A DNA stretch of 64,000 bases from Pseudonocardia sp. HH130630-07. GTDB lineage: Bacteria; Actinomycetota; Actinomycetes; Mycobacteriales; Pseudonocardiaceae. A program made the translations under genes and the position numbers. This document shows, in pieces, positions 1 to 64,000 of the stretch (the first letter of the stretch is position 1; the number at the start of each line of letters is the position of its first letter). The notes under the pieces were generated by a model that saw only the letters and a program-made list of their open reading frames with translations, ran no database searches and was not told the origin of the DNA. Location of the stretch: the NCBI RefSeq assembly GCF_001698125.1, contig NZ_CP013854.1, forward strand, positions 5,828,001 through 5,892,000. Direction: 5' to 3'.

Positions 1-1226
1 CGTGCCGCCGACCGAGCGCAGGTGGCCGGTGCCCGGGTGCGCGACCGACGCCAGCACCCGGTCGCCGTCCGGCCCGGACAGGACGACCTGCTGCGGCAGC
101 CCGTAGGACTCCTCGATCGTGCACACCCGGCCGTCGGCGGTGAACGCACCGTCGGGATGGAAGGTGCTGCCGCCGCGCGCGGTCGCGGAGGCGACGACCT
201 CGGTCACGGGGCCGTCGGGGCCGTCGGGGACCGGAAGGACGCCGGCCACCGACTCCAGGCGGCGCAGGCCCAGGTAGCCGAGCCGGGCGTCGTCGATCCA
301 CTGCAGCCGGGTCACGTCGACGCCCCGGGTGTCGACCCGCCGGACCGCACCCGACCCGGTGTCGACGAGCAGGAGGTCCCCGGCGACCACCCAGCGGTCG
401 CTGCACACCGCCTCGGCCACCGCGATCCACCGGCCGTCCGGTGAGCCGGCCGGCCACCCGAGCTGCACCGCGCTGCGCAGCAGCGTCCGGACCGAGCCGT
501 CGTCGGCACCGACGACGCTCAGCTCCGCGCCGTACCAGTCGTCCTCGCCCGGGCCGCCGGAGGTGACGGCCACGACCCGGTCCGAGCCGCACCAGCCGGC
601 CTCCCAGCAGTTCAGTCCCTCCGGGGTGAGCCGATCCAGCGCGCCGGTGGCCGGGGTGAACGACCACAGGCTGCGCCACGCCTCGCCGGGTGTCCCGCCC
701 TCGACCCGCGGGGCCCATGCCGGAGCGTCGGCGGACCCGGCGAGATTGACCCCCGAGCCCTGCCCGCCGGACAGCTCGGCACCGAGTCCGGCGACACCGA
801 GCAGGATCCGCCGCCCGTCCGGGGACCAGTGCAGGTACTCGACCGTGCCGGGCACCGGCGGTGTCCCCTCCGCCTCCCCCAGCCGGTCGTCCGCCAGCAG
901 GTGCAGCCCGAACACCCCGGGCTCCGCCCGGTCGGCCAGGAAAGCCAGCGTGTGCCCGTCCGGGGAGAACCGGGCGCCCCGGGCCGAGCACCCGGCCGCC
1001 GAGATCCGGCGGAGCGCGCCGTCGTCCGCGGTGAACAGCGCGGTGGGTGCCACCCCGTCGAACCCACCCGGGACGCTCGCGGTCACCACGGTGCGCAGCC
1101 CGTCGGCGCTCACGTGCAGCTCACGCAGGTCCGAGGGCCTGCCGAACCCCGGTTCGTGCACCGCACGCAGGTACTCCAGGACCTCCTCGTAGCGGGCCGT
1201 GCCGGTCACCGTCGTCCTCGCCGTCA
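1..1226 (-). CDS. S9 family (prolyl oligopeptidase-type) peptidase, N-terminal part, cut by window edge
   Basis: About 408 residues can be read from an ATG at 1226. The gene runs off the left edge, so the C-terminal catalytic domain is missing. The visible part has WD40/TolB-like propeller blades: FSPDG, WSPDG and SPDGRW repeats at roughly residues 90, 140 and 255. This is the N-terminal beta-propeller typical of S9 dipeptidyl/prolyl oligopeptidases. The hydrolase domain with Ser-Asp-His is presumed to lie outside the window. A complete S9 enzyme is encoded at 20322-22550, and both genes lie near PucR regulators. Family assignment rests on the propeller only, so a non-catalytic TolB-like protein cannot be excluded. 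Confidence 0.72.
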
Positions 1227-1383
1227 TGGGTGCTCCCTCCGTCGGTCCACACTCGCCGGTCACGATCCCCGCCCGGCCGGTCCCGGCTCCACCGCCGGCC
1301 GTCGCCGATCTGCCACCGGCGGTGCGACACCCGTCGGACGCCGTCGTCGCGCCCCGTACCGCGGCACCGTCCAGACTGGGGGG

Positions 1384-2421
1384 ATGAGAGCGATCGTCTA
1401 CCGCGACAAGGGCGACGCCGACGTGCTCCGGCTCGTCGACCGCGACCTCCCCGAACCCGGCCCCGGCGAGGTCCGGGTCCGGATCTCCGTGTCCGGGATC
1501 AACCCGACCGACTGGAAGTCCCGCGCGGACACCGGCTCCGTCATGCCCTTCCCCGAGGTCGTCCCGCACCTCGACGGCGCGGGCACGGTCGACGCCGTCG
1601 GACCGGGTGTCGACCACGGCCGGGTCGGTGAGCGCGTCTGGTTGTTCATGGCCGCGGCCGGACGGCCGACCGGCACCGCGGCCGAGTTCGCCGTCGTGCC
1701 CGCCGAGCTGACCGTGCCGCTGCCCGACGGGGCGGGGTTCGAGCTGGGCGCGGCGCTCGGCGTCCCCGCGCTCACCGCGCACCGTGCCCTCACCGTCGCC
1801 GAGGACGGGCCCCGCCGCCTCGGACCGGGCGCGCTGGACGGGAGGGTCGTGCTCGCCGCGGGCGGGGCCGGTGCGGTCGGGCACGCGGCGATCCAGCTCG
1901 CCCGCTGGGCCGGGGCCACCGTCGTCAGCACGGTCAGCGGGCCGGACAAGGCGCGGCTGGCCACCGCCGCCGGGGCGCACCACGTGGTCAACTACCGGGA
2001 GGGCGACCCCGCGGCGGAGATCCGCGGGATCGCCCCGGACGGCGTCGACATCGTCGCCGAGGTGGCGCTCGGCGCGAACCTCGCACTGGACCTGGCCGTC
2101 CTGCGGACCCGCGGCACGATCGCGACCTACGCCAACGACGGTGCCCGCCCGGTCGGGCTGGACGTCCGGCAGAACATGACGCTGAACACGCGTTTCCAGT
2201 TCCTGGTGCTCTACACCGTCGGTCCCGGGGCGCTGGCCGCCGGGGCCGCGGACGTCGCCGCCGCGGTGCGGGACGGCGCGCTGCCGGTGGGCGAGGAGCA
2301 CGGCCTGCCGCTGCTGCGCTTCCCCCTCGACCGCGCCCCGGAGGCGCACCGGGCGGTCGAGGGCGGCGCGGTCGGCAAGGTGCTGGTGGACGTCGCACCG
2401 GACGGCCCGGCCCCGGCCTGA
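1384..2421 (+). CDS. MDR-superfamily NADPH:quinone oxidoreductase / zinc-less alcohol dehydrogenase
   Basis: 345 residues from an ATG that fits the family N-terminus (MRAIVYRDKG). An N-terminal GroES-like domain contains the GINPTDWKSR segment usual in quinone oxidoreductases. It is followed by a Rossmann fold with GGAGAVG near residues 158-164. The cysteine/histidine zinc-lobe pattern of classical alcohol dehydrogenases is not seen, so a zinc-independent NADPH:quinone or enone reductase is likely. The length is normal for zeta-crystallin-like enzymes. It is divergent from the S9 peptidase, with 157 bp between the starts. The physiological substrate cannot be inferred. Confidence 0.85.
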   Translation: MRAIVYRDKGDADVLRLVDRDLPEPGPGEVRVRISVSGINPTDWKSRADTGSVMPFPEVVPHLDGAGTVDAVGPGVDHGRVGERVWLFMAAAGRPTGTAAEFAVVPAELTVPLPDGAGFELGAALGVPALTAHRALTVAEDGPRRLGPGALDGRVVLAAGGAGAVGHAAIQLARWAGATVVSTVSGPDKARLATAAGAHHVVNYREGDPAAEIRGIAPDGVDIVAEVALGANLALDLAVLRTRGTIATYANDGARPVGLDVRQNMTLNTRFQFLVLYTVGPGALAAGAADVAAAVRDGALPVGEEHGLPLLRFPLDRAPEAHRAVEGGAVGKVLVDVAPDGPAPA

Positions 2422-2517
2422 CCGTCCGGGACGGATGAACAGGTGTCGCGCCCGGGGTCCGGGTTGTTCGACGGGTGACGATCCCGGCCGGACCGGCCCG
2501 GGCGCGACCATGACACG

Positions 2518-3828
2518 GTGACTCTCACCGCGGACGCCGTCGTCGTCGGAGCCGGCGTGATCGGCTCCTCGACGGCCCTCGAACTCTCCCGCGCCGGCCT
2601 GCGGGTCGTCGTCGTCGACCGGCTCCCCGGGCCGGGCCAGGGCTCGACGAGCGCGTCGAGCGCCGTCGTCCGGTTCAACTACTCGACGTTCCCCGGGGTC
2701 GCCGCGGCGTGGGAGGCCCGGCACTGCTGGGAGTCCTGGCCGGAGCACCTCGGCCTGCCCGCCGGCACCGGCGGGACCGCGCGGTTCCGGCGGACCGGGA
2801 TGGTCTTCCTCGACGTCGACGTGGCGCCGCGGGACCGGGTGCTGCCGCTGTTCGACCGCGCCGGCGTCCCCTACGAGGTGTGGGACCCCGCCGAGCTGGC
2901 GCGCCGGGTGCCCGGACTCGACCCGGGCCGGTTCTGGCCCCCCAGGAGGCTCGACGACGACGCGTTCTGGGCCGACGCCGACGGCCGGATCGGCGGGGTG
3001 TGGACCCCGGACGCCGGCTGGATCGACGACCCGATGCGCGCCGCGGTCGACCTCGCCGACGCCGCCAGGGCCGCCGGGGCCAGGTTCGTGTTCCGGGACG
3101 GGGTGACGGCCGTGCGCCGGGCCGGCGACCGGGTCGCCGGCGTCGACCTGGCCAGCGGGGAACGGATCGACGCGCCGGTCGTCGTCAACGTCGCCGGGCC
3201 GTGGTCGGCACAGCTCAACCGGATCGCCGGGGTCGGTGCCGACTTCTCCGTGACGACCCGGCCGTTGCGCCAGGAGGTGCACGCCGTGTCGACACCCCCC
3301 GGTTACGACGACGGCGACCACCCCGGCCCGGTCGTCGCCGACCTGGATCTGGGCACCTACCTGCGCAGCGCCCCCGGCGGCACCTTCTACGTGGGCGGCA
3401 CCGAACCCGAGTGCGACCCGCTGCAGTGGCTCGACGACCCCGACGACGCCGACCCGAACCCGACCGCGGCGGTGTTCGACGCCCAGGTCACCCGGGCCGC
3501 CCGGCGCTTCGGGGAGCTGGCCGTGCCGCCCCGGCCGCGCGGCGTCGCGGGGGTGTACGACGTGTCGACCGACTGGGCCCCGATCTACGACCGGACGGAG
3601 CTGGACGGCTTCTACGTCGCCATCGGGACCAGCGGGAACCAGTTCAAGAACGCGCCGGTCGCCGGTCGTTTCCTGGCCGCGATCGTCACGGCCGTGGAGA
3701 ACGGCCACGACCACGACGCCGATCCGGTCGGGTACCGCGGCGAGCACACCGGGCTCACCGTCGATCTCGGGGCGTTCTCCCGCCGTCGTGAGCTGAACCC
3801 GGACTCCAGCGGGACCGTGATGGGCTGA
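2518..3828 (+). CDS. FAD-dependent oxidoreductase, DAO family (sarcosine/amino acid oxidase-like)
   Basis: 436 residues. GxGxxG (G11, G13, G16) within VVGAGVIGSS marks the FAD-binding Rossmann motif, followed by the acidic VVVDR. The C-terminal segment YDVSTDWAPIYDR...IGTSGNQFKNAP matches the FAD/substrate-closing region of DAO-family oxidases. It probably oxidises a secondary amine or amino acid in the cytoplasm. The GTG start has no convincing ribosome-binding site, but the reading frame begins directly with the nucleotide-binding strand, so little can be missing. It converges on the PucR gene with six bases between the stops. The regulator's operon may control related nitrogen metabolism; this is inference. 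Confidence 0.85.
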   Translation: MTLTADAVVVGAGVIGSSTALELSRAGLRVVVVDRLPGPGQGSTSASSAVVRFNYSTFPGVAAAWEARHCWESWPEHLGLPAGTGGTARFRRTGMVFLDVDVAPRDRVLPLFDRAGVPYEVWDPAELARRVPGLDPGRFWPPRRLDDDAFWADADGRIGGVWTPDAGWIDDPMRAAVDLADAARAAGARFVFRDGVTAVRRAGDRVAGVDLASGERIDAPVVVNVAGPWSAQLNRIAGVGADFSVTTRPLRQEVHAVSTPPGYDDGDHPGPVVADLDLGTYLRSAPGGTFYVGGTEPECDPLQWLDDPDDADPNPTAAVFDAQVTRAARRFGELAVPPRPRGVAGVYDVSTDWAPIYDRTELDGFYVAIGTSGNQFKNAPVAGRFLAAIVTAVENGHDHDADPVGYRGEHTGLTVDLGAFSRRRELNPDSSGTVMG

Positions 3829-3834
3829 GCCCCC

Positions 3835-5052
3835 TCACGGACGGGCCGGCGGGCCGATCAGCCGGGCGAGCTTGAGCCCGAGGTGCAGTGCCAGCCGGTC
3901 GCCGCCGGAACCGAGGCGCATCCCCGAGATCTCCTCGATCCGGGACAGCCGGTAGTACAGCGTGCCCCGGTGCACGTGCAGCCGGGCCACGCTGGCCCGG
4001 GCGTCCCCCGCCTCGTCGAGATAGGTCTCCAGGGTCTCGACGAGCTGGCCGCCGGTGTCGCGTTCCATCAGCGTCCGCAGGCCGGCCGGTACGGCGTCGA
4101 CCGGCAGCTCGTCGATCGGCAGGTGCACCAGCAGCCGGTAGATGCCCAGCTCCTCGTAGGACACCACGGGACCGAACCCCGGGACGACGTCGGTGACCCG
4201 CAGGACGTCCTCGACCGCCGCGGCCGACCGGTGGGCGGCGGGGAGGCCGGCCACGACGGGGCCGATGCCGACCCGCACGTCGTCGCTGTCCAGCGCCCTG
4301 GCCAGTGACGACTGCAGCTCCTCGGCGTGCGACCGCACCGTGGCCGCGGGCGGCAGCCTGCGGTCGGCGACGAGCACCGTGCCGTGCCCGCCGGAGCGGC
4401 TCATCGCCAGCGGACAGAGCGGGACCAGGTGCCGCACGCCGCGCTGCAGCGCGAGATCCAGCTCGGTCGCGGCACCGTCGACGGCGGCGAGGACCTCCTC
4501 CCCGATCCGCACGCCGATCGCGACGACCTGGCCGTCGGCCGGCAGCACGTCGGCCCTGGCCAGCTCGGCGGCGGCGTGCGTGCGGACGGACTCGTTGTCC
4601 GACACCAGGTCCCGCAGCAGCTCCCGGTCGCGGCTGTCGCGCAGGCTGCCGAGGAGCTGCTGGCGGTGCAGGAGCTGGCCGGCGGCCGCGGCGGCGTCGG
4701 CGGCCAGGCGCAGCTCGCCGTCGGTGAGCGTCCCGGCGTCGTCGATCAGCCACAGGTATCCGAGCAGCTGGCGGTCGCAGCGGATCGGGACGCACGCGCG
4801 TCCGAGCATCCCGCGCCCGGGCATCCCCGGGATCCGCACCGGCCCGTCGGAGGTCGCGATGCCCAGGCTCCGCACGTACTCGACGATGTCCGGTGGCCCC
4901 TGGCGTTCGAGCACGGACTGGACGCGGTAGTCGTCGACGTCCTCGTCGTGGGCGGTGTGCACGAGCAGCCGGATCTCGGGGTCGTCGATCGCGACGGCGC
5001 GGCGCAACCGCGCGGCCAGCCCCTCGGCCACCGCCCGCAGCTCCTCCTGCAT
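3835..5052 (-). CDS. PucR family transcriptional regulator (copy 1)
   Basis: 405 residues from the ATG at 5052, preceded by GGAGAGGGG. The C-terminus has the PucR-type helix-turn-helix (LHVHRGTLYYRLSRIEEISG), and the middle has a GGDEF-like/CdaR region. The N-terminal part (CVPIRCDRQLLGYLWLIDD) resembles a GAF-like sensor. An upstream ATG at 5142 would give an ATGA overlap with the preceding gene and 30 more residues. I prefer 5052 because the paralogue at 22725-23942 is then exactly the same length and aligns from its first residues. It is the last gene of the 8080-to-3835 run and probably regulates that run or the neighbouring oxidases and peptidases. Confidence 0.85.
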   Translation of the reverse strand: MQEELRAVAEGLAARLRRAVAIDDPEIRLLVHTAHDEDVDDYRVQSVLERQGPPDIVEYVRSLGIATSDGPVRIPGMPGRGMLGRACVPIRCDRQLLGYLWLIDDAGTLTDGELRLAADAAAAAGQLLHRQQLLGSLRDSRDRELLRDLVSDNESVRTHAAAELARADVLPADGQVVAIGVRIGEEVLAAVDGAATELDLALQRGVRHLVPLCPLAMSRSGGHGTVLVADRRLPPAATVRSHAEELQSSLARALDSDDVRVGIGPVVAGLPAAHRSAAAVEDVLRVTDVVPGFGPVVSYEELGIYRLLVHLPIDELPVDAVPAGLRTLMERDTGGQLVETLETYLDEAGDARASVARLHVHRGTLYYRLSRIEEISGMRLGSGGDRLALHLGLKLARLIGPPARP

Positions 5053-5138
5053 GCCTGCCGCCCCTCTCCGCCAGCCACCGTCCGAGGGGTCAGTCTGCCG
5101 TGGTGCCGCCCGCTCCGCCGCCGTCGGCGCGGGCCCGG

Positions 5139-6830
5139 TCATCCGGCGGCCGGCGCCGCGATCCACCGCTCGACGTCGTCGGCGAGCTGGGACAGCGGGA
5201 CGGAGCCGCTGCCGAGCACCGTGTCGTGGAACCCACGGAGGTCGAATCCCGCTCCGAGCGCGTCCCGGGCGTGCTCGCGCAGCCGGACGATCTCCAGCCG
5301 GCCGGTCATGTACGCCAGCGCCTGCCCCGGCATGCTGATGTAGCGGTCGACCTCGGGGACGATCGCGTGACGGTCCAGCGCGGTGTGGTCGACCATGTAG
5401 TCGATCGCCCGCTGCCGCGACCAGCCGAAGGCGTGCAGCCCGGTGTCGACGACGAGCCGCGCCGCCCGCCAGGCGTCGAACGAGACCATCCCGAACCGTG
5501 CGAGATCGGTGGAGTAGAGACCCATCTCGTCGGCGAGGCGTTCGGTGTAGAGACCCCAGCCCTCGCCGTAGGCGGTGACGTAGGCGAAGCGCCGGTAGGC
5601 GGGCAGGCCGCCCAGCTCGCGGGCGACCGCGAACTGCATGTGGTGCCCGGGGACGGTCTCGTGGAAGGTCAGCGACTCGGTCTCGTGCCGGAACCGGGTC
5701 CCGGGCGCGGACGTGTTGAGCCAGCACCGCCCCGGGCGGCTGCCGTCACCGGCCGGGGGCTGGTAGTAGCCCAGGGCGGAGGTGGCGGCCTCGGCGTCGT
5801 TCATCGGCTCGATGTCGCACGGGATGCGGTGCCGGCGCCCGAACCAGTCCGGCACGGCCTCCTCGGCCCGGCGCTGCGCCTCGCGGGCGTCGGCGAGGAT
5901 CTCCGCGGCGCTGCCGTAGCGCACGGCGGGGTCCTCGCGCAGCCGGCGCCGGACCTCGTCGGCGTCACTGGTGCCGAGCACCCTCGATCCCAGCTCGCGG
6001 AACTCCTCGCGCAGCTGCTCGGCCAGGCGCAGCCCGGTCTCGTGCAGGTCCGCGGCCGTCCGCGCGGTCGTCGTGTGCCGGGCGACCAGCCGGTCGTAGA
6101 TCTCCGGGCCGCCCGGCAGGTTGCCCACCCCGCACGCCTCGTCCGGCAGGGCGGCGGGCAGCAGCTCGTCGCGGAGCATGTCGCGCAGCCGGGCCAGTGC
6201 CGGGCGGACGCCGTCGGCCACCGCCGTCTCGACGGCCGCCGCGACCCCGGCTGCGGCCGGGGCGCCCAGCGGGGCGAGCAGCGGGTCGGCCGAGGCCGGG
6301 CTCGCCAGGTAGCCCTCGATCGTGCCGACGGCCGACCGCACGCCCTGGCGGCTCGTCACCAGGCCGTCGGCCAGGCCGCGGCGCAGCGCGGCGACGGACG
6401 CGTCGAGGTAGCCGGGGAGCGTGGCGCAGCGGGCCGCGTAGTCGGCGGCCCGGCGCGGGTCGCTCAGCACGACCTTGGGGCAGACGCCGAGCACCGTGGA
6501 CACCGGCCCGACCAGCCCGCCCAGCTGCCACTCCGTCGTCCGGGCCGCGACCGCCTCGGCCGCGGCCCCGGCGTCGTGCACGACCAGGGCCCGGGAGGCC
6601 CGCCCGGTGTCGTCGAGGGCGTCCGGGTCGAGCGCGGCGGCCCGGTCCCGGAGATCGGCCGTCCGGCGGCCGAACTCGGCCCGGGCCGCGGCGGAGACGT
6701 CCTGCACCCGGTCGTCGTGGCCGGGGAGCCCGAAGCTCGTGGCGAAGAACGGGTCCGCCGCGGCGGCCAGCTCGAGGTAGGTGTTGCCGAGGTCGTCGAC
6801 GGGCGAGGTCGTCGTGTCCCCAACGGTCAT
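5139..6830 (-). CDS. DUF885 family protein, putative zinc metallopeptidase-like
   Basis: 563 residues. The conserved DUF885 motif HETVPGHH spans residues 390-397 and provides the HExxxGH metal site. It is followed by GEGWGLYTERLADEMGLY, which carries the downstream glutamates and tyrosine. Family members are probable zinc-dependent peptidases of the M32/M3-like gluzincin type. No signal peptide is visible, so a cytoplasmic enzyme is likely. The ATG at 6830 follows a strong AGGAGGG and overlaps the stop of the upstream hydrolase gene (ATGA), which indicates translational coupling. Co-location with an acetylhydrolase and a PucR regulator suggests peptide or ester scavenging. Confidence 0.88.
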   Translation of the reverse strand: MTVGDTTTSPVDDLGNTYLELAAAADPFFATSFGLPGHDDRVQDVSAAARAEFGRRTADLRDRAAALDPDALDDTGRASRALVVHDAGAAAEAVAARTTEWQLGGLVGPVSTVLGVCPKVVLSDPRRAADYAARCATLPGYLDASVAALRRGLADGLVTSRQGVRSAVGTIEGYLASPASADPLLAPLGAPAAAGVAAAVETAVADGVRPALARLRDMLRDELLPAALPDEACGVGNLPGGPEIYDRLVARHTTTARTAADLHETGLRLAEQLREEFRELGSRVLGTSDADEVRRRLREDPAVRYGSAAEILADAREAQRRAEEAVPDWFGRRHRIPCDIEPMNDAEAATSALGYYQPPAGDGSRPGRCWLNTSAPGTRFRHETESLTFHETVPGHHMQFAVARELGGLPAYRRFAYVTAYGEGWGLYTERLADEMGLYSTDLARFGMVSFDAWRAARLVVDTGLHAFGWSRQRAIDYMVDHTALDRHAIVPEVDRYISMPGQALAYMTGRLEIVRLREHARDALGAGFDLRGFHDTVLGSGSVPLSQLADDVERWIAAPAAG

Positions 6831-8080
6831 CGGTGACCCTCCTGGGTGGGTGCGGACTGACGGACGGCGGTGAGGTCGACCCGGCGCGCCTCCGGGAACC
6901 GGGCGAGCTGGGGACCGGGGAAGCCGGGGTCCGGGTCGCCGAGCACCCGGCCCAGGTGGCCCCGGACGAACGCGTTGACCAGGTCGACCGTCCGCTGCGA
7001 CCGCACGGTGCCGCCGCCGGGCAGCACCCGGGCCCGGTCCGGCGGCGGGAGCAGGACGACGTCGGTCAGCTCCAGGTGGGTCACCCCGGCGACGCAGATC
7101 CGGTGCACGTCGGACCGGGTGCCGGCGGTGCGCCGGGGTTCGAAGAAGAACTCGTCGGCGTCGATCGCCGTCACGTCCGGCAGGCCCATCGCCGCGAACT
7201 GGGCTCCCAGGTCGCTCGACAGGTGCAGCAGGGGGACCCGGACGTCGGTGTCGAACAGGTCCGACAGCCACTGGCCGCCGTCGAGGTTCACCGCGACCCG
7301 CACCCGCTCGTCCTGCTGCGCGGTGGACGCGGCCGCGGCGGCCCCGAACGACATGCCCAGCGTGCCGAGGCGGCCGAGGTCGCCGTGCGCGGTGATCTCC
7401 CCCGCCGGCCCGTCGATCGCGTCCGCGGCCAGCGCGTCGATCACCGCGCGCAGGTCGTCGACCCAGCGCCGGGCCCACGGGCCCATGCCGTGCTCGTCGA
7501 GGAACCCGGGGGTCGCCGCGAACCGGGTCGCGACGTCGCCGGTGAGCTTGTCCCGGTAGCCGGGCCGTCCGGGCATGGCGACGAACGTCTCGCGGAAGTG
7601 GGCGTCGTGCTCGACCAGCTCGCCGTCGAGGTGGCGCAGCGCGCCGGCCTCGCCGGGGTGCCCGACCGACCAGACGACGTGGCCATGCGCGGCCAGGTGC
7701 TCCATGAGCGGCGTGTTCTGGGTGACCCAGCCCAGCGCCCCGTGCGAGAACACCACCGTGGGGAACCGGCCGGGGGCGGGCGGCGCCCCCTCCACCCCGT
7801 ACGTCCGCACGGCGGCCAGCCACGCCGCCCAGTCGGCCGGGGCCCCGGTCGCGGCGAGCGCCGCCCGCAGCACCGCGGTCTCGTCGCCCGCGGCGTAGTC
7901 GCGGGACCGCGCACCGGACGGCTCCGCGGGGTACCAGACCCGTACCGGCAGGCGGCGTCCGGCGGCGTCGGCCGGACGCAGGACGGGGCGGACGGTGTCG
8001 ACCGTCCCGCCCTCCCGGGTCCCCACCGGGTACGGGCCGTCGGGCGCGGCGTACGTCGGCGGGCGCCCCGGGTCGGTCAT
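6827..8080 (-). CDS. Platelet-activating-factor acetylhydrolase-like alpha/beta hydrolase
   Basis: 417 residues. The N-terminus (PDGPYPVGTREGGTVD...RVWYPAE) and the HGALGWVTQNTPLMEHLAAHGHVV block are typical of PAF acetylhydrolase isoform II relatives. The nucleophile is S244 in GMSFG. A late histidine lies in GVTHLELTDV and acidic residues lie between, so the triad appears complete. It likely hydrolyses short acyl esters or amides. It is the first gene of a three-gene minus-strand operon, with an ATGA overlap to the DUF885 gene. Two CGACAGGTGTCG-type palindromes sit 60-105 bp upstream of its start. Confidence 0.85.
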   Translation of the reverse strand: MTDPGRPPTYAAPDGPYPVGTREGGTVDTVRPVLRPADAAGRRLPVRVWYPAEPSGARSRDYAAGDETAVLRAALAATGAPADWAAWLAAVRTYGVEGAPPAPGRFPTVVFSHGALGWVTQNTPLMEHLAAHGHVVWSVGHPGEAGALRHLDGELVEHDAHFRETFVAMPGRPGYRDKLTGDVATRFAATPGFLDEHGMGPWARRWVDDLRAVIDALAADAIDGPAGEITAHGDLGRLGTLGMSFGAAAAASTAQQDERVRVAVNLDGGQWLSDLFDTDVRVPLLHLSSDLGAQFAAMGLPDVTAIDADEFFFEPRRTAGTRSDVHRICVAGVTHLELTDVVLLPPPDRARVLPGGGTVRSQRTVDLVNAFVRGHLGRVLGDPDPGFPGPQLARFPEARRVDLTAVRQSAPTQEGHR

Positions 8081-8140
8081 GCAGCACGCTCCGTTCAGGT
8101 CATCAGGCCGAGCCTAGGACGCCCCCGGGAGCAGGAGACC

Positions 8141-8184
8141 CGACAGGTGTCGAGGATGCGGCGGCACTGCTCGGACACCTGTCG
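8141..8184. promoter_or_regulatory. Pair of CGACAGGTGTCG-type palindromes upstream of the hydrolase operon
   Basis: CGACAGGTGTCG at 8141-8152, and its near-reverse complement GGACACCTGTCG at 8173-8184. The centres are about 32 bp apart, close to three helical turns. The same palindrome recurs upstream of other genes in this window (see findings). Probably a regulator-binding region for the minus-strand operon starting at 8080. Confidence 0.5.
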
Positions 8185-8193
8185 GGCGGCCGG

Positions 8194-8559
8194 TCATCGC
8201 GGGCCCAGTACCCGCTCCAGGATCGCGTCGTCCCACTGCAGGTACTCGACGGTGACCCCGTCGTGGTGCACGTACGCGCCGCGCCCGGTCGCCGCGGTGA
8301 ACTCGCTCCGGATCTCCGCACCCCGCTCCACCAGCGCGGACACGGTCGCGTCGACGTCGTCGACCACGAGCGGCCCGATCCCCTGCCGGTAGGCGGCCGG
8401 GTCCCCGGCGACGAGCAGGACGTCGCCCACCGCGGCCAGCTCCGCCTCCTCGAACCGGAACCGCAGATCGGCGGGCCGGCCGTACACCTGCTCGAGCGGG
8501 CCGAGCGCCGCATCGAGATCGTCGACGAACACGCGTGCATAGGTCTTGAGAACAGCCAT
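8194..8559 (-). CDS. VOC (glyoxalase/bleomycin-resistance fold) family protein
   Basis: 121 residues from [14 protein letters not shown]. It is a single VOC module with two beta-alpha-beta-beta-beta units: an early FVDDLDAAL strand, a central [20 protein letters not shown], and a terminal [20 protein letters not shown] carrying a probable metal-ligand glutamate. Members are small dimeric metal enzymes or binding proteins, and the substrate is unknown. It is divergent from the LysR gene across a perfect LysR-type dyad, so it is the likely target of that regulator. An extended reading from 8631 would run through the dyad and is unlikely. Confidence 0.8.
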
Positions 8560-8617
8560 GCCCCCATCGGACCGGTCCGGCCGCCGCTCCGCCGCCCCGA
8601 TGCCGGATCCGAGCAGC

Positions 8618-8640
8618 GCCGATACCTGCACGGTATCGGC
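8618..8640. promoter_or_regulatory. LysR-type operator (T-N11-A dyad) between VOC gene and LysR gene
   Basis: Perfect 9-bp arms GCCGATACC (8618-8626) and GGTATCGGC (8632-8640) are separated by five bases. The core ATAC-N7-GTAT contains the T-N11-A signature of LysR boxes (T8623, A8635). It lies 21 bp before the LysR start and 59 bp before the divergent VOC start, the usual position for autoregulation and divergent activation. Confidence 0.75.
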
Positions 8641-8660
8641 GGGTCGGCTACCGTCCGGCC

Positions 8661-9614
8661 GTGGAGCTCCGCCACCTGCGCTACGCGCTCGCGCTGGCCG
8701 AACACCGGCACTTCGGCCGGGCGGCCCGCGGTCTCGGCATCGCCCAGCCCCCGCTGTCGCGTCAGATCGCGGCCCTGGAGCGCGAGCTGGGCACCACCCT
8801 GTTCGACCGCCGGCCCGGTGGCGTGGTCCCGACCGCGGCCGGCGAGGTGTGGATCGCGCACGCCCGCCGCGTCCTCGAGCAGGTCGAGGCCGGTGCCGAG
8901 GACGCCCGCCGGGCCGCGCGCGGGCAGAGCGGCGTCCTGCGCCTGGCGTTCGTGGGCTCGGCGCTGGTCCAGCTGCTGCCCCCGCTGCTCGCCCGCTTCC
9001 GCGCCACCCACGGTGCGGTCGAGCTGCGGTGCTCGGAGCTGGCGAGCACCCGCAGCACCGCGGCCCTGCTCGCCGGCGAGATCGACGTGGCGGTGTCCCG
9101 CGGTGCCCCGCGCGGCCGCGGCGCCGAGCAGCTGACCTCGATCCCGGTCGGCCGGGACCAGCTCGTCGCGGTCTGCCACCGCGGGCACCCGTTCGCCACG
9201 CGGCCGGCGGTCACCGTGGACCAGCTCCGGTCCGCGCCGCTGGTCACGACCTCGGACGAGGACGAACCCGGCACGGTCGGCGCGCTCGCCGCGGTGCTCG
9301 ACGGGCGCAGCCCCACCCTCGCGACGACGCTGGCCCGCGACGTCCACACCATCGCCGGGCTCGCCGCCTGCGGGGTCGGCGTCGGGCTGCTGCCGTCCTG
9401 TGCCCGCGGGGTCTCCCGCACCGAGACCACCGTGCTGGAGGTGCGGCCGGCGCTGCGGCTGCCGGACCTCTGCCTCGTCACCCGGACCGACGACGGCTCC
9501 CCCACCCTCGCGGCGTTCCTCGCGGTCGCCGTCGAGCACTGCTCCGAGGTACGCGAGGCGCTCGAACGGCGGTCCGGGGCGACATCTGTCGTAGCGGCGG
9601 ACGGGAATCCGTGA
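8661..9614 (+). CDS. LysR family transcriptional regulator
   Basis: 317 residues. A classical LysR winged helix-turn-helix occupies residues 1-60 ([22 protein letters not shown], then [19 protein letters not shown], and LFDRR). It is followed by a periplasmic-binding-like effector domain with the usual [21 protein letters not shown] linker strand. Initiation is from GTG at 8661. Divergent transcription from the VOC gene and the T-N11-A dyad in between are the standard arrangement for an autoregulated LysR activator. The MHS transporter 80 bp downstream may also be part of its regulon. The effector is unknown. Confidence 0.92.
9580..9591. promoter_or_regulatory. CGACATCTGTCG palindrome upstream of MHS transporter
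   Basis: 5-bp arms CGACA/TGTCG around TC, matching the dispersed palindrome except for its centre. It lies within the last codons of the LysR gene, about 105 bp upstream of the transporter start. Confidence 0.4.
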
Positions 9615-9695
9615 CACCGGACGCTGCCCACGCCCCCGGTCACGCGGCGATCCTCTGACGACAGGGACGACGGGGTACCTGCCGGGAGGCACGTG

Positions 9696-11021
9696 ATGGC
9701 TGAAGTGGTGTCCGGGCACGACGACCGGACGACGGCACCCGCCCGGCGCTCGCCGGCGAGGATCATGCTGGCCGGGGCGTCGGGGAACTTCGTGGAGTGG
9801 TTCGACTTCACCCTCTACGGCTTCTCCGCGGTGGTGATCGCCGCGACGTTCTTCCCGCCGGGCAGCTCGGGGGCGCTGCTGGCCACGTTCGCGATCTACG
9901 GCGTCGCGTTCGTCGCCCGGCCGGCCGGGGCCGTCGTGTTCGGCCGGATCGGTGACCGCATGGGCCGGCGCACCGCGCTGAGCATGTCGGTGCTGCTGAT
10001 GGGGCTGGCGACCGCGGCCATCGGGCTCCTGCCGGGCTGGTCGAGCATCGGGGTGGCCGCACCGATCCTGCTGCTGGTGTTCCGGATGGCGCAGGGGTTC
10101 TCCGCCGGCGGGGAGTACACCGGCGCGATGACCTTCGGCCTGGAGCACGCCCCGCCACGGCGGCGCGCGCTGTGGGTGGCCGTCGTCGGCAGCTCGACGA
10201 TGCTCGGGGTCACCGGCGCGACCCTGACCATCGTCGTCTTCCAGGCCGTGGCCGGGGACGCGTTCGCCGCCGGCGGATGGCGGTGGACCTTCGTCTTCGG
10301 CGGGCTGCTGTCGCTGGTCGGGCTGCTGCTGCGGCTCGGGGTGGACGAGACGCCGGTGTTCACCGAGCTCGCCGAGAAGGGCACGCCCCGCGGCATCGGG
10401 TTCGGTGCGCTGGTGCGCGGGCACTGGCGCACGCTGCTCGTGCTGCTCTGCTACTTCGGCGTGCTCGGTGTGGTCACCCACATGTTCCTCGGCTACATGC
10501 CCACCTACCTCGGGCAGGCCGCGGGGATCGCGTCGAGCACCGCCCTGACGATCATCACCGGCCTGACCCTGTTCGCGGCGATGATCGGCCCGGTGTTCGG
10601 CGCGCTGGCCGACCGCGTCGGGCGTCGCCCACTGCTGCGGACCGGGGCCGTCATGGCCGTGGTCGTGGTGATCCCCGCCTACCTGCTGATCGGCACCCGC
10701 AACCTGGCCGCGGTCGTCGTCGCGATGCTCGCGCTGCTCCTGGTCGTCTCGCTGCTCGGCATCGGGGCGATGGCGGTACTGGAGATGCTGCCCGCGCAGG
10801 TCCGGTTCAGCGGTATGGCGCTGCCCTACAACGTGGCCTACGCCGTGTTCGCCGGGACCGCGCCGCTGGTCAGCCAGGCGCTCGTGGACGCGACCGGCAG
10901 CCTGCTCTCCCCCGCCTACTACGCCACCGCGCTGGCCCTGATCGGGCTGCCGGTGATCCTGCGGGCGATCCCGGAGACCCGCGGTGCGGACCTGCGGACG
11001 GGGGTCACGGCCCCGTCCTGA
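9696..11021 (+). CDS. MFS transporter, metabolite:H+ symporter (MHS) family
   Basis: 441 residues from an ATG placed seven bases after GGAGG; a GTG directly before it is also possible. Twelve predicted membrane segments. The MHS/sugar-porter signature [10 protein letters not shown] lies between TM2 and TM3, and the N-terminal [16 protein letters not shown] is diagnostic of MHS proton symporters such as ShiA, KgtP or ProP relatives. It probably imports an organic acid or similar metabolite. The LysR gene lies immediately upstream. A CGACATCTGTCG palindrome inside the 3' end of that gene (9580-9591) lies about 105 bp before this start. A second, frameshifted MHS gene occurs at 37473-38758. Confidence 0.9.
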
Positions 11022-12005
11022 GCCGATGCGGCGATGGCGCAGCGGCCCGAGGTGCGACGCGGACCAGGCGAACCGGGGGCCGCGGGCGCCGTCGGGTGCG
11101 ATCCCGGCGATCCGTGCGAGGTCGGCCCCGGTGAGGACGAGTTCCGCGGCGGCGACGTTCTCCGCGACCCGGCCGCTGTCACGGGAACCGGGGATGGGGA
11201 CGATGTAGTCGCGTTGTGCCAGTACCCACGCGATGGCGAGAGTGGACAGCCCCACACCCTTATCTGCGGCGAGTTCCGCGAGGGCGCGCTGCATGTCGAC
11301 ATTGGCGTCGAAGTTCTCCGGCGCCCACCATCCGGAGTTCTGCCGGATGTCGTCCGCGGCGAGGACACTGCGGGGGCGCACCGACCCGCTGAGGAAACCC
11401 CGCGCGATCGGGGAATGGGCCACGAGTCCGATTCCCAGCTCCTCCAGGGTCGGCAGCAGGTGCTCGGTCTCCCGGGCGAAGATGGAGTACTCGGCCTGCA
11501 GGACGGAGACGGGGTGGACGGCGTGGGCCCGGCGGACGCCGTCGGCGTCGGTGTTCGACAGCCCGAGATGGCGGACCTTGCCGGCGTCGACGAGTTCCTT
11601 CACCGCCCCGGCGACCTCCTCGACCGGCACCTCCGGATCGGGCTGGTGCTGCTAGAGGACGTCGATGACGTCGACGCCGAGGTTGCGCAGGCTCGCGTCG
11701 ACGACCTCACGGATGTGCTCGGGCCGGGAGTCGAGGCCGAAGTCGGGCTGCCGGAAGCCGAACTTGGTGGCGATGGTGACCTCGTCGCGCACCGGGGCCA
11801 GCGCGGCGCCGAGCAGCCTCTCCCCGGCACCCCAGCCGTAGAGCTCCGCGGTGTCGAAATGCGTCACGCCCAGGTCGTGCGCATGGCGGATCGCGGCGAC
11901 GGAGTCAGAGTCGTTCGACGGGCCGAACGACATCACCGTGCCCATCGCGCCGTATCCGATGGCCGAAAGACTCAGACCCTGACGGCCGAGGTGTCACTTC
12001 TCCAC
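11022..12005 (-). pseudogene. Aldo/keto reductase pseudogene with two nonsense codons
   Basis: Reading from GTG at 12005 (RBS-like GAGAGGA upstream) gives V-E-K, then TGA at 11996-11994, then HLGRQGLSLSAIGYGAMG. The intact family form has Arg at this point, consistent with CGA to TGA. The frame continues through DTAELYG and ATKFG (catalytic Asp, Tyr and Lys) to VIDVL, where TAG at 11654-11652 replaces an expected Tyr codon. After that, QHQPDP (catalytic His) and the rest of the TIM barrel follow in the same frame. No stop occurs near the expected C-terminus; the frame runs on antisense to the MHS gene. The lower boundary given here is approximate. Two independent nonsense changes argue for real decay rather than a read error. 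Confidence 0.85.
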
Positions 12006-12430
12006 AGGGGCGTCCTCTCTCGATGGTCCGGACGACCTCCGCCCATTCCGGCAGAGCCCGCCACCGCGAGAAAGCTACTCGACCCGGATCCGCACGATCC
12101 CGTAGGCCGATCGGGACCCGGAACGCGGACGTCGCGATCATCCCCGGGCCTTCCGTGCAGGAGTGCCGCGGCCGGCCGTGCACCGATCGCCACCCCTCGA
12201 AGCGATCGGTGCGCGGTTACCGGACGGGTCCGGCGCCGGGGGCCGCACCCGCCCCCTCGGTGAACCTCCGGTCGCTCCCCACCACCGGCCGATCCACCAC
12301 CGAGATCATCACCGGGGCCTGTCATCATCGCGTCATCACGTGGTCCTCCCGGCGACGACCGACCCGGCCGGAGGTGTCGCAAAGCGTAGGTATGATCCGT
12401 CCGGACCCGGATCGGGAGGTGCTGCGCGGC
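12006..12430. other. 425-bp intergenic region upstream of the SARP-NACHT gene
   Basis: No credible gene on either strand. It holds a perfect inverted repeat (12180-12212). A TATGAT hexamer at 12391-12396 could be the -10 element of the downstream gene, although no clear -35 precedes it. GGGAGGT at 12414-12420 is the ribosome-binding site for the GTG at 12431. Confidence 0.5.
12180..12212. repeat. Perfect 11-bp inverted repeat, possible operator
   Basis: GCACCGATCGC at 12180-12190 and GCGATCGGTGC at 12202-12212, separated by 11 bases. The 22-bp centre-to-centre spacing places both arms on one DNA face, as expected for a dimeric regulator. A hairpin is also possible, but there is no poly-T tract. 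It lies 219 bp upstream of the SARP-NACHT start. Confidence 0.5.
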
Positions 12431-15196
12431 GTGGACTTCCGGGTACTCGGGGCGCTGGAGGTCCGGCGCGACGACGAGCGGATCGCCCTCCCGAGCCCCC
12501 GGCACCAGCGCGTGCTGGCCGCGCTCCTGATGGCGCCGCGCACGGTCGTCCCGCTGCCCCGGCTGGTCGACGCCGTCTGGGCGGAGGACCCGCCGGCCAC
12601 CGCCGTCAAGCAGGTGCAGAACTGCGTCTCCTCGCTGCGGGGGCGCCTCGGCGACACGGCGGGCGAGGTCATCGTCACCGACGGGCCGGGGTACCGGATC
12701 GACGTCGCCGACGACCAGATCGACGCGCACCGCTTCCGCCGCGGGGTCGAGGCCGCCGCCCGGCTCGCCGCCGCGGGGTCGCCGGCCGACGCCGTCGCCG
12801 AGTGCCGGACGGCGCTGGCGCTCTGGCGTGGGCCCGCCCTCGACGGGCTCGGCTCACCGGCACTGTCCGGCCGGGCGGCGCGCTGGGACGAGGACCGGCT
12901 CCTCGCCATCGAGCAGTGCACCGACTGGCGGTTCGCCCTCGGGGAGCACCGGGCCGCGCTCGCCGAGATCGCCGAGGTCGCCGCGGAGCACCCGCTGCGC
13001 GAGCGGACCCACGGCCAGCTGATGACCGCGTTCGCCGGCGACGGGCGGCAGGCGGAGGCGATCGCGACCTTCCAGCAGCTCCGGCACCGGCTCGCCGACG
13101 AACTCGGGCTCGACCCCGGACCGGCGATCGTGGCGCTGCACCAGCGCATCCTGACCGGTGCGGACGGGACCGGCCCGGCCGTGGACCCGGCGCAGGAACC
13201 CGGGCCGGCACCGGGACCGACCCCGGAACCGGAACCGCAACCGGCCGGACTCGACCGGGCGGCGCGGGAACTCACCGACGCGATCACCCGCCAGTGGCGC
13301 GCCGAGACGGAGACGCGCTCGCTGCGCCAGCCCAGGCCGGTGCACCTCACCTGGTCGAGCACCCACCGGCCGGTCGCCGCGGTGGCCACGGCCGACCCCG
13401 CGTTCCAGGGGGACCTGAGCACGCTGAGCACCCGGTTCCGCGAACTCCCGGCGCGACAGCTCGTGGTGCTGGGCGAGGCCGGAGCAGGCAAGTCCGTCAT
13501 CGCCATCCTGCTGACCCTGGAGCTGCTCGACGGCCGGCGCGACGACGACCCGGTCCCGGTGCTGCTCCCGGTCGCGTCCTGGAACCCGGCCGTCGAGCAC
13601 CTGGACGCCTGGTTCGCACGCCGGCTGCGCGAGGACCACCCGGGCCTGTCCAACGCCGCCCGGTACGGGCCGGACGCGGCGACCGCCCTCGTCCTGCAGC
13701 GGCGCGTCATGCCGGTGCTCGACGGGCTGGACGAGATCGCACCCGAGCTGCACGCCGCCGCGATCGACGCGCTCGACCGGACGCTCACCAGCGATCGCCC
13801 GGTCGTGGTCACCTGCCGCGCCGACGCCTACGAACGGGCCGTCCACACCTCCGGCGCCCTGCTGTCCAGCGCCGCCGTGATCGAGGTGGACCCGGTCGGG
13901 CCCGATGCCGCCGTCGCCTTCCTCACCGGGCGCGAACGGCTGGGCGCGCACCGGTGGCACCCCGTCGTCGAGCACCTGACGGGTAACCCGGACGGCCCGC
14001 TCGCCAAGGCCCTGCGCACCCCGCTGATGGTCTACCTGGCGCGGACGACCTACTCCCACCCGAGCGCCGACCCCGCCGGGCTCCTCGATGCCGCCGAGTC
14101 CGACGACCGCGGGGCGATCGAGGAGCACCTGCTCGACGCCTACCTGCCGACCGTCTACACCCGGCGGCCCGAGCCACCGGCCCGGCGGAGCACCGCCCCG
14201 GCCGACCCGCGGCACGACCCCGGGCGGGCGGAGGCCTGGCTGACCTTCCTCGCCAGGACCCTGCACGCCCGGCGCACCCGGGATCTCCTGTGGTGGCAGC
14301 TCGACCGCGCCGTCCCCCGGATCCCGTACGCCGTGCTGCTCGGTGTCCTGCCCGCCCTGCTGTTCGCCGTCGCGGGCTGGGTGGCCGGCGGTCCGCGCGT
14401 CGGGCTCGTCTACGGCCTCTCCTTCGCCGTCGGCGGCAGCGTCGCCCACGCCTGCGGGCGTCGCCCGGGACCGGTCGCCGTCGAGCTGCGGTTCCGGGCG
14501 ACCGCCGCCCGTTTCGTCAGGAGGTTCCTCGTCGGGGCCGGGATCGGCACGACGCTGGGCGTGGCGTGGACCCTGCACGCCACGGCGATCGCCGCGATCG
14601 CGCTCGTGTTCGGCCTCAGCACCGGGACCTACGCGTGGCTGGACCGTCCGGTCGACGTGGAACGGGTGTCCGATCCGCGGACCGTGCTGCGCAGCGACCG
14701 GCTGGCGGGTCTCTCGTTCACCGTCACGCTGGCGGTGTCACTGGGCCTGTTCTACGGGCTGGCCTACGTCTACACCTCGGAGGACCAGTACTTCCTGGTG
14801 CTCGGCGGGCTGTTCGACCTCGGCATCGCCGCCGCCGGGGGCCTGGCCGGGGCGGTGTTCGGCCAGTTCCTGCTCGGGGTCTGGGGGGCGGTCGGGTACG
14901 GGATCGCCTGCGCCGTCGTGGGCGGCCAGGTGTTCGCGCTCGACCACGCCCCGCACGTCCCGGTCCTCGTCGGCGTCCTGTTCGGGCTGGGTGTCGGGAT
15001 GGCGGTGTTCGTGTCCAGGGCGTGGGGATCGTTCGTCGTCAGCCGGCTGTGGCTCGGCCTGCGCGGCCACACCCCCGTGCGGCTGATGGGTTTCCTCGAC
15101 GACGCGCACAGCCGCGGTGTGCTGCGCCAGGCCGGTGCGTCCTACCAGTTCCGGCACGCCCGGCTGCAGGACAGACTCGCCGCGCGACGCCCGTGA
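12431..15196 (+). CDS. SARP/BTAD regulator fused to a NACHT NTPase and a C-terminal membrane region
   Basis: 921 residues. The order is: an OmpR-type winged helix (about 1-85, LEVRRDDERIALPSPRHQRVLAALL), a bacterial transcriptional activation domain (about 95-245, ending ELGLDPGPAIVALHQRIL), a Pro/Glu-rich linker, and a NACHT NTPase. The NTPase has Walker A GEAGAGKS at 348-355 and Walker B VLDGLDE at 429-435. Next come several hydrophobic segments (about 630-880) and a tail (FLDDAHSRGVLRQAGASYQFRHA) seen in actinobacterial NACHT proteins. GTG 12431 follows GGGAGGT. An in-frame ATG at 12392 lies inside a -10-like TATGAT and is less likely. NACHT proteins are STAND switches used in signalling and phage defence. 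A DNA-binding head on a membrane-anchored NACHT is unusual. The next gene overlaps it by GTGA. Confidence 0.85.
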   Translation: MDFRVLGALEVRRDDERIALPSPRHQRVLAALLMAPRTVVPLPRLVDAVWAEDPPATAVKQVQNCVSSLRGRLGDTAGEVIVTDGPGYRIDVADDQIDAHRFRRGVEAAARLAAAGSPADAVAECRTALALWRGPALDGLGSPALSGRAARWDEDRLLAIEQCTDWRFALGEHRAALAEIAEVAAEHPLRERTHGQLMTAFAGDGRQAEAIATFQQLRHRLADELGLDPGPAIVALHQRILTGADGTGPAVDPAQEPGPAPGPTPEPEPQPAGLDRAARELTDAITRQWRAETETRSLRQPRPVHLTWSSTHRPVAAVATADPAFQGDLSTLSTRFRELPARQLVVLGEAGAGKSVIAILLTLELLDGRRDDDPVPVLLPVASWNPAVEHLDAWFARRLREDHPGLSNAARYGPDAATALVLQRRVMPVLDGLDEIAPELHAAAIDALDRTLTSDRPVVVTCRADAYERAVHTSGALLSSAAVIEVDPVGPDAAVAFLTGRERLGAHRWHPVVEHLTGNPDGPLAKALRTPLMVYLARTTYSHPSADPAGLLDAAESDDRGAIEEHLLDAYLPTVYTRRPEPPARRSTAPADPRHDPGRAEAWLTFLARTLHARRTRDLLWWQLDRAVPRIPYAVLLGVLPALLFAVAGWVAGGPRVGLVYGLSFAVGGSVAHACGRRPGPVAVELRFRATAARFVRRFLVGAGIGTTLGVAWTLHATAIAAIALVFGLSTGTYAWLDRPVDVERVSDPRTVLRSDRLAGLSFTVTLAVSLGLFYGLAYVYTSEDQYFLVLGGLFDLGIAAAGGLAGAVFGQFLLGVWGAVGYGIACAVVGGQVFALDHAPHVPVLVGVLFGLGVGMAVFVSRAWGSFVVSRLWLGLRGHTPVRLMGFLDDAHSRGVLRQAGASYQFRHARLQDRLAARRP

Positions 15197-15585
15197 GCCC
15201 GCTGGACCCGGGCGGCCACGGCCCGTCCCCCCGACCCGAGATCGTCTGCATCTGTGGATCCACCCGGTTCGCCGACGAGCTGAGCGCGGCGAACCGTGAA
15301 CTGACGGTCGCCGGAGCGATCGTCGTCGCGCCGTGCGTCGTCCCGCCCGCCGGGGGCCACCCGGCGGACGGCTCGATCACCGGCGAGCAGAAGGCCGCGC
15401 TGGGCGCCCTCCACCTGCGCAAGATCGATCTCGCCGACCGGGTCCTGGTCGTCAACCCGGGTGGGTACGTCGGTGAGTCCACGAGCCGGGAGATCGCCTA
15501 CGCCCACGCCACCGGCACACCGGTCTCGTTCACCGATCCCGTCCGAGGCGATCCGTCCGGAGGCCGCGCGAGACGGGCACGGTGA
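15193..15585 (+). CDS. Small Rossmann-like protein resembling nucleoside 2-deoxyribosyltransferases
   Basis: 130 residues. The start GTG overlaps the stop of the SARP-NACHT gene (GTGA), so translation is probably coupled. The core is IVCICGSTRFADE at the N-terminus, then HLRKIDLADRVLVVNPGGYVGESTSREIAYAHATGTPV. This pattern is shared by short phage and bacterial proteins of the nucleoside-deoxyribosyltransferase-like superfamily: a glycine-rich first loop and an ESTxxEIxYA helix whose Glu is usually catalytic or ligand-binding. Such proteins act on nucleosides or nucleotides. Its coupling to a NACHT ATPase suggests an effector or nucleotide-processing partner; this is inference. Confidence 0.68.
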   Translation: MSPLDPGGHGPSPRPEIVCICGSTRFADELSAANRELTVAGAIVVAPCVVPPAGGHPADGSITGEQKAALGALHLRKIDLADRVLVVNPGGYVGESTSREIAYAHATGTPVSFTDPVRGDPSGGRARRAR

Positions 15586-15666
15586 CGACGGACCCGCCGG
15601 ACCGGTGAGCGCCACCGGCACCGGGAGCTGCTGGAACACCGGACGTCCCTCGGGGAACCGGAGCGG

Positions 15667-16893
15667 TCAGCGCGTGTCCCGCACGACCCGGCCGTCCTGC
15701 ACGACCAGCACGACCGCGTCCCGGTCGGCGAACAGCTCCGGGGTCGCGAGCGGGTCGCCGCGGAACGCCACGAGATCGGCCCGCTTGCCCGGCTCGACGG
15801 TGCCGACCTCGTCGCCGATCCCGAGGATGTCGGCGTTCGTCCGGGTGGCCGAGACCAGCGCGTCCATCGGCGTCTCGACGGCCGAGCGGAGCACCAGCTC
15901 GCGGCCGCGGTCGTCCTGCTCCGGGCCGATCAGGTCGGAACCGGACCCGATGCGGACCCCGGCCTCCCGGGACGCGTGGATCGCGTCGATCTGCCCCTGC
16001 AGTGCGACGCCCACCCGGTCGCCGATGTCGGCCGCCAGCCCGGTCGCGGCGGCGTCGTCGAGCAACGCGTGGACGACGGCCAGCGTCGGCACGTGCGCGA
16101 CGTCGTGCGCCGCCATCAGGGCCGCGGTCTCCTCGTCGATCTGGGAGCCGTGCTCGACGCACCGGGCCCCGGCGGCGACGGCGTTGCGGATGCCGATGTT
16201 GTTGTGCGCGTGCACCGTGACGTAGGTGCCCCGCGCGGTCGCCTCGGCCACCGCTGCGGCGATCTCGGCGACGTCGAACTGGGTGTCGGTGAGCTTGTCG
16301 TGCCGGGACACGACTCCGCCGGTGACGCACAGCTTGAGGAACTGCGCCCCGCGGCGGAACGCCTCCCGGGCGCCGTGGCGCAGGCCGTCGGGACCGTCGC
16401 AGAGCAGCGAGAGCGCGCGCAGCCCGGGTACCTCGTGGCCGGCCCAGTCGGTCGCGGGCTCCCACTCCTGACCGAGGTGACCGTGGCCGCCGGTCTGGCA
16501 GAGCAACGGGCCGCACTGGATGATGCGCGGCCCGGGGATCTTGCCGGACGCGACGACGCCGGCGAGCCCCCCGTCCACCCCGCCGGTGTCCCGGACCGTC
16601 GTGAACCCCGCGTCGAGGGTCCGCCGGCAGTTCGCGAACATGTCCGCGGCCAGCTCGGCGACCGAGATCCGACGCGACACGCTCGCCTCGATCGGGCTGG
16701 ACAGGCCGAGGTGGACGTGGGCGTCGATGAGACCGGGGACGATCGTCAACCCGCCCGAGCAGTCGAGCACCTCGGCACCCTGGGGCGGCCGGCCGCCCAC
16801 CGCGACGATGCGGCCGTCCTCGACGTGGACGGCCGTGCCGGGCCGCGGATCGCGCCCCGTGCCGTCGACGACGGTCGCTCCGGTCAACCACAT
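15667..16893 (-). CDS. Metal-dependent amidohydrolase family protein
   Basis: 408 residues from an ATG preceded by GGAGGA. The TIM-barrel amidohydrolase hallmarks are in order: PGLIDAHVHLGL (HxH metal ligands), FLKLCVTGG (candidate carboxylated lysine), VHAHNN and EHGSQID (histidines), and GSGSDLIG (final aspartate). The C-terminal strand GKRADLVAFRGDP is typical of imidazolonepropionase/prolidase-like amidohydrolases. It is probably cytoplasmic, hydrolysing a cyclic amide or dipeptide. A CGACAGGTGTCG palindrome lies 105 bp upstream of the start. A related enzyme is encoded at 44784-45866. Confidence 0.88.
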   Translation of the reverse strand: MWLTGATVVDGTGRDPRPGTAVHVEDGRIVAVGGRPPQGAEVLDCSGGLTIVPGLIDAHVHLGLSSPIEASVSRRISVAELAADMFANCRRTLDAGFTTVRDTGGVDGGLAGVVASGKIPGPRIIQCGPLLCQTGGHGHLGQEWEPATDWAGHEVPGLRALSLLCDGPDGLRHGAREAFRRGAQFLKLCVTGGVVSRHDKLTDTQFDVAEIAAAVAEATARGTYVTVHAHNNIGIRNAVAAGARCVEHGSQIDEETAALMAAHDVAHVPTLAVVHALLDDAAATGLAADIGDRVGVALQGQIDAIHASREAGVRIGSGSDLIGPEQDDRGRELVLRSAVETPMDALVSATRTNADILGIGDEVGTVEPGKRADLVAFRGDPLATPELFADRDAVVLVVQDGRVVRDTR

Positions 16894-16997
16894 GTGGTCC
16901 TCCTCGGTCCGGGTACGACGGTGCACCGGGGCCCACGATGCTCGACCACGGCGGGCCCGGGCCAGGGGCAGCTGTGCGGAGATCCGCCGCACGCACG

Positions 16998-17009
16998 CGA
17001 CAGGTGTCG
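16998..17009. promoter_or_regulatory. CGACAGGTGTCG palindrome upstream of amidohydrolase
   Basis: Perfect copy of the dispersed motif, followed by ATAC. It is 105 bp upstream of the amidohydrolase ATG and just beyond the stop of the DUF418 gene. Confidence 0.45.
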
Positions 17010-17024
17010 ATACACCGCCACCGG

Positions 17025-18281
17025 TCAGGCGGCGGCCGCGGGACGGGGCGACCCTCCGGCGGTGAGCCGGCGCAGCAGGGTCTCGGCCGGGCCGGGCGCG
17101 TCCCGCCGTTCGAGGACGACCGCGTAGCCGACGGTGAGCAGCCAGACCGCGACGGCGAACGCGGCCATCCCGGCGCTGCCGAGGTGGGCGCCCCACCCGA
17201 GTCCCCAGGCCGCGAGCAGCGGGGCGCAGAGCACCGACTGGGCGAGGTAGCAGGTCATCGACCGCTTCCCGACCGCCACCACCGACGCCCCGACCGGCCC
17301 CAGCTCCCGGCCCGCGAGCCGGCCGCCGACCAGCCCGAACACCGCCACGTACCCGAGCCCGCAGGCGAGCCCGGTCAGCAGCTGCGGGACGGCGAACAAC
17401 GAGGCCACCGGCGCCAGGCCATCGAGCACCCCCAGGTGGGTCAGCACGTACGGCAGCGCACCGAGCCAGCCGATCGCGATCCCGCCGACCGCGGTGGTCC
17501 ACAGCAGCCGGCGGTGCTCCCACGGCCGCTCCAGGACGCGGCGCCGGGCGGCCCAGATCCCCAGCAGGATCGACACCGGCACGACCATCCCGGCCAGGCC
17601 CTGGATCCCCAGCGACTGGATCGGCCACATCGTCATCCGCGCGGCGGCGGCACCGAGGACGCCGTCGGTGGAGACGGTCGCGTTCGCGAGCGCGAAGACC
17701 TGGGCCCCGAGGTCGCTCGCGGTCTGCTCACCGGCCAGCACGGCGAGCGCCTCGAGCGAGGTGAGCAGCGTCAGGGCCGCCAGCAGCCCGGTCCCGATGC
17801 CCGCCCACACCAGCAGGGTGCGGTCGGACCGGCGCAGGAACAGCCAGACGAGCAGCAGCCCGGTCAGGCCGTAGGCACCCAGGACGTCACCGCCCCACAG
17901 CAGCAGCGCGTGTACCGCGCCGAAGGCCAGCAGCCAGAGGTTGCGCCGCTGCACCTCACGCCGGGCGGACGGCTCGTCGAGCCCGCGGGACTGGCGGCTG
18001 CGGTGGATCAGCACGAGCCCGTAGCCGAACAGGAACGCGAACATCGGGTAGACCCGCAGGTCCACCGTGGTGATCAGCAGGGCCTGGACGACCCGGTCCG
18101 CGACCGAGCCGTCGACCGGGTGCGCGCCGGCCGGGGAGGTCGGACGGCCGTAGAGGTAGAAGGTCGTGTTGGCCAGCACGATCAGCAGCAGCATGATGCC
18201 GCGGGCCAGGTCGGGGCCGGGGATCCGCCCGGTGCCACCGGCCGGTCCGGGTGCCGGTGGGCTCTTCTCGTGCAGTGTCAT
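17025..18281 (-). CDS. DUF418 domain-containing integral membrane protein
   Basis: 418 residues. The N-terminus GPDLARGIMLLLIVLANTTFYLYG and the FAFLFGYGLVLI segment are typical of the DUF418/YeiB group. About nine to ten hydrophobic helices follow, and the conserved C-terminal half contains GKRSMTCYLAQSV. The function of the family is not established; a transport role is usually suggested. The gene begins 13 bp after the TetR gene on the same strand, so the two form an operon that is likely autoregulated. Confidence 0.88.
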   Translation of the reverse strand: MTLHEKSPPAPGPAGGTGRIPGPDLARGIMLLLIVLANTTFYLYGRPTSPAGAHPVDGSVADRVVQALLITTVDLRVYPMFAFLFGYGLVLIHRSRQSRGLDEPSARREVQRRNLWLLAFGAVHALLLWGGDVLGAYGLTGLLLVWLFLRRSDRTLLVWAGIGTGLLAALTLLTSLEALAVLAGEQTASDLGAQVFALANATVSTDGVLGAAAARMTMWPIQSLGIQGLAGMVVPVSILLGIWAARRRVLERPWEHRRLLWTTAVGGIAIGWLGALPYVLTHLGVLDGLAPVASLFAVPQLLTGLACGLGYVAVFGLVGGRLAGRELGPVGASVVAVGKRSMTCYLAQSVLCAPLLAAWGLGWGAHLGSAGMAAFAVAVWLLTVGYAVVLERRDAPGPAETLLRRLTAGGSPRPAAAA

Positions 18282-18294
18282 GGTCTCCCTCTCC

Positions 18295-18918
18295 TCAGCG
18301 CGAGATGGCGCGTTCGAACGTCCGCGCCAGCTCGGCGCCGTGTGCCTCGACGTCGTGGTCGGGATGGGTGTCGGCGTAGGCGATCATCGAGTCGATCGCG
18401 GCCTGGACCGTCACGGCCATCACCCGCGGGTCGAACGAGCAGAGCTCGCCGGACTCCTGGCCGCCGCGGAAGGTCTCCTCCAGCCGCTGGTAATAGGGCT
18501 CGTTGAAGGCGTCGCCGTAGCGCAGCCGGCCGTCGGCGTCACGCAGGTGGGACAGGATCTCGGTCAGCGCGACCATCTCCGCCCGGTGCGCGTTCGCGTA
18601 CGTGGCGATCGAGCGGAACCGGGCGCCCAGCCGGCCCACCACGGTCGTCTCCCGGTCCAGGTGCGGGACGACGAACTCGGTGATCCGCTCGTAGATCTGC
18701 GCGACGATCTGGTCGAACAACTCGTCCTTGCCGTCGAAGTGGTACGAGATCACGCCCTTGCTGCTGATCCCGGCCCGTTCGGCGATGCGGGCCAGCGAGG
18801 CCCGCGCGTAGCCGACCTCCGCGACGACGTCCACGGCGCTCTCGACGATCTGCGCACGCCGGACGTCCTCGATCACGGACCGTCGCTTCTGACCGTCCGT
18901 ACTGTTTCTAGCTCGCAT
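18295..18918 (-). CDS. TetR family transcriptional regulator
   Basis: 207 residues. The N-terminal TetR helix-turn-helix spans about residues 22-66 (RRAQIVESAVDVVAEVGYARASLARIAERAGISSKGVISYHF). The ligand domain has a conserved AMVALTEILSHL helix. The ATG at 18918 has no Shine-Dalgarno sequence, but TAATGT lies six bases before it, as in leaderless actinobacterial promoters. A 14-bp inverted repeat flanks the start codon and probably mediates autorepression together with the downstream DUF418 gene. A GTG at 18876 is a less supported alternative start that would leave both repeat arms untranslated. Confidence 0.88.
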   Translation of the reverse strand: MRARNSTDGQKRRSVIEDVRRAQIVESAVDVVAEVGYARASLARIAERAGISSKGVISYHFDGKDELFDQIVAQIYERITEFVVPHLDRETTVVGRLGARFRSIATYANAHRAEMVALTEILSHLRDADGRLRYGDAFNEPYYQRLEETFRGGQESGELCSFDPRVMAVTVQAAIDSMIAYADTHPDHDVEAHGAELARTFERAISR

Positions 18919-18946
18919 GTGCAGACATTAGCACGGACGGTCAGAA
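18887..18946. promoter_or_regulatory. TetR operator candidate: 14-bp inverted repeat around the start codon
   Basis: On the plus strand, TTCTGACCGTCCGT is at 18887-18900 and ACGGACGGTCAGAA is at 18933-18946; the arms match perfectly with a 32-base spacer. One arm lies upstream of the -10-like TAATGT of the tetR gene, and the other lies within codons 7-11. Occupancy would cover both the promoter and the leaderless start. Confidence 0.65.
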
Positions 18947-18984
18947 AACGGCCAGGGGCTACCCGCTCCCCCGTGGTCCGGGGC

Positions 18985-19716
18985 TCACCTCAGGTGCCGG
19001 GCGAGGAACCGGTTGCCGGCGTCGGCCTCGAACTCCGGGACGCCGGTGTGCCCGCCCGTGTTGGCGTGCAGCGTCTTCTCCGCGGACCCGAACGCGTCGA
19101 ACAGATCCAGGGCCGCCTGCCGGTCGTTGCCCTCGTCGTCCCACTGCAGCAGGACGTGCAGCGGCACCGTGACCCGGCGCGCCTCCTCGACGACGGCGCG
19201 GGGCACCACGCTGCCGGCGAACAGGACCGCGGCCGCGATCCGGGGCTCCACCAGCGCGAGCCGCACGCCGACCGAGATCACCCCGCCCGCATAGCCCACC
19301 GAGCCGCCGATCCCGGGGAGCGCGAGCAGTGCGTCCAGCGCGGCCCGCAGCTCCGGGACCGCCTCCTCGACCAGCGGGAGGATGAGCCGGTCGGCGACGT
19401 CGTCGGGGACCGGCTCGCCCGCCTGCACCGCCCGGCGCAGGTCGGCGCGGGCCCGCTCGGCCGCCCCGGAGCGGGGGCGGTCACCGCTGCCGGGGAGCTC
19501 GAGCGTCGCGGCGGCGAAGCCCGCCGCGACCGTTCCCCGGGCCCGCGCCGCCAGTCGCGGGTACATCCGCTCCAGCCCGCCGGGGTGGCCGAGCAGGACC
19601 AGGGGTGCGGGAACGGCAGTGGATCCGGAGGTCCAGAGGATGCCGGGGACGTCACCGAGGGTGAACCGGCGTTCGAGAGTCCCGTCGTCGAGACGACGGT
19701 CGGAGGTGATGTGCAT
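18985..19716 (-). CDS. Alpha/beta hydrolase-fold protein with a substituted nucleophile elbow
   Basis: 243 residues. The fold is clear: LVLLGHPGG (oxyanion region), a central GYAGGVISVGVRLA elbow, LQWDDEGNDRQ (acid) and GGHTGVPEFE (histidine). The expected serine nucleophile in G-x-S-G-G is Ala143 (codon GCG, read directly), so ordinary hydrolase chemistry may be lost. S147 further along the helix is not at the elbow position. The protein is otherwise full length without frameshifts. It lies 67 bp upstream of the TetR gene on the same strand. The substituted residue may mean a binding or regulatory role. Confidence 0.75.
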   Translation of the reverse strand: MHITSDRRLDDGTLERRFTLGDVPGILWTSGSTAVPAPLVLLGHPGGLERMYPRLAARARGTVAAGFAAATLELPGSGDRPRSGAAERARADLRRAVQAGEPVPDDVADRLILPLVEEAVPELRAALDALLALPGIGGSVGYAGGVISVGVRLALVEPRIAAAVLFAGSVVPRAVVEEARRVTVPLHVLLQWDDEGNDRQAALDLFDAFGSAEKTLHANTGGHTGVPEFEADAGNRFLARHLR

Positions 19717-19899
19717 GGTCGTGCCCTTCGGGAGTGCCGAGCGGCGCTCCCGGACGACCTATCGCCCGACCGTGACCCCGGAGGGGAGCACCTGTGTCGA
19801 TACTGCGTTCACGGGTACCACCCCCTCGTCCTCCGGCACGGTCGACGCGACGCTAGTCCCGGCGACCGCCTCCGCGCCAACCGTTTCCGGGTGCCGCGC

Positions 19900-20325
19900 T
19901 CAGCCCTCGTGCCGCTCGCCGGGCAGCTCCGGGAACTCCACCGGCAGCGTCGCGACCGCCCTGGCGACCGCCAGCGCCTCGCCGATCTCGGCGAGCACCG
20001 CCGTGTCCCCCTCCGCGGTGCAGCCCGGGTCCTGCTCGACGCCGTCCCGCGACGCCCGGGTCGCCCGGATCATCCGCGGCCACTCACCGACGACCAGGAC
20101 GTCGGGATCCGGTACCTCGTCCAGGCCGAACCGGACGGTGCCACCGGTGCCGCCGACGGTGACCGTCCAGTGCACGTCCCGCCCGCCGGGACCGTCGGCC
20201 AGCCGGTAGGCCAGCACCCGCCGTCCGGGCACCCGGGCGCAGGCCGCCCGGACCGTCGGGTCGTCGCGCAGGAGCGCGTTCATCGCGGTCACGTGCTCGG
20301 GGGACATGAACTCCACGGCACTCAC
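19900..20325 (-). CDS. SCP2-like sterol-binding fold protein
   Basis: 141 residues. Its GTG start overlaps the stop of the upstream S9 peptidase gene (GTGA). The pattern VHWTVTVGGTGGTVRFGLDEVPDPDVLVVGEWPRMIRA...DPGCTAEGDTAVLAEIG resembles SCP2/alkyl-sulfatase C-terminal domains: a five-stranded sheet followed by a WxxM helix and a G-D-xxxL loop. Such domains bind hydrophobic ligands. Translational coupling suggests it works with, or is balanced against, the peptidase. An alternative ATG lies six codons in. No signal peptide is visible. Confidence 0.68.
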   Translation of the reverse strand: MSAVEFMSPEHVTAMNALLRDDPTVRAACARVPGRRVLAYRLADGPGGRDVHWTVTVGGTGGTVRFGLDEVPDPDVLVVGEWPRMIRATRASRDGVEQDPGCTAEGDTAVLAEIGEALAVARAVATLPVEFPELPGERHEG

Positions 20326-22550
20326 GCGCCCTGCAGGTGGGTCCGGAGGAACGCCTCGACCTTGCGCCAGTAGTAGCGGTCGTACACGGCCGCGTAGCCG
20401 TGGTAGGCCCCCGGCAGCACGACGAACTCGTGCAGCTTCCCGGCCCGGACCAGCGCGTCGGCCATCGACATGGTGTCGGTGACGGTGGCGTGGTCGTTCG
20501 TGCCGACGGCCAGCATGACCTCCGCCTCCAGCCCGGCGGCCAGCCGGAACGGGTCGGCCGCGCGGTAGGCCTCCGGATCGGTCTGCGGGAAGCCGAGATA
20601 GCACTCGTAGAGGACCGAGGAGTAGGGATCGAACCCCGGCGCGGAGCAGACCGCGGCGGAGTAGACGTCCGGGCGCTCGGCGGCCAGCCGGAATGCGCTG
20701 TGCCCGCCCCAGCTGTGCCCGACCACCCCGGCCCCGCCCGGGGCCAGGAAGGCGTGCCGCTCACGCAGCTGTCCGACCACGGCGGCGTGGTCGGCGACCA
20801 GCGCCCTGCCCCAGTCCCGGTACACGACGTCGTGGAACGCCTTCGACCGGCCGGGGGTCCCGCGCCCGTCCACGACGACGACCACGTGGCCGAGCTGGGC
20901 CAGCGCCTGGGCGTGCGATCCGAACACGCTGCTGAACGTGTGCGGGGCGACGGCGATCTGCGGGCCGCCGTAGACGTAGTCCACCAGCGGGTACCGGCCG
21001 TCCTCGGTGAAGTCCGCGGGCAGGAACATCGTGCCCCAGAGCTCCGTCACGCCGTCCGCGGCGGTCGCCGTGAACTCCCGTGGCGGCGTCCACTCCAGCC
21101 GGGACGCGTCGGCCCGGGAGAGCTCGCAGAGCAGCGTCCCGTCGGCCCGCCGGAGGACGCTGCACGGCGGGTCCGCCGGGGTCGACCAGGTGTCGACGAA
21201 CGCCCCGCCGTCCGGTGCCATCGTCATGGAGTGGGTGCCCGGCCCCTCCGAGAGCTGCTGCACCGGTCCGCCGGCGAGCGGTACCCGGGCGAGGTGCACG
21301 TCGTAGGGGCGGGCCCGGTCGAGGCGGGCCGTGACGTAGACGTGCTCGCTGTCGACGTGCACGACGTCGTCGACCGCCCACTCGCCGTCGGTGAGTGTGC
21401 GGACCGGGTTCCCGTCGAGGTCGTGGAGGTACAGGTGGTTCCAACCGGACCGCGTGGACTGCCAGACCAGCCCGCCGCCGTCCGGGACGACGGTGAGCCC
21501 GGTCCGCCGCCCGTAGTAGACGTCGTGGTGGATGCGCAGGAACGTCTCCGCCTCCTCGGTGAACAGCACCCGGGTGGCACCGGTGGCCGCGTCGGCGAGC
21601 CGCACCTCGGCGCGCCGGCAGTCCCGGCTCACCACGACGACGACCAGCCGGGCCCCGTCCGCGAGCCAGCCCGCGACCACCGGGTAGGTGTCGGTGGTGT
21701 CGCCCAGGTCGAGCTCGACCGGCGGCCGGCCCTGCAGGTCGAGCACGTGCAGGGTGGTGCGTTCCAGCACGCCGCCGGCCCGGGCGAAGGGCAGCTGCAC
21801 CACCTCGTCGCCGCGCTTGCCGTAGTGGATCCGGGCGGCCCGGTGCACCCCGCGCAGATCGGCCCGGGAGACCACGAGCCGGTCGCCCTCCGGGGACCAG
21901 CCGGCGGCCGGCGCGGCCGGCCCGGCCACCGCGATCGGCTCCTCGAGCCGGTACTCGTGCTCGGGCGTGCCGTCCGTGGTCAGCGCCACCGTGCGCCCGT
22001 CGACCACGGCCCGCAGCACGACGTTGCCCTCGACCGTCGAGGCGAGCACGTCGCCCCGTGGTGACGGGATCTCCCGGGCCTCGCGCGGGTCCATCAGCGG
22101 CACGCTGCGCAGGTACGGCTGCGGGGTGGCGCGGACCGATTCGGCCCAGCCGAGCGCGACGTCCATCGGATGCTCGGCCGGCACCGCGGTGACCGTGCCG
22201 TCGTCCAGGTCCAGGGTCACCCGGGCGGCGCCGACTCCTGCGAGCAGGCGGCCCGGCGCGGCGTAGACGATGTGGTCGAACGGCAGCCCCCGCCCGGCCG
22301 GGGTCACCCCGGTCGCCTCCCGGACCAGCGCGCGCACCGCCGCGACGTCCGGGCACAGGTCCCGGACCGTCCCGCTCGCCAGGTCGACCCGGGTGCCGGT
22401 CCGGTGGTCGGCGTCGCCGTCGAGGAACGCCAGCTCGGTTCCGTCCGGTGACCAGACGGGCGCGACGACACCACCGCTCACCAGGCGGTCGACGCCGTCG
22501 AGGAACTCCTGGAACCGGTCGGATCCGGCGGTGGGGGTGGCGGTGGGCAT
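20322..22550 (-). CDS. S9 family peptidase (dipeptidyl-peptidase IV / prolyl oligopeptidase type)
   Basis: 742 residues. The N-terminal half is a propeller with WSPDGTELAF, WSPEGDRLVV and TVVPDGGGLVW blades. The C-terminal alpha/beta hydrolase has YPLVDYVYGGP, the nucleophile S613 in GHSWGG, an acid in AVGTNDHAT and the histidine in AYHGYAAV, so the triad is complete. No signal peptide is seen, so it is probably an intracellular oligopeptidase. It is first in an operon with the SCP2-like gene (GTGA overlap). A CGACAGGTGTCG palindrome lies 135 bp upstream, between it and the PucR gene on the same strand. Confidence 0.9.
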   Translation of the reverse strand: MPTATPTAGSDRFQEFLDGVDRLVSGGVVAPVWSPDGTELAFLDGDADHRTGTRVDLASGTVRDLCPDVAAVRALVREATGVTPAGRGLPFDHIVYAAPGRLLAGVGAARVTLDLDDGTVTAVPAEHPMDVALGWAESVRATPQPYLRSVPLMDPREAREIPSPRGDVLASTVEGNVVLRAVVDGRTVALTTDGTPEHEYRLEEPIAVAGPAAPAAGWSPEGDRLVVSRADLRGVHRAARIHYGKRGDEVVQLPFARAGGVLERTTLHVLDLQGRPPVELDLGDTTDTYPVVAGWLADGARLVVVVVSRDCRRAEVRLADAATGATRVLFTEEAETFLRIHHDVYYGRRTGLTVVPDGGGLVWQSTRSGWNHLYLHDLDGNPVRTLTDGEWAVDDVVHVDSEHVYVTARLDRARPYDVHLARVPLAGGPVQQLSEGPGTHSMTMAPDGGAFVDTWSTPADPPCSVLRRADGTLLCELSRADASRLEWTPPREFTATAADGVTELWGTMFLPADFTEDGRYPLVDYVYGGPQIAVAPHTFSSVFGSHAQALAQLGHVVVVVDGRGTPGRSKAFHDVVYRDWGRALVADHAAVVGQLRERHAFLAPGGAGVVGHSWGGHSAFRLAAERPDVYSAAVCSAPGFDPYSSVLYECYLGFPQTDPEAYRAADPFRLAAGLEAEVMLAVGTNDHATVTDTMSMADALVRAGKLHEFVVLPGAYHGYAAVYDRYYWRKVEAFLRTHLQGA

Positions 22551-22684
22551 CGGGTGGTTCTCCTCGTCGCCGGGATGCGGGGGTCACGGGCCGGCGCTGC
22601 GACCGCGGCCCGTGTGGTCCCGAGTCTCGGCAGCACGCGGGCCCGTGACCACCGCGTGCGGTCGCGCCCGGGACCGGCCGGGCG

Positions 22685-22696
22685 CGACAGGTGTCG
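22685..22696. promoter_or_regulatory. CGACAGGTGTCG palindrome upstream of the S9 peptidase operon
   Basis: Perfect copy of the dispersed motif, followed by AT as in the copy at 16998. It lies between the end of the second pucR-like gene and the S9 start. Confidence 0.45.
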
Positions 22697-22724
22697 ATCC
22701 CGGGGCCGGTCCCGGCGGCCCGCT

Positions 22725-23942
22725 TCAGCTCCCGTCGAACTGCTCCCGTGCGACGGTGGCGATCAGCCGGAGCTTCAGTCCCAGGTGCAGCATCAGCCGG
22801 TCGTCACCCGAGTCGAGGTCGCAACCGGTGATCTGCTCGATCCGCCGGAGCCGCTGGTGCAGCGTGGCCCGGTGCACGCAGAGCGCGTCGGCCGTGCGCC
22901 GGACGCTCCCGCCGCGGTCGAGGAACTCGGTCAGGGTCGCGGCCAGCACCCGTTGCGGGTCCTGCTCGTCGAGCGCCGCCAGCGCCGGGACCACCGCGGG
23001 ATCGAGCACGTCCTCCGGGGGGAGCCGCAGCAGCAGGCCGAACGGGCCGAGCCCGCCCCACCGGGCCAGGCCGTCCGAGCCCGGCAGCATGGCGACCTGC
23101 CCCGCCAGCAACGCCTGCCGGTACGACGACGCCACCGCCCCCGGCTCCTCGACCGTCCCGCCGATCCCGAACACCGGGGACGCGTCGCCGCCGACGAGGC
23201 GCCGGAAACGGTCGGTGATCCGGCTGCGGACCGCGCCGAGAAGCGTGCCCGACGGGGCGGACCGGCCGATCAGCAGCATCCAGGCCCAGGACCGGTTCGC
23301 CACGGTCAGCGCCAGGTCGTCGGTGACCGCACGGACGCCCTCCTCCAGCGCCGCCTCGAAGGCGACCCGCTGGGTGGCACAGGTCCCCGACCGGCGGAAG
23401 TGCACGACCAGCACGGTGAAGCGCAGCGAGTCGTCCCCGAGCAGCTGCTCGGCGTAGAGGTCCTCGGTCGCCCGCGCCCGCAACGCGCCGTCGGGTGAGA
23501 CGAGCTCGCGCAGGATCGCCTCCCGCCGGGCCGTCGACCGCTCGTGCAGCAGCAGGCTGCGGTAGAGCACGGTCCCGACCGCCGTCGCGGCCTCGCCGGC
23601 CGCGGCCGTGTCGGCATCGGCGAACGCGCCACCGGCGTCGATCAGCCACAGGTACCCGAGGAGCATCCCGTTGCAGCGCACCGGGGCGCAGAGCCGCGCG
23701 GCCGCCCCCTCGACGGCGACGACCCCGGGTTCGGCCCAGCCGGCGACCCCGGCCGCGAGCACGCGCTCGGCGACCGCGGGCTGCACGGCCCGGTCGAGCA
23801 CCGACCGCACCCGCAGGTCGTCCTCGTCGCCGAAGTGCCGGCTGGCCGCGAGCAGCCGCAGGGCCGGGTCGTCGACCGCGACGGAGCGCCGGAGCCGCTC
23901 CGCGAGCGCGTCCACGATGGACTGCAACTCGTCGTGGGACAT
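22725..23942 (-). CDS. PucR family transcriptional regulator (copy 2)
   Basis: 405 residues, the same length as the copy at 3835-5052 and colinear with it. Both share the ERLRRSVAVDDPxxRLL opening, a CAPVRCNGMLLGYLWLIDAGG sensor region, a central CdaR-like domain, and the C-terminal PucR helix-turn-helix (CVHRATLHQRLRRIEQITG). The ATG is preceded by GGAGGG. It sits upstream of the S9 peptidase/SCP2 operon on the same strand and is divergent from the gamma-glutamyltransferase-like gene, so either could be its target. PucR-type proteins are usually activators of nitrogen or amino-acid-related catabolism. Confidence 0.88.
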   Translation of the reverse strand: MSHDELQSIVDALAERLRRSVAVDDPALRLLAASRHFGDEDDLRVRSVLDRAVQPAVAERVLAAGVAGWAEPGVVAVEGAAARLCAPVRCNGMLLGYLWLIDAGGAFADADTAAAGEAATAVGTVLYRSLLLHERSTARREAILRELVSPDGALRARATEDLYAEQLLGDDSLRFTVLVVHFRRSGTCATQRVAFEAALEEGVRAVTDDLALTVANRSWAWMLLIGRSAPSGTLLGAVRSRITDRFRRLVGGDASPVFGIGGTVEEPGAVASSYRQALLAGQVAMLPGSDGLARWGGLGPFGLLLRLPPEDVLDPAVVPALAALDEQDPQRVLAATLTEFLDRGGSVRRTADALCVHRATLHQRLRRIEQITGCDLDSGDDRLMLHLGLKLRLIATVAREQFDGS

Positions 23943-24144
23943 GCCGGCCCTCCGCTCCCCCGCCGTACTCCCGGTCCACCGTAGAGGGCCCACCGGAGCC
24001 GACCCCTGTCGTGCGGTCACCGGGTCCCTTCCGACGGATGTTCATTGTCGCCGGTCCCGGTCGGCGGGACGGTGGAGGCCTGCACCCGCGCCCGGGAGCA
24101 CGGCGCGGGCGAGGAACAGCCACCACGGCAGCGAGGAGACGACG

Positions 24145-25800
24145 ATGGCCAGCACCATCTCCACCGGTCACGGCAGGGTCGGGCCGAAGGAGACCGTCAC
24201 CGGCAACCGGGCCGTGGCGTCGAGCCAGCACCAGGTCGTCACCGACACCATGCTCGACGTCCTGCGTGCGGGCGGGAACGCGATCGACGCCGCGATCGCC
24301 GGCAACCTCGTGCAGGCGGTGGTGCAGCAGGACATGACGAACCACACCGGCACGGTCACCGCGCTGGTGTACGAGGCCGCCACCGGCGAGATCGCCGAGC
24401 TCAACAGCATGGGCCGGATCGTCCCCGGCCTCGCGCCGTTCGCCCCGATCCCGATGGGCAAGGGCCTCTACGCGAGCGTTCCCGGTCTCCCCCGCGCCGT
24501 CGTACCCGGCTTCATGCCCGGGATGAAGGCCCTGTTCGAGCGGTTCGCGACGCTGCCGTGGGCCCGGCTGTGCGAGTCCGCCGTGCACTGGGCCGAGGAG
24601 GGCCACGAGGTCACGTCCTTCGAGCACCTCGTCATGGCGCAGACGGTCGACTTCTTCCTCTACACCGAGTCCGGTCGCCGGCACTTCACCCCGGACGGGC
24701 ACCTGCCGCAGGTCGGTGACCGCTGGGCGTCGCCGGAGCTGGCCGCCACGATGCGTGCGCTCTCCGCCGAGGGACCCGACCACTTCCTGACCGGCGGGTG
24801 GGCGCGCGACTTCGTGGCCCGCGGTAACCAGCTCGGCTGGGCCGTCGAGCTGGAGCACCTGACCGCGCAGCCCCCGGTCTGGGACACCGGGTACCGCTGG
24901 CAGCACCGGGGCGACACGGTCGTGCAGCTGTCCGCCCCGGAGCGTCAGGGCGTGTACTGCCAGATCGTGCTCGGCCTGCTCGAGGAGCTCGACATCACCT
25001 CGGTCGGGCACTGGTCGCAGGACGCCGACGCGCTGTACTACCTCGCGCACGCCCTGCGCCGGGCCGCGTTCGAGACCGGCCTGCTCAACGACCCCGCTCT
25101 GTTCGGGGACACCACCGGCCCGCTCACCTCACCGGACCTGATCCGCAGCGTCGCCGACATCCTGCGCGCCGCCCGCGCCAGGGTCGACCTCACCGACCAC
25201 GTGAAGCTCACCCGGGGCGTACCCGCGATGGCCGCGAGCGGCGCGTCGGGGCAGCCGGCCGGCAGCTGCGAGCTGACCGTGGTGGACGAGCACGGCAACT
25301 GGGTGCAGATGATGAACACCCTGCAGAGCGGCGGGATCCCCGGCGAGGTCGTCGGCGGGGTGCCGATGGTCGGCAGCCACCACATGAACGGCCTCGGCTC
25401 GCCGATGGAGGGCTGGGCGGTCGGCGGGCGGATGCGGTCCATCCTGTCCAACACCATGGTCCTGCGCGACGGCCGGCCGTGGCTCTCGCTGGGGTCGCCG
25501 GGCAACGTGCACTGCACCGTGCCGCAGGTGCTCTCGAACATCCTCGACTTCGGGATGGACCCCTACGCGGCGGACGACGCGCCCCGCTGCCTGCCCTACG
25601 CCGACGACCACACGATCTCGGCGGAGATGCGGCTCGGCCCGGACGTGTCCGCCGGGCTCGCCCGGCTGGGCGTGCTCACCAACCCGCTGCCCGAGTACGA
25701 CTACCACATGGGCTCCTACCAGATGGCCTGGCGCGCAACCGACGGCGGCCTGGCCACCTGCACCGGACCGCGCCGGGAGGGCGTCGCCGGCGGCTTCTGA
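24145..25800 (+). CDS. Gamma-glutamyltransferase family protein with altered catalytic junction
   Basis: 551 residues, ATG after GAGGAG. The family frame is present: GGNAIDAAIAGNLVQAVV near the N-terminus, then a late ELTVVDEHGNWVQMMNTLQSGG...GSPGNVHCTVPQVLSNILDFGMD. In canonical enzymes the self-cleaving nucleophile is a Thr at the start of TTHxSVVD. Here the aligned residues are S374-C375-E376 before LTVVD, so the Thr is replaced by Ser (or the adjacent Cys). Autoprocessing could still occur but is uncertain. No signal peptide is seen, whereas classical members are periplasmic. It heads the permease/esterase/GntR block and may open a gamma-glutamyl or other amide substrate. Confidence 0.82.
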   Translation: MASTISTGHGRVGPKETVTGNRAVASSQHQVVTDTMLDVLRAGGNAIDAAIAGNLVQAVVQQDMTNHTGTVTALVYEAATGEIAELNSMGRIVPGLAPFAPIPMGKGLYASVPGLPRAVVPGFMPGMKALFERFATLPWARLCESAVHWAEEGHEVTSFEHLVMAQTVDFFLYTESGRRHFTPDGHLPQVGDRWASPELAATMRALSAEGPDHFLTGGWARDFVARGNQLGWAVELEHLTAQPPVWDTGYRWQHRGDTVVQLSAPERQGVYCQIVLGLLEELDITSVGHWSQDADALYYLAHALRRAAFETGLLNDPALFGDTTGPLTSPDLIRSVADILRAARARVDLTDHVKLTRGVPAMAASGASGQPAGSCELTVVDEHGNWVQMMNTLQSGGIPGEVVGGVPMVGSHHMNGLGSPMEGWAVGGRMRSILSNTMVLRDGRPWLSLGSPGNVHCTVPQVLSNILDFGMDPYAADDAPRCLPYADDHTISAEMRLGPDVSAGLARLGVLTNPLPEYDYHMGSYQMAWRATDGGLATCTGPRREGVAGGF

Positions 25801-25845
25801 CCGATGCCGCGCCGTTGACACCCGGCGGGCGGCGGTGCCACCGTG

Positions 25846-25874
25846 TTGCATCCAATCTAACTGAATCAGCATCC
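25846..25874. promoter_or_regulatory. Direct repeat TTGCATCC/CAGCATCC (21-bp period) at the APC permease promoter
   Basis: TTGCATCC at 25846-25853 and CAGCATCC at 25867-25874, exactly 21 bp apart. A TTGACA hexamer at 25815-25820 could be the -35 element. The same octamer pair with the same period precedes the cupin gene. A GntR regulator gene lies between the two targets and is the natural candidate binder. Confidence 0.6.
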
Positions 25875-25885
25875 CAGGAGGCAGC

Positions 25886-27313
25886 GTGGCCACGGTGGGA
25901 CGATCCCGGGACGCGACCGCGGCGGCTCCCGGCCGGTTGAAGGCGGGCGCCGTCGGCGTGCCGGGGATGGTGTTCATGGTGGTGGCCGCGGCCGCGCCGC
26001 TGACGGCGCTGTCGTCCAACATCTCGCTCGGTCTCGGCATGGGCGTCGGCGCGGCCGCCGTGCTCGTGATGATCGGCACCGGGCTGCTGCTCGCGATCTT
26101 CTCCGCGGGGTACCTGGTGCTGGCCCGGTACGTCACGTGTGCCGGCGCCTACCAGGCGTTCGTGGCCTTCGGACTGGGCCGCGGCGCCGGCGGTGCCGTC
26201 GCGTTCGTGGCGACGCTGGCCTACACGCTGGCCGCGGGCGGGATGGTGGCCGCGAGCGGGTACTTCACCGGTCTCGCCGTCGCCGCGGTGACCGGGACGG
26301 ACCTGCCGTGGTGGCTCTACGGCGCCGGGGCGCTGCTGGTCACCGTCGCGCTCGGGATCCGTGGGGTCGAGGTCGCCCAGCGGCTCACCACGGCGGTGTC
26401 GCTGCTGCAGTTCGGGATCGTCGTGGTGCTGGCCGTGGCGGTACTGGCCGCGCGCCCGGTGTCGGCGTGGACGGACGAGCGGCTGCTCTCCCCCGCGGCG
26501 GCGCTGGGCCCCGGCCTCGCCGTCACCCTGGTGTTCTGCCTGCTCTCCTTCGCCGGGTTCGAGGCCGCGGCCGCCTACGGCGAGGAGACCGACGCCCCGG
26601 CCCGCAGCATCACCCTCGCCACCTACGCGGCGCTGGGCCTGCTGCTCGCGGTGTTCGTCCTCGGCACCTGGACGCTCGTCGCCGCGTTCGACGACGTCCG
26701 CGCCGTCGCCGCGGCCGATCCCGGCGCCGTGGTGCTGTCCGCGGCCGACCGCTTCCTGGGGCCGTGGTCGGGGCCGCTGCTGGGCGTCCTGGTCGCGATC
26801 AGCTTCCTCGCCGCCGCGGTCGCCTTCGCCAACCTCGCGATCCGCTACCTGTTCACCCTCGGCCGGGGCGGCCTGCTGCCGCGGGCGCTGGCACGGACGC
26901 ACGGGCGCTACCAGACGCCGTACGTCGGGTGCGTGGTCGTCGCGGCGGTGGCGGTCGTCGTGCTCGTACCGTTCGCGCTGACCGGCGCCGATCCGCTCGT
27001 CACGCTGTTCCCGGCCGTCTCCGGGATCACCTCGATCTCGCTGGTCGCGATGATGACCGGCTGCTGCGCCAGCGTGGTGACCGCACGGGCCCGGGGAGCG
27101 GTCCGGGGATCGGCGTGGTCGACCGTCGTGGCGCCGGTGCTGGCCGGGGCGGGGCTGGTGGCGGTGCTCGTACTGATCGTCGTGAACTACGCCGAGGTGA
27201 CCGGCAGCACCTCGCCGGTGATCGGTGCGATGCCGCTGGTCGTGCTGGTCGCGGCGGTGACCGGAGCCGCCGCCACCCGGCTCCGGCCCGACGGCGGCCG
27301 GGGGCGGGGGTGA
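25886..27313 (+). CDS. APC superfamily amino acid permease
   Basis: 475 residues with about twelve hydrophobic segments. GAVGVPGMVFMVVAAAAPLTA at the N-terminus is the TM1 helix break region of APC transporters. The FAGFEAAAAYGEETDAPARSI segment near residue 220 is the diagnostic E-E-T/S-x-N/A-P motif of TM6. GTG start after AGGAGGCAGC. It likely imports an amino acid or amine for the downstream enzymes. Its stop overlaps the esterase start (GTGA). TTGCATCC-type repeats lie at the promoter. Confidence 0.9.
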   Translation: MATVGRSRDATAAAPGRLKAGAVGVPGMVFMVVAAAAPLTALSSNISLGLGMGVGAAAVLVMIGTGLLLAIFSAGYLVLARYVTCAGAYQAFVAFGLGRGAGGAVAFVATLAYTLAAGGMVAASGYFTGLAVAAVTGTDLPWWLYGAGALLVTVALGIRGVEVAQRLTTAVSLLQFGIVVVLAVAVLAARPVSAWTDERLLSPAAALGPGLAVTLVFCLLSFAGFEAAAAYGEETDAPARSITLATYAALGLLLAVFVLGTWTLVAAFDDVRAVAAADPGAVVLSAADRFLGPWSGPLLGVLVAISFLAAAVAFANLAIRYLFTLGRGGLLPRALARTHGRYQTPYVGCVVVAAVAVVVLVPFALTGADPLVTLFPAVSGITSISLVAMMTGCCASVVTARARGAVRGSAWSTVVAPVLAGAGLVAVLVLIVVNYAEVTGSTSPVIGAMPLVVLVAAVTGAAATRLRPDGGRGRG

Positions 27314-28254
27314 ACCCGGTGTTCGACGACCGCCCCCGCTCGGGGGTCGTGCGCCCGTTCGATCTGGTCGACCCCGGGTTCGGCGAGCCGGTCGAGCTGC
27401 GGGTCCTGCCCGGTACCCGCTCGTTCCTCGACGTGGTGGTGGCCCGGATCCCGGGCTGGCGGCCGCTCACCGTCGACGTGCACGTCCCCGCCGACGGTTC
27501 CGGCCCGTTCCCGGTCGTGGTGTACGCGCACGGCGGCGCGTTCATCGCCGGGACGCCGCGGATGGGGCCGTGGGGCCCGCTACCGGGCCGGGGCATCGCC
27601 GTCGTCTCGGTGGACTACCGGCTGTGCGGCGAGGCGCGGTACCCGGAGCCGGTCGAGGACGTGCTCACCGCCGTGCGCTGGGTCCGCGCGCACGGCGCCG
27701 GGTACGGGCTCGACCCGGCCCGGGTGGCCGGCTGGGGCAGCTCGGCCGGCGCCTTCCTGGTGGGCCGGGCCGCGCTCACCGACGGCGGGCCGATCGGCCA
27801 TCCGGTTCCGGCGCCGGCCGGTACCGACGCCACACTGGACGCGGTGGTCCTGCACTACCCGCCGGTCGACTTCCTCGCCCTGCTGGGGCACGGACCGGAC
27901 GACCCGCGGCTCGACCAGTGGTGGACGACGACCTGCGACCTGTTCGGCGTGACCCGCGACGGCGACCTGTCCCCGGTCCGGCACGGGGCGCTGCCCGCCG
28001 CCGTCGCGCGTTGCCGCCGGGTGCCCCCGCTGCTCCTGGCCCACGGCACCGCGGACGAGGTGGTGCCGCACGTCCAGAGCGAGCTGCTGCACGACGCGGT
28101 CCGCGCCGCAGGCGGGCACAGCGAGCTGCAGCTCGTCGACGGCGCGGGGCACGGCGCGCCGGTCTTCGGCGCGCCGGCCGTGCTCGATCCGGCGGTCCGG
28201 TTCCTCCGGCGGCACTGGGGCGACGCCGCGTCCGCCACGGATCGGATGCAGTAG
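27310..28254 (+). CDS. Alpha/beta hydrolase, carboxylesterase/HSL-like
   Basis: 314 residues, GTG start overlapping the permease stop. HGGAF (oxyanion hole) near residue 77 and the nucleophile elbow GWGSSAG near residue 140 define the HSL/BD-FAE group. LAHGTADEVVP provides the acid and GAGHGAPVF the histidine. It is a cytoplasmic esterase or amidase, probably acting on the imported substrate or on an ester generated by the flavin monooxygenase. The GntR gene starts 38 bp downstream. Confidence 0.88.
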   Translation: MNPVFDDRPRSGVVRPFDLVDPGFGEPVELRVLPGTRSFLDVVVARIPGWRPLTVDVHVPADGSGPFPVVVYAHGGAFIAGTPRMGPWGPLPGRGIAVVSVDYRLCGEARYPEPVEDVLTAVRWVRAHGAGYGLDPARVAGWGSSAGAFLVGRAALTDGGPIGHPVPAPAGTDATLDAVVLHYPPVDFLALLGHGPDDPRLDQWWTTTCDLFGVTRDGDLSPVRHGALPAAVARCRRVPPLLLAHGTADEVVPHVQSELLHDAVRAAGGHSELQLVDGAGHGAPVFGAPAVLDPAVRFLRRHWGDAASATDRMQ

Positions 28255-28292
28255 TCTCCGCATTGCACCTGTTGCTCGACCCTGGGGAAGCC

Positions 28293-28997
28293 GTGGCGTC
28301 CGCTCTGCCGCTCGACGACGGTTCCGGGATCTCGCTCAGCGACCGGGTCGCCGAGACGCTGCAGGGCCGGGTCATCTCCGGGGAGATCCCGGTCGGCTCG
28401 TGGATCCGGCACGGCGCGGTGGCCGAGGAGTTCGCGATCAGCCGCACCCCGGTGCGCGAGGCCCTGCGGATCCTCGCCGAGCGCGACGTGGTCACGATCG
28501 TGCCGAACCGCGGCGCACGGGTGAACGGGCAGTCGCCGAGCGACATCCGCCTGATCGGTGCCGTCCGCTCCGAGCTGGAGGGGCTCGCCGCGCAGTGGGC
28601 CGCCGGCCGGATCGACGACCGGCTCTCCACCCGGCTGGAGACGGCGTGGGACCGGTTCCGCGAGATCGCGGACGGGTCCGCGCCCGGCGATCTCGCCCGG
28701 GAGTGGGCCGCGGCCAACGAGGAGTTCCACGCGGTGATCCTGGAGGCGGCGGGGAACAAGTACCTCTCGCTGTCGGTCGCCGAGCTGCGGCGGCGGTTGC
28801 CGCACAACATCTCCTTCGGTGCCTACGCCGGCAACTCCCGGCTGCTCGCCCGCAACCTCGCCGAGCACGACGACATCTCCCGCGCCGTCCTCGGCGGCGA
28901 GGCCGACCGTGCCCGCGAGCTGATGACCGCCCACATCCGGTCCTCGGTCGAGGCCGTCGCCGACTGGCTGGACCGCTCGGGCGGCCCGGGCCGCTGA
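28293..28997 (+). CDS. GntR family transcriptional regulator (FadR/FCD type)
   Basis: 234 residues from GTG after GGGGAAG. The N-terminal GntR winged helix is SLSDRVAETLQGRVISGEIPVGSWI...EFAISRTPVREALRILAERDVV. The C-terminal FCD domain has the FHAVILEAAGN helix, with its conserved metal-binding histidine and asparagine region, and a final MTAHIRSSVEAV. It lies inside the catabolic block. GGATGCA (28244-28250) and TTGCACC (28263-28269) lie just upstream, similar to the repeated sites at the permease and cupin promoters, which suggests autoregulation and a local regulon. Confidence 0.9.
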   Translation: MASALPLDDGSGISLSDRVAETLQGRVISGEIPVGSWIRHGAVAEEFAISRTPVREALRILAERDVVTIVPNRGARVNGQSPSDIRLIGAVRSELEGLAAQWAAGRIDDRLSTRLETAWDRFREIADGSAPGDLAREWAAANEEFHAVILEAAGNKYLSLSVAELRRRLPHNISFGAYAGNSRLLARNLAEHDDISRAVLGGEADRARELMTAHIRSSVEAVADWLDRSGGPGR

Positions 28998-29013
28998 CCG
29001 CCGGTCCCGGCCG

Positions 29014-30129
29014 TCACGCCCCGACCGCCGCCGCGGTCTCGCGGAGCAGGGCGTTGCGCCGGTCGAGCGCCGCCGCGGTCGCCGGGACCATGATGTCGGC
29101 GTTGCCCGCGACGCTGCCCTGGGCCCGCCGCACCAGGGGGCGCTGGCGGGCCTCGTAGTCGGCGAACGCCGCCGCGAGGTCACCGGGCGACCGGCGCACC
29201 GCGTCGGCGAGGAACTCCGCCCCGGTCATCGCCAGGCTGGTACCCATGCCGGACAGCAGCGCGGCGCAGTGCGCGGCGTCGCCGAGCAGCACCACCCGGC
29301 CCCGGTGCCAGGCGGGCATCCGGGTCTGGGCGACCGAGTCGAAGTAGAACCCCGGCGAGTCCGGTGCCCGGAACGCGGCCCGCAGCGCGGGGACCTCCCA
29401 GACGTCGTCGGCCGCCAGGACGTCACCGGCGATCCGCCGCTGGGCGTCCGCGTCGCGGTCGTCACCGAGCCGCGGGCTGCGGAACATCAGCATCCCGAGC
29501 GGGCCGTCGGCGTCGTCGCGGATCGAGGCCATCCGGCCGGGTGCGTTGAACATGCCGGGGCGCCACGCCCGGCCGGGATCCAGCGAGACCAGCGCGACGT
29601 AGAGCCCGAGGTGCCGGACGAACCGCTCCTCCGGGCCGAAGGCCAGCCGCCGCACCGAGGAGTGCAGCCCGTCGGCGCCGACCACGAGGTCGTAGCGGTC
29701 GACGCCCTGCGTCGTCGTGACGGTCACCCCGGTGTCGTCCTGGTCCAGGCCGGTCACCTCGGTGCCGAAGCGGAACCGTGCACCGTCCCCGACCGCGGCG
29801 CGCAGGGTGTCGGCGAGCCGGTCGCGGGTGATCTCGACGTCGTCCGGGCTCTCGTCACCGAACCAGGCCACCGCGAACCGGGCGCGCACGGCGCCGTCCG
29901 GCCCGACGACGTCGTCCGGCACCCGGGGCGGGACCCGTTCGGCCCGGATCCGGTCGAGCACGCCCATCCGCTCCGCCGTGCCCAGCGCCGCACCGCGGAC
30001 GTCGATCGGCGCACCGCCGCGGCGGATCCGGGGTGCACGCTCGACGACCGTCACGTCGCAGGAGTGCCGGGCGAACCAGTGGGCGGCCGACAACCCGGCC
30101 ATGGCGGCGCCCGAGACGAGGACCCTCAT
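29014..30129 (-). CDS. FAD-dependent monooxygenase (aromatic hydroxylase type)
   Basis: 371 residues. It has the group A flavoprotein monooxygenase motifs: N-terminal VLVSGAAMAGLSAAHWFARH (GxGxxG-like; the first glycine context is SGAAMAG), DLVVGADGLHSSVRR (DG motif) and VVLLGDAAHC (GD motif). Such enzymes hydroxylate aromatic or related substrates with NAD(P)H and O2. The ATG start overlaps the stop of the upstream cupin gene (ATGA), so both are driven by the promoter with TTGCATCC repeats. It converges with the GntR gene, with 16 bp between the stops. Confidence 0.87.
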   Translation of the reverse strand: MRVLVSGAAMAGLSAAHWFARHSCDVTVVERAPRIRRGGAPIDVRGAALGTAERMGVLDRIRAERVPPRVPDDVVGPDGAVRARFAVAWFGDESPDDVEITRDRLADTLRAAVGDGARFRFGTEVTGLDQDDTGVTVTTTQGVDRYDLVVGADGLHSSVRRLAFGPEERFVRHLGLYVALVSLDPGRAWRPGMFNAPGRMASIRDDADGPLGMLMFRSPRLGDDRDADAQRRIAGDVLAADDVWEVPALRAAFRAPDSPGFYFDSVAQTRMPAWHRGRVVLLGDAAHCAALLSGMGTSLAMTGAEFLADAVRRSPGDLAAAFADYEARQRPLVRRAQGSVAGNADIMVPATAAALDRRNALLRETAAAVGA

Positions 30130-30521
30130 CCGAGGTCCGGATGGCTGAGCCGGCCGCGGTCGTTCGTCTGCGCCGGGAGCGTCACCGGGCTCAGGGACCG
30201 CTCACCGACGAACTCGACGACGTAGTGGGTGACCGCGGCGGGGCCGACGTTGCGGATCCGGTGCGGGCGCATCGGGCCACCGGAGCCGACGGTCTTGAAC
30301 ATGCAGAACCCCGGCTCGGCGACCTGCCGGACGCCCCAGCCCGTGTCGCCCAGCTCCTGGGCCTCGGCCGTGCCCGCGTCCGGCCAGAGGACCAGGTGGT
30401 CGTGGTGGTGCTGGTGGAAGTCGAACATCCCCCCGTCCGCCTCCAGCGTCATCGACCAGACCCGGACCCGGTCGTTCTCGAAGATCAGCGTGTCGCCAGG
30501 GGTGGCTGGATGCTCGGCCAT
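30126..30521 (-). CDS. Cupin domain protein
   Basis: 131 residues from an ATG after GAGGGAG. The first cupin motif is FDFHQHHHDHLVLW, with candidate metal-binding histidines. A second, MRPHRIRNVGPAAVTHYVVEFVGE, retains one histidine. Members range from sugar-binding proteins to dioxygenases and ring-cleavage enzymes. It is first in a two-gene operon with the flavin monooxygenase, which fits an accessory or oxygenase step in the same pathway. The duplicated TTGCATCC operator lies about 20-50 bp upstream of the start. Confidence 0.8.
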   Translation of the reverse strand: MAEHPATPGDTLIFENDRVRVWSMTLEADGGMFDFHQHHHDHLVLWPDAGTAEAQELGDTGWGVRQVAEPGFCMFKTVGSGGPMRPHRIRNVGPAAVTHYVVEFVGERSLSPVTLPAQTNDRGRLSHPDLG

Positions 30522-30541
30522 GACGCTCCCTCGCTCGACTG

Positions 30542-30570
30542 GGATGCAATGTAGCAAGCGGTGGATGCAA
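30542..30570 (-). promoter_or_regulatory. Duplicated TTGCATCC operator (21-bp period) upstream of the cupin operon
   Basis: In gene orientation, two perfect TTGCATCC copies (complement of 30563-30570 and 30542-30549) are separated by 13 bases. The hexamer TACATT, a possible -10, lies between them. Same octamer, orientation and 21-bp period as at 25846-25874. Confidence 0.65.
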
Positions 30571-30809
30571 GAAGAAGGCCATGCGCTGCCCGCACCCGGG
30601 GAGGTCCGGGACCCTCGCAGGCGGGAACGGGCCGTCGGCACGGCCGGTCGGCGACCACCGCCGGAAACGCACGGTCCGGATCGGAACCCATTCGGGAACC
30701 ATCCGGAACCCGACGAGGCCCTGCCGTTACGGCACGGTTCCGACGATTCTCCGAGATTCACCCGATGCGGGTTCGCGCAGGTCGGAACGCCCTGGCTACC
30801 ATGCCCGGC

Positions 30810-30980
30810 ATGGACGAATTCTCGGTCGGCGACACCGTGCGCATCACGGGCCGGACGATGACGGGAAACGTGGGAACCGTCATCCATCTCGACAAGAAGA
30901 ACGAGAAGTATCTGGTGCGGATCAGCGCCGTGACGCAGAACTATTTCACCGCCGAGGAACTGGAGATCTTCACGAGCTAG
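30810..30980 (+). CDS. Small conserved protein, SH3/KOW-like, unknown function
   Basis: 56 residues (MDEFSVGDTVRITGR... to ...EELEIFTS), or 59 if the in-frame ATG at 30801 is used. Neither start has a clear ribosome-binding site. The sequence reads as a small all-beta barrel: VGDTVRITG, then GNVGTVIHLDKKNEKYLVRI, a pattern like KOW/SH3 domains. Codon use is typical of the window, although its base composition is less GC-rich than its neighbours. A strong hairpin (31004-31040) follows the stop and supports a real transcription unit. The 280 bases upstream, back to the cupin operator, hold nothing else that I recognise. Confidence 0.62.
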   Translation: MDEFSVGDTVRITGRTMTGNVGTVIHLDKKNEKYLVRISAVTQNYFTAEELEIFTS

Positions 30981-31003
30981 CGGGCGCCCCCCGGGCGGGA
31001 CCG

Positions 31004-31040
31004 CCGGGCGGGCGGGCCGGGGACGAGCCCGCCCGCCCGG
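31004..31040. terminator. Strong GC hairpin after the 56-residue gene
   Basis: 14-bp perfect stem, CCGGGCGGGCGGGC (31004-31017) with GCCCGCCCGCCCGG (31027-31040), and a 9-base loop. It lacks a T-run, as is common for actinobacterial terminators. Confidence 0.65.
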
Positions 31041-31047
31041 GATCCGC

Positions 31048-31061
31048 ATGACATCTGTCAT
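31048..31061. promoter_or_regulatory. Perfect palindrome ATGACATCTGTCAT upstream of the CPBP protease gene
   Basis: 6-bp arms ATGACA/TGTCAT around TC, 82 bp upstream of the ATG at 31143. It shares the GACA-NN-TGTC core of the dispersed palindrome. Confidence 0.45.
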
Positions 31062-31142
31062 GGGTGGACCCGTGCGCGACACCGGGAATCCGATGATCCA
31101 CCGCACTCCGTAGCGGGCCGGTCCGCTCCTAGCGTCGTCGTC

Positions 31143-32162
31143 ATGCGACCTCACGACCGTTCCGCCCCCACCCAGCCGGTCCGGGTGGCCGGTGCACCCG
31201 GCACCGCACCGGACGATCGACGTGCGGCGCCCGCCCCGAGCCGCGGGCCGCGCCCGGTCCCGCCGGGCGTCGAGTACCACCGGGTGCTGGCCGGGGAGAA
31301 GCGGCGCATCGGGCGCGGCGTGCTCGCCATCGTGCTGCTGCTCGCCGGGCTCGTCGTCTTCCCGGTCGTCCTCGGCCGGCTCGCCTTCCTCGTCGACGTG
31401 CAGCTCGGCAACACCACGCCCGACGCCGTCCCCGGCACGGTCTACACGCCGCTGCACCACGCCTCGGGGATGCTCGGGCTCGCGCTGCTCATCCCGTGGG
31501 CCATGACGCTGCAACGCCTGCTTTACGGGGTGCGCGGCGCAACGCTGCACTCGGTCGTCTCGCGGTTCCGGTTCGACCTGTTCGGGCGGGCGCTGCTGCT
31601 GGCGGGGCCGGTGCTGGTGGTCGTCACCCTGTTCGGGGCGGTCGGCCCGGTCGAGGGCGTCCCGTGGTCGCAGGCCGACCTGGTCGGCGTCCTGCTCGGG
31701 ATCCTGCTGCTGACACCGCTGCAGGCCGCGGGCGAGGAGTACGGCGTCCGCGGGCTGGTGTTCCGGGTGCTCGGGAGCTGGACGCGCGGACCGCGGGCCG
31801 GGCTCGTCCTCGGTGTCGTCGTCTCCAGCGTCCTGTTCACCGCGGTCCACATGGCGACCGACCCGTACATCATCCTCTGGTACCTGGTGTGGTGGTCCAG
31901 CTCGGCGCTGATCACCTGGCGCACCGGCGGCCTGGAGGTCACCGTCGTCGTGCACGCCGTGATCAACACCGTCAGCCTCGCGATGGCCCCGCTGCTGCGG
32001 ATCGATCTCGGAGCCGCGCTGGGCGAGCGGTCGACCGCCGTGGTGTCGGCCTACCAGCTCGTGCCCACCGCGACGGTGGCCCTCATCACCGCGGTGGTGT
32101 GGTGGTCCACCCGGCGGACCGGGCCCGCCCGGACCGTGGCCGCCCGAGGTGCCCGGCCGTGA
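31143..32162 (+). CDS. CPBP family intramembrane metalloprotease
   Basis: 339 residues. A 60-residue Pro/Arg-rich cytoplasmic head precedes about eight membrane helices. The CAAX/CPBP (Abi) signature is complete: E198-E199-x3-R203 (GEEYGVRG), H236 in FTAVHMATDP, and H271/N275 in VVHAVIN. Members are glutamic-type or metallo intramembrane proteases; some provide bacteriocin self-immunity or process prenylated peptides. The stop overlaps the next gene (GTGA). The lanthipeptide locus is 14 kb away, so an immunity link is not supported by location. Confidence 0.85.
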   Translation: MRPHDRSAPTQPVRVAGAPGTAPDDRRAAPAPSRGPRPVPPGVEYHRVLAGEKRRIGRGVLAIVLLLAGLVVFPVVLGRLAFLVDVQLGNTTPDAVPGTVYTPLHHASGMLGLALLIPWAMTLQRLLYGVRGATLHSVVSRFRFDLFGRALLLAGPVLVVVTLFGAVGPVEGVPWSQADLVGVLLGILLLTPLQAAGEEYGVRGLVFRVLGSWTRGPRAGLVLGVVVSSVLFTAVHMATDPYIILWYLVWWSSSALITWRTGGLEVTVVVHAVINTVSLAMAPLLRIDLGAALGERSTAVVSAYQLVPTATVALITAVVWWSTRRTGPARTVAARGARP

Positions 32163-32815
32163 TCGGGAGGTACCGGCGGCGCTGGCAGCAGGCGAAGGTG
32201 CGGCCCGGGGACGGCAGCCCGCCGGCCCCGTACCGCTTCTGGCAGCTGTTCTCCCGCTCGATGTTCGTCCTGGAGCTGCCCGGCCCGTACGGCCGTCCCG
32301 ACGTGTTCGAGGTCGACGTCCGCTACTACGCGGACAGCTCGACGACGGCGAGTCCGGCGGCCCTCTACCGCAACGGTGTGCAGGTCCACCGGTCCCGCAT
32401 CCCGGTGGTGTTCCCGGTGCCCGGGGGGTGCATCGAGGTCGCCACAAGCGCGTTCGGGCTCAAGCGCATCCACTACGTGCGCGACGACGGCCACGAGGAG
32501 GTGCTGCGCCCGCATCCGCGCTCGCACGAGGGTCTGCGGGCGCGGTTCGGCAGGCGGTTCCCGCGGACCAGCTCCGTCGTGAGCGCGCTGGCCGTCTGTG
32601 TGCTGCTCGCCGGGCTCGCCGTCGCACTGCCGAAGACGGCGGAGACGCTCACCCACATCCCGGTCGTCGCCGAGCACGTGGGCGCGTTCACCTCGCCGGT
32701 CCGGCTCCCGGTCTGGGCCACCGTGACGCTCGCCGTCGCCGGGGCGTTCGCCGCCCTGGAACGGGCGCTCACCCTGCGCCACCACTGGCTGCTGGACATG
32801 CACACCTCGGACTAG
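32159..32815 (+). CDS. Unknown membrane-associated protein coupled to the CPBP protease
   Basis: 218 residues. The GTG start overlaps the protease stop (GTGA), so the two are probably translated together. The N-terminal 130 residues are soluble and rich in aromatic and charged residues (FWQLFSRSMFVLELPGPYGRPDVFEVDVRYYAD...ALYRNGVQ, then FGLKRIHYVRDDG). Two hydrophobic helices follow, around residues 140-160 and 180-200, and a short tail ends HHWLLDMHTSD. I do not recognise the family. Constant coupling to an intramembrane protease suggests a substrate, an adaptor or a partner. Confidence 0.65.
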   Translation: MIGRYRRRWQQAKVRPGDGSPPAPYRFWQLFSRSMFVLELPGPYGRPDVFEVDVRYYADSSTTASPAALYRNGVQVHRSRIPVVFPVPGGCIEVATSAFGLKRIHYVRDDGHEEVLRPHPRSHEGLRARFGRRFPRTSSVVSALAVCVLLAGLAVALPKTAETLTHIPVVAEHVGAFTSPVRLPVWATVTLAVAGAFAALERALTLRHHWLLDMHTSD

Positions 32816-32859
32816 ACGCCTCGTCGCAGCGTCCACCCCGCCGTCGTCGGGGCGTCGAC

Positions 32860-32886
32860 GACCCGGAGTCCACCGGACTCCGGGTC
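32860..32886. terminator. Bidirectional terminator hairpin
   Basis: 12-bp perfect stem GACCCGGAGTCC (32860-32871) and GGACTCCGGGTC (32875-32886) with a 3-base loop, placed between the convergent genes ending at 32815 and 32895. Confidence 0.75.
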
Positions 32887-32894
32887 TTCCGGGC

Positions 32895-33749
32895 TCAGGG
32901 CTCCGCGCAGATCCGCCGGAGGACCTCGGGGAGCCTGGTGAGCGCGTGGCTGTGGCCCGATCCGGGCCACACCGTGAGCGTGCTCCCCGGTACGGCCGCC
33001 GCCTGGTCGACGACGTGCTGGAGGGGCACGTTGCGGTCGTGGTCACCGGCGTAGAAGTCGACCGGGCCGCCGACCTCGGACAGCTCGAATCCCCACGGCC
33101 GGACGAGCAGCCAGGTGTCGTGCACGACGCCGTGGAGCCCGTGGACGGTCGCGGCCCGCAGCATCGCGGCGGCGTCGGCCGCGAGCTCCGGGTGGGCGGC
33201 GATGTTCTCCCGGTCCTCGCGCGGCAGCAGGTCCCCGGGGACGGCGGCCGCGGCCCCGCCGGCGACGAGACGCTCGACGATCGGTGTCAGGGCGTCGATC
33301 CCCTCGGTCGCCGCAGCGAAGACGGCCCGGTTCACCTCGTGGAGCCCGGCGATCCGCTGCGGGCCGTCGAGGGGCCCCACCCCGCAGACCACCGCCGTCC
33401 GGACCACCCCGGGGTCCCCGGCCGCGGCACACGCGAGGGCGTAGGGGCCGCCACCCGACGTCCCGACGACCCGGTACCGGTCGAGTCCGAGGTGCTCGGC
33501 CAGTGCACTCACGTCCGCCGGCCAGTCGATGATGCGGCGGTCCGGGAGGAAGGTCGACAGCCCGCATCCCGGCCGGTCCGGAACGATCAGCCGGACACCG
33601 GTCCCGGCGGCGGCCGAGGCGAGACCGCGCCCCATGACCCGGCAGGAGGGGGCTCCGTGCAGGTAGACCACCGGGATCCCGTCCGCAGGGCCGTGCTCGT
33701 CCCAGACGAGTTCCCGGCCGTCGCTCAGCCGGAGTGAACGGGTGGACAA
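32895..33749 (-). CDS. Alpha/beta hydrolase
   Basis: 284 residues. The start is TTG at 33749, supported by GAGGAG nine bases upstream; no ATG or GTG in frame is better placed. YLHGAPSCRVMGRG carries the oxyanion hole. GTSGGGPYALACAA is the nucleophile elbow, VDFYAGDHDRNVP provides the acid, and WPGSGHSHAL the histidine. It is a typical single-domain hydrolase of about 280 residues with an unknown ester, amide or epoxide substrate. It is divergent from a TetR gene (155 bp), its probable regulator. Confidence 0.88.
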   Translation of the reverse strand: MSTRSLRLSDGRELVWDEHGPADGIPVVYLHGAPSCRVMGRGLASAAAGTGVRLIVPDRPGCGLSTFLPDRRIIDWPADVSALAEHLGLDRYRVVGTSGGGPYALACAAAGDPGVVRTAVVCGVGPLDGPQRIAGLHEVNRAVFAAATEGIDALTPIVERLVAGGAAAAVPGDLLPREDRENIAAHPELAADAAAMLRAATVHGLHGVVHDTWLLVRPWGFELSEVGGPVDFYAGDHDRNVPLQHVVDQAAAVPGSTLTVWPGSGHSHALTRLPEVLRRICAEP

Positions 33750-33903
33750 CGACGACTCCTCACCGGTTCCGCACCGTGCTCGCGCCGACGACGGGGATCT
33801 CCCCGTGACCGGACGGCAGCATCGACACCAAAACGTAGGCGTGACTCCGTTTCAGACGGTACAGATCCGGTGGCCCGGACGCGTGACGGCCTAGGCTGAC
33901 GCG

Positions 33904-34554
33904 GTGAGCTCCGGCAGGCGCGTGCGCAAGGACGTCCGCACCAACCGTGCCGCGCTGGTGTCCGCCGCCCGGACGGAGCTCGCCGAGCACGGGCTGGACA
34001 TGAGCCTGGAGCGGGTCGCCCAGCGGGCCGGGCTCGGAGTCGCGACGCTCTACCGGCACTTCCCGCACCGCGCGGAGCTCCTCGACGCCGTGCTGGCCGA
34101 GGTCCTCGGCAGGTACGCGGATCTCGCGAGGGCGGCGCTGGACGACCCCGATCCCTGGCGCGGCTTCGTCACGTTCCTCGAGCGGACGACGCGTCTGGAG
34201 GCTGCGGACCGCGGGCTCAACGACCTGCTCTCGATGGACCTCGACGGCACGCCGGCCTGCCGGGCGGCGAAACAGGAGCACTACCGCACCGTGTGTGCGG
34301 TCATCGCCCGCGCGCAGGAGGACGGATCGCTGCGGGCCGACCTGCGGGCCGAGGACCTGGTGTTCCTCACCTGGGGACACGCCCGGATCCTGGAGGCGGC
34401 CGCGCTCACCGACCGGCCGGAGATCTGGCGGCGGCACCTCGCGTTCCTCCTGGACGGTTTCCGGGCGGGTGCCGCCACGGCGGCTCCGCTCCCGCCGGTG
34501 CCGCCGGAGGAGATGCAGCAGATCATGGAGCGGCTCGGTACACGTCGGTCCTGA
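33904..34554 (+). CDS. TetR family transcriptional regulator
   Basis: 216 residues. The helix-turn-helix is in RKDVRTNRAALVSAARTELAEHGLDMSLERVAQRAGLGVATLYRHFPHRAELL (residues about 8-60), followed by a helical ligand domain. GTG start. It lies between the divergent hydrolase and the downstream LLM flavin oxidoreductase and probably represses one or both. In the 155-bp divergent gap, CCGTTTCAGACGG (33848-33860) is a short imperfect dyad that could be its operator; the support is weak. Confidence 0.88.
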   Translation: MSSGRRVRKDVRTNRAALVSAARTELAEHGLDMSLERVAQRAGLGVATLYRHFPHRAELLDAVLAEVLGRYADLARAALDDPDPWRGFVTFLERTTRLEAADRGLNDLLSMDLDGTPACRAAKQEHYRTVCAVIARAQEDGSLRADLRAEDLVFLTWGHARILEAAALTDRPEIWRRHLAFLLDGFRAGAATAAPLPPVPPEEMQQIMERLGTRRS

Positions 34555-34633
34555 GTGCGCGGCCCGCGGAAGACGGAGGGCCCCTCCGTTGTTGGACCGG
34601 AGGTCCGGCCCCGCGTGAACGAGAGGTCCTGCC

Positions 34634-35629
34634 GTGTCACTCCCCCTGCCGTTGTCGATCCTCGACCTGGCCACCGTCACCCGGGACGAGAGCGTGGGCG
34701 AGGCGCTGGAGGCCAGCACGACGCTGGCCCAGCGTGCGGAGGAATGGGGTTTCCGGCGCATCTGGTACGCCGAGCACCACAACATGCGCGGCATCGCCTC
34801 CGCCGCGACCAGCGTGCTCATCGCGCATGTCGCCGCCCGCACCGAGCGGATCACCCTCGGCTCCGGCGGCGTGATGCTGCCCAACCACTCGCCGCTGCAG
34901 ATCGCCGAGCAGTTCGGCACCCTGGCCGAGCTGCACCCGGGCCGGATCGAGCTGGGGCTGGGCCGCGCGCCGGGGACCGACCAGGAGACGGTGCGCGCCC
35001 TGCGCCGGGACCCGGCCGCGTCCGAGCGCTTCCCGCAGGACGTGCAGGAGCTGCAGGGGTTCCTCGGCGAGCACAGCACGATTCCCAACGTGGCGGCCTA
35101 TCCGGGCCGCGGCACCGGGGTCCCGCTGTTCGTCCTGGGCTCCTCGCTCTACGGGGCCCAGGTCGCCGCGGCACTCGGCCTGCCCTACGCGTTCGCCTCG
35201 CACTTCGCGCCGGACGCCCTGCAGCGGGCCGTCGCCCTGTACCGCGCGGAGTTCCGCCCGTCGGCCCAGCTCTCCGCGCCGCGGGTGCTGGCCGGGGTGA
35301 ACGTGATCGCCGCGGACTCCGACGAGGAGGCCCAGGACGAGCTCCGGCAGGTCCAGCGCCAGCGGGTGCGGCTGTTCGCCGGTCGCCGGGGGACCTCGCT
35401 CACCGACGCCGAGACCGACGTCGTGCTCGACGGACCCGCGGGTGACCAGATCCGGTCGATGACCCGGCACAGCGCGGTCGGCACGCCGGACACCGTCACC
35501 CGCTACCTGGAGGAGTTCGCCGCCCTCGCCGACGCCGACGAGCTGATCGTCGCCGGGGCCGCCACCCGCCGGGAGAGGTGGTGGCGCAGCTGGGAGCTGC
35601 TCGCGTCGAAGGTCCAGACCGGGTCCTGA
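34634..35629 (+). CDS. LLM class flavin-dependent oxidoreductase (luciferase-like monooxygenase)
   Basis: 331 residues, GTG start. The TIM-barrel luciferase-like pattern is clear: [58 protein letters not shown], followed by [11 protein letters not shown]. This layout belongs to the MsnO8/YhbW-like group of FMN/FMNH2-dependent oxidoreductases. Substrate unknown. It starts 80 bp after the TetR gene on the same strand and may share its transcript. A hairpin terminator lies directly after the stop. Confidence 0.9.
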
Positions 35630-35630
35630 C

Positions 35631-35653
35631 CCGGCCCGCCGGTACCGGGCCGG
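35631..35653. terminator. Hairpin between convergent genes
   Basis: 8-bp stem CCGGCCCG (35631-35638) with CGGGCCGG (35646-35653) and a 7-base loop, between stops at 35629 and 35660. Probably bidirectional. Confidence 0.55.
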
Positions 35654-35659
35654 CGCCGG

Positions 35660-36667
35660 TCAGGCCCGGGCCCCGGCCAGCGCGACGAGGTGGGACTCCG
35701 ACATCGGCACCCGGCCGTTCTCGACGTCGGCCAGGCGCTCCAGCAGAGCGGTGAGCGCCGGCACCGGGAGGCAGCGCTCCGCCGCCGCGGCGAGCACCGG
35801 CCGGAAGTGGTGGAACGACTCGACCGGCCGGCGCCGCACCGCGATGTCGCGCCAGATCCCGCTGCGGTCCTTGGGCATCGTGGCCAGCCACGCGACGAGC
35901 CGGTCGGTCGCGGCGTCCGCGCCGGACCCGCCGGGCAGGTACGGGCCGGGGTCCCAGCCGTCGAACGGCTCCGGGCGCACACCGCGGGCCACCGCGACGG
36001 CCAGCACCTCCCCCGCGAGCCGGTGCATGAGCGCGCGGTGCCGGTCGATCAGCTCCGCCATGGGGGCGTCGGCCAGCGCCGTCGCCGTCAGCAACGCGCC
36101 GAAGCCGAGCTTGGACCACAGGTACCCGGTGACGTTGCCGTCGGCCCGTGCCGGTCCCCACGCCTGCAGGTCCGCGACCAGCGTGTCGACCCGGGCGCTG
36201 GGCCGGCCGTCGGTCTCGCCGACCACCAGCGCACCGCGCCCGCCGTCGCGGATCACGCCGGGCGACTCCACGTCGGCGAAGAGGTTGACGAACGCCGCGA
36301 CCGTGCGGCCGGGGCCGATCCGCTCGGCGATCCGGTCCTCGTTCAGGCCGTTCTGCAGCGACACGACCCAGCCGTCCGGGCGCAGCCGCGGTGCGATCAG
36401 GTCCAGCGCCGCCGCGGTGGCCTGGGACTTGACGGCGAGCAGGACCGCGCCGAGATCGCCGGGGGCGTCCTCGTCGGGTGTCCGGGCCACGACGTCGGCG
36501 ACCGTCTCGCTCCCGTCGGGGTGGCGCACCCGCAGCCCACCGGACCGGATCGCGGCGACGTGCGCGGTGTCGGCGTCGACGACCTGCACGTCGTGCCCGG
36601 CCCGGTGCAGGTGCGCCGCCAGCGTCCCGCCGATCGCTCCCCCGCCGACGACGGTGTAGCGGCTCAT
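35660..36667 (-). CDS. Ketopantoate reductase (ApbA/PanE) family protein
   Basis: 335 residues. N-terminal Rossmann motif VVGGGAIGGTLAAHLHRAGHDV, then AVKSQAT (lysine of the family active site) and SLQNGLNEDRI. The C-terminal helical domain has the SKLGFGALLTATALADAPM segment. Family members reduce 2-dehydropantoate or related 2-keto acids with NADPH. As the last gene of a deacetylase/MHS/SDR operon (ATGA overlap with the SDR gene), it more likely serves a catabolic reduction than pantothenate synthesis. Confidence 0.86.
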   Translation of the reverse strand: MSRYTVVGGGAIGGTLAAHLHRAGHDVQVVDADTAHVAAIRSGGLRVRHPDGSETVADVVARTPDEDAPGDLGAVLLAVKSQATAAALDLIAPRLRPDGWVVSLQNGLNEDRIAERIGPGRTVAAFVNLFADVESPGVIRDGGRGALVVGETDGRPSARVDTLVADLQAWGPARADGNVTGYLWSKLGFGALLTATALADAPMAELIDRHRALMHRLAGEVLAVAVARGVRPEPFDGWDPGPYLPGGSGADAATDRLVAWLATMPKDRSGIWRDIAVRRRPVESFHHFRPVLAAAAERCLPVPALTALLERLADVENGRVPMSESHLVALAGARA

Positions 36668-37476
36668 CCGGTCCCCTCCTGCAGGTCCGACTCGCCGTCC
36701 CAGTGCAGCGGCAGCGTGGTGGTCCCGGCGGTCGAGCCGCCGTCGACGCGCAGTACCGCGCCGGTCACCCAGCCCGCGTCCGGGCCGCAGAGCCAGTGCA
36801 CCGCCCCGGTGATGTCGCCGGGCACACCGCGCCGCCCGAGCGGGTTCGCCGAGACCGCGGCGGCGTAGGTCTCCGACACCGGGTTGACCGCGCTGTCGAC
36901 GGTCACGAAACCGGGGGCGACCGCGTTGACCCGGATGCCGAGCGGTCCCAGCTCGACCGCGCAGGCACGGGTCAGCATCTCCAGGGCCGCTTTCGAGGTG
37001 CAGTAGTGCGCCGCACCGGGCCGGGCCCGGGTCGCGGCGCCGGAGGAGATGTTGACGACCGCGCCGGGCCGCCCGAGAGCCGCCAGCGCCCGCCCGGTGG
37101 CCACGGTGAGCGCCATCGGTGCGCGCACGTTGAGCGCCTGCACGCGGTCCCAAGCCTGCTCGGTCATCTCCAGCAGCGGCCGGGCCGGGTAGACCCCGGC
37201 CGCGTTGACGAGCACGTCCGGCGGGTCGCCGGGGTCGATCACGTCGTCCGCGGCGCCGGGCACGGTGAGGTCGCTGACCACGGTGGTGACCCGGGCGTCG
37301 GGACACCGCTCGTGCAGTTCCGCGGCGCGCTCGGCCAGCTCGGCCGCGCGGAGGTCGACCAGCGTGATCCGCACCGGCCTCCCCGGCGTCGCGTCCGCGG
37401 CGAACCGGGCGGCGACGGCCGCCCCGATCCCGCCGGACGCCCCGGTGACCAGCACGGTCGGCGTAACAGGACTCAC
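36664..37476 (-). CDS. SDR family NAD(P)-dependent oxidoreductase
   Basis: 270 residues from a GTG that overlaps the stop of the transporter gene (GTGA). Classical SDR features: TGASGGIG cofactor loop, LVNAAG, NISSGA with the catalytic serine, and YCTSK carrying Tyr and Lys; the C-terminus is VTGAVLRVDGGS. The aspartate in VDLRAAE after strand 2 favours NAD(H). It probably oxidises or reduces a hydroxyl intermediate in the pathway served by the co-transcribed transporter and reductase. Confidence 0.9.
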   Translation of the reverse strand: MSPVTPTVLVTGASGGIGAAVAARFAADATPGRPVRITLVDLRAAELAERAAELHERCPDARVTTVVSDLTVPGAADDVIDPGDPPDVLVNAAGVYPARPLLEMTEQAWDRVQALNVRAPMALTVATGRALAALGRPGAVVNISSGAATRARPGAAHYCTSKAALEMLTRACAVELGPLGIRVNAVAPGFVTVDSAVNPVSETYAAAVSANPLGRRGVPGDITGAVHWLCGPDAGWVTGAVLRVDGGSTAGTTTLPLHWDGESDLQEGTG

Positions 37477-38758
37477 GGCAGGGGCCGTCCCTTCGTCTCG
37501 GGCATCGTCGCGTACACCACGACGCCGACCAGCGCGGCGGCGGCGACGTAGAGCCACACCAGGTCGCCGAGCCCGCTCGTGGTCATCGCGGTGGTCACGT
37601 AGGGGGCGGTGCCGCCGAACAACGCCACCGCCAGCGCGTAGGGCAGTCCCACGCCGGTGCTGCGGACCTCGGCCGGGAACTGCTCGGCCATCACGACCGC
37701 GCAGTTCGCCGAGTAGCCGACGATGAGCAGCAGCCCGACGATCTCGATCGCGAGCAGCCCGGCGAAGGAGTTCCCCAGCAGGGCGAAGGCCGGCCAGGCG
37801 AACACGACGAAGCCGCCGGCGAAGGCGAGCATCGTCGGCCGGCGGCCGACCCGGTCGGACAGGATCCCGCCGAACGGCAGCGCGACCAGGAACACCACCA
37901 GCGCGATCGTGTTGGCCAGCAGGGCGTCGCGCAGCGGGATGCCGGTTCGCAGGTGCGCGTAGGCCGGCATGAACGAGACCCAGATGTAGTAGATCAACGT
38001 CCCGGCCACGGTGATCCCGACGACGCGCAGCGCGGCCCGCGGGTGCTCGCGCACCATCACGACGAACGGGTTGCGCCGCGGCCCGGGGGTCTGCGCCACC
38101 CGGGCGAACGCGTCGGTCTCCGCGACCGAGACCCGCAGCCACAGGCCCACCAGCCCCAGCAGCGCGCCGATCCCGAACGCCACCCGCCAGCCCCAGCTCT
38201 GCAGCGCGGCCTCGTCGAGCACCGTCGTCAGCAGGTTCCCATCCCCGCGGCGAGCAGTGTCCCGGCCCCGACCGACACCTGCTGCCAGGACCCGGCGAAC
38301 GCCCGGCGGCGCGGTGCCGCGGACTCGACCATGAACGTCGAGGACGACCCGAACTCCCCGCCCGCGGAGAACCCCTGCACCAGCCGCGCCAGCAGCAGGA
38401 TCAGCGGCGCCACGACCCCGACCTGCGCGTAGGTCGGGGCGACGGCGATCACCGCGGACGCCCCGGACATGAGCCCGATGGTCAGGGTCAGGCCCTTCTT
38501 GCGCCCGTGCCGGTCGGCGTAGGCCCCCAGCACCGCGCCGCCGACCGGGCGCATCACGAACCCGACGGCGAAGACCGCCAGGGTCGAGAGCAGGGCGGCG
38601 GTGCCGTCGCCGTCCGGGAAGAACTGGGCGGCGAAGATCGGGGCGAAGGTGGCGTAGACGGCCCAGTCGACCCACTCGACGGTGTTCCCGACCGCACCGG
38701 CGACGAGGGCCTTGCGCTGGTGCGGCGCGAGCCGGGTCCCCGGCTCGGCGGCGCTCAC
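37473..38758 (-). pseudogene. MHS family transporter disrupted by a one-base frameshift
   Basis: The N-terminal part (GTG at 38758 to about residue 174) has VAGAVGNTVEWVDWAVYATFAP, AYADRHGRKKG and [18 protein letters not shown], all typical of MHS symporters. It then reads GMGTC and stops. The C-terminal part continues in another frame from NLLTTVLDEAALQSWGWRVAFG to the stop at 37473. Restoring one G in the run at 38238-38240 (GGG to GGGG in gene orientation) joins both into 428 residues without other defects. The lesion is recent or a sequencing error. Flanking genes keep their GTGA overlaps, so the operon is otherwise intact. Confidence 0.88.
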
Positions 38759-39651
38759 CCGGCCGCCGCCAGCACGTGCGCGACGACGTCGGCGTGGGTG
38801 GCGAACCAGGCGTCGCCGGTGCCGGCGATGTGCCCGAGCAGCTCGTCGAGCACGACCAGCCGGGACCGGTGCCCGATCACGTGCGGGTGCATCGTCAGCT
38901 GGAACAGTCCGCCGGCCGCGCGGGCGGCGTCGAACTCGTCGCGCCAGATCCGCCCGACCTCGCGCGGCGGGGTGTACGGGCGCAGCCCGGTGAAGCGGTC
39001 CATCCCGAAGTAGGGCACGTCGTCGCGGATCCACTCCACCGGCAGCTCGACGACACCGGTGGGCTCGCCGCGGGAGAGCAGCTCGTAGGGCTCGTCGTCG
39101 GCCATCAGCGACGAGTCGTAGGCCAGCCCCAGCTCGACGACGAGATCGAGGGTGGCGGCGGAGAAGTCCCAGGACGGGGTGCGCAGCCCGACCGGCCGGG
39201 TCCCGGACTGCGCCGTCAGCACGTCCGCGGCCCGCAGCATGAGCTCGCGCTCGTCGGCCGGGGCCAGGGTGGTGTTGCGCTCGTGGATCCAGCCGTGCAG
39301 GGCCACCTCGTGCCCCTCGGCGGCGTAGCGCGCGACCTCGCCGTCGTGCAGCAGCGCGGAGACCGCGGGGACGAAGAACGACGCCGGGACCTCGTGCCGG
39401 CGCAGCAGCTCCAGGATGCGCGGCACGGCGACCCGGGCGCCGTACTCACCGGCGGCGAGCTTGCCGGGGAGGACCTCGCCGTCGCGCAGGGCCGGGGTCT
39501 CGTGGTCGGAGTCGAACGAGATCGCCACCGCCACCCGCCTGCCGCCGGGCCACCGGGCCGGGGTGAGCGAGCGCCCGGCACGAACGTGCTCGACGTGGCC
39601 GCGCCAGCGCTCCTCGGGCCACCGCCAGGGTGCGTCCTCCGGTCCGGTCAT
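38755..39651 (-). CDS. Polysaccharide deacetylase family (PuuE/allantoinase-like) hydrolase
   Basis: 298 residues, ATG after GGAGGG. NodB-fold motifs: AISFDSDHET (catalytic and metal aspartates), HGWIHERN (HxxxH metal ligands), and TPSWDFS. The absence of a signal peptide and the GRRVAVAISFDSD layout resemble cytoplasmic PuuE-type allantoinases and imide hydrolases rather than peptidoglycan or chitin deacetylases. It is first gene of a four-gene operon (GTGA overlap with the transporter pseudogene), so the substrate was probably imported by that transporter. It is divergent from the tandem AsnC regulator. Confidence 0.85.
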   Translation of the reverse strand: MTGPEDAPWRWPEERWRGHVEHVRAGRSLTPARWPGGRRVAVAISFDSDHETPALRDGEVLPGKLAAGEYGARVAVPRILELLRRHEVPASFFVPAVSALLHDGEVARYAAEGHEVALHGWIHERNTTLAPADERELMLRAADVLTAQSGTRPVGLRTPSWDFSAATLDLVVELGLAYDSSLMADDEPYELLSRGEPTGVVELPVEWIRDDVPYFGMDRFTGLRPYTPPREVGRIWRDEFDAARAAGGLFQLTMHPHVIGHRSRLVVLDELLGHIAGTGDAWFATHADVVAHVLAAAG

Positions 39652-39810
39652 GGAGCCCTCCGTTCTCCGCGGATGGTCACCGACCGGCCGGGCCGGCGCC
39701 TCGCGACCACCGTCCACGATGAAATCCGTCAGGGCAATGGGGCCCGACGCATCCTTCCGTCAGAACCGACTACGGATCGCCGGATCCCGGCAGCCGCTCG
39801 CGTAAATTGC

Positions 39811-39832
39811 CGGTTTCCATCACGAGAAACCG
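39811..39832. promoter_or_regulatory. Dyad CGGTTTC-N8-GAAACCG in the divergent deacetylase/AsnC promoter region
   Basis: 7-bp perfect arms at 39811-39817 and 39826-39832. TTGACT (39833-39838), a possible -35 of the AsnC gene, abuts the right arm. Its position between divergent units suits an AsnC/Lrp-type operator controlling both directions. Confidence 0.6.
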
Positions 39833-39867
39833 TTGACTGGTGGCTTCGCTCACATCACAGTGGCGCA

Positions 39868-40869
39868 ATGGGTGACATCGCCAGGCTGGACGAGCTGGAC
39901 CGGCAGATCGTCGCCGCCCTGCAGGTCGACGGGCGGGCGTCGTGGTCGGCCGTGGCGCACGCGCTGGGCACCTCGGAGACCACCGTGGCCCGGCGCGGCC
40001 AGTACCTGCTCGACTCGCGCACGGTCACCGTCACCGGCCTGCTCGACGACCTGCGCTGCGGGCTCGGCATCGGGATCATCGTGCGCATGCGCTGCCGGCC
40101 CGGCCGGGCCAACGCCGTCGCCGACGCACTCGCCGAGCTGCCGACCGTCCGCTTCGTCACCGTGGTGTCCGGCAGCGCCGACGTCGCCGCGGAACTCGTC
40201 GTCCCCCGCCACGAGGACGTCGCGTCCGTGCTGGTCGAGGACCTCCCGCGGCCCGACGACATCGTCGACACCGAGTCGATGGTCGTCGTCCGCAAGTTCC
40301 GCGCCTTCGAGGAGTGGGACACCGGCCTGCTCGGCCCGGCCGCGACCGCGGCGCTGCGCCCGCGCCGCGCGGTGGGCGAGCACACCGACTGGAGCCGGAT
40401 CGAACGGCTCAGCGAGTCGGAGCTGGTCATCGCCCGGCTGCTCGCCCGCCAGGGCCGCGCCACCTACACCCGGATCGCCGCCGCGTCGGGGGCCAGCGAG
40501 TCGACCGTGGCCCGCCGGGTCGAGTCCCTGGTGACCCGGGGCTGCCTGCGGTTCCGGGCGATGTTCGAGCCGCAGGTCGTCGGCTTCGACGTCAACTTCA
40601 TGCAGTGGCTCGCCGTCGAGCCGTCCCGGCTGGAGGAGGCCGGGCGGCTGCTGGCCAAGGAGCCGTCCTCGCGCTACGTCGGGGCCACCACCGGCCGGTT
40701 CAACCTCGTCCTGCACGGGTCGCTGCCCGGCTACGGGGACCTCTACGACTACCTCACCCGGGTGGTCGGGTCCCTGCCCGGCGTGCAGGCCGCCGACATG
40801 ACCCTGCAGGCCAGAACGCTGAAACGGGCCTGGCTGCGGCTCGGCGACGACGAGCGGGTGGTCGCATGA
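39868..40869 (+). CDS. Tandem AsnC/Lrp family transcriptional regulator
   Basis: 333 residues, about twice the usual AsnC length. It holds two helix-turn-helix units: [37 protein letters not shown] (about 6-45) and [41 protein letters not shown] (about 183-225). Each is followed by a RAM-like ligand domain. Such double Lrp proteins are common in actinomycetes. The ATG has no clear Shine-Dalgarno sequence. Its stop overlaps the next gene (ATGA), so regulator and fusion protein are co-translated. It probably controls the divergent deacetylase operon through the dyad at 39811. Confidence 0.87.
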
Positions 40870-43277
40870 GCACCCGGTGGCTCGCCGGAGCGCTGGTCCT
40901 CGCCGGCGCCCTGCTCGCCGGGTGCGCGCCGGCACCGGCCGGCCCGGCCGAGACCGGCACCGTCCGGACGGTGCTGCTGTCGGACCCGTCGAGCTTCGAC
41001 CCGGCGCTGGCCCAGGGCCAGCAGACCTTCCAGGTCGCCGGGCTGCTCTACGACACCCTGCTGCGCCGCGACGCCGGTGGGCGGCTGGTCGGCGGCCTGG
41101 CTACCGGCTGGGACGCCGTCTCCCCCTCGGACTACACGTTCGACGTTCGGCGCGACGCCACCTGTGCCGACGGCACCCCGATCACCGCGACCGTCGTCGC
41201 CGACTCGCTGCGCCGCCTCTCGAGCCCCGAGCTGAAGTCCACCTGGAAGAACCTCGTGTTCGGCACCGGGGCGGTCACCGTCACCGCGGACGACGCGGCG
41301 GGCCGGGTCCGCGTGCAGCTCGCGACCCCGTTCACCACGCTCCCGCAGGGGCTGTCCATCGCCCAGGCCGGCATCGTCTGCCCGGCCGGGACCGCCGACC
41401 CGGACGGCCTCGCCGCGGGTTCGGTGCCGGGAGCGTTCTCCGGGCCGTGGGTGCTGGAGCAGGCCCAGCAGGGACTGTCCTACGCCTTCGCGCTCCGCCC
41501 GGACTACGACGCCTGGCCGCGGTTCTCGACCCCGCTGCAGGGCAGGCCGCCGGAGCGGATCGAGGCCGCGATCTCGACCGACCAGTCGAGCCTGGCCAAC
41601 CAGATCCTGGCCGGCGACATCGACCTGGGCCAGTTCGCCGACCCGGCGGCGGTGGCCCGGTTCGAGGCCCAGCCGGACGTGCACCGCTACCCGGTCACGA
41701 CGTCGACCGCCTACGTGGTGTTCAACCAGCGTCCGGGGCGGATCTTCGCCGACCGGCCCGAGCTGCGCCGCGGCGTCGCGGCGGCGATCGACCAGCGGGC
41801 GTTCAACCAGGTGTTCTCCAAGGGCACCGCCGAGGTGCTCGCCTCGGTGTCCCCGGCCAGCTTCGAGTGCGCCAACACCGACCGGTCGCTGATGCAGCAA
41901 CGGGACCCGGAGCTCGCCGCGCGCACCCTCACCGGGCAGGGCCCGATCACGATGATCGGCAACACCGCCAACCGGCAGTTCTCCGGGGGCGCCGACTACC
42001 TCTACGCGGCCCTGGCCGACGCCGGGGCCCAGGTGCGCATGGACAAGGTCGACAACGCGACGTTCTGGTCCACGATCGCCGAGGGCGACTCGGACTGGGA
42101 CATGGTCTTCCTCGGGGACCTCAACTCGGTGGGCGCGATCAGCGCCTCGCTGGACCGGGTGATCGGCACCGGGGTCGGCGGGACCGGCGTGGTCGGCGTG
42201 CTGCGCAACGGCCCCGGCACCTCGGTACTGCTGCGCGCCGACATGGACGCGCTCCCCGTCGCCGAGGTCGAGAAGGTGCCCTACCGCAGCACGGTCACCA
42301 CCACCGGCCCGGACGGCGACACCACACCGGTCATGCACGCCTGCGGCCACGACACCCACGTCACCGCGCTGCTGGGTGCGGCGGCGCAGCTCGCGGCGCA
42401 CCGCGGGCACTGGTCCGGCACGGTGCTGGCGGTGTTCCAGCCCGCCGAGGAGATCGGCGCCGGGGCCAGGGCCATGCTCGACGACGGGTTCGCCGACCGC
42501 TTCCCCGCCTACGACGTGGCGCTCGGCCAGCACATCACCTCCGCCCCGCGCGGGCACCTCTACGCCCGGCCGGGCGTGTTCATGGCCGCCGCGGACAGCC
42601 TGCGGGTGACCGTGTTCGGCCGGGGCGGGCACGGCTCCACCCCGCAGGCGTGCGTCGATCCGATCGTCATCGCGGCGTCGATGGTGCTCCGGCTGCAGAC
42701 CGTCGTCGCGCGCGAGATCGCCCCGTCCGACGTCGCCGTCGTCACCGTGGGCGCGATCCGGGCCGGGTCGAAGGAGAACGTCATCCCGGACCGGGCGGAG
42801 CTGAAGCTGAACATCCGCACGTTCGACCCGGACGTCCGGGAGACGGTGCTCGCCGCCGTGCGCCGGATCGTCGACGCCGAGGCGGCCGCCGGCGGTGCTC
42901 CCCGGCCGCCGGAGATCGCGCCGCTCAACGACTTCCCGCTGCTGCGCAACGACGAGACCGCGACCGCCCGGCTCGTCGAGGCGTTCACCGGGCACTTCGG
43001 GGCCGGCCAGGTGCACGACACCATCGCCAAGGCGGGCAGCGAGGACTTCGGGATGTTCGGCACCGTGGCCGGGGTGCCGTCGGTGTTCTGGAACTTCGGC
43101 GGCTTCGACCCCGACCTCTACCCGGACGGCCCGCAGCGCCCGCAGCCCGCCGTCGCCGCCGGTCTGGCGCCCGGCGGGCACTCCCCGGACTTCGTCCCGA
43201 CCGGGGTCGAGCCGACCCTGAACCGGGCGGCCGAGGCGCTGGTGGTGGCCGCGGCGGCATGGCTCGACCCGGCGTGA
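40866..43277 (+). CDS. Chimera: ABC substrate-binding lipoprotein (SBP family 5) fused in frame to an M20 amidohydrolase
   Basis: 803 residues in one open frame. Residues 1-20 form a lipoprotein signal (lipobox LLAGC, Cys20). Residues about 30-433 match peptide/opine-type solute-binding proteins ([38 protein letters not shown]). At about 42160-42180 the sequence changes within [12 protein letters not shown] to an M20D peptidase without its first 60-70 residues. The M20 metal ligands remain: D459/D461 in RADMD, H491 and H495 in HACGHD, E528/E529 in PAEE, and H772. The binding protein lacks its C-terminal lobe end, and no permease or ATPase genes follow. This looks like an in-frame deletion that removed an ABC operon and joined its ends. 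A lipid-anchored, extracytoplasmic M20 enzyme is possible but untested. Confidence 0.85.
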
Positions 43278-43290
43278 GCGGGTCGGTCGC

Positions 43291-43713
43291 TCAGACCGCC
43301 GACCAGCCGCTCCACGCCTGCGGGGAGAGCACGAGCACCGGGCCGTCCGGACGGTCGGCCCGGTAGGGCGGGTACTTGCCGACGAGCGCGTCGATCGCGC
43401 GGTCCCGCAGCCCGCCGTCGGTGTGCTCGGCGGCCGTCGCGTCCAGACGCACCCACCACAGGTGCGACCAGTCGTCGTCGTACCGGTCGGCGAGCAGGCC
43501 CACCCGCGGGTCGCGCCCGACGTCGCGCAGCCGGGCCAGCCGGGTGCCGGACTTCGGTTTCACCCGGTCCACCGCGGAGCACACCAGGCCGTCCACCAGC
43601 ACGAAGGTGATCGGGACCAGGCGGGGCGTGCCGTCACGGCGCAGCGTCGCCAACCGGGCGACCGGGGCCGCGGCCAGCCGGTCGCGGCACGCGTCGGGAT
43701 CGAGCGTCGGCAC
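43291..43713 (-). CDS. PPOX class (pyridoxamine 5'-phosphate oxidase fold) protein, probably F420-dependent
   Basis: 140 residues from GTG at 43713. The short split-barrel flavin/F420-binding fold is marked by RLAAAPVARLATLRRDGTPRLVPITFVLVDGLVCSAVDRVKPKSG, then DPRVGLLADRYDDDWSHLWWVRLDATA and a C-terminal KYPPYRADRPDGPVLVLSPQAWSGW. The layout matches the actinobacterial TIGR03668-type family (Rv0121-like). It probably reduces a substrate using F420H2 or binds a flavin. It is divergent from the aldo/keto reductase gene by 81 bp and converges on the fusion gene, with 13 bp between the stops. Confidence 0.82.
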   Translation of the reverse strand: MPTLDPDACRDRLAAAPVARLATLRRDGTPRLVPITFVLVDGLVCSAVDRVKPKSGTRLARLRDVGRDPRVGLLADRYDDDWSHLWWVRLDATAAEHTDGGLRDRAIDALVGKYPPYRADRPDGPVLVLSPQAWSGWSAV

Positions 43714-43794
43714 GCCGGTGAGTGTGGCACGCGAGCAGTGTCGGTGGGCCGCCGTAACGTCGCCACCACGACTCCCCACGCGAAGGGCAAGACG

Positions 43795-44796
43795 ATGAGC
43801 TACCGGGCGGACGACGACCGCTACACGACGATGCCCTACCGCCGCAGCGGGCGCAGCGGCCTGCTCCTCCCGGCCGTCTCGCTGGGCCTGTGGCAGAACT
43901 TCGGCGACGTCAACCCGATCGACGGCCAGCGGGCGATCCTGCGCCGGGCGTTCGACCGCGGGGTGACCCACATCGACCTGGCGAACAACTACGGCCCGCC
44001 CTACGGCAGCGCCGAGACCAACTTCGGGCGGATCTTCGCCGACGACCTCCGCCCCCACCGCGACGAGCTGGTGATCTCGACCAAGGCCGGGTTCGACATG
44101 TGGCCGGGCCCGTACGGCGACCACGGTTCCCGCAAGTACCTGCTGGCCAGCCTGGACCAGTCGCTGGGCCGGATGGGCCTGGACCACGTCGACGTCTTCT
44201 ACTCCCACCGGCCCGATCCCGACACCCCGCTCGAGGAGACGATGGGCGCGCTGCACACCGCCGTGCAGTCCGGCCGGGCGATCTACGCCGGGATCTCGAG
44301 CTACTCCCCCGAGCGGACCCGGCAGGCGGCCGAGATCCTGGCCGGGCTGGGCACACCGCTGCTGATCCACCAGCCGTCCTACTCGATGTTCAACCGCTGG
44401 GTCGAGGACGGGCTGCTCGACACGCTCGGCGAACTCGGTGTCGGGTGCATCGCGTTCTCCCCGCTGGCCCAGGGCCTGCTGACCGGCCGCTACCTCGACG
44501 GCATCCCCGCCGGGTCCCGGGCCGCCCGGGAGGGCTCGTTGCGCACCGACATGCTCGACGAGGACACGCTGTCCCGGATCCGCGCGCTGAACGAGGTGGC
44601 GGCGGGCCGCGGGCAGAGCCTCGCCCAGCTCGCGCTGTCCTGGGTGCTGCGTGACGCCCGGGTCACCAGCGTCCTGGTCGGGGCGTCCTCGGTGGCCCAG
44701 CTCGACGACAACCTCGACGCCGTCGACCGGCTGGACTTCGACGACGAGGAGCTGTCCACGATCGACCGGTACGCCGTGGACCGTCAGCGGCGGTAG
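43795..44796 (+). CDS. Aldo/keto reductase (YghZ/L-glyceraldehyde-3-phosphate reductase-like)
   Basis: 333 residues. A complete AKR tetrad is visible: Asp and Tyr in HIDLANNYGPPYG, Lys in ISTKAGFDMWPGPYG, and His in DVFYSHRPDPDTP. The YGPPYGSAETNFGRI and GPYGDHGSRKYL stretches are characteristic of the AKR14/YghZ subgroup. It reduces aldehydes with NADPH. Its 3' end overlaps the convergent amidohydrolase gene by 13 bp. In contrast to the AKR pseudogene at 11.0-12.0 kb, this gene is intact. Confidence 0.92.
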   Translation: MSYRADDDRYTTMPYRRSGRSGLLLPAVSLGLWQNFGDVNPIDGQRAILRRAFDRGVTHIDLANNYGPPYGSAETNFGRIFADDLRPHRDELVISTKAGFDMWPGPYGDHGSRKYLLASLDQSLGRMGLDHVDVFYSHRPDPDTPLEETMGALHTAVQSGRAIYAGISSYSPERTRQAAEILAGLGTPLLIHQPSYSMFNRWVEDGLLDTLGELGVGCIAFSPLAQGLLTGRYLDGIPAGSRAAREGSLRTDMLDEDTLSRIRALNEVAAGRGQSLAQLALSWVLRDARVTSVLVGASSVAQLDDNLDAVDRLDFDDEELSTIDRYAVDRQRR

Positions 44797-45866
44797 GGCT
44801 CGCCGGCGATCCACACCGCCCGGATCGCCCGGGTGGCGGTGATGTCCGTGGCCGGGTCGCCGTCGACGAGCAGGAGGTCGGCGCGCCGGCCGGGTGCGAT
44901 CCGGCCCCGGTCGGTGAGCCCGAACCGGGCGGCGGGCAGCGAGGTGGCCGCGACGAGCGCGTCGACCGGCGGGTACCCCGCCCCGACCAGCAGTTCCAGT
45001 TCGTGGTGCAGGCTCGCCCCGAGCGGGATCGAGAACGGCAGCCCCGGCTGCTCGACCGAGTCCGTCCCGGCCAGCACCGGCACCCCGGCCTCCCGCATCG
45101 CCCGCACCGAGTCCCGGGCCGCCCCGTAGGTCTCCCCCGGTGCGGCCCGGGCCGCGGTGAGCACCTCCGCGACGGTGAGGGTGGGGATCGCCAGCCGTCC
45201 CCCGGCCGTCATCGCCGCGGCGAGGTCGGCACCGACCGGGGTGCCGGTCGGGACGTGGGTGAGGACGTCGGCGCCCGCCTCGTGGGCGAGCACGAACGCG
45301 TCGTGATGGCTCGCGTGCGCGACGACCCGGCGGCCGAGCGCATGCGCCTCCCGCACCACCGCGGCGACCACCTCGGGCGACGGTCCGCCGCGGCCGGGGG
45401 CCTCGACCACCACCTTGAGGTAGTCCGATCCGTCGGCGATCCGGCGGGCGACGCCCTCGGCGGCCGCGTCCGGATCGGTCACCACCGCGTACTCCGGCAT
45501 CCCGAAGCGGGAGTGCGGCCCGGCCGGGCCGATCACCGGTACCCCGGCGCTGAGCAGGTCGGCGGTGCCGGTCTCGGCCCGTAGCGCCGCCGTCGTCGAC
45601 GCGGGCCAGGAGGCCATGTCGAACGCGGTCGTCACACCGTGGGCGGCGAGCGCGTCGAGGTGGCGGCGGGTGGTGAGGTGCACGTGCGCGTCGATCAGGC
45701 CCGGCAGCACGGTGCCACCCGCCCCGTCGACGACCTCCGCCCCCGCCGGCACGGCGGCCCCCGGCCCGGCGGCGACGACCGTGCCGCCGTCGACGACCAC
45801 GGTGCCGGTCCCGGCGGAGCGCTCCCCGTCGAAGATCCGGACTCCGGTGATGGCGATCGTGCTCAT
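44784..45866 (-). CDS. Amidohydrolase family protein
   Basis: 360 residues, ATG after GGGAGAACG. Motifs in order: LPGLIDAHVHLTT (HxH), YLKVVVEAPGRGG (bridging lysine candidate), VVAHASHHD and LTHVPTG (histidines), AGTDSVEQ (final aspartate), and a C-terminal GRRADLLLVDGDP strand. This is the imidazolonepropionase-like amidohydrolase group, related to the enzyme at 15667-16893. It is divergent, across 285 bp, from the lanthipeptide synthetase gene. Confidence 0.88.
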   Translation of the reverse strand: MSTIAITGVRIFDGERSAGTGTVVVDGGTVVAAGPGAAVPAGAEVVDGAGGTVLPGLIDAHVHLTTRRHLDALAAHGVTTAFDMASWPASTTAALRAETGTADLLSAGVPVIGPAGPHSRFGMPEYAVVTDPDAAAEGVARRIADGSDYLKVVVEAPGRGGPSPEVVAAVVREAHALGRRVVAHASHHDAFVLAHEAGADVLTHVPTGTPVGADLAAAMTAGGRLAIPTLTVAEVLTAARAAPGETYGAARDSVRAMREAGVPVLAGTDSVEQPGLPFSIPLGASLHHELELLVGAGYPPVDALVAATSLPAARFGLTDRGRIAPGRRADLLLVDGDPATDITATRAIRAVWIAGEPYRR

Positions 45867-46087
45867 CGTTCTCCCGTCCTCGGGCTGGGCGCCGGGACGG
45901 GGCGCCCGTCCTCGCGTCCATCGTCGCCGCCGCGGGCCGGTACCGCCGGACGACCGGGTGCGCCACGTCCAGACCTGCCACCCGAACGCGCTATGGACGC
46001 TGTCCCGCGGTGCAGATTTTCGGCCTGTGCGCGCCTGTCCTGTTGCGCCACAACGCCTTCGATGGCCAGGATCGAGCAGCGCCGAGG

Positions 46088-46111
46088 GTGACTGAACGTA
46101 AGTGACCGAAC
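46088..46111 (+). promoter_or_regulatory. Direct repeat GTGACTGAAC/GTGACCGAAC upstream of the lanthipeptide locus
   Basis: GTGACTGAAC at 46088-46097 and GTGACCGAAC at 46102-46111, 14 bp apart, 41 bp upstream of the synthetase start. Lantibiotic morphogen operons are usually activated by a response regulator that binds repeated sites; this pair is a candidate. No regulator gene of that type lies adjacent. Confidence 0.4.
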
Positions 46112-46151
46112 ACCTTCCGTGCGTTCCCTGATGGCTCGACGGAGGAGGACC

Positions 46152-48734
46152 GTGCAGCAGCGGTACTGGGCGCACTGCCGGTCCGACCCGACGTTCTACG
46201 ATCGGCCCGAGGCCCGCGACGACCGGCCGGGTGACCGGTACGACGGGTCGGCCGCCGTCCCGGACGGATGGCGCGAGGTCCTCGACCCGACCTGGCGTCA
46301 CCTGGCCCCGCCGCGGACGCGACTGCCCGACCAGGGCTGGAAGATCCACGTCTCGGCGCTGCTCGACAACGCCGAGCGCGTACTGGCCGCGGTGGCGGCG
46401 CACTGCGTCGCGACCGGGACGCCGTTCAAGCACCTCCGGTCACGCCGCGTCCTGCTGTCCGGCAACGCGAAGGACGCCGACCGGGCGAGCAGCGGCAAGT
46501 TCGTCACCGTCTACCCCCGCGACGACGCCGACCTGGCCGGCCTGCTCGCCGGGCTCGCCCCCCTCCTGGCCGGCGAACAGGGACCACGGATCCTCAGCGA
46601 CCTGCGCATCGGCGACGGGCCGTTGCACGTGCGCTACGGCGGCTTCCGGCACCTGTGGTGCGACGACACCGACGGCGCTCGCGTCCCCGCCGTGCGCCGT
46701 CCGGACGGGGCTCTGGTCCCCGACCGGCGCCTGCCCCGGTTCGTGGTCCCGGACTGGGTCGACGTTCCCGGCTGCCTCGTCCCGCACCGCGACGCGACCG
46801 TCACCGGCGGCTCGGCTCTGCCCTTCACGGTGACCTCGGCCGTGCGGTTCTCGAACGCCGGCGGGATCTACCGGGCCGTCCCGGGCCCCGGCACCCCCGC
46901 CGCCGGTCTCGGCGGGACCGTCGTCCTCAAGGAGGCCCGCCCGGATGCCGGTTGGGACGCCTCCGGACGCGACGCGGTGGCCCGCCTGGCCCACGAGCAC
47001 GCGATGCTGCGGCGGCTGTCCGGGATCCCGGGGCTGCCCCGGTCCGGTGAGATCGTCGTCGCCGGCGGGCACCACTTCCTGCCCCTGGAGACGATGCCCG
47101 GCAGCACCCTGTCGACCTGGGTGGCGCGGAACCTGCCGGCGCAGGACCACGACGCTGCGGCCGGCGCCGGGTACGCGCGGCGGGCCACCGCCGTCGCCGA
47201 CCGGATCGACGCCGTCGTCGCCGCCGTGCACGCCCGCGGGATCGCGATCCGGGACCTGAACCCGGACAACGTCCTGGTCGACGACACCGACGACATCGAC
47301 GACACCGACGGCACCGTCCGGGTCTCGCTCGTCGACTTCGAGGTCGCCGGTGATCTCGACGACCGCGACGGCCACGGGCTGGGCACCCCCGGCTTCCGGC
47401 TGCCCGGGCGGCCGGCCGGACGCGCCGCCGACGACCACGCCCGCGCGGTGCTGCGGCTGTGGATGTTCCATCCCACCGCCCCGCTGCTCGAGGTCTCCCG
47501 GGCCCCGCTGGCCGGGTGGATCGACCACGCCCGGAGCCGGTTCGCACTCGGCTCCCGCTGGTCGGACCGGATGGCGCGGGACCTCGGCGTCACCGGGGAA
47601 CCGGCCGGCGCCGGCGCGCTCGGCCCCGGTCTGGTCGCCGGGATCCTCGGCTCGGCCACCCCGGACCGCCGGGACCGGCTGTTCCCCGGCGACATCGCCC
47701 AGTTCGACGTCGACGGGCTGTGCTTCGGCCACGGGGCCGCCGGCGTGCTGCACGCCCTGCGCGTGGCCGGCGCCGACCCGCGCCCCGCGCACGAGGCCTG
47801 GCTGCTCGACGCGCTCGCCCGGTACGAGCCCGACCGGGCCGGGCTGTGGCTCGGTGCCCCCGGGATCGCCTAAGCCCTCGACGGCCTCGGGCACACGGAG
47901 ATCGCCGGGGACCTGCTCCGGAACCACCTCGACCGCGCACCCGGTACGGACCCCGGCGTGCGCGGCGGACTCGCCGGGACCGCGCTGGTCGCCCTGGACC
48001 TCGCCGCCACCCACGACGACAGCGACCTGCAGGCACGCGGCCTCGCCATCGCCGAGCGACTCGCCGGCGCGGGCGAGCACGGTCCGGGCCCGACGGCGGC
48101 CGGGTTCCTCGACGGCTGGTCCGGGATCTGCCTGCTGCACGTCCTGGCGTTCGAGCGGACCGGCGACCCGGTGTGGCTCGACCGGGCCGGTACCGCGCTG
48201 CGCCGCGACCTGGCCCGCTGCCGGACCACCGGCGACGGCACCCTGGAGGCCGAGGACCCCGGCCACCCGCGGACGCTGCCCTACCTCGCCCGTGGCAGCG
48301 CCGGGGTGGCGCTGGCCGCGCTCGCGCTCGCGCGCCACGATCCCGGCCACGCCGGCGTGGCCGCGCTGCCCGGCCTGCTCGCCGCCTGCCGCACCGGCTT
48401 CGTCGTCCACCCCGGTCTCGGCCTCGGCGCCGCCGGACTCCTCCTCACCCTGGCCGGCGCACCGCCCGACCCGGCGACCACCCGGGTCATGGACGAGCTG
48501 ACCGCCTTGGTCGGGCGCCTCGCCGCCCCGGCCGGACCGGGCATCGCCGTCGGCGGTCACCAGCTGCTGCGGCTGTCCACCGACGTCGACACCGGCAACG
48601 CCGGCGTCCTGCTCGCGCTCGCCGCCCGCGGCGGGCACCCCTCGATCCTGCCCCTCCCCGGCCACGCGCACCGGTCCCCGACCGCCGGCGCCGGCCCCCT
48701 GACTTCGACCGGATCCGGTCGGGGAACCCACTGA
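46152..48734 (+). pseudogene. Class III lanthipeptide synthetase (LanKC/RamC-like) interrupted by an ochre codon
   Basis: GTG at 46152 follows GGAGGAGG and gives QQRYWAHCRSDPTFYDRP, the usual LanKC opening. The order is an N-terminal lyase-like region (about 1-200), a Ser/Thr-kinase-like domain (K260 in VVLKEA, D368 in IRDLNPDN, D395 in LVDFE), and a LanC-like cyclase. Codon 574 is TAA (47871-47873), inside GLWLGAPGIA-stop-ALDGLG where a Tyr-like residue is expected. The frame then stays open to 48734 with a normal cyclase (GLAGTALVALDLA, GWSGICLLHVLAF, GSAGVALAALALA). Without the stop the protein would be 860 residues, the family's normal size. As read, only lyase and kinase would be made. 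A single TAC/TAT-to-TAA change or a base-call error would explain it. Confidence 0.87.
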
Positions 48735-48748
48735 GAGAGGAACCAGCC

Positions 48749-48847
48749 ATGGACACCATCCTGGAGCTGCAGAACATGACCGCCGAGACCCTCGAGAACG
48801 GCGAGTACGGGCACAGCAGCCGGGTCAGCCTGCTGCTCTGCGACTAG
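48749..48847 (+). CDS. Class III lanthipeptide (SapB/RamS-like) precursor with a single labionin-type ring
   Basis: 32 residues, ATG eight bases after AGAGAGGA and 14 bp downstream of the synthetase frame. The leader carries I-L-E-L-Q at positions 4-8, the class III recognition motif (LFDLQ in RamS). The core is S24-R-V-S27-L-L-L-C31-D, an exact Ser-x2-Ser-x3-Cys labionin/lanthionine signature. It is nearly identical to the first ring of RamS/SapB (SRASLLLC). The peptide ends one residue after that Cys, so the second ring of SapB is absent. The predicted product is a short hydrophobic, surface-active morphogenetic peptide. No dedicated ABC exporter gene is adjacent. Confidence 0.88.
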   Translation: MDTILELQNMTAETLENGEYGHSSRVSLLLCD

Positions 48848-48882
48848 GAACCGCCGCGGTCTGACGACCGGGGAGCGGCTCG

Positions 48883-48948
48883 CCGGTGGGGCCTGCACCA
48901 CGCAGGCCCCACCGGCCCTCCGGCCCCGCCTGCATCGAAGGATGCAGG
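48883..48948 (+). terminator. Two tandem hairpins after the lanthipeptide precursor
   Basis: First stem: 14 perfect base pairs, CCGGTGGGGCCTGC (48883-48896) with GCAGGCCCCACCGG (48902-48915) and a 5-base loop. Second stem: CCTGCATC (48929-48936) with GATGCAGG (48941-48948) and a GAAG tetraloop. They begin 36 bp after the precursor stop, consistent with transcript termination or 3'-end protection of the small mRNA. Confidence 0.75.
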
Positions 48949-49049
48949 TCCCCGATCACCCACCTTCCTCCGATGTGTCGGCCCACCGGCCCGCTGCAGG
49001 CTTACCGCACCGGGCGGTGACCCAGCCTCCCCCGACACCGAGGACGATC

Positions 49050-49292
49050 ATGAGCGACACCGGTACCGGCCAGGACCCGACCGGACCCTCCGGCCCCGCA
49101 CGCCCCGCACCGGGCGGGCCGCCCCGCTGGGTGCTGTGGGCCGCGCTGGTCGCACTGCTCACCGTCAACGGCGCGGCGTCGCTGTCGTCGCTGCCCACCG
49201 TCGTCGGGGTGGTGTTCGGGCTGCTCGCCCTCGGCGTCGGCGCGCTGCTGGTCCGTGACCACCTCCGTCGGCGCAACCGCGTCTGGACGTGA
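49050..49292 (+). CDS. Small two-helix membrane protein, unknown
   Basis: 80 residues, ATG preceded by GAGGA. A Gly/Pro-rich N-terminal tail of about 25 residues is followed by two hydrophobic helices (WVLWAALVALLTVNGAAS and VVGVVFGLLALGVGALLV) and a basic end, RDHLRRRNRVWT. I do not recognise a family. It is downstream of the lanthipeptide terminator hairpins, so co-transcription is doubtful. It could still be an accessory such as an immunity or export helper; nothing in the sequence proves this. Confidence 0.6.
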   Translation: MSDTGTGQDPTGPSGPARPAPGGPPRWVLWAALVALLTVNGAASLSSLPTVVGVVFGLLALGVGALLVRDHLRRRNRVWT

Positions 49293-49302
49293 GGGCCCCG
49301 GG

Positions 49303-50082
49303 TCAGCGCCGGCGGTCGAGGATCGCCGTGATCTCCTCGGCCGACTTCGCGTACGGGTGCGGCGCGACGTCGAACACCGGCCGGACCGAGTCGTCGCGCT
49401 CGATCCCGAGCCGGTCGAACAGCACCGCCCGCGCCGCCTTGTCCTTCTCCGACTCCTGGATCGCGTAGGTCAGGACGTCGTCGACGTACGCAACCGGCAC
49501 GACGACGGCCCCGTCGCCGTCGGCGACGACCAGGTCGTCCGGACGCACCGGCTGCCCGCCGATCTCGACGGTCATGCCGTGCCCGCCCCACTCCACCCGG
49601 CCCTGGTACATCGGCTGCACGATCCACCGCGACCACACCGGCAGGTGCTTGCTCGCCAGCGTCTCGTCGGTGTCCCGCGCACCACCGTTGGTCAGGCACC
49701 CGCGCGCGCCGAGCGCGGCGTACATCATCGAATCTGCCGAGCCGACCGCGGGCGTCGCGGTGTCACAGGTGTCGACGACGAGGAAGGTGTGCTCGTCGAT
49801 CTGGTCGGCGAGGTCGTTGGCGAAGACCTTCCCGTACCAGTACTCGTAGGCCCACTTCGTGTAGTCCTGCGGCGACATCGTCGGCACCGTCTGCTGCGTC
49901 GGCACATGCCGACACGTCGTGGCGAACCCCGCCGCCTTCGTCCGCCACAACGGACGGATCTCCGGCGACACCGTCCCCGTGTGATGCAGACCGACCCAGT
50001 CCAGACCATCACGGACATCGGTCACCCGCAGCTTGCTGACGGTGTCCAGAACTTCCTTCTTGCGTTCACTGCTCAGCGACAA
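49303..50082 (-). CDS. RraA family protein (aldolase/dimethylmenaquinone-methyltransferase-like fold)
   Basis: 259 residues, TTG start preceded by GGAACGGAAGAG. The RraA-type active-site pattern is clear: MMYAALGARGCLTNGGARDTDE, then a late LVVADGDGAVVVPVAYVDDVL. Homologues include 4-hydroxy-4-methyl-2-oxoglutarate aldolases and oxaloacetate decarboxylases, and others occur in sugar and sugar-acid catabolic operons. It lies downstream of a sugar ABC operon on the same strand but is separated from it by an IS element inserted 22 bp before the start. The insertion may have cut it from its native promoter. Confidence 0.83.
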   Translation of the reverse strand: MSLSSERKKEVLDTVSKLRVTDVRDGLDWVGLHHTGTVSPEIRPLWRTKAAGFATTCRHVPTQQTVPTMSPQDYTKWAYEYWYGKVFANDLADQIDEHTFLVVDTCDTATPAVGSADSMMYAALGARGCLTNGGARDTDETLASKHLPVWSRWIVQPMYQGRVEWGGHGMTVEIGGQPVRPDDLVVADGDGAVVVPVAYVDDVLTYAIQESEKDKAARAVLFDRLGIERDDSVRPVFDVAPHPYAKSAEEITAILDRRR

Positions 50083-50104
50083 CGCTCTTCCGTTCCTGTG
50101 TGAG

Positions 50105-51089
50105 TGAGGTGTTCTCAGTAGTGGTGGTCGTTCCGCTGCGACACGCCGAGGGAGTGGAGATGTCTAGGACATGGGGCAGGGCCCCGGTAGAGCAGTTGGT
50201 CGACCAAGATCAACGAACTCTCCGAGGCCCCGCATGTCCGATCCTGTCACCTACACCGCTGTCCTCCCGATCGGGGAGCACACCGTGGCCTACCTGGCTC
50301 GGCTTCTGGCCGCTCAACGCTGTCGCCGCGGTACCCGCCCCCGGCGGCGGGCGTTGACCCCGTTCGCCCAGGCAGTGCTGGTGATCCGCTGGTTCTGCGA
50401 CGCCACCCGGGTCCGGCACCTGGCCCGCGACAACGCGATCAGTACCGCGACCACCTATCGCTACCTGCACGAAGGCATCGACGTCCTCGCCAGCGCCGCA
50501 CCCGGGCTGCACGGTGCCCTGCTCGCCGCCCGCCTCGCCGGACACACCCACGTTCACCTGGACGGCACCCTGATCGCCACCGACCGCTGCCGCGCGCTCG
50601 GCCCCACCGCGGGGGTCGACCTGTGGTGGTCGGGTAAACACCACCGCCACGGCGGGAACGTCCAGGTCGTGTCCGCCCCGGATGGATGGCCGCTATGGAC
50701 ATCCCCGGGAAGACCCGGGCGCGAACACGACGTGACCTGTGCCCGAGCCCACCCCGGTCTGCTCGAAGACCTCGATCACTGGATCGATGATGACCACGCC
50801 GCGCTGGGCGATCTCGGCTACGAAGGTGAGGCCCACCGACTCACCGTGCCGATCAAACCCATCCCCGCCGGCGGCCGAACAGTCGATCAGCGCACCGTCA
50901 ACAGCCTGCACTCAGCCACCCGAGCACTCGCCGAACGAGCAAACGCCCTGCTCAAGACCACCTTCGCAACGCTACAGCGAGTCACCCTCTGTCCCTGGCG
51001 CACCGGCGCGATCACCGCCGCCGCGCTCGTGTTACTCCACACCGAATACGACCGCACAACATGATCACCACGCTACTGAGAACACCTCA
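50105..51089 (+). mobile_element. IS5-type insertion sequence, about 985 bp
   Basis: Perfect 17-bp terminal inverted repeats: TGAGGTGTTCTCAGTAG at 50105-50121 and its complement at 51073-51089. Weaker similarity (TGGTG) extends inward. They enclose one intact transposase gene. Flanking 5-mers are GTGAG on the left and GTGTG on the right, so a target duplication is imperfect or the exact ends are off by a few bases. Intact repeats and an open transposase suggest a recent, possibly active copy. Confidence 0.88.
50234..51064 (+). CDS. IS5 family transposase (DDE_Tnp_4 type)
   Basis: 276 residues from an ATG at 50234, within the inverted repeats. An N-terminal helix-turn-helix region (LTPFAQAVLVIRWFCDATRVRHLARDNAISTATTYRYLHEG) precedes a DDE domain: HVHLDGTLIATDR (first Asp), GREHDVTCAR (second Asp), DLGYEGE (Glu region). 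Base use is slightly less GC-rich than neighbouring genes. A longer reading from 50171 is possible, but the ATG fits the usual MSDPVTYTA-type start. Confidence 0.88.
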   Translation: MSDPVTYTAVLPIGEHTVAYLARLLAAQRCRRGTRPRRRALTPFAQAVLVIRWFCDATRVRHLARDNAISTATTYRYLHEGIDVLASAAPGLHGALLAARLAGHTHVHLDGTLIATDRCRALGPTAGVDLWWSGKHHRHGGNVQVVSAPDGWPLWTSPGRPGREHDVTCARAHPGLLEDLDHWIDDDHAALGDLGYEGEAHRLTVPIKPIPAGGRTVDQRTVNSLHSATRALAERANALLKTTFATLQRVTLCPWRTGAITAAALVLLHTEYDRTT

Positions 51090-51207
51090 GTGTGCTCCGT
51101 CGGATGCGGACGGATTCCGGTTCTCGATCGGTCGTGCGGCCTCCGTGGGGTCGGTGGGACGGGCACGGAGCCCGACCGGGCCCCGCGGGTTCTGTGACCG
51201 GCGCCGC

Positions 51208-52047
51208 TCATCCACGGAGCCCGGTCGTGGCGATGCCGTTGACCAGCAACCGCTGGAAGGCGATGAACACCCCGAGCACCGGGAGCAGCGACACCACCGA
51301 CATCGCGAACAACGCCCCGAATGCGGACTCGGCGTTCGCGTCGACGAAACCGCGCAGCGCGAGCGGGACGGTGTACATCTCGGTGTCGGTCAGGTAGATG
51401 AGCGGGGTGAAGAAGTCGTTCCAGCTGTAGATGAACGTGAAGATCGCGGTCGTGGCCAGCGCCGGCTTCGCGAGCGGGAGCAGGATCCGCCAGAAGATCT
51501 GCAGGTGACCGCAGCCGTCGAGCCGGGCGGCCTCGTCCAGCTCACGCGGGATCGCCCGGAAGAACTGCACCAGCAGGAACACGAAGAAGGCGTCGGTCGC
51601 CAGCAGCTTCGGCACGACGAACGGGAGATAGGTGTTCACCCAACCGAACTCGCGGAACATCAGGTACTGCGGGATGAGGATCACGTGGTGCGGCAGCAGT
51701 AACGTGCCGATCATCAGCGCGAACAGCACCCGGCGGCCGCGGAAGTCGATGCGGGCGAACGCGTAGGCGGTGACCGAGCAGGCCAGCACGTTCGCCACCA
51801 CGCAGGCCACGGCGACCAGCAGGGAGTTGAGCAGGAACTGGCCGAATCCCACTCCGCCGAGTCCGGCCCAGCCCTCGGCGTAGGCGCTCCAGGTCGGGTC
51901 CGGCCCGGGCAGCAGCCCGGGATCCCCGATCCGGCTGTCGTCCCGGACCGACGCGCTGACCATCCAGGCCAGCGGGTAGAACATGACCGACGCCATGGCG
52001 AGGAGCAGCAGGTGGCGCAGGAACTCCGGTCGGCGCAGCATCGTCAT
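51208..52047 (-). CDS. Carbohydrate ABC transporter permease (MalG type)
   Basis: 279 residues; the ATG overlaps the stop of the preceding permease gene by one base (TGATG). Six membrane helices with the cytoplasmic EAA loop ELDEAARLDGCGHLQIFWRILLPLAKPAL near residue 190. The C-terminal FQRLLVNGIATTGLRG is typical of MalG-like subunits. It forms the inner-membrane channel with the adjacent MalF-type subunit. No ATPase gene is in the operon, as is normal in actinomycetes, where a shared MsiK-type ATPase serves many sugar importers. Confidence 0.92.
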   Translation of the reverse strand: MTMLRRPEFLRHLLLLAMASVMFYPLAWMVSASVRDDSRIGDPGLLPGPDPTWSAYAEGWAGLGGVGFGQFLLNSLLVAVACVVANVLACSVTAYAFARIDFRGRRVLFALMIGTLLLPHHVILIPQYLMFREFGWVNTYLPFVVPKLLATDAFFVFLLVQFFRAIPRELDEAARLDGCGHLQIFWRILLPLAKPALATTAIFTFIYSWNDFFTPLIYLTDTEMYTVPLALRGFVDANAESAFGALFAMSVVSLLPVLGVFIAFQRLLVNGIATTGLRG

Positions 52048-53003
52048 CAGCGGTCTCCGTAGAACACGAACCTGCGGGAGGCCAGGAACAGCAACGCGGT
52101 CACCGACGCGGCCACGACCAGCAACGCCCAGCCGAGCGCCGAGGCGTAGCCCATCTCGAAGTTGGTGAATCCGCGCTGGTAGAGGTAGAGGGTGAAGAAC
52201 AGCGTCGAGCTGGCCGGCCCACCGGTACCGTTGCTCACGATGTAGGCGGTGTTGAACGCCTGGAACGCGTTCACCGTGCTCATCAGCACGTTGAAGAAGA
52301 TGATCGGGCTGAGCATCGGCAGCGTCACCGAGAAGAACCGGCGTACCGCACCCGCGCCGTCGATCCGGGCCGCCTCCTGAAGCTCCGCCGGGACCTGGCG
52401 GAGCCCGGCGAGGAAGATCAGCATCGGGGCACCGAACTGCCACACGTTGAGCGCGATCAGAGTGCCGAGCGCGGTGTCCGGCGTGCCGATCCAGGAGAAG
52501 TCGGTGTCGATGCCGACCAGGCCGAGACCGGCGTTGAACAGCCCGTCCTCACCGAACACCGACCGCCACAGGATCGCGATCGCCACGCTGCCCCCGATCA
52601 GCGACGGCAGGTAGAAGACCGCGCGGTAGACCGGCAGCCCGCGCACCCCGCGGTCGAGGACCATCGCGAGCAGCAGCGCGAACACCACGACCAGCGGCAC
52701 CGACAGGAACAGATAGGCCAGGGTGACCCCCAGCGAGGTCCAGAACCGCGGGTCGTCGGTCAGCATCCGGACGTAGTTGTCGAGGCCGGACAGCCGGGGC
52801 ACGCCGAGGATCGAGTAGTCGGTGAACGACAGGTAGAGCGAGGCCAGGATCGGTCCGCCGACGATGACCACGATCCCCAGGAGCCAGGGGGTCAGGAACA
52901 GGTAGCCGGCGAGGTCGTCACGGCGCTGCCGGGAGGGGCGGCGCCGGGGCGGCGGGTCGGGGCGGGCGGAGATGGGGCGATGCGACGTCGTCGTCGATGC
53001 CAT
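52047..53003 (-). CDS. Carbohydrate ABC transporter permease (MalF type)
   Basis: 318 residues. A basic N-terminal tail is followed by six helices. The EAA loop is ELQEAARIDGAGAVRRFFSVTLPMLSPIIFF near residue 215, and the N-terminal segment GYLFLTPWLLGIVVIVGGPILASLYLSFTDY is characteristic of sugar permease subunits. It pairs with the next permease. It lies 14 bp downstream of the binding-protein gene and is followed by a TGATG overlap, so the operon is tightly organised. Confidence 0.92.
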   Translation of the reverse strand: MASTTTSHRPISARPDPPPRRRPSRQRRDDLAGYLFLTPWLLGIVVIVGGPILASLYLSFTDYSILGVPRLSGLDNYVRMLTDDPRFWTSLGVTLAYLFLSVPLVVVFALLLAMVLDRGVRGLPVYRAVFYLPSLIGGSVAIAILWRSVFGEDGLFNAGLGLVGIDTDFSWIGTPDTALGTLIALNVWQFGAPMLIFLAGLRQVPAELQEAARIDGAGAVRRFFSVTLPMLSPIIFFNVLMSTVNAFQAFNTAYIVSNGTGGPASSTLFFTLYLYQRGFTNFEMGYASALGWALLVVAASVTALLFLASRRFVFYGDR

Positions 53004-53017
53004 GTGGGGTCCTCGGT

Positions 53018-54337
53018 TCAGCTCAGCGCCTGTCGGGCTTCGGCGTAGAAGCTCTCGACAGCGGTGTCGACGTCGGTCCGGCCGAAGGCGATGTCCTCGA
53101 AGAGCCGGCGCAGCTCGCCGGTGAGGATCTGGATCCCCTGCGGGTAGGTCATCGAGGCGATGTCGCCGCTCTCACTCAGTTCGCGCAGCACGCGCACGCT
53201 GCGCTGGACTCCCTCGGGTGTCGCGGCGTCGTCGAGCAGCACCTCCTGGCCCCGGGCTCCGGGCACCACGCCGTTGTCCGACCGGTAGGCGGTGATCGCC
53301 GCCGGATCGTTGGCGAAGAAGTCGATGAAGGCGGCCGCCGTGGCGACGTTGTCGCAGTCCGCCGAGATGGCGAGGCCGTTCGAGCCGATCACGTTGCCGG
53401 ACGCACCGGCCACGGCGACCGGGTTCGACGCCCAGCCGACGCTCCGGCCGAGCCCGACGCCCCGCAGTGCGCTCTCGGTGATCGTCAGCTGCGGGATGTC
53501 CCGGGTCCCTGCCACGGCGACCCCGCGGGCGACCGGTGCGAGCTCCAGGTTGTTCGTCTGGTCGGGGATCATCGACGGCGGGACGGTCACGCCCTCCCTG
53601 GTCAGTCCCTCCCAGAGCACGAACCACTCGCGCAGCAGCGCCGGGTCGAACGCCAGGCCCGACTCGTCGAAGAAGGGTTCGCCGTGGCTCGCCACCCAGC
53701 TGAACAGCGACATCAGGTTCGATGCCTCGATCTCGGTGGCGTAGACCCCCTCCGGCAGCCGCGCCTGGATCGCGCGCAGCCAGTCCGCGTACTCCGCCCA
53801 GTCCCAGCCCGGCCGCGGCGGCGGCACGCCGGTGCCCGCCAGCAGATCGACGTTGTAGGCGACCGGGCGCACGTAGGAACCGGTCGGGATCATGAACTGC
53901 CGCCCGCCGGCCTGACCGGAGACCAGGACGTCGGCCGGGACGTCGTCGACGGCGATCCGACCCTCGGCGATCAGCCCGTCGAGCGGGAGCAGCGCACCCT
54001 GGGTGGCGTACGGGGCGAAGAAGGTGCTCTGCATGCTGGTGACGCACGGCAGGTCCCGGCCGGCGGCGCGCACGGTCAGCCGCTCGATGTAGGACTGGTA
54101 GGCGCCGATCTGGCTCCGGACCTCCACCCCGGGGCGGGCGAGCTCGAAGCGGTCCACCATCGCGTCGACCCGCTCGGCACGGCTCGGATTGCCCCAGTAC
54201 CCGTAGGAGATCGTGCCCCCGACCTCGCCCGGCGGGCCCTCGTCCTGCGGCGTCCCGCCGCAGCCGGCGAGCAGTGCGGTCACGGTGAGCAGCGCGAGCG
54301 CCGGCCACCGGCGGGCAGCACGGTGCCGGGCGGGCAT
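53018..54337 (-). CDS. Extracellular sugar-binding lipoprotein (ABC family 1)
   Basis: 439 residues. The signal peptide has lipobox LLAGC (Cys at residue 26). The mature part reads as a family 1 solute-binding protein (ISYGYWGNPSRAERVDAMVDRFE..., a PTGSYVRPVAYNVDLL segment, and ASNPVAVAGASGNVIGSNGLAISADC). It captures a mono- or oligosaccharide for the two permeases. Its ATG overlaps the ribokinase stop (TGATG). With a ribokinase and a LacI regulator, a pentose or nucleoside-derived sugar is the most likely ligand. Confidence 0.92.
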   Translation of the reverse strand: MPARHRAARRWPALALLTVTALLAGCGGTPQDEGPPGEVGGTISYGYWGNPSRAERVDAMVDRFELARPGVEVRSQIGAYQSYIERLTVRAAGRDLPCVTSMQSTFFAPYATQGALLPLDGLIAEGRIAVDDVPADVLVSGQAGGRQFMIPTGSYVRPVAYNVDLLAGTGVPPPRPGWDWAEYADWLRAIQARLPEGVYATEIEASNLMSLFSWVASHGEPFFDESGLAFDPALLREWFVLWEGLTREGVTVPPSMIPDQTNNLELAPVARGVAVAGTRDIPQLTITESALRGVGLGRSVGWASNPVAVAGASGNVIGSNGLAISADCDNVATAAAFIDFFANDPAAITAYRSDNGVVPGARGQEVLLDDAATPEGVQRSVRVLRELSESGDIASMTYPQGIQILTGELRRLFEDIAFGRTDVDTAVESFYAEARQALS

Positions 54338-55275
54338 CAGGCGTCCACCCGGGCCCGCTCCGCGGCGTCGATCCCGGCGCGGTCGGGGAACGAGGCCTGC
54401 GCCCCGTCCCCGCGCACGCTGAGACCGGCGGCGACACAGCCGCGACGGGCCGCGTCCGGCACCGTCCGGCCCTCGGCCAGGCCCGCGGCGAACACCCCGA
54501 CGAACGCGTCACCGGCGCCGGTGGTGTCCACCGGGGCATCGACGGCGAGCGCCGGCACCCGCACGGCGGCGGCGCCGGGCCCGGCCATCTCGGCGCCGTG
54601 TGCACCGCGGGTGACCACGACCGTGCACCCGAGCCGCCCGGCCAGCGCAGCGGCCCCCTCGACCCCGTCGGCCCCCGAGTCGGCGGCCAGCGCGGCGGCC
54701 TCCACGGCGTTCACGACCAGGATCGCGTCCGGCGCCAGGAGGCCGGGGGTGAGCGCCCGGTACGGCGCCAGGTTGAGGACGAACCGTGATCCTGCGCGGG
54801 CAGCCGTCGCGGCGGCCGCCGCGACGGCGTCGGCGGGGATCTCGGCCTGGGCCACGACGACGTCGCCCGGTCCCGTCGACCCGACGGCCGCGGCCACCTC
54901 ACCCGGGCCGAGCGCGCCGTTCGCGCCGGCGACGACCACGATCGAATTGTCGCCGTCGTCGGAGACCAGGACGGTCGCCCGGCCGGTCGGATGGTCGGGA
55001 TCCCTCCCGGCCGCCCGGACGTCGACCCCGGCTGCTTCGATCGCGGCGACCAGCCGGTCCCCGGCGCCGTCGCGGCCGAGGCGGGCGGCCAGGCGGACGC
55101 CGGCTCCGGCCCGGGCCGCGGCGACGGCCTGGTTCGCGCCCTTCCCGCCGGCGGTCTCCCGGACCGAGCGGGCGAGGACCGTCTCCCCTGCCTGCGGGAG
55201 GACACCCACGCGGAGCGTGACGTCCACGTTGGCGGACCCGACGACGAGCACGTGCTTCTTACCCGATGGCTGCAC
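54337..55275 (-). CDS. Ribokinase-family sugar kinase
   Basis: 312 residues from GTG at 55275, five bases after GGAGG. PfkB-family signatures: HVLVVGSANVDVTLRV, AGGKGANQAVAAARAG near residue 45, and the C-terminal VDTTGAGDAFVGVFAAGL with the catalytic aspartate and anion hole. It probably phosphorylates ribose or a close analogue entering through the downstream transporter. It is first gene of the operon, just after two LacI-type operators. Confidence 0.9.
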   Translation of the reverse strand: MQPSGKKHVLVVGSANVDVTLRVGVLPQAGETVLARSVRETAGGKGANQAVAAARAGAGVRLAARLGRDGAGDRLVAAIEAAGVDVRAAGRDPDHPTGRATVLVSDDGDNSIVVVAGANGALGPGEVAAAVGSTGPGDVVVAQAEIPADAVAAAAATAARAGSRFVLNLAPYRALTPGLLAPDAILVVNAVEAAALAADSGADGVEGAAALAGRLGCTVVVTRGAHGAEMAGPGAAAVRVPALAVDAPVDTTGAGDAFVGVFAAGLAEGRTVPDAARRGCVAAGLSVRGDGAQASFPDRAGIDAAERARVDA

Positions 55276-55289
55276 TGCCACCTCCAGAG

Positions 55290-55334
55290 CTACTCGTGTA
55301 GACCGGATGGTGCGTCGAGTATCTACACGAGTAG
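55290..55334 (-). promoter_or_regulatory. Pair of LacI-type operators upstream of the ribokinase/ABC operon
   Basis: CTACTCGTGTAG at 55290-55301 and its complement CTACACGAGTAG at 55323-55334. Each is a near-palindrome with the central CG typical of LacI-family sites, and the centres are 33 bp apart, about three turns. They lie between the lacI-like gene and the kinase start, so co-operative repression or short looping is plausible. Confidence 0.8.
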
Positions 55335-55361
55335 AATCAGTCGTCAATGCTCCGTACGGGC

Positions 55362-56321
55362 TCAAGCGCAGCCGCAGGACTCCCGGCCACGCAGCGAGAA
55401 CCGGTCGTCGGAGACGGTCACGACCCCCGGCGGTGCGGTCACGACCCGGGCGAACGCCAGTTCCGCGACCCCGTCGATCGGCTGGGTGATCGAGCTCAGG
55501 CTCGGCGTGGAGAACTCGGCGAGCTCGGTGCCCTCGGTCGTGATCACCGCGAGCTGCTCCGGCACCCCCGCGGAGCGTTCGTAGGCCGCCCGCAGGACCC
55601 CCACCGCCTGGGCGTCGGACCCGACCACCAGCGCGGTCGGCCGGTCCGGCGAACCGAGCAGGCGCCCGGTCGCGTCGTGCCCGCCCCGCCGGGAGATCTC
55701 GGAGTGCCGGCGCCACCGCGGGTCCGGATCGCATCCGTTGCGGCGCATGGCGTCCCGCCACGCCGCCACCCTGCGGCGGGACAATCGGTGCTCGCGCGGA
55801 CCACACAGCAGCCCGATCCGCTCGTGGCCGTGCCCGACGAGATGGTCGACGGCGGCGTGCGTGCCCAGCGTGGTCACCACCGGCCGGTCCACCACGACGA
55901 CCGGGATCCCGAGATCGTGCAGGCCGGTGAAGTCCTGCAGCGGGTCGGCACTCAGCAGCACGACACCGTCCACCCGCCGCTCGGCCAGGTCGAGGACCAT
56001 GGCGCGCTCCCGCTCCACGCTCCAGCCGGACGCGCCCAGCAGGATCTGGTGCTCGGCGCGCTCCCCCGCGGCGTTGACGAACTTCGTGAACTCGGCGAAG
56101 TAGGGCAGCGCCAGATCCGGGACGACCAGTCCGGTCGACTGGGTGCGCCCCACCCGCAGGGACCGCGCCACGTTGTCCCGCCGGTAGCCGAGATCGCGGA
56201 TCGCGGCCAGCACCCGCTCACGGGTCGCCGGGGCGACCGGCCGGGGGCCGTCGTTGACCACGTAGGACACCACCGCCGACGACACCCCGGCGGCCCGGGC
56301 GACGTCGTTGCGCGTGACCAC
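55362..56321 (-). CDS. LacI family transcriptional regulator
   Basis: 319 residues, GTG start. An N-terminal LacI helix-turn-helix and hinge helix (RNDVARAAGVSSAVVSYVVNDGPRPVAPATRERVLAAIRDLGYRRDNVARSL) is followed by a periplasmic-binding-like sensor domain (STGLVVPDLALPYFAEF...). It is placed directly upstream of the kinase operon with the paired CTACnCGnGTAG operators between. It is the obvious local repressor, released by the transported sugar or its phosphate. Confidence 0.93.
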   Translation of the reverse strand: MVTRNDVARAAGVSSAVVSYVVNDGPRPVAPATRERVLAAIRDLGYRRDNVARSLRVGRTQSTGLVVPDLALPYFAEFTKFVNAAGERAEHQILLGASGWSVERERAMVLDLAERRVDGVVLLSADPLQDFTGLHDLGIPVVVVDRPVVTTLGTHAAVDHLVGHGHERIGLLCGPREHRLSRRRVAAWRDAMRRNGCDPDPRWRRHSEISRRGGHDATGRLLGSPDRPTALVVGSDAQAVGVLRAAYERSAGVPEQLAVITTEGTELAEFSTPSLSSITQPIDGVAELAFARVVTAPPGVVTVSDDRFSLRGRESCGCA

Positions 56322-56399
56322 GACCGGCCACGTTACCCGGTGCCGGACACTCGGTGGCCGCTCGTCCGCTACCCGGCCGGGGGACCCGGCCCCGCGGCG

Positions 56400-57143
56400 T
56401 CAGCTCCGGCCGAACCCCGCCGGACGCGGCCGGCCGTTGCGGCGCAGCGCCCGGGCCAGGACGTCGAGCTGCGCGGGGTTGTACAGGTTGCCGACGGCCT
56501 CCTGCACGGTCCGCCGCTTCACGCCGGTGTCCTGCAGCGCGGCGTCGATGAGCTGCATCTGGGCGGGCCGCAGCGCGGACAGCTCGCGCAGGTGGTCCGC
56601 GACGCCGGTGGCGACGACCTCGCGGGCCGCCCCCTCGGCGTCGGCCGGGAGGTTGTCGAAGGCGATCACGGCCGCGTGCGCCCGGTACGGCGCGAGCAGG
56701 TCGAGGTAGGCGTCCAGCGGCTGCGGGCCGAGCAGCCGGGTGAGGACCACGACGAGGGCCCGCTCGGCCGCGGGCAGCCCCTCGACCCGCCGGGCCACCA
56801 CCCCCGGCACGTCGATCGGGGCGGCCTGCTCGATCATCGCCACCAGCTCGGCGCGGGTCGCCTGCAGCCGGTCGATGCTCCGGCCCACCTCGGCCTCGAG
56901 GTCGCGGAGCACGTCCGGCGGCACCCGGTCGGTGTCGCCGACGGCGGCGATCTGCGGCAGCGTCAGCCCGAGCCCGGCCAGCCGCCGGATCCGGATGAGC
57001 CGGATCAGGTGGTCGACCCCGTAGTGCTGGTAGCCGTTCGAACGCCGCTCGGGGGCCGGGAGCAGGCCGAGCTGGTGGTAGTGCCGGACCGTGCGACGGC
57101 TGGTCCCGGCGAGTTCGGCGAGCCGGCTGGGGCTCCACACCAC
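56400..57143 (-). CDS. MerR family transcriptional regulator
   Basis: 247 residues. The MerR DNA-binding domain is at the N-terminus (SPSRLAELAGTSRRTVRHYHQLGLLPAPERRSNGYQHYGVDHLIRLIRIRRLAGLGLTL), and a long helical C-terminal domain has no obvious metal-binding cysteines. GTG at 57143 follows GGGAGGGAGG; a second GTG directly after it is an alternative. It is divergent from the secreted TAP-like hydrolase gene by 80 bp, short enough for one regulator to act on a shared promoter region. Confidence 0.87.
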   Translation of the reverse strand: MVWSPSRLAELAGTSRRTVRHYHQLGLLPAPERRSNGYQHYGVDHLIRLIRIRRLAGLGLTLPQIAAVGDTDRVPPDVLRDLEAEVGRSIDRLQATRAELVAMIEQAAPIDVPGVVARRVEGLPAAERALVVVLTRLLGPQPLDAYLDLLAPYRAHAAVIAFDNLPADAEGAAREVVATGVADHLRELSALRPAQMQLIDAALQDTGVKRRTVQEAVGNLYNPAQLDVLARALRRNGRPRPAGFGRS

Positions 57144-57223
57144 GGCGCTGCCTCCCTCCCGACGGTGCTCGGGGCCGAGCCTAGCGGGTGACCGCCGCCA
57201 CACCGGTACATGTTGAGGTGGAC

Positions 57224-58807
57224 GTGAGGGCCAGGTGTGGGCTGCGCACCGTGCCCCGTCTCGTACGACTCCGCCCGCTGATCGCGTCCGCCGTCCTGCT
57301 CTGCCTCGCCGCGGGGTGCGCCACCGCCCCGGCGGCGATCGGTCCCGCCCCCGGCGCACCACCGCCGGAGCTGGCGGAGTTCTACGACCAGGAGCTCGCG
57401 TTCGGGTCCTGCACCGACTACGCCACGACCGACGACGAGGCCGAGGTCTACCGGGTCGTCGGGAACCTCGAGTGCGCCCGGCTGACGGTGCCGCTGGACT
57501 ACGCCGACCCGGGTGGCCGCACCGTGGAGCTCGCCGTGCTGCGGGTCGCCGCGTCCGGTGAGCGGATCGGTTCGCTGGTCGTCAACCCGGGCGGGCCGGC
57601 GGGACCCGGGACGTCCTTCGCCGCGGCCCTGTCGACGTTCCCCGGCTATCCCCCGCTCGGCGAGCGGTTCGACCTCGTCGGCTTCGACATGCGCGGCACC
57701 GGTGGGTCCACGCCGACCGTGGACTGCTTCTCCGACGCCGAGCGGCGCGAGGACCGGCTGATCGCCACGTTCCTCTTCGGCGGCGAGACCTGGGACGAGG
57801 CCGAGACCCGCCGGGTCGCCGAGCGCTGCGCGGAGGGCTCCGGCGGCGCGGACGTCATCTCCCACCTCGGCAGCCGCGACACCGCACGGGACATCGACGT
57901 CCTGCGGGGCGTGCTCGGCGACGAGCAGCTGACCTTCTTCGGTGCGAGCTACGGCACCCGGCTGGGCGCGGTCTACGCCGAGACCTTCCCCGACCGGGTC
58001 CGCGCCATGGTGCTCGACGGCGGGATGGACCCGAACCTCGGGATCCGGGACCGGATGATCCAGCAGTTCGCCGGTTTCCAGCGGTCGTTCGAGACGATGG
58101 CGGCCGCCTGCGCCGCCGCCGGGAACTGCCCGCTGGGCGACGACCCGGCGCAGGCCACCGCCCGGTTCCACGAGCTGGTCCGGCCCCTGACCGAGAACCC
58201 GGTCCCGGTCGGTGCCGACCGCGAGCTGACCCACCGCGGCGCGATCGAGGCCGTCCTGTTCAACCTCTACGGCGTGGAGAAGTGGCCGACGATCACCGCG
58301 GGCCTGACCGAGCTCGCAGCCGGCCGGGGTGACGCGCTGCTCGCCGCCCGCGACGCCGCCCACCAGGTCCAGGACGACGGCAGCTACTCCACCTTCGTGG
58401 AGGGCGCGTTCGCCACGCACTGCAACGACCGGGAGCGGTTCAGCCCGGAGCAGGAGACCGACATGCGCCGGGCGATGCTGCAGGCCGCCCCCTTCCTCGA
58501 CGACGGCCTCGGACGCACCGCCCGCGACGTGTGCGAGCACTGGCCCGCCGAGCCCACCCTCGGCACCCCCTACGCCACCGACGTGCAGGGCCTGCCGCCG
58601 ACGCTCGTCGTGTCGGTCACCGGTGACCCCTCGTCGCCGCACGCCGGTGGCATCGCGCTCGCCGACACCCTCGGCTCGGAGCTGCTGACCGTCGAGGGCG
58701 AACGGCACGGTGCCGTGCTCGTGCCCGGCAACGGGTGCGTCGACGACATCGTCACCCGCTATCTCATCGATCTCGAGGTGCCCACCGATGCGCGCTGCCG
58801 GCTCTGA
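57224..58807 (+). CDS. Secreted alpha/beta hydrolase, tripeptidyl-aminopeptidase (TAP/SlpD-E) like lipoprotein
   Basis: 527 residues from GTG at 57224 (GAGG five bases upstream). The signal segment LIASAVLLCLAAGC gives a lipobox, so the enzyme is probably membrane-anchored outside the cell. Features of the Streptomyces TAP family: RLTVPLDYADPGGRTVELAVLR, NPGGPAGPGTSF, DMRGTGGS, the nucleophile in FFGASYGTRLGAVYAETFP, and a C-terminal TAP domain with TLVVSVTGDPSSPHAGG (acid) and ERHGAV (His). It likely cleaves peptides from the N-terminus. Its 3' end overlaps the DUF1345 gene by 20 bp. Confidence 0.88.
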   Translation: MRARCGLRTVPRLVRLRPLIASAVLLCLAAGCATAPAAIGPAPGAPPPELAEFYDQELAFGSCTDYATTDDEAEVYRVVGNLECARLTVPLDYADPGGRTVELAVLRVAASGERIGSLVVNPGGPAGPGTSFAAALSTFPGYPPLGERFDLVGFDMRGTGGSTPTVDCFSDAERREDRLIATFLFGGETWDEAETRRVAERCAEGSGGADVISHLGSRDTARDIDVLRGVLGDEQLTFFGASYGTRLGAVYAETFPDRVRAMVLDGGMDPNLGIRDRMIQQFAGFQRSFETMAAACAAAGNCPLGDDPAQATARFHELVRPLTENPVPVGADRELTHRGAIEAVLFNLYGVEKWPTITAGLTELAAGRGDALLAARDAAHQVQDDGSYSTFVEGAFATHCNDRERFSPEQETDMRRAMLQAAPFLDDGLGRTARDVCEHWPAEPTLGTPYATDVQGLPPTLVVSVTGDPSSPHAGGIALADTLGSELLTVEGERHGAVLVPGNGCVDDIVTRYLIDLEVPTDARCRL

Positions 58808-59516
58808 CGTCGCACCCCGGACCCGGCGCCCGCGGCTGGCGTCGGACGGGGCCCGCTACGTCGTCACCATCGTCCTCACCGCCGTGCTGGCCACGATCTA
58901 CGGCGCCATCGCCCCGGTCCTGCGCACCGACGGCGCCGTCTCGCCCGGGACCGTGGTCACCGTGTACTTCGGCGCGTGGACCGCCTACTCCGTCGTCTAC
59001 ACCGGTCTGACCTGGATCGCGCTGCGCCGGGCGGACGGGTTCACGCTGGTGGACTGGCTGGCCGAGGACCGGATCGGGCGCCGGCGCAGGCGCCGCACCG
59101 AGTGGCTCGCCGGCAGCGGCGGCCCGCTCGGGGCACTGACGTTCTGCGCGGTGGCGATCGCCGCGGTGATCTGCGTGATGGTGCTGCGGGAGCTGCGGGA
59201 GGACCCGGTCGTCGTCGGGCTGGCCGTCCTCGCGGTGGTCGCGTCGTGGCTGCTCATCGTCATCGTCTACGCCGTGCACTACGCCCGGGAGAACGGCCGC
59301 TCCGGCGGCTTGGGCTTCCCCGGCCCCGCCCCGCCCCGGCTCGCCGACTACGTGTACCTGTCGGTCGGGATCAGCACCGCGTACAACAGCGGCGACGTGA
59401 CGGTCACGAGCACCGGCATGCGCTCCGCGGCCACCGTCCACACGGTCGTCGCGTTCGTCTTCAACACGGTGATCGTCGCCCTGCTCGTGTCGATGCTCGT
59501 CACCGTCTCCACCTGA
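58788..59516 (+). CDS. DUF1345 family membrane protein
   Basis: 242 residues from an ATG inside the end of the upstream gene, with GAGG nine bases before it. About five helices. The conserved region FGAWTAYSVVYTGLTWIALRRAD and the C-terminal RLADYVYLSVGISTAYNSGDVTVTS...HTVVAFVFNTVIVALLV are diagnostic for DUF1345. Its function is not known. The 20-bp overlap with the TAP-like hydrolase implies co-transcription. Confidence 0.85.
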   Translation: MRAAGSDVAPRTRRPRLASDGARYVVTIVLTAVLATIYGAIAPVLRTDGAVSPGTVVTVYFGAWTAYSVVYTGLTWIALRRADGFTLVDWLAEDRIGRRRRRRTEWLAGSGGPLGALTFCAVAIAAVICVMVLRELREDPVVVGLAVLAVVASWLLIVIVYAVHYARENGRSGGLGFPGPAPPRLADYVYLSVGISTAYNSGDVTVTSTGMRSAATVHTVVAFVFNTVIVALLVSMLVTVST

Positions 59517-59524
59517 TCCGCCCT

Positions 59525-59580
59525 TTGACACCGACCCTCCCGGCGGTCTACGGTTTCCTCACTAATGAACTGGGTTCATT
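59525..59580 (+). promoter_or_regulatory. Promoter with overlapping palindromic operator for the winged-helix regulator
   Basis: TTGACA (59525-59530), 18 bases, then TACGGT (59549-59554) form a good sigma-70-type promoter. Just downstream, AATGAAC (59564-59570) and GTTCATT (59574-59580) make a perfect 7-bp-arm palindrome around TGG, overlapping the expected transcription start. The GTG start follows at 59590. Autorepression is likely. Confidence 0.72.
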
Positions 59581-59589
59581 CCGGTCCCG

Positions 59590-60612
59590 GTGACCTGGGG
59601 GGTCGTCATCGTCTGCTCGGATGCTCCGGTTCGGCTGCGGTCGACCCACGTCACGCTCGATCAGCCGGTGCCGGTCCGGGTGGTCGAGGACCCGTTCGCC
59701 AGCGTGCTCGGGCTCGCCTGCGCCGGGGTCCGCGACCGCGCGGCGGGCCGGCGCACGGCGTTCGCGGACGCCTGCGCCGGCCTGCGACCGGAGAGCCTGC
59801 TCGCGGCCGGGCGTGTGGTGGCCCCCGGTGCCTCGCTGTCCCCGGACTGCCTCACCCCCGAGTTAGACGGCGATCCGGCCCCGTCCGCGCACCGCCGGAT
59901 GCGCGAGCACCTCGACCGGCTCCGGTCGGTCTCCGACGGCGAGCTCGGCGACGATCTCGACCGGACCTTCGACGGGCGGCTGCCGGCGCACTGGGAGGCG
60001 ATCCGCCCGGCCCCGCGCAGGTGGCTGCGGGACCTCACCGACGGTCTGGAGCTGCTCTGGACCGCGCTGGCGCCGGAGTGGCACCGGCAGCGCGGCCTGC
60101 GCGAGGACGAGGCCCACCGGATCGGCCGGGCCGCCGTCACCGGATCGCTCGCCGAGGAGCTCGCCGACGCCCATCCCCGGGGGCGTGCCACGCCGTCGGG
60201 ATTCGAGTACCCCGACCCGGACGGGGTGCACAGCCGGATCGGCACCCGCACCCTGGTCCTCAACCCGCTGCTGGCCGGGCTGCGCCTGACCGTCGCGAAC
60301 CTGGACCGGCCGGACGATCTCTACCTCGCCTACCCGGCCCGGCGGCCTACCCCCGATCCCGTCGCGGGCAGCCAGCTCGACGCGCTGCTGACCGGTCCCC
60401 GGGCCGCGGTCCTGCGCCTGGCCCAGGACGGTCCCGGCATGTCCCAGCTGGCCAGGTCCATGCACCTGACCCCGGCCTCGGTCACCCACCACGTGGACTG
60501 GCTGCAGCGCAGCGGGCTGGTCGTCCGCCGGCGGGACGGGCGCACCGTCCAGGTGACGGTCACCGCCAGGGGGCGGCGCCTGCTCGACCTCTACTCGGCT
60601 CCCGGCTGCTGA
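59590..60612 (+). CDS. Winged-helix (ArsR/MarR-like) transcriptional regulator
   Basis: 340 residues. The C-terminal 85 residues are a winged helix-turn-helix (LLTGPRAAVLRLAQDGPGMSQLARSMHLTPASVTHHVDWLQRSGLVVRRRDGRTVQVTVTARGRRLL). The N-terminal 250 residues form a large domain typical of actinobacterial ArsR-type regulators with an upstream effector-binding region. The GTG start lacks a clear ribosome-binding site. A promoter and a perfect AATGAAC/GTTCATT palindrome precede it. Its last 22 bases overlap the convergent TetR gene. Confidence 0.82.
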   Translation: MTWGVVIVCSDAPVRLRSTHVTLDQPVPVRVVEDPFASVLGLACAGVRDRAAGRRTAFADACAGLRPESLLAAGRVVAPGASLSPDCLTPELDGDPAPSAHRRMREHLDRLRSVSDGELGDDLDRTFDGRLPAHWEAIRPAPRRWLRDLTDGLELLWTALAPEWHRQRGLREDEAHRIGRAAVTGSLAEELADAHPRGRATPSGFEYPDPDGVHSRIGTRTLVLNPLLAGLRLTVANLDRPDDLYLAYPARRPTPDPVAGSQLDALLTGPRAAVLRLAQDGPGMSQLARSMHLTPASVTHHVDWLQRSGLVVRRRDGRTVQVTVTARGRRLLDLYSAPGC

Positions 60613-61241
60613 CCCCGGCCACCACCCGGCGGCGCCACCGACTCGGCGACCGACGCCAGCACGCGCAGGCACTGCTCCCGCAGCGCCGGCCGGTCGACCT
60701 CGGCACCGTCCACGACCGCCATGCCGATCGCCGCGAGGTAGGCGAGCCATCCCCGGACCAGCACCCGGGTCAGCTCCGTGTCGTCCGCGCCGAACAGCGT
60801 CAGGAGCCCGGTGACGAGCTCCTCGTCGAACCGGGCCAGCACGTCCCGCACCGGCGCCGCGGAGGACGCCGACCCGCGGTACATCGAGACGTACCACTGC
60901 GGGCGTTCACCGACCACGTCCAGGTAGCCGTCGATCGCGGCCCGCGAGGTCTCGAGCAGCGGCAGCGCCGGATCGGGGGTGCTGCGCCCGGCCAGGTACA
61001 CGAGCCGGTCGGCCACCACCTCGGCGAAGAACGACGCCTTGTCCGGGAAGTAGCGGTACAGCAGCCCGCGGGAGACCCCGGCCTCGTGCGCGATGGTGCC
61101 GATCTCCACGTCGTCGTAGGGCCGCTCGGTGAACAGGCGGACGCCGGAGGCCATCAGCTGCGCGCGGCGGGCCTCGACGTCCATCCGGACCCGCGGTGAC
61201 TGCGGACGGTCCTCGGGCGGTGGCGGAGTGCTTCGCGACAT
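60591..61241 (-). CDS. TetR family transcriptional regulator
   Basis: 216 residues. The TetR helix-turn-helix is in RMDVEARRAQLMASGVRLFTERPYDDVEIGTIAHEAGVSRGLLYRYFPDKASFF (about 19-72), followed by a helical sensor domain. It is divergent from the epimerase gene across 217 bp and is its probable regulator. The 3' end overlaps the convergent winged-helix regulator by 22 bp. An internal ATG before DVEARRAQ would give a 197-residue form. Confidence 0.9.
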   Translation of the reverse strand: MSRSTPPPPEDRPQSPRVRMDVEARRAQLMASGVRLFTERPYDDVEIGTIAHEAGVSRGLLYRYFPDKASFFAEVVADRLVYLAGRSTPDPALPLLETSRAAIDGYLDVVGERPQWYVSMYRGSASSAAPVRDVLARFDEELVTGLLTLFGADDTELTRVLVRGWLAYLAAIGMAVVDGAEVDRPALREQCLRVLASVAESVAPPGGGRGQQPGAE

Positions 61242-61458
61242 GCTGGCCGGTACCGTACTCGACCGCGGTCACCGGCCGGGACGGCAGGCCGACGGCGGGC
61301 GGACCCGCCGCCCGCGCCGGGCCGGCTCCCGGTCCGTTCCGGTCATGCACGGAACCTACGGCCCCCGGGACCGGCACGGGCGGTCGTTCGAGGAACGTCG
61401 AACCGGCGGTGCGCCGATCCGAGGTTGCCCGGCCCGTGTCCGGGGAACCACACCGGGC

Positions 61459-62334
61459 ATGAAGATCCTCGTCACCGGAGCGCTGGGCAAGGTCGGGCAG
61501 GCGACCGTCACCGCGGCACGGGCCGCCGGGCACGACGTCACCGCGACCGACCAGGCACCGCCCTCCTACGGCCCGACGGACCCCGCCGCCGCTCCGTACC
61601 TGCGCGCCGACCTCACCGACCTGGGGCAGACCGTCGACCTCGTCGGGCGGATCCGCCCGGACGCGGTCGTGCACACCGCGGGTATCCCGGAACCGTTCCA
61701 GGACACCGAGGGCGCCGTCTTCGACACGAACGTCCCGGCCCTGTTCCACGTCACCGAGGCCGTCCGGATCGTCGGGGTGCCGCGGCTGGTGGCGATGTCC
61801 AGTGAGACCGCACCCGGCTACATGACCGGCGACCCCGTCCTGCTGCCCGACTACCTGCCCGTCGACGAGGACCATCCGCTGCGCCCGCGGGAGGCCTACG
61901 CGCTGAGCAAGGCGCTCGGCGAGCAGATGCTCGACGCGCTGGTCCGGCGGCAGGACGACGCCGTGCCGGTCACGGCGGTCTCGATCCGCCCGTCGCTGGT
62001 CACGACCGGCGAGATGTACGACGGGTACGTCCGGCGGACCCGCGACGCCGGCCCGGTGCCGTCGTTCAACCAGTGGACCTTCGTCGACGCCGAGGACCTG
62101 GGCGACCTCGCCGTGCGCGCCGCGACCGCCGACACCCCGGGGCACGAGGTCGTCTACGCGGCCCAGCCGGACAACCTGCTCGGCGAGCCCCTCGCCGAGC
62201 TCGTGGCCCGGGCCTTCGGCGACGACGCCCCGCCGGTCGGGGACCTCGACCGGCCCGACGCCGGCGCACTGAGCATCGCCAAGGCGCGCCGGCTGTTCGG
62301 CTGGGAGCCCCGCAGCGGCCTGGCCGCACGCTGA
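61459..62334 (+). CDS. NAD-dependent epimerase/dehydratase family protein
   Basis: 291 residues. The extended-SDR cofactor loop is at the N-terminus (ILVTGALGKVGQ). AVVHTAGIPEP, MSSETAPG (serine/threonine) and YALSK (Tyr/Lys) complete the active site, and SIRPSLV follows. The acidic residue in TATDQAP after strand 2 favours NAD. It likely acts on a nucleotide sugar or uronic-type substrate. It is regulated possibly by the divergent TetR gene; GTTCGA-N6-TCGAAC at 61386-61403 in the gap is a candidate operator. Confidence 0.87.
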   Translation: MKILVTGALGKVGQATVTAARAAGHDVTATDQAPPSYGPTDPAAAPYLRADLTDLGQTVDLVGRIRPDAVVHTAGIPEPFQDTEGAVFDTNVPALFHVTEAVRIVGVPRLVAMSSETAPGYMTGDPVLLPDYLPVDEDHPLRPREAYALSKALGEQMLDALVRRQDDAVPVTAVSIRPSLVTTGEMYDGYVRRTRDAGPVPSFNQWTFVDAEDLGDLAVRAATADTPGHEVVYAAQPDNLLGEPLAELVARAFGDDAPPVGDLDRPDAGALSIAKARRLFGWEPRSGLAAR

Positions 62335-62339
62335 CCGGC

Positions 62340-62368
62340 CCGGCCGGCGCCGGACCGGCGCCGGCCGG
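62340..62368. terminator. Bidirectional GC hairpin between convergent genes
   Basis: 14-bp perfect arms at 62340-62353 and 62355-62368 around a single A, built from repeated CCGG/GGCGCC blocks. It lies between stops at 62334 and 62383. Confidence 0.65.
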
Positions 62369-62382
62369 CCGTGCGGGGCCGC

Positions 62383-63309
62383 TCAGCGACCCGCGCCGGC
62401 TGCCGCGGTCGCCACTCCCAGGCCGGCGGCCGCGCCCGGGGTGGCGGCCGGGTTCGAGCGGGCGCGCAGCGTCGTGAGCAGGCTCGACCCGGGCCGCTCC
62501 GCCAGCGCCGAGGTGAAGCGGTCGAGGAAGATCGCGACGATCACCACCGCCAGCCCGCCCTCGGCACCGGTGCCGATGTCGAGCTGGGTCACCGCGCTGA
62601 CGACGACGGTGCCCAGACCGTCGGCCCCCGCGAGCCCCGCGACGACGACCATCGACAGCGCCAGCATGATCACCTGGTTCACCCCGGCCATGATCGACGG
62701 CAGCGCCATCGGCAGCTGCACCTCGCGCAGGATCTGCCGGGGATGGGCGCCGAACGCGTGGGCCGCCTCGACGACCTCGCCGTCGACGCCGCGGATGCCC
62801 AGCTCGGTGAGCCGCACCGCGGGCGCGATCGAGAACACGATCGTCGCCACGACGCCGGGCACCACACCGATGCCGAACAGCAGCACGACCGGGATCAGGT
62901 AGACGAACGCCGGGACGGTCTGCATGAGGTCGAGCAGCGGCCGCAGGGTGCGGCTCGCCGCCGGGCTGCGCGCGGCCCAGATGCCGAGCGGGATGCCCAC
63001 GGCGACCGCGATCAGCGCCGCGACCAGTACCAGGCCGAACGTCTCCATCGTCTCGGTCCACAGGTCGAACGACGACACCAGCGCGAATCCGACCAGCGTG
63101 AACGCGGCGAACGCCGGGCCGCGCACCAGCAGCGCGAGCGCGACCAGCAGCACCAGCCACAACCACCACGGCGGTCCGGTGAAGACCGTCGTCACCCCGT
63201 CCACGACGACGGTGACGACCGCGCCGATGCCGTCGAAGAACCCGCCGGCGACCTGCAGCAGCCACAGGACGAAGGCCTCGATGTAGCTCCCGAGCTCGAT
63301 CCTGGGCAT
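62383..63309 (-). CDS. proW: Glycine betaine/proline-type ABC transporter permease (ProW-like)
   Basis: 308 residues with about seven hydrophobic segments. The BPD_transp_1 core is IAVAVGIPLGIWAARSP, then LLDLMQTVPAFVYLIPVVLLFGIGVVPGVVATIVFSIAPAVRLTELGIRGV. The EAA-type loop EVVEAAHAFGAHPRQILREVQLPMALPSIMAG is typical of quaternary-amine uptake permeases. The ATG overlaps the stop of the ATPase gene (TGATG). It imports osmoprotectants such as glycine betaine or proline, and a binding-protein gene probably lies beyond the window. The gene symbol is by family analogy. Confidence 0.87.
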   Translation of the reverse strand: MPRIELGSYIEAFVLWLLQVAGGFFDGIGAVVTVVVDGVTTVFTGPPWWLWLVLLVALALLVRGPAFAAFTLVGFALVSSFDLWTETMETFGLVLVAALIAVAVGIPLGIWAARSPAASRTLRPLLDLMQTVPAFVYLIPVVLLFGIGVVPGVVATIVFSIAPAVRLTELGIRGVDGEVVEAAHAFGAHPRQILREVQLPMALPSIMAGVNQVIMLALSMVVVAGLAGADGLGTVVVSAVTQLDIGTGAEGGLAVVIVAIFLDRFTSALAERPGSSLLTTLRARSNPAATPGAAAGLGVATAAAGAGR

Positions 63310-64000
63310 CAGGCGTTCCCCCCGTCGGCCGGGGCACCGGCGGACTCGTGTGCGGACGGTGCGTCCTCGGTCGACAGTGCCGCGAGCACGACCCCGCGCG
63401 GGACGACGCCGGTCAGCCGGCCGTCCTCGACGACGCCGAGCGGCACCGGGTTGCGGCCGACCTGGTGCAGCAGGTCGATCAGCGGGCGGTCCGGCTCGGT
63501 GGTCCGGAACTCCTCGACCAGCGCCGAGGGCTCGATCGCGGTCGCGTGGCGGGCCGCGGCCACGCCCAGCCGGTCGTCCCGGACGACCCCGAGGATGCGG
63601 TGGTCGTCGTCCAGGACGTAGGCACCGGTGGCCTCGGCCCGGCCGAGCCGGACGAGCACGTCGGCCGGCCGCTCGTCGAGCCGGACGGTGATCCGCGGCT
63701 CCACGACGACGTCCGCGGCGGTGAGCACCCGGCTGCGGTCGACGTCGGCGACGAACTCGGCCACGTAGTCGTCGGCCGGGGACTCCAGGATCTCCGGGCC
63801 GGTGCCGACCTGGACCAGCCGCCCGTCCTTGAGCAGCAGGATCCGGTCACCCAGCAGCATGGCCTCGTTGAGGTCGTGGGTGATGAAGACGATCGTCTTC
63901 CGCAGGTCCTTCTGCAGCCGGACCAGCAGCTGCTGCATGTCGCGACGGATCAGCGGGTCGAGGGCGGAGTAGGGCTCGTCCATCAGCAGGACGTCGGTGT
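63309..64000 (-). CDS. proV: Glycine betaine/proline-type ABC transporter ATPase (ProV-like), C-terminal part, cut by window edge
   Basis: About 229 residues are visible; the start, Walker A and most of the signature region lie outside the window. Present are the Walker B and D-loop (LLMDEPYSALDPLIRRDMQ), the switch histidine (VFITHDLNEA), and two CBS domains (about VVVEPRITVRLDERPADVLVRL onward, and DRPLIDLLHQVGRNPVPLGVVEDGRLTGVVPR). The CBS pair is the ionic-strength sensor of ProV/OpuA-type ATPases. It is upstream of and overlapping with the permease gene. Confidence 0.88.
   Translation of the reverse strand, partial: TDVLLMDEPYSALDPLIRRDMQQLLVRLQKDLRKTIVFITHDLNEAMLLGDRILLLKDGRLVQVGTGPEILESPADDYVAEFVADVDRSRVLTAADVVVEPRITVRLDERPADVLVRLGRAEATGAYVLDDDHRILGVVRDDRLGVAAARHATAIEPSALVEEFRTTEPDRPLIDLLHQVGRNPVPLGVVEDGRLTGVVPRGVVLAALSTEDAPSAHESAGAPADGGNA

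What the first reader, a model, noticed from the sequence alone, without database searches (positions are those of the whole stretch)
48749..48847. One-ring SapB/RamS-like class III lanthipeptide precursor
The 32-residue peptide has the class III leader motif (ILELQ) and the exact Ser-x2-Ser-x3-Cys ring signature S24-S27-C31 embedded in SRVSLLLCD, almost identical to the first ring of SapB. It stops one residue after that Cys, so the second ring and intervening residues of SapB are missing. A minimal one-ring morphogen would be an informative variant for how surface activity depends on ring number.
Basis: partly seen in the sequence, partly recalled or inferred. Interest (0 to 1): 0.78.

Follow-up and report, generated by a model that had tools for sequence, protein, structure and literature searches.

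The report
One-ring SapB-like peptide, broken synthetase
An actinomycete carries a genuine short gene for a SapB-like peptide with room for only one ring, and the neighbouring gene for the enzyme that should make the ring is interrupted by a stop codon, so the peptide is probably not matured in this strain.

Summary
Window 48749-48847 (+) encodes a 32-residue peptide with S24/S27/C31 that passes the curated cut-offs of Pfam RamS and NCBIfam SapB/AmfS.

The other 286 codons follow in the same frame and still match the LanKC profile. It is the genome's only LanKC above the cut-off. In published work a LanKC lyase-kinase part was inert without its cyclase domain. The likeliest state is a recently disabled cluster.

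One-ring cores are not unique: in 12 chosen genomes of the same family 18 of 19 RamS matches are one-ring, and seven of the eleven one-ring regions examined have an uninterrupted LanKC beside the precursor. One-motif class III lanthipeptides from Firmicutes were published in 2022. No S-x2-S-x3-C remains downstream of the precursor in any frame, so the one-ring form probably predates the stop.

Verdict: new member of a known kind, probably silent. A morphogen role is untested.

The parts
48749..48847 (+). class III lanthipeptide precursor, SapB/AmfS (RamS) family, 32 aa, one S-x2-S-x3-C motif (S24, S27, C31)
48815..48844 (+). ring segment of the probable core, S23-S24-R-V-S27-L-L-L-C31-D32; leader cleavage site unknown
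   Evidence: sequence
46119..47873 (+). LanKC gene, first 584 codons (lyase, kinase, start of cyclase) and the in-frame TAA; GTG start as listed mechanically, not verified
47871..47873 (+). in-frame TAA stop inside the LanKC cyclase domain; a sense codon in all 88 aligned relatives
47874..48734 (+). rest of the LanKC reading frame (286 codons and TGA), most of the cyclase domain, matches NF038151 positions 577-833
48882..48916 (+). hairpin with a perfect 15-bp GC-rich stem, 34 bases after the precursor stop; terminator-like but without a T run
   Evidence: fold of 48848-48960, z -6.47

Best explanation
This is the remnant of a small class III lanthipeptide cluster: a LanKC synthetase gene followed directly by a SapB/AmfS-family precursor with a single ring motif. 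When the synthetase was whole, it would have bound the ILELQ leader, phosphorylated and eliminated the serines of SSRVSLLLC, and joined Cys31 to a resulting dehydroalanine, giving one lanthionine or labionin ring with a hydrophobic Leu-Leu-Leu face (inferred from the family). In this strain an in-frame stop cuts the synthetase about 90 residues into its cyclase domain (shown, by alignment to ThurKC), so the peptide is most likely left unmodified (inferred from the published behaviour of ThurKC). The stop looks recent: the codons after it still carry the LanKC sequence and codon bias. The one-ring form looks older, because no trace of a second SapB-type ring remains after the precursor's stop.
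For: Precursor family membership. The LanKC profile matches over 1-833 through one TAA, 790.9 bits, the only match in the genome over the cut-off. The two pieces match NF038151 at 1-574 and 577-833. The fourteen lyase and kinase positions of ThurKC named in the passages I read, and two catalytic-loop positions (recalled), are all kept. The C part is not more diverged than the N part: C/N identity ratio 0.865 against a median of 0.874, rank 39 of 89; GC3 0.945 and 0.937. PMC10604976: the lyase-kinase polypeptide of ThurKC neither phosphorylated nor dehydrated its substrate without the cyclase domain (section read). No ABC signature motif in ORFs over 200 codons from 9.1 to 64 kb of the window, while 49 of 79 named relatives have one within 4.5 kb after LanKC. 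One-ring precursors beside LanKCs in the same family.
Against: No reads were seen, so a base-call or assembly error at the stop is not excluded; the assembly is good (3 contigs, 100% complete, 0.75 contamination). One stop alone is weak proof of decay, and an open C frame is little evidence by itself at this GC content (160 of 2000 shuffles stay open). Lack of a nearby exporter is not diagnostic: 25 of 79 named relatives show no ABC motif near LanKC either, two of them (L044, L109) with little downstream sequence. [quoted passage not shown] Transcription was not examined.
Confidence: 0.66

Rival explanations
1. The cluster works. The stop is a sequencing or assembly error, or is read through, and the strain makes a one-ring SapB-like peptide that may act at the air-water surface.
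For: Catalytic residues kept, both halves equally conserved, precursor leader and ring intact, one-ring precursors stand beside uninterrupted LanKCs in seven regions of the family.
Against: The assembly is of high quality. TAA is the least leaky stop codon (recalled). The LanKC of this genome has the longest end branch of 89 in its N part (1.23) and the second longest in its C part (1.30), and departs at 11 of 153 conserved columns against a median of 2, which fits relaxed constraint. No exporter ATPase motif nearby.
Confidence: 0.2
2. A split synthetase: the 584-residue N piece and a re-initiated C piece (first GTG at 47958) act together in trans on the precursor.
For: ThurKC lyase-kinase and cyclase work as separate polypeptides (PMC10604976). 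The C frame stays conserved.
Against: The break is about 90 residues inside the cyclase fold, not at the domain boundary used in that work (486/487). The C piece from the first GTG would lack 28 residues, and by eye I saw no ribosome-binding site before it. All 88 aligned relatives have a frame of at least 780 residues (L209, which is not in one frame, was not in that set).
Confidence: 0.07
3. The N piece alone still phosphorylates or dehydrates the precursor, giving a linear or spontaneously cyclised peptide.
For: Lyase and kinase residues all kept; the paper cites activity of isolated domains in other class III or IV enzymes.
Against: ThurKC lyase-kinase was inert in vitro and when co-expressed with full-length precursor. 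A truncated cyclase domain is likely unstable (inference).
Confidence: 0.07

Closest known systems
SapB / AmfS family class III lanthipeptides (PF19402, NF033212), e.g. the precursor of Streptomyces pseudovenezuelae in L081, MNLFDLQSMETPKEEAMGDVESGSRASLLLCGDSSLSVTTCN
   Same: leader with L-x-L-Q type motif, ring 1 (S-R-A/V-S-L-L-L-C), adjacency to LanKC
   Different: stops after C-D, so the second ring is missing; LanKC interrupted; no exporter motif near
One-ring SapB-family precursors of other genera of the family (genus g3, e.g. L161 ...SHGSDISLLLCG; L186 ...SYLSLLLC; L199 ...SNLSLLVC)
   Same: one S-x2-S-x3-C at or near the C terminus, same leader type; ten that I scanned all pass NF033212
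   Different: of eleven such regions, seven have an uninterrupted LanKC beside the precursor, one (L209) has LanKC matches spread over frames, three (L202, L203, L204) have no LanKC match within about 8 kb
Bacinapeptins and paenithopeptins (Pre_24, Firmicutes)
   Same: core with only one S-x2-S-x2-5-C motif, matured by LanKC (PMC8960859, passages)
   Different: leader lacks their Q-A-(A/V)-(D/E) cleavage motif; different phylum
Lipolanthines (microvionin, nocaviogua)
   Same: class III synthetase, a single avionin-containing macrocycle (PMC10435860, passages)
   Different: here Asp follows Cys; no acyl-chain or PKS family in the five neighbouring ORFs scanned

Membership tests
SapB/AmfS family precursor (PF19402, NF033212) | profile score over curated cut-off | tested here: met
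   32.9 against 24.3 bits; 30.8 against 25
SapB/AmfS family precursor (PF19402, NF033212) | leader motif with L-x-L-Q | tested here: met
   ILELQ, residues 4-8; L7 and Q8 invariant in the 13 precursors aligned
SapB/AmfS family precursor (PF19402, NF033212) | two rings as in SapB and AmfS | tested here: not met
   one motif; no S-x2-S-x3-C in three frames downstream. Ten other one-ring peptides also pass NF033212, so the profile does not demand two
SapB/AmfS family precursor (PF19402, NF033212) | surface activity or induction of aerial hyphae | not testable with these tools
   needs an assay
class III lanthipeptide cluster | LanKC gene next to the precursor | tested here: met
   46119-48734, 790.9 bits read through the stop, cut-off 575; the N piece alone 583.7
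class III lanthipeptide cluster | uninterrupted LanKC reading frame | tested here: not met
   TAA at 47871-47873; sequencing error not excluded
class III lanthipeptide cluster | exporter (RamA/RamB-like ABC) beside the genes | tested here: not met
   no ABC signature motif in ORFs over 200 codons from 9.1 to 64 kb; the feature is not universal (49 of 79)
Pre_24 (bacinapeptin/paenithopeptin) | Q-A-(A/V)-(D/E) in the leader | tested here: not met
   absent from the 32 residues; motif taken
lipolanthine | C-terminal Cys turned into avionin, with acyl-chain genes | tested here: not met
   Asp follows Cys; no such family in five neighbouring ORFs. The C-terminal Cys rule is recalled

The most novel reading that the evidence does not exclude
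One-ring SapB-type precursors form a recurring, partly synthetase-independent kind in this family: some stand alone in genomes whose LanKC lies elsewhere (L198, L199, L201), and here the precursor remains whole beside a synthetase cut by a stop codon, so that a minimal one-ring (or even unmodified) peptide keeps a use of its own.
Probability: 0.12. Interest if true: 0.5.

Novelty: new member of a known kind. Interest (0 to 1): 0.3.

Why it matters
As a product it probably matters little in this strain. As a pointer it is useful: the same family holds other one-ring SapB-type precursors, seven of the eleven regions examined having an uninterrupted LanKC beside them, which are natural material for asking whether one ring suffices for surface activity or for a developmental signal. 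It also warns against reading a bioactive product from a precursor alone when the synthetase is broken.

Tried and rejected
Chance ORF: rejected by two curated profiles and LanKC adjacency. Recent nonsense or frameshift in a two-ring precursor: not supported, no S-x2-S-x3-C in three frames of 48842-49060 (one match to a looser motif at 48949 in frame 3, behind a stop). Rescue by another LanKC in the genome: not supported, the other ten matches score 19-76 bits against a cut-off of 575 and cover only the kinase or part of the cyclase region.

Empty-site test: the best same-genus match to the flanking amidohydrolase (73%, G038) shares only that gene with the window by blastn over the 20 kb fetched; inconclusive. 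Placing the LanKC in a tree: unsure, it sits on a very long branch and its neighbours differ between halves.

Corrections. One search counted conserved columns on an alignment in which some rows were wrong frames (L085 visibly so; others with many departures probably); I use instead. The per-position counts rest on that older alignment (the residue of this window agrees with 68-77 of 80 rows at the sixteen positions), so they are lower bounds. In one search my motif tag 'LanKC-kin' on L204 was false: that ORF is an O-methyltransferase. One search listed only its best rows; all listed rows have no internal stop, but this window's row is not among them.

Rfam found nothing over gathering scores in 44000-52000. 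Literature on Pseudonocardia or Pseudonocardiaceae class III peptides: listings only, nothing on one-ring members seen there; a search for class III, pseudogene and LanKC gave one review, not read. The review of Hegemann and Suessmuth (PMC8341899) is not held.

Full report
What is there. Pfam RamS (E 9.1e-08) and NCBIfam SapB/AmfS (E 2.4e-07) both score it over their curated cut-offs. It begins 14 bases after the end of a LanKC frame, behind a GAGAGAGG stretch, and is followed by a hairpin with a perfect 15-base stem at 48882-48916; the fold of 48848-48960 is stronger than all 200 shuffles (z -6.47). In 62 genomes of the genus, 4 have SapB/AmfS matches at E <= 0.01: this one (one match) and three others (five matches, all two-motif), so this is the only one-ring peptide among those six.

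The synthetase is interrupted. The frame listed from 46119 ends at a TAA at 47871-47873 after 584 residues; the same frame goes on for 286 codons to a TGA at 48732-48734. The two pieces match the class III model NF038151 at 1-574 and 577-833, and the whole matches 1-833 with one TAA inside at 790.9 bits (cut-off 575), the genome's only match over the cut-off. In an alignment with 88 relatives the stop column is a sense codon in all 88. Of the 57 rows, 56 are other places; one of these (G068:C1) also carries stops. That search used only the N piece as query. In one search every listed row is free of stops, but the listing is cut and does not include this window's row.

Age and state of the break. 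The C piece is as well kept as the N piece (identity ratio 0.865, median 0.874, rank 39 of 89) and keeps the same codon bias (GC3 0.945 and 0.937). This points to a recent stop or to an error in the sequence. Against plain health, the gene has the longest end branch of 89 for its N part and the second longest for its C part, and departs at 11 of 153 conserved columns (median 2; eight rows rank above it, one of them with the same count). The lyase and kinase residues that PMC10604976 tested or named in ThurKC (passages read) map by the HMMER alignment to K75, H77, K104, K118, K127, D161, R172, R204, K271, R289, E293 and the DFE motif (406-408); all fourteen are kept, as are D379 and N384 of the catalytic loop, whose role I recall.

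What the break should do. In ThurKC the lyase-kinase polypeptide alone neither phosphorylated nor dehydrated its substrate in vitro, and did not modify the full-length precursor when co-expressed; adding the cyclase domain as a separate chain gave activity (section read). [quoted passage not shown] The present break falls about 90 residues inside the cyclase domain, which begins at residue 491 of ThurKC. I infer that the peptide is most likely not modified in this strain.

The one-ring form is not unique. Among 80 named LanKC loci, 74 had a leader-motif candidate; three of these (L074, L077, L103) had only single-motif peptides, and three (L061, L067, L082) had candidates without the motif. 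The RamS model matches 194 of 390 genomes of the family. The 30 best matches are all two-motif (L125-L154). I then chose weaker-scoring genomes, a biased sample. In 12 of them 18 of 19 matches are one-motif. Another 26 genomes gave 58 rows; of the 28 fetched as new loci, 17 are one-motif, 8 two-motif and 3 unresolved. I fetched wider regions around twelve matches, eleven of them one-ring. Eight of the eleven have LanKC matches beside the precursor (L205-L211, L213). Seven of these LanKC frames are uninterrupted (857-972 residues); in L209 the matches are spread over frames. The other three have no LanKC match within about 8 kb (L202, L203, L204), and those three genomes have uninterrupted LanKCs elsewhere.

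Prior knowledge. PMC8960859 (passages) states that Pre_24 cores contain only one S-(X)2-S-(X)2-5-C motif, unlike the two or three commonly seen before, and describes their products bacinapeptins and paenithopeptins. PMC13380574 (passages) says that SapB and AmfS hold two lanthionines and that the SapB/AmfS group counts more than 4,000 sequences. So one-ring class III peptides are known, and the present one is a family member, not a new kind. I saw no report of one-ring members in Pseudonocardiaceae in the listings, which is no proof that none exists.

Judgement. A working minimal morphogen in this strain is unlikely on present evidence (about 0.2). The wider set of one-ring precursors with uninterrupted LanKCs is the more useful lead.

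Noticed in passing
window 40866-43274 (+): One open frame joins a solute-binding protein (SBP_bac_5, residues 74-421) to an M20 peptidase (from residue 455), as if a deletion had fused two genes; a second sign of decay or of misassembly about 3 kb from the LanKC.
   Followed up: partly
L198 (G081), L199 (G066), L201 (G380): One-ring SapB-family precursors with no LanKC match within about 8 kb, in genomes whose LanKCs lie elsewhere (in the one-contig genome G081, more than 1.5 Mb away); L201 follows an O-methyltransferase gene.
   Followed up: partly
L209 (G448), 1-3100: A second one-ring precursor whose neighbouring LanKC matches are spread over reading frames, in a draft genome of about 120 contigs; decay or sequence error.
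   Followed up: partly
L189-L193, L195-L197, L077, L103: A second short one-ring type, S-T-x-S-x-x-C at or one residue from the C terminus, often in two or three tandem copies; LanKC adjacency was seen for G415 (L190/L211), L077 and L103 only.
   Followed up: no
L067: A contig labelled Rhodococcus rhodnii carries a LanKC that groups tightly with Kibdelosporangium; possibly a mislabelled genome.
   Followed up: no
window 50171-51064 (+): IS5-like transposase gene (DDE_Tnp_4; below the cut-off of the NCBIfam IS5 model) about 1.3 kb downstream of the precursor, in a stretch of lower GC.
   Followed up: no
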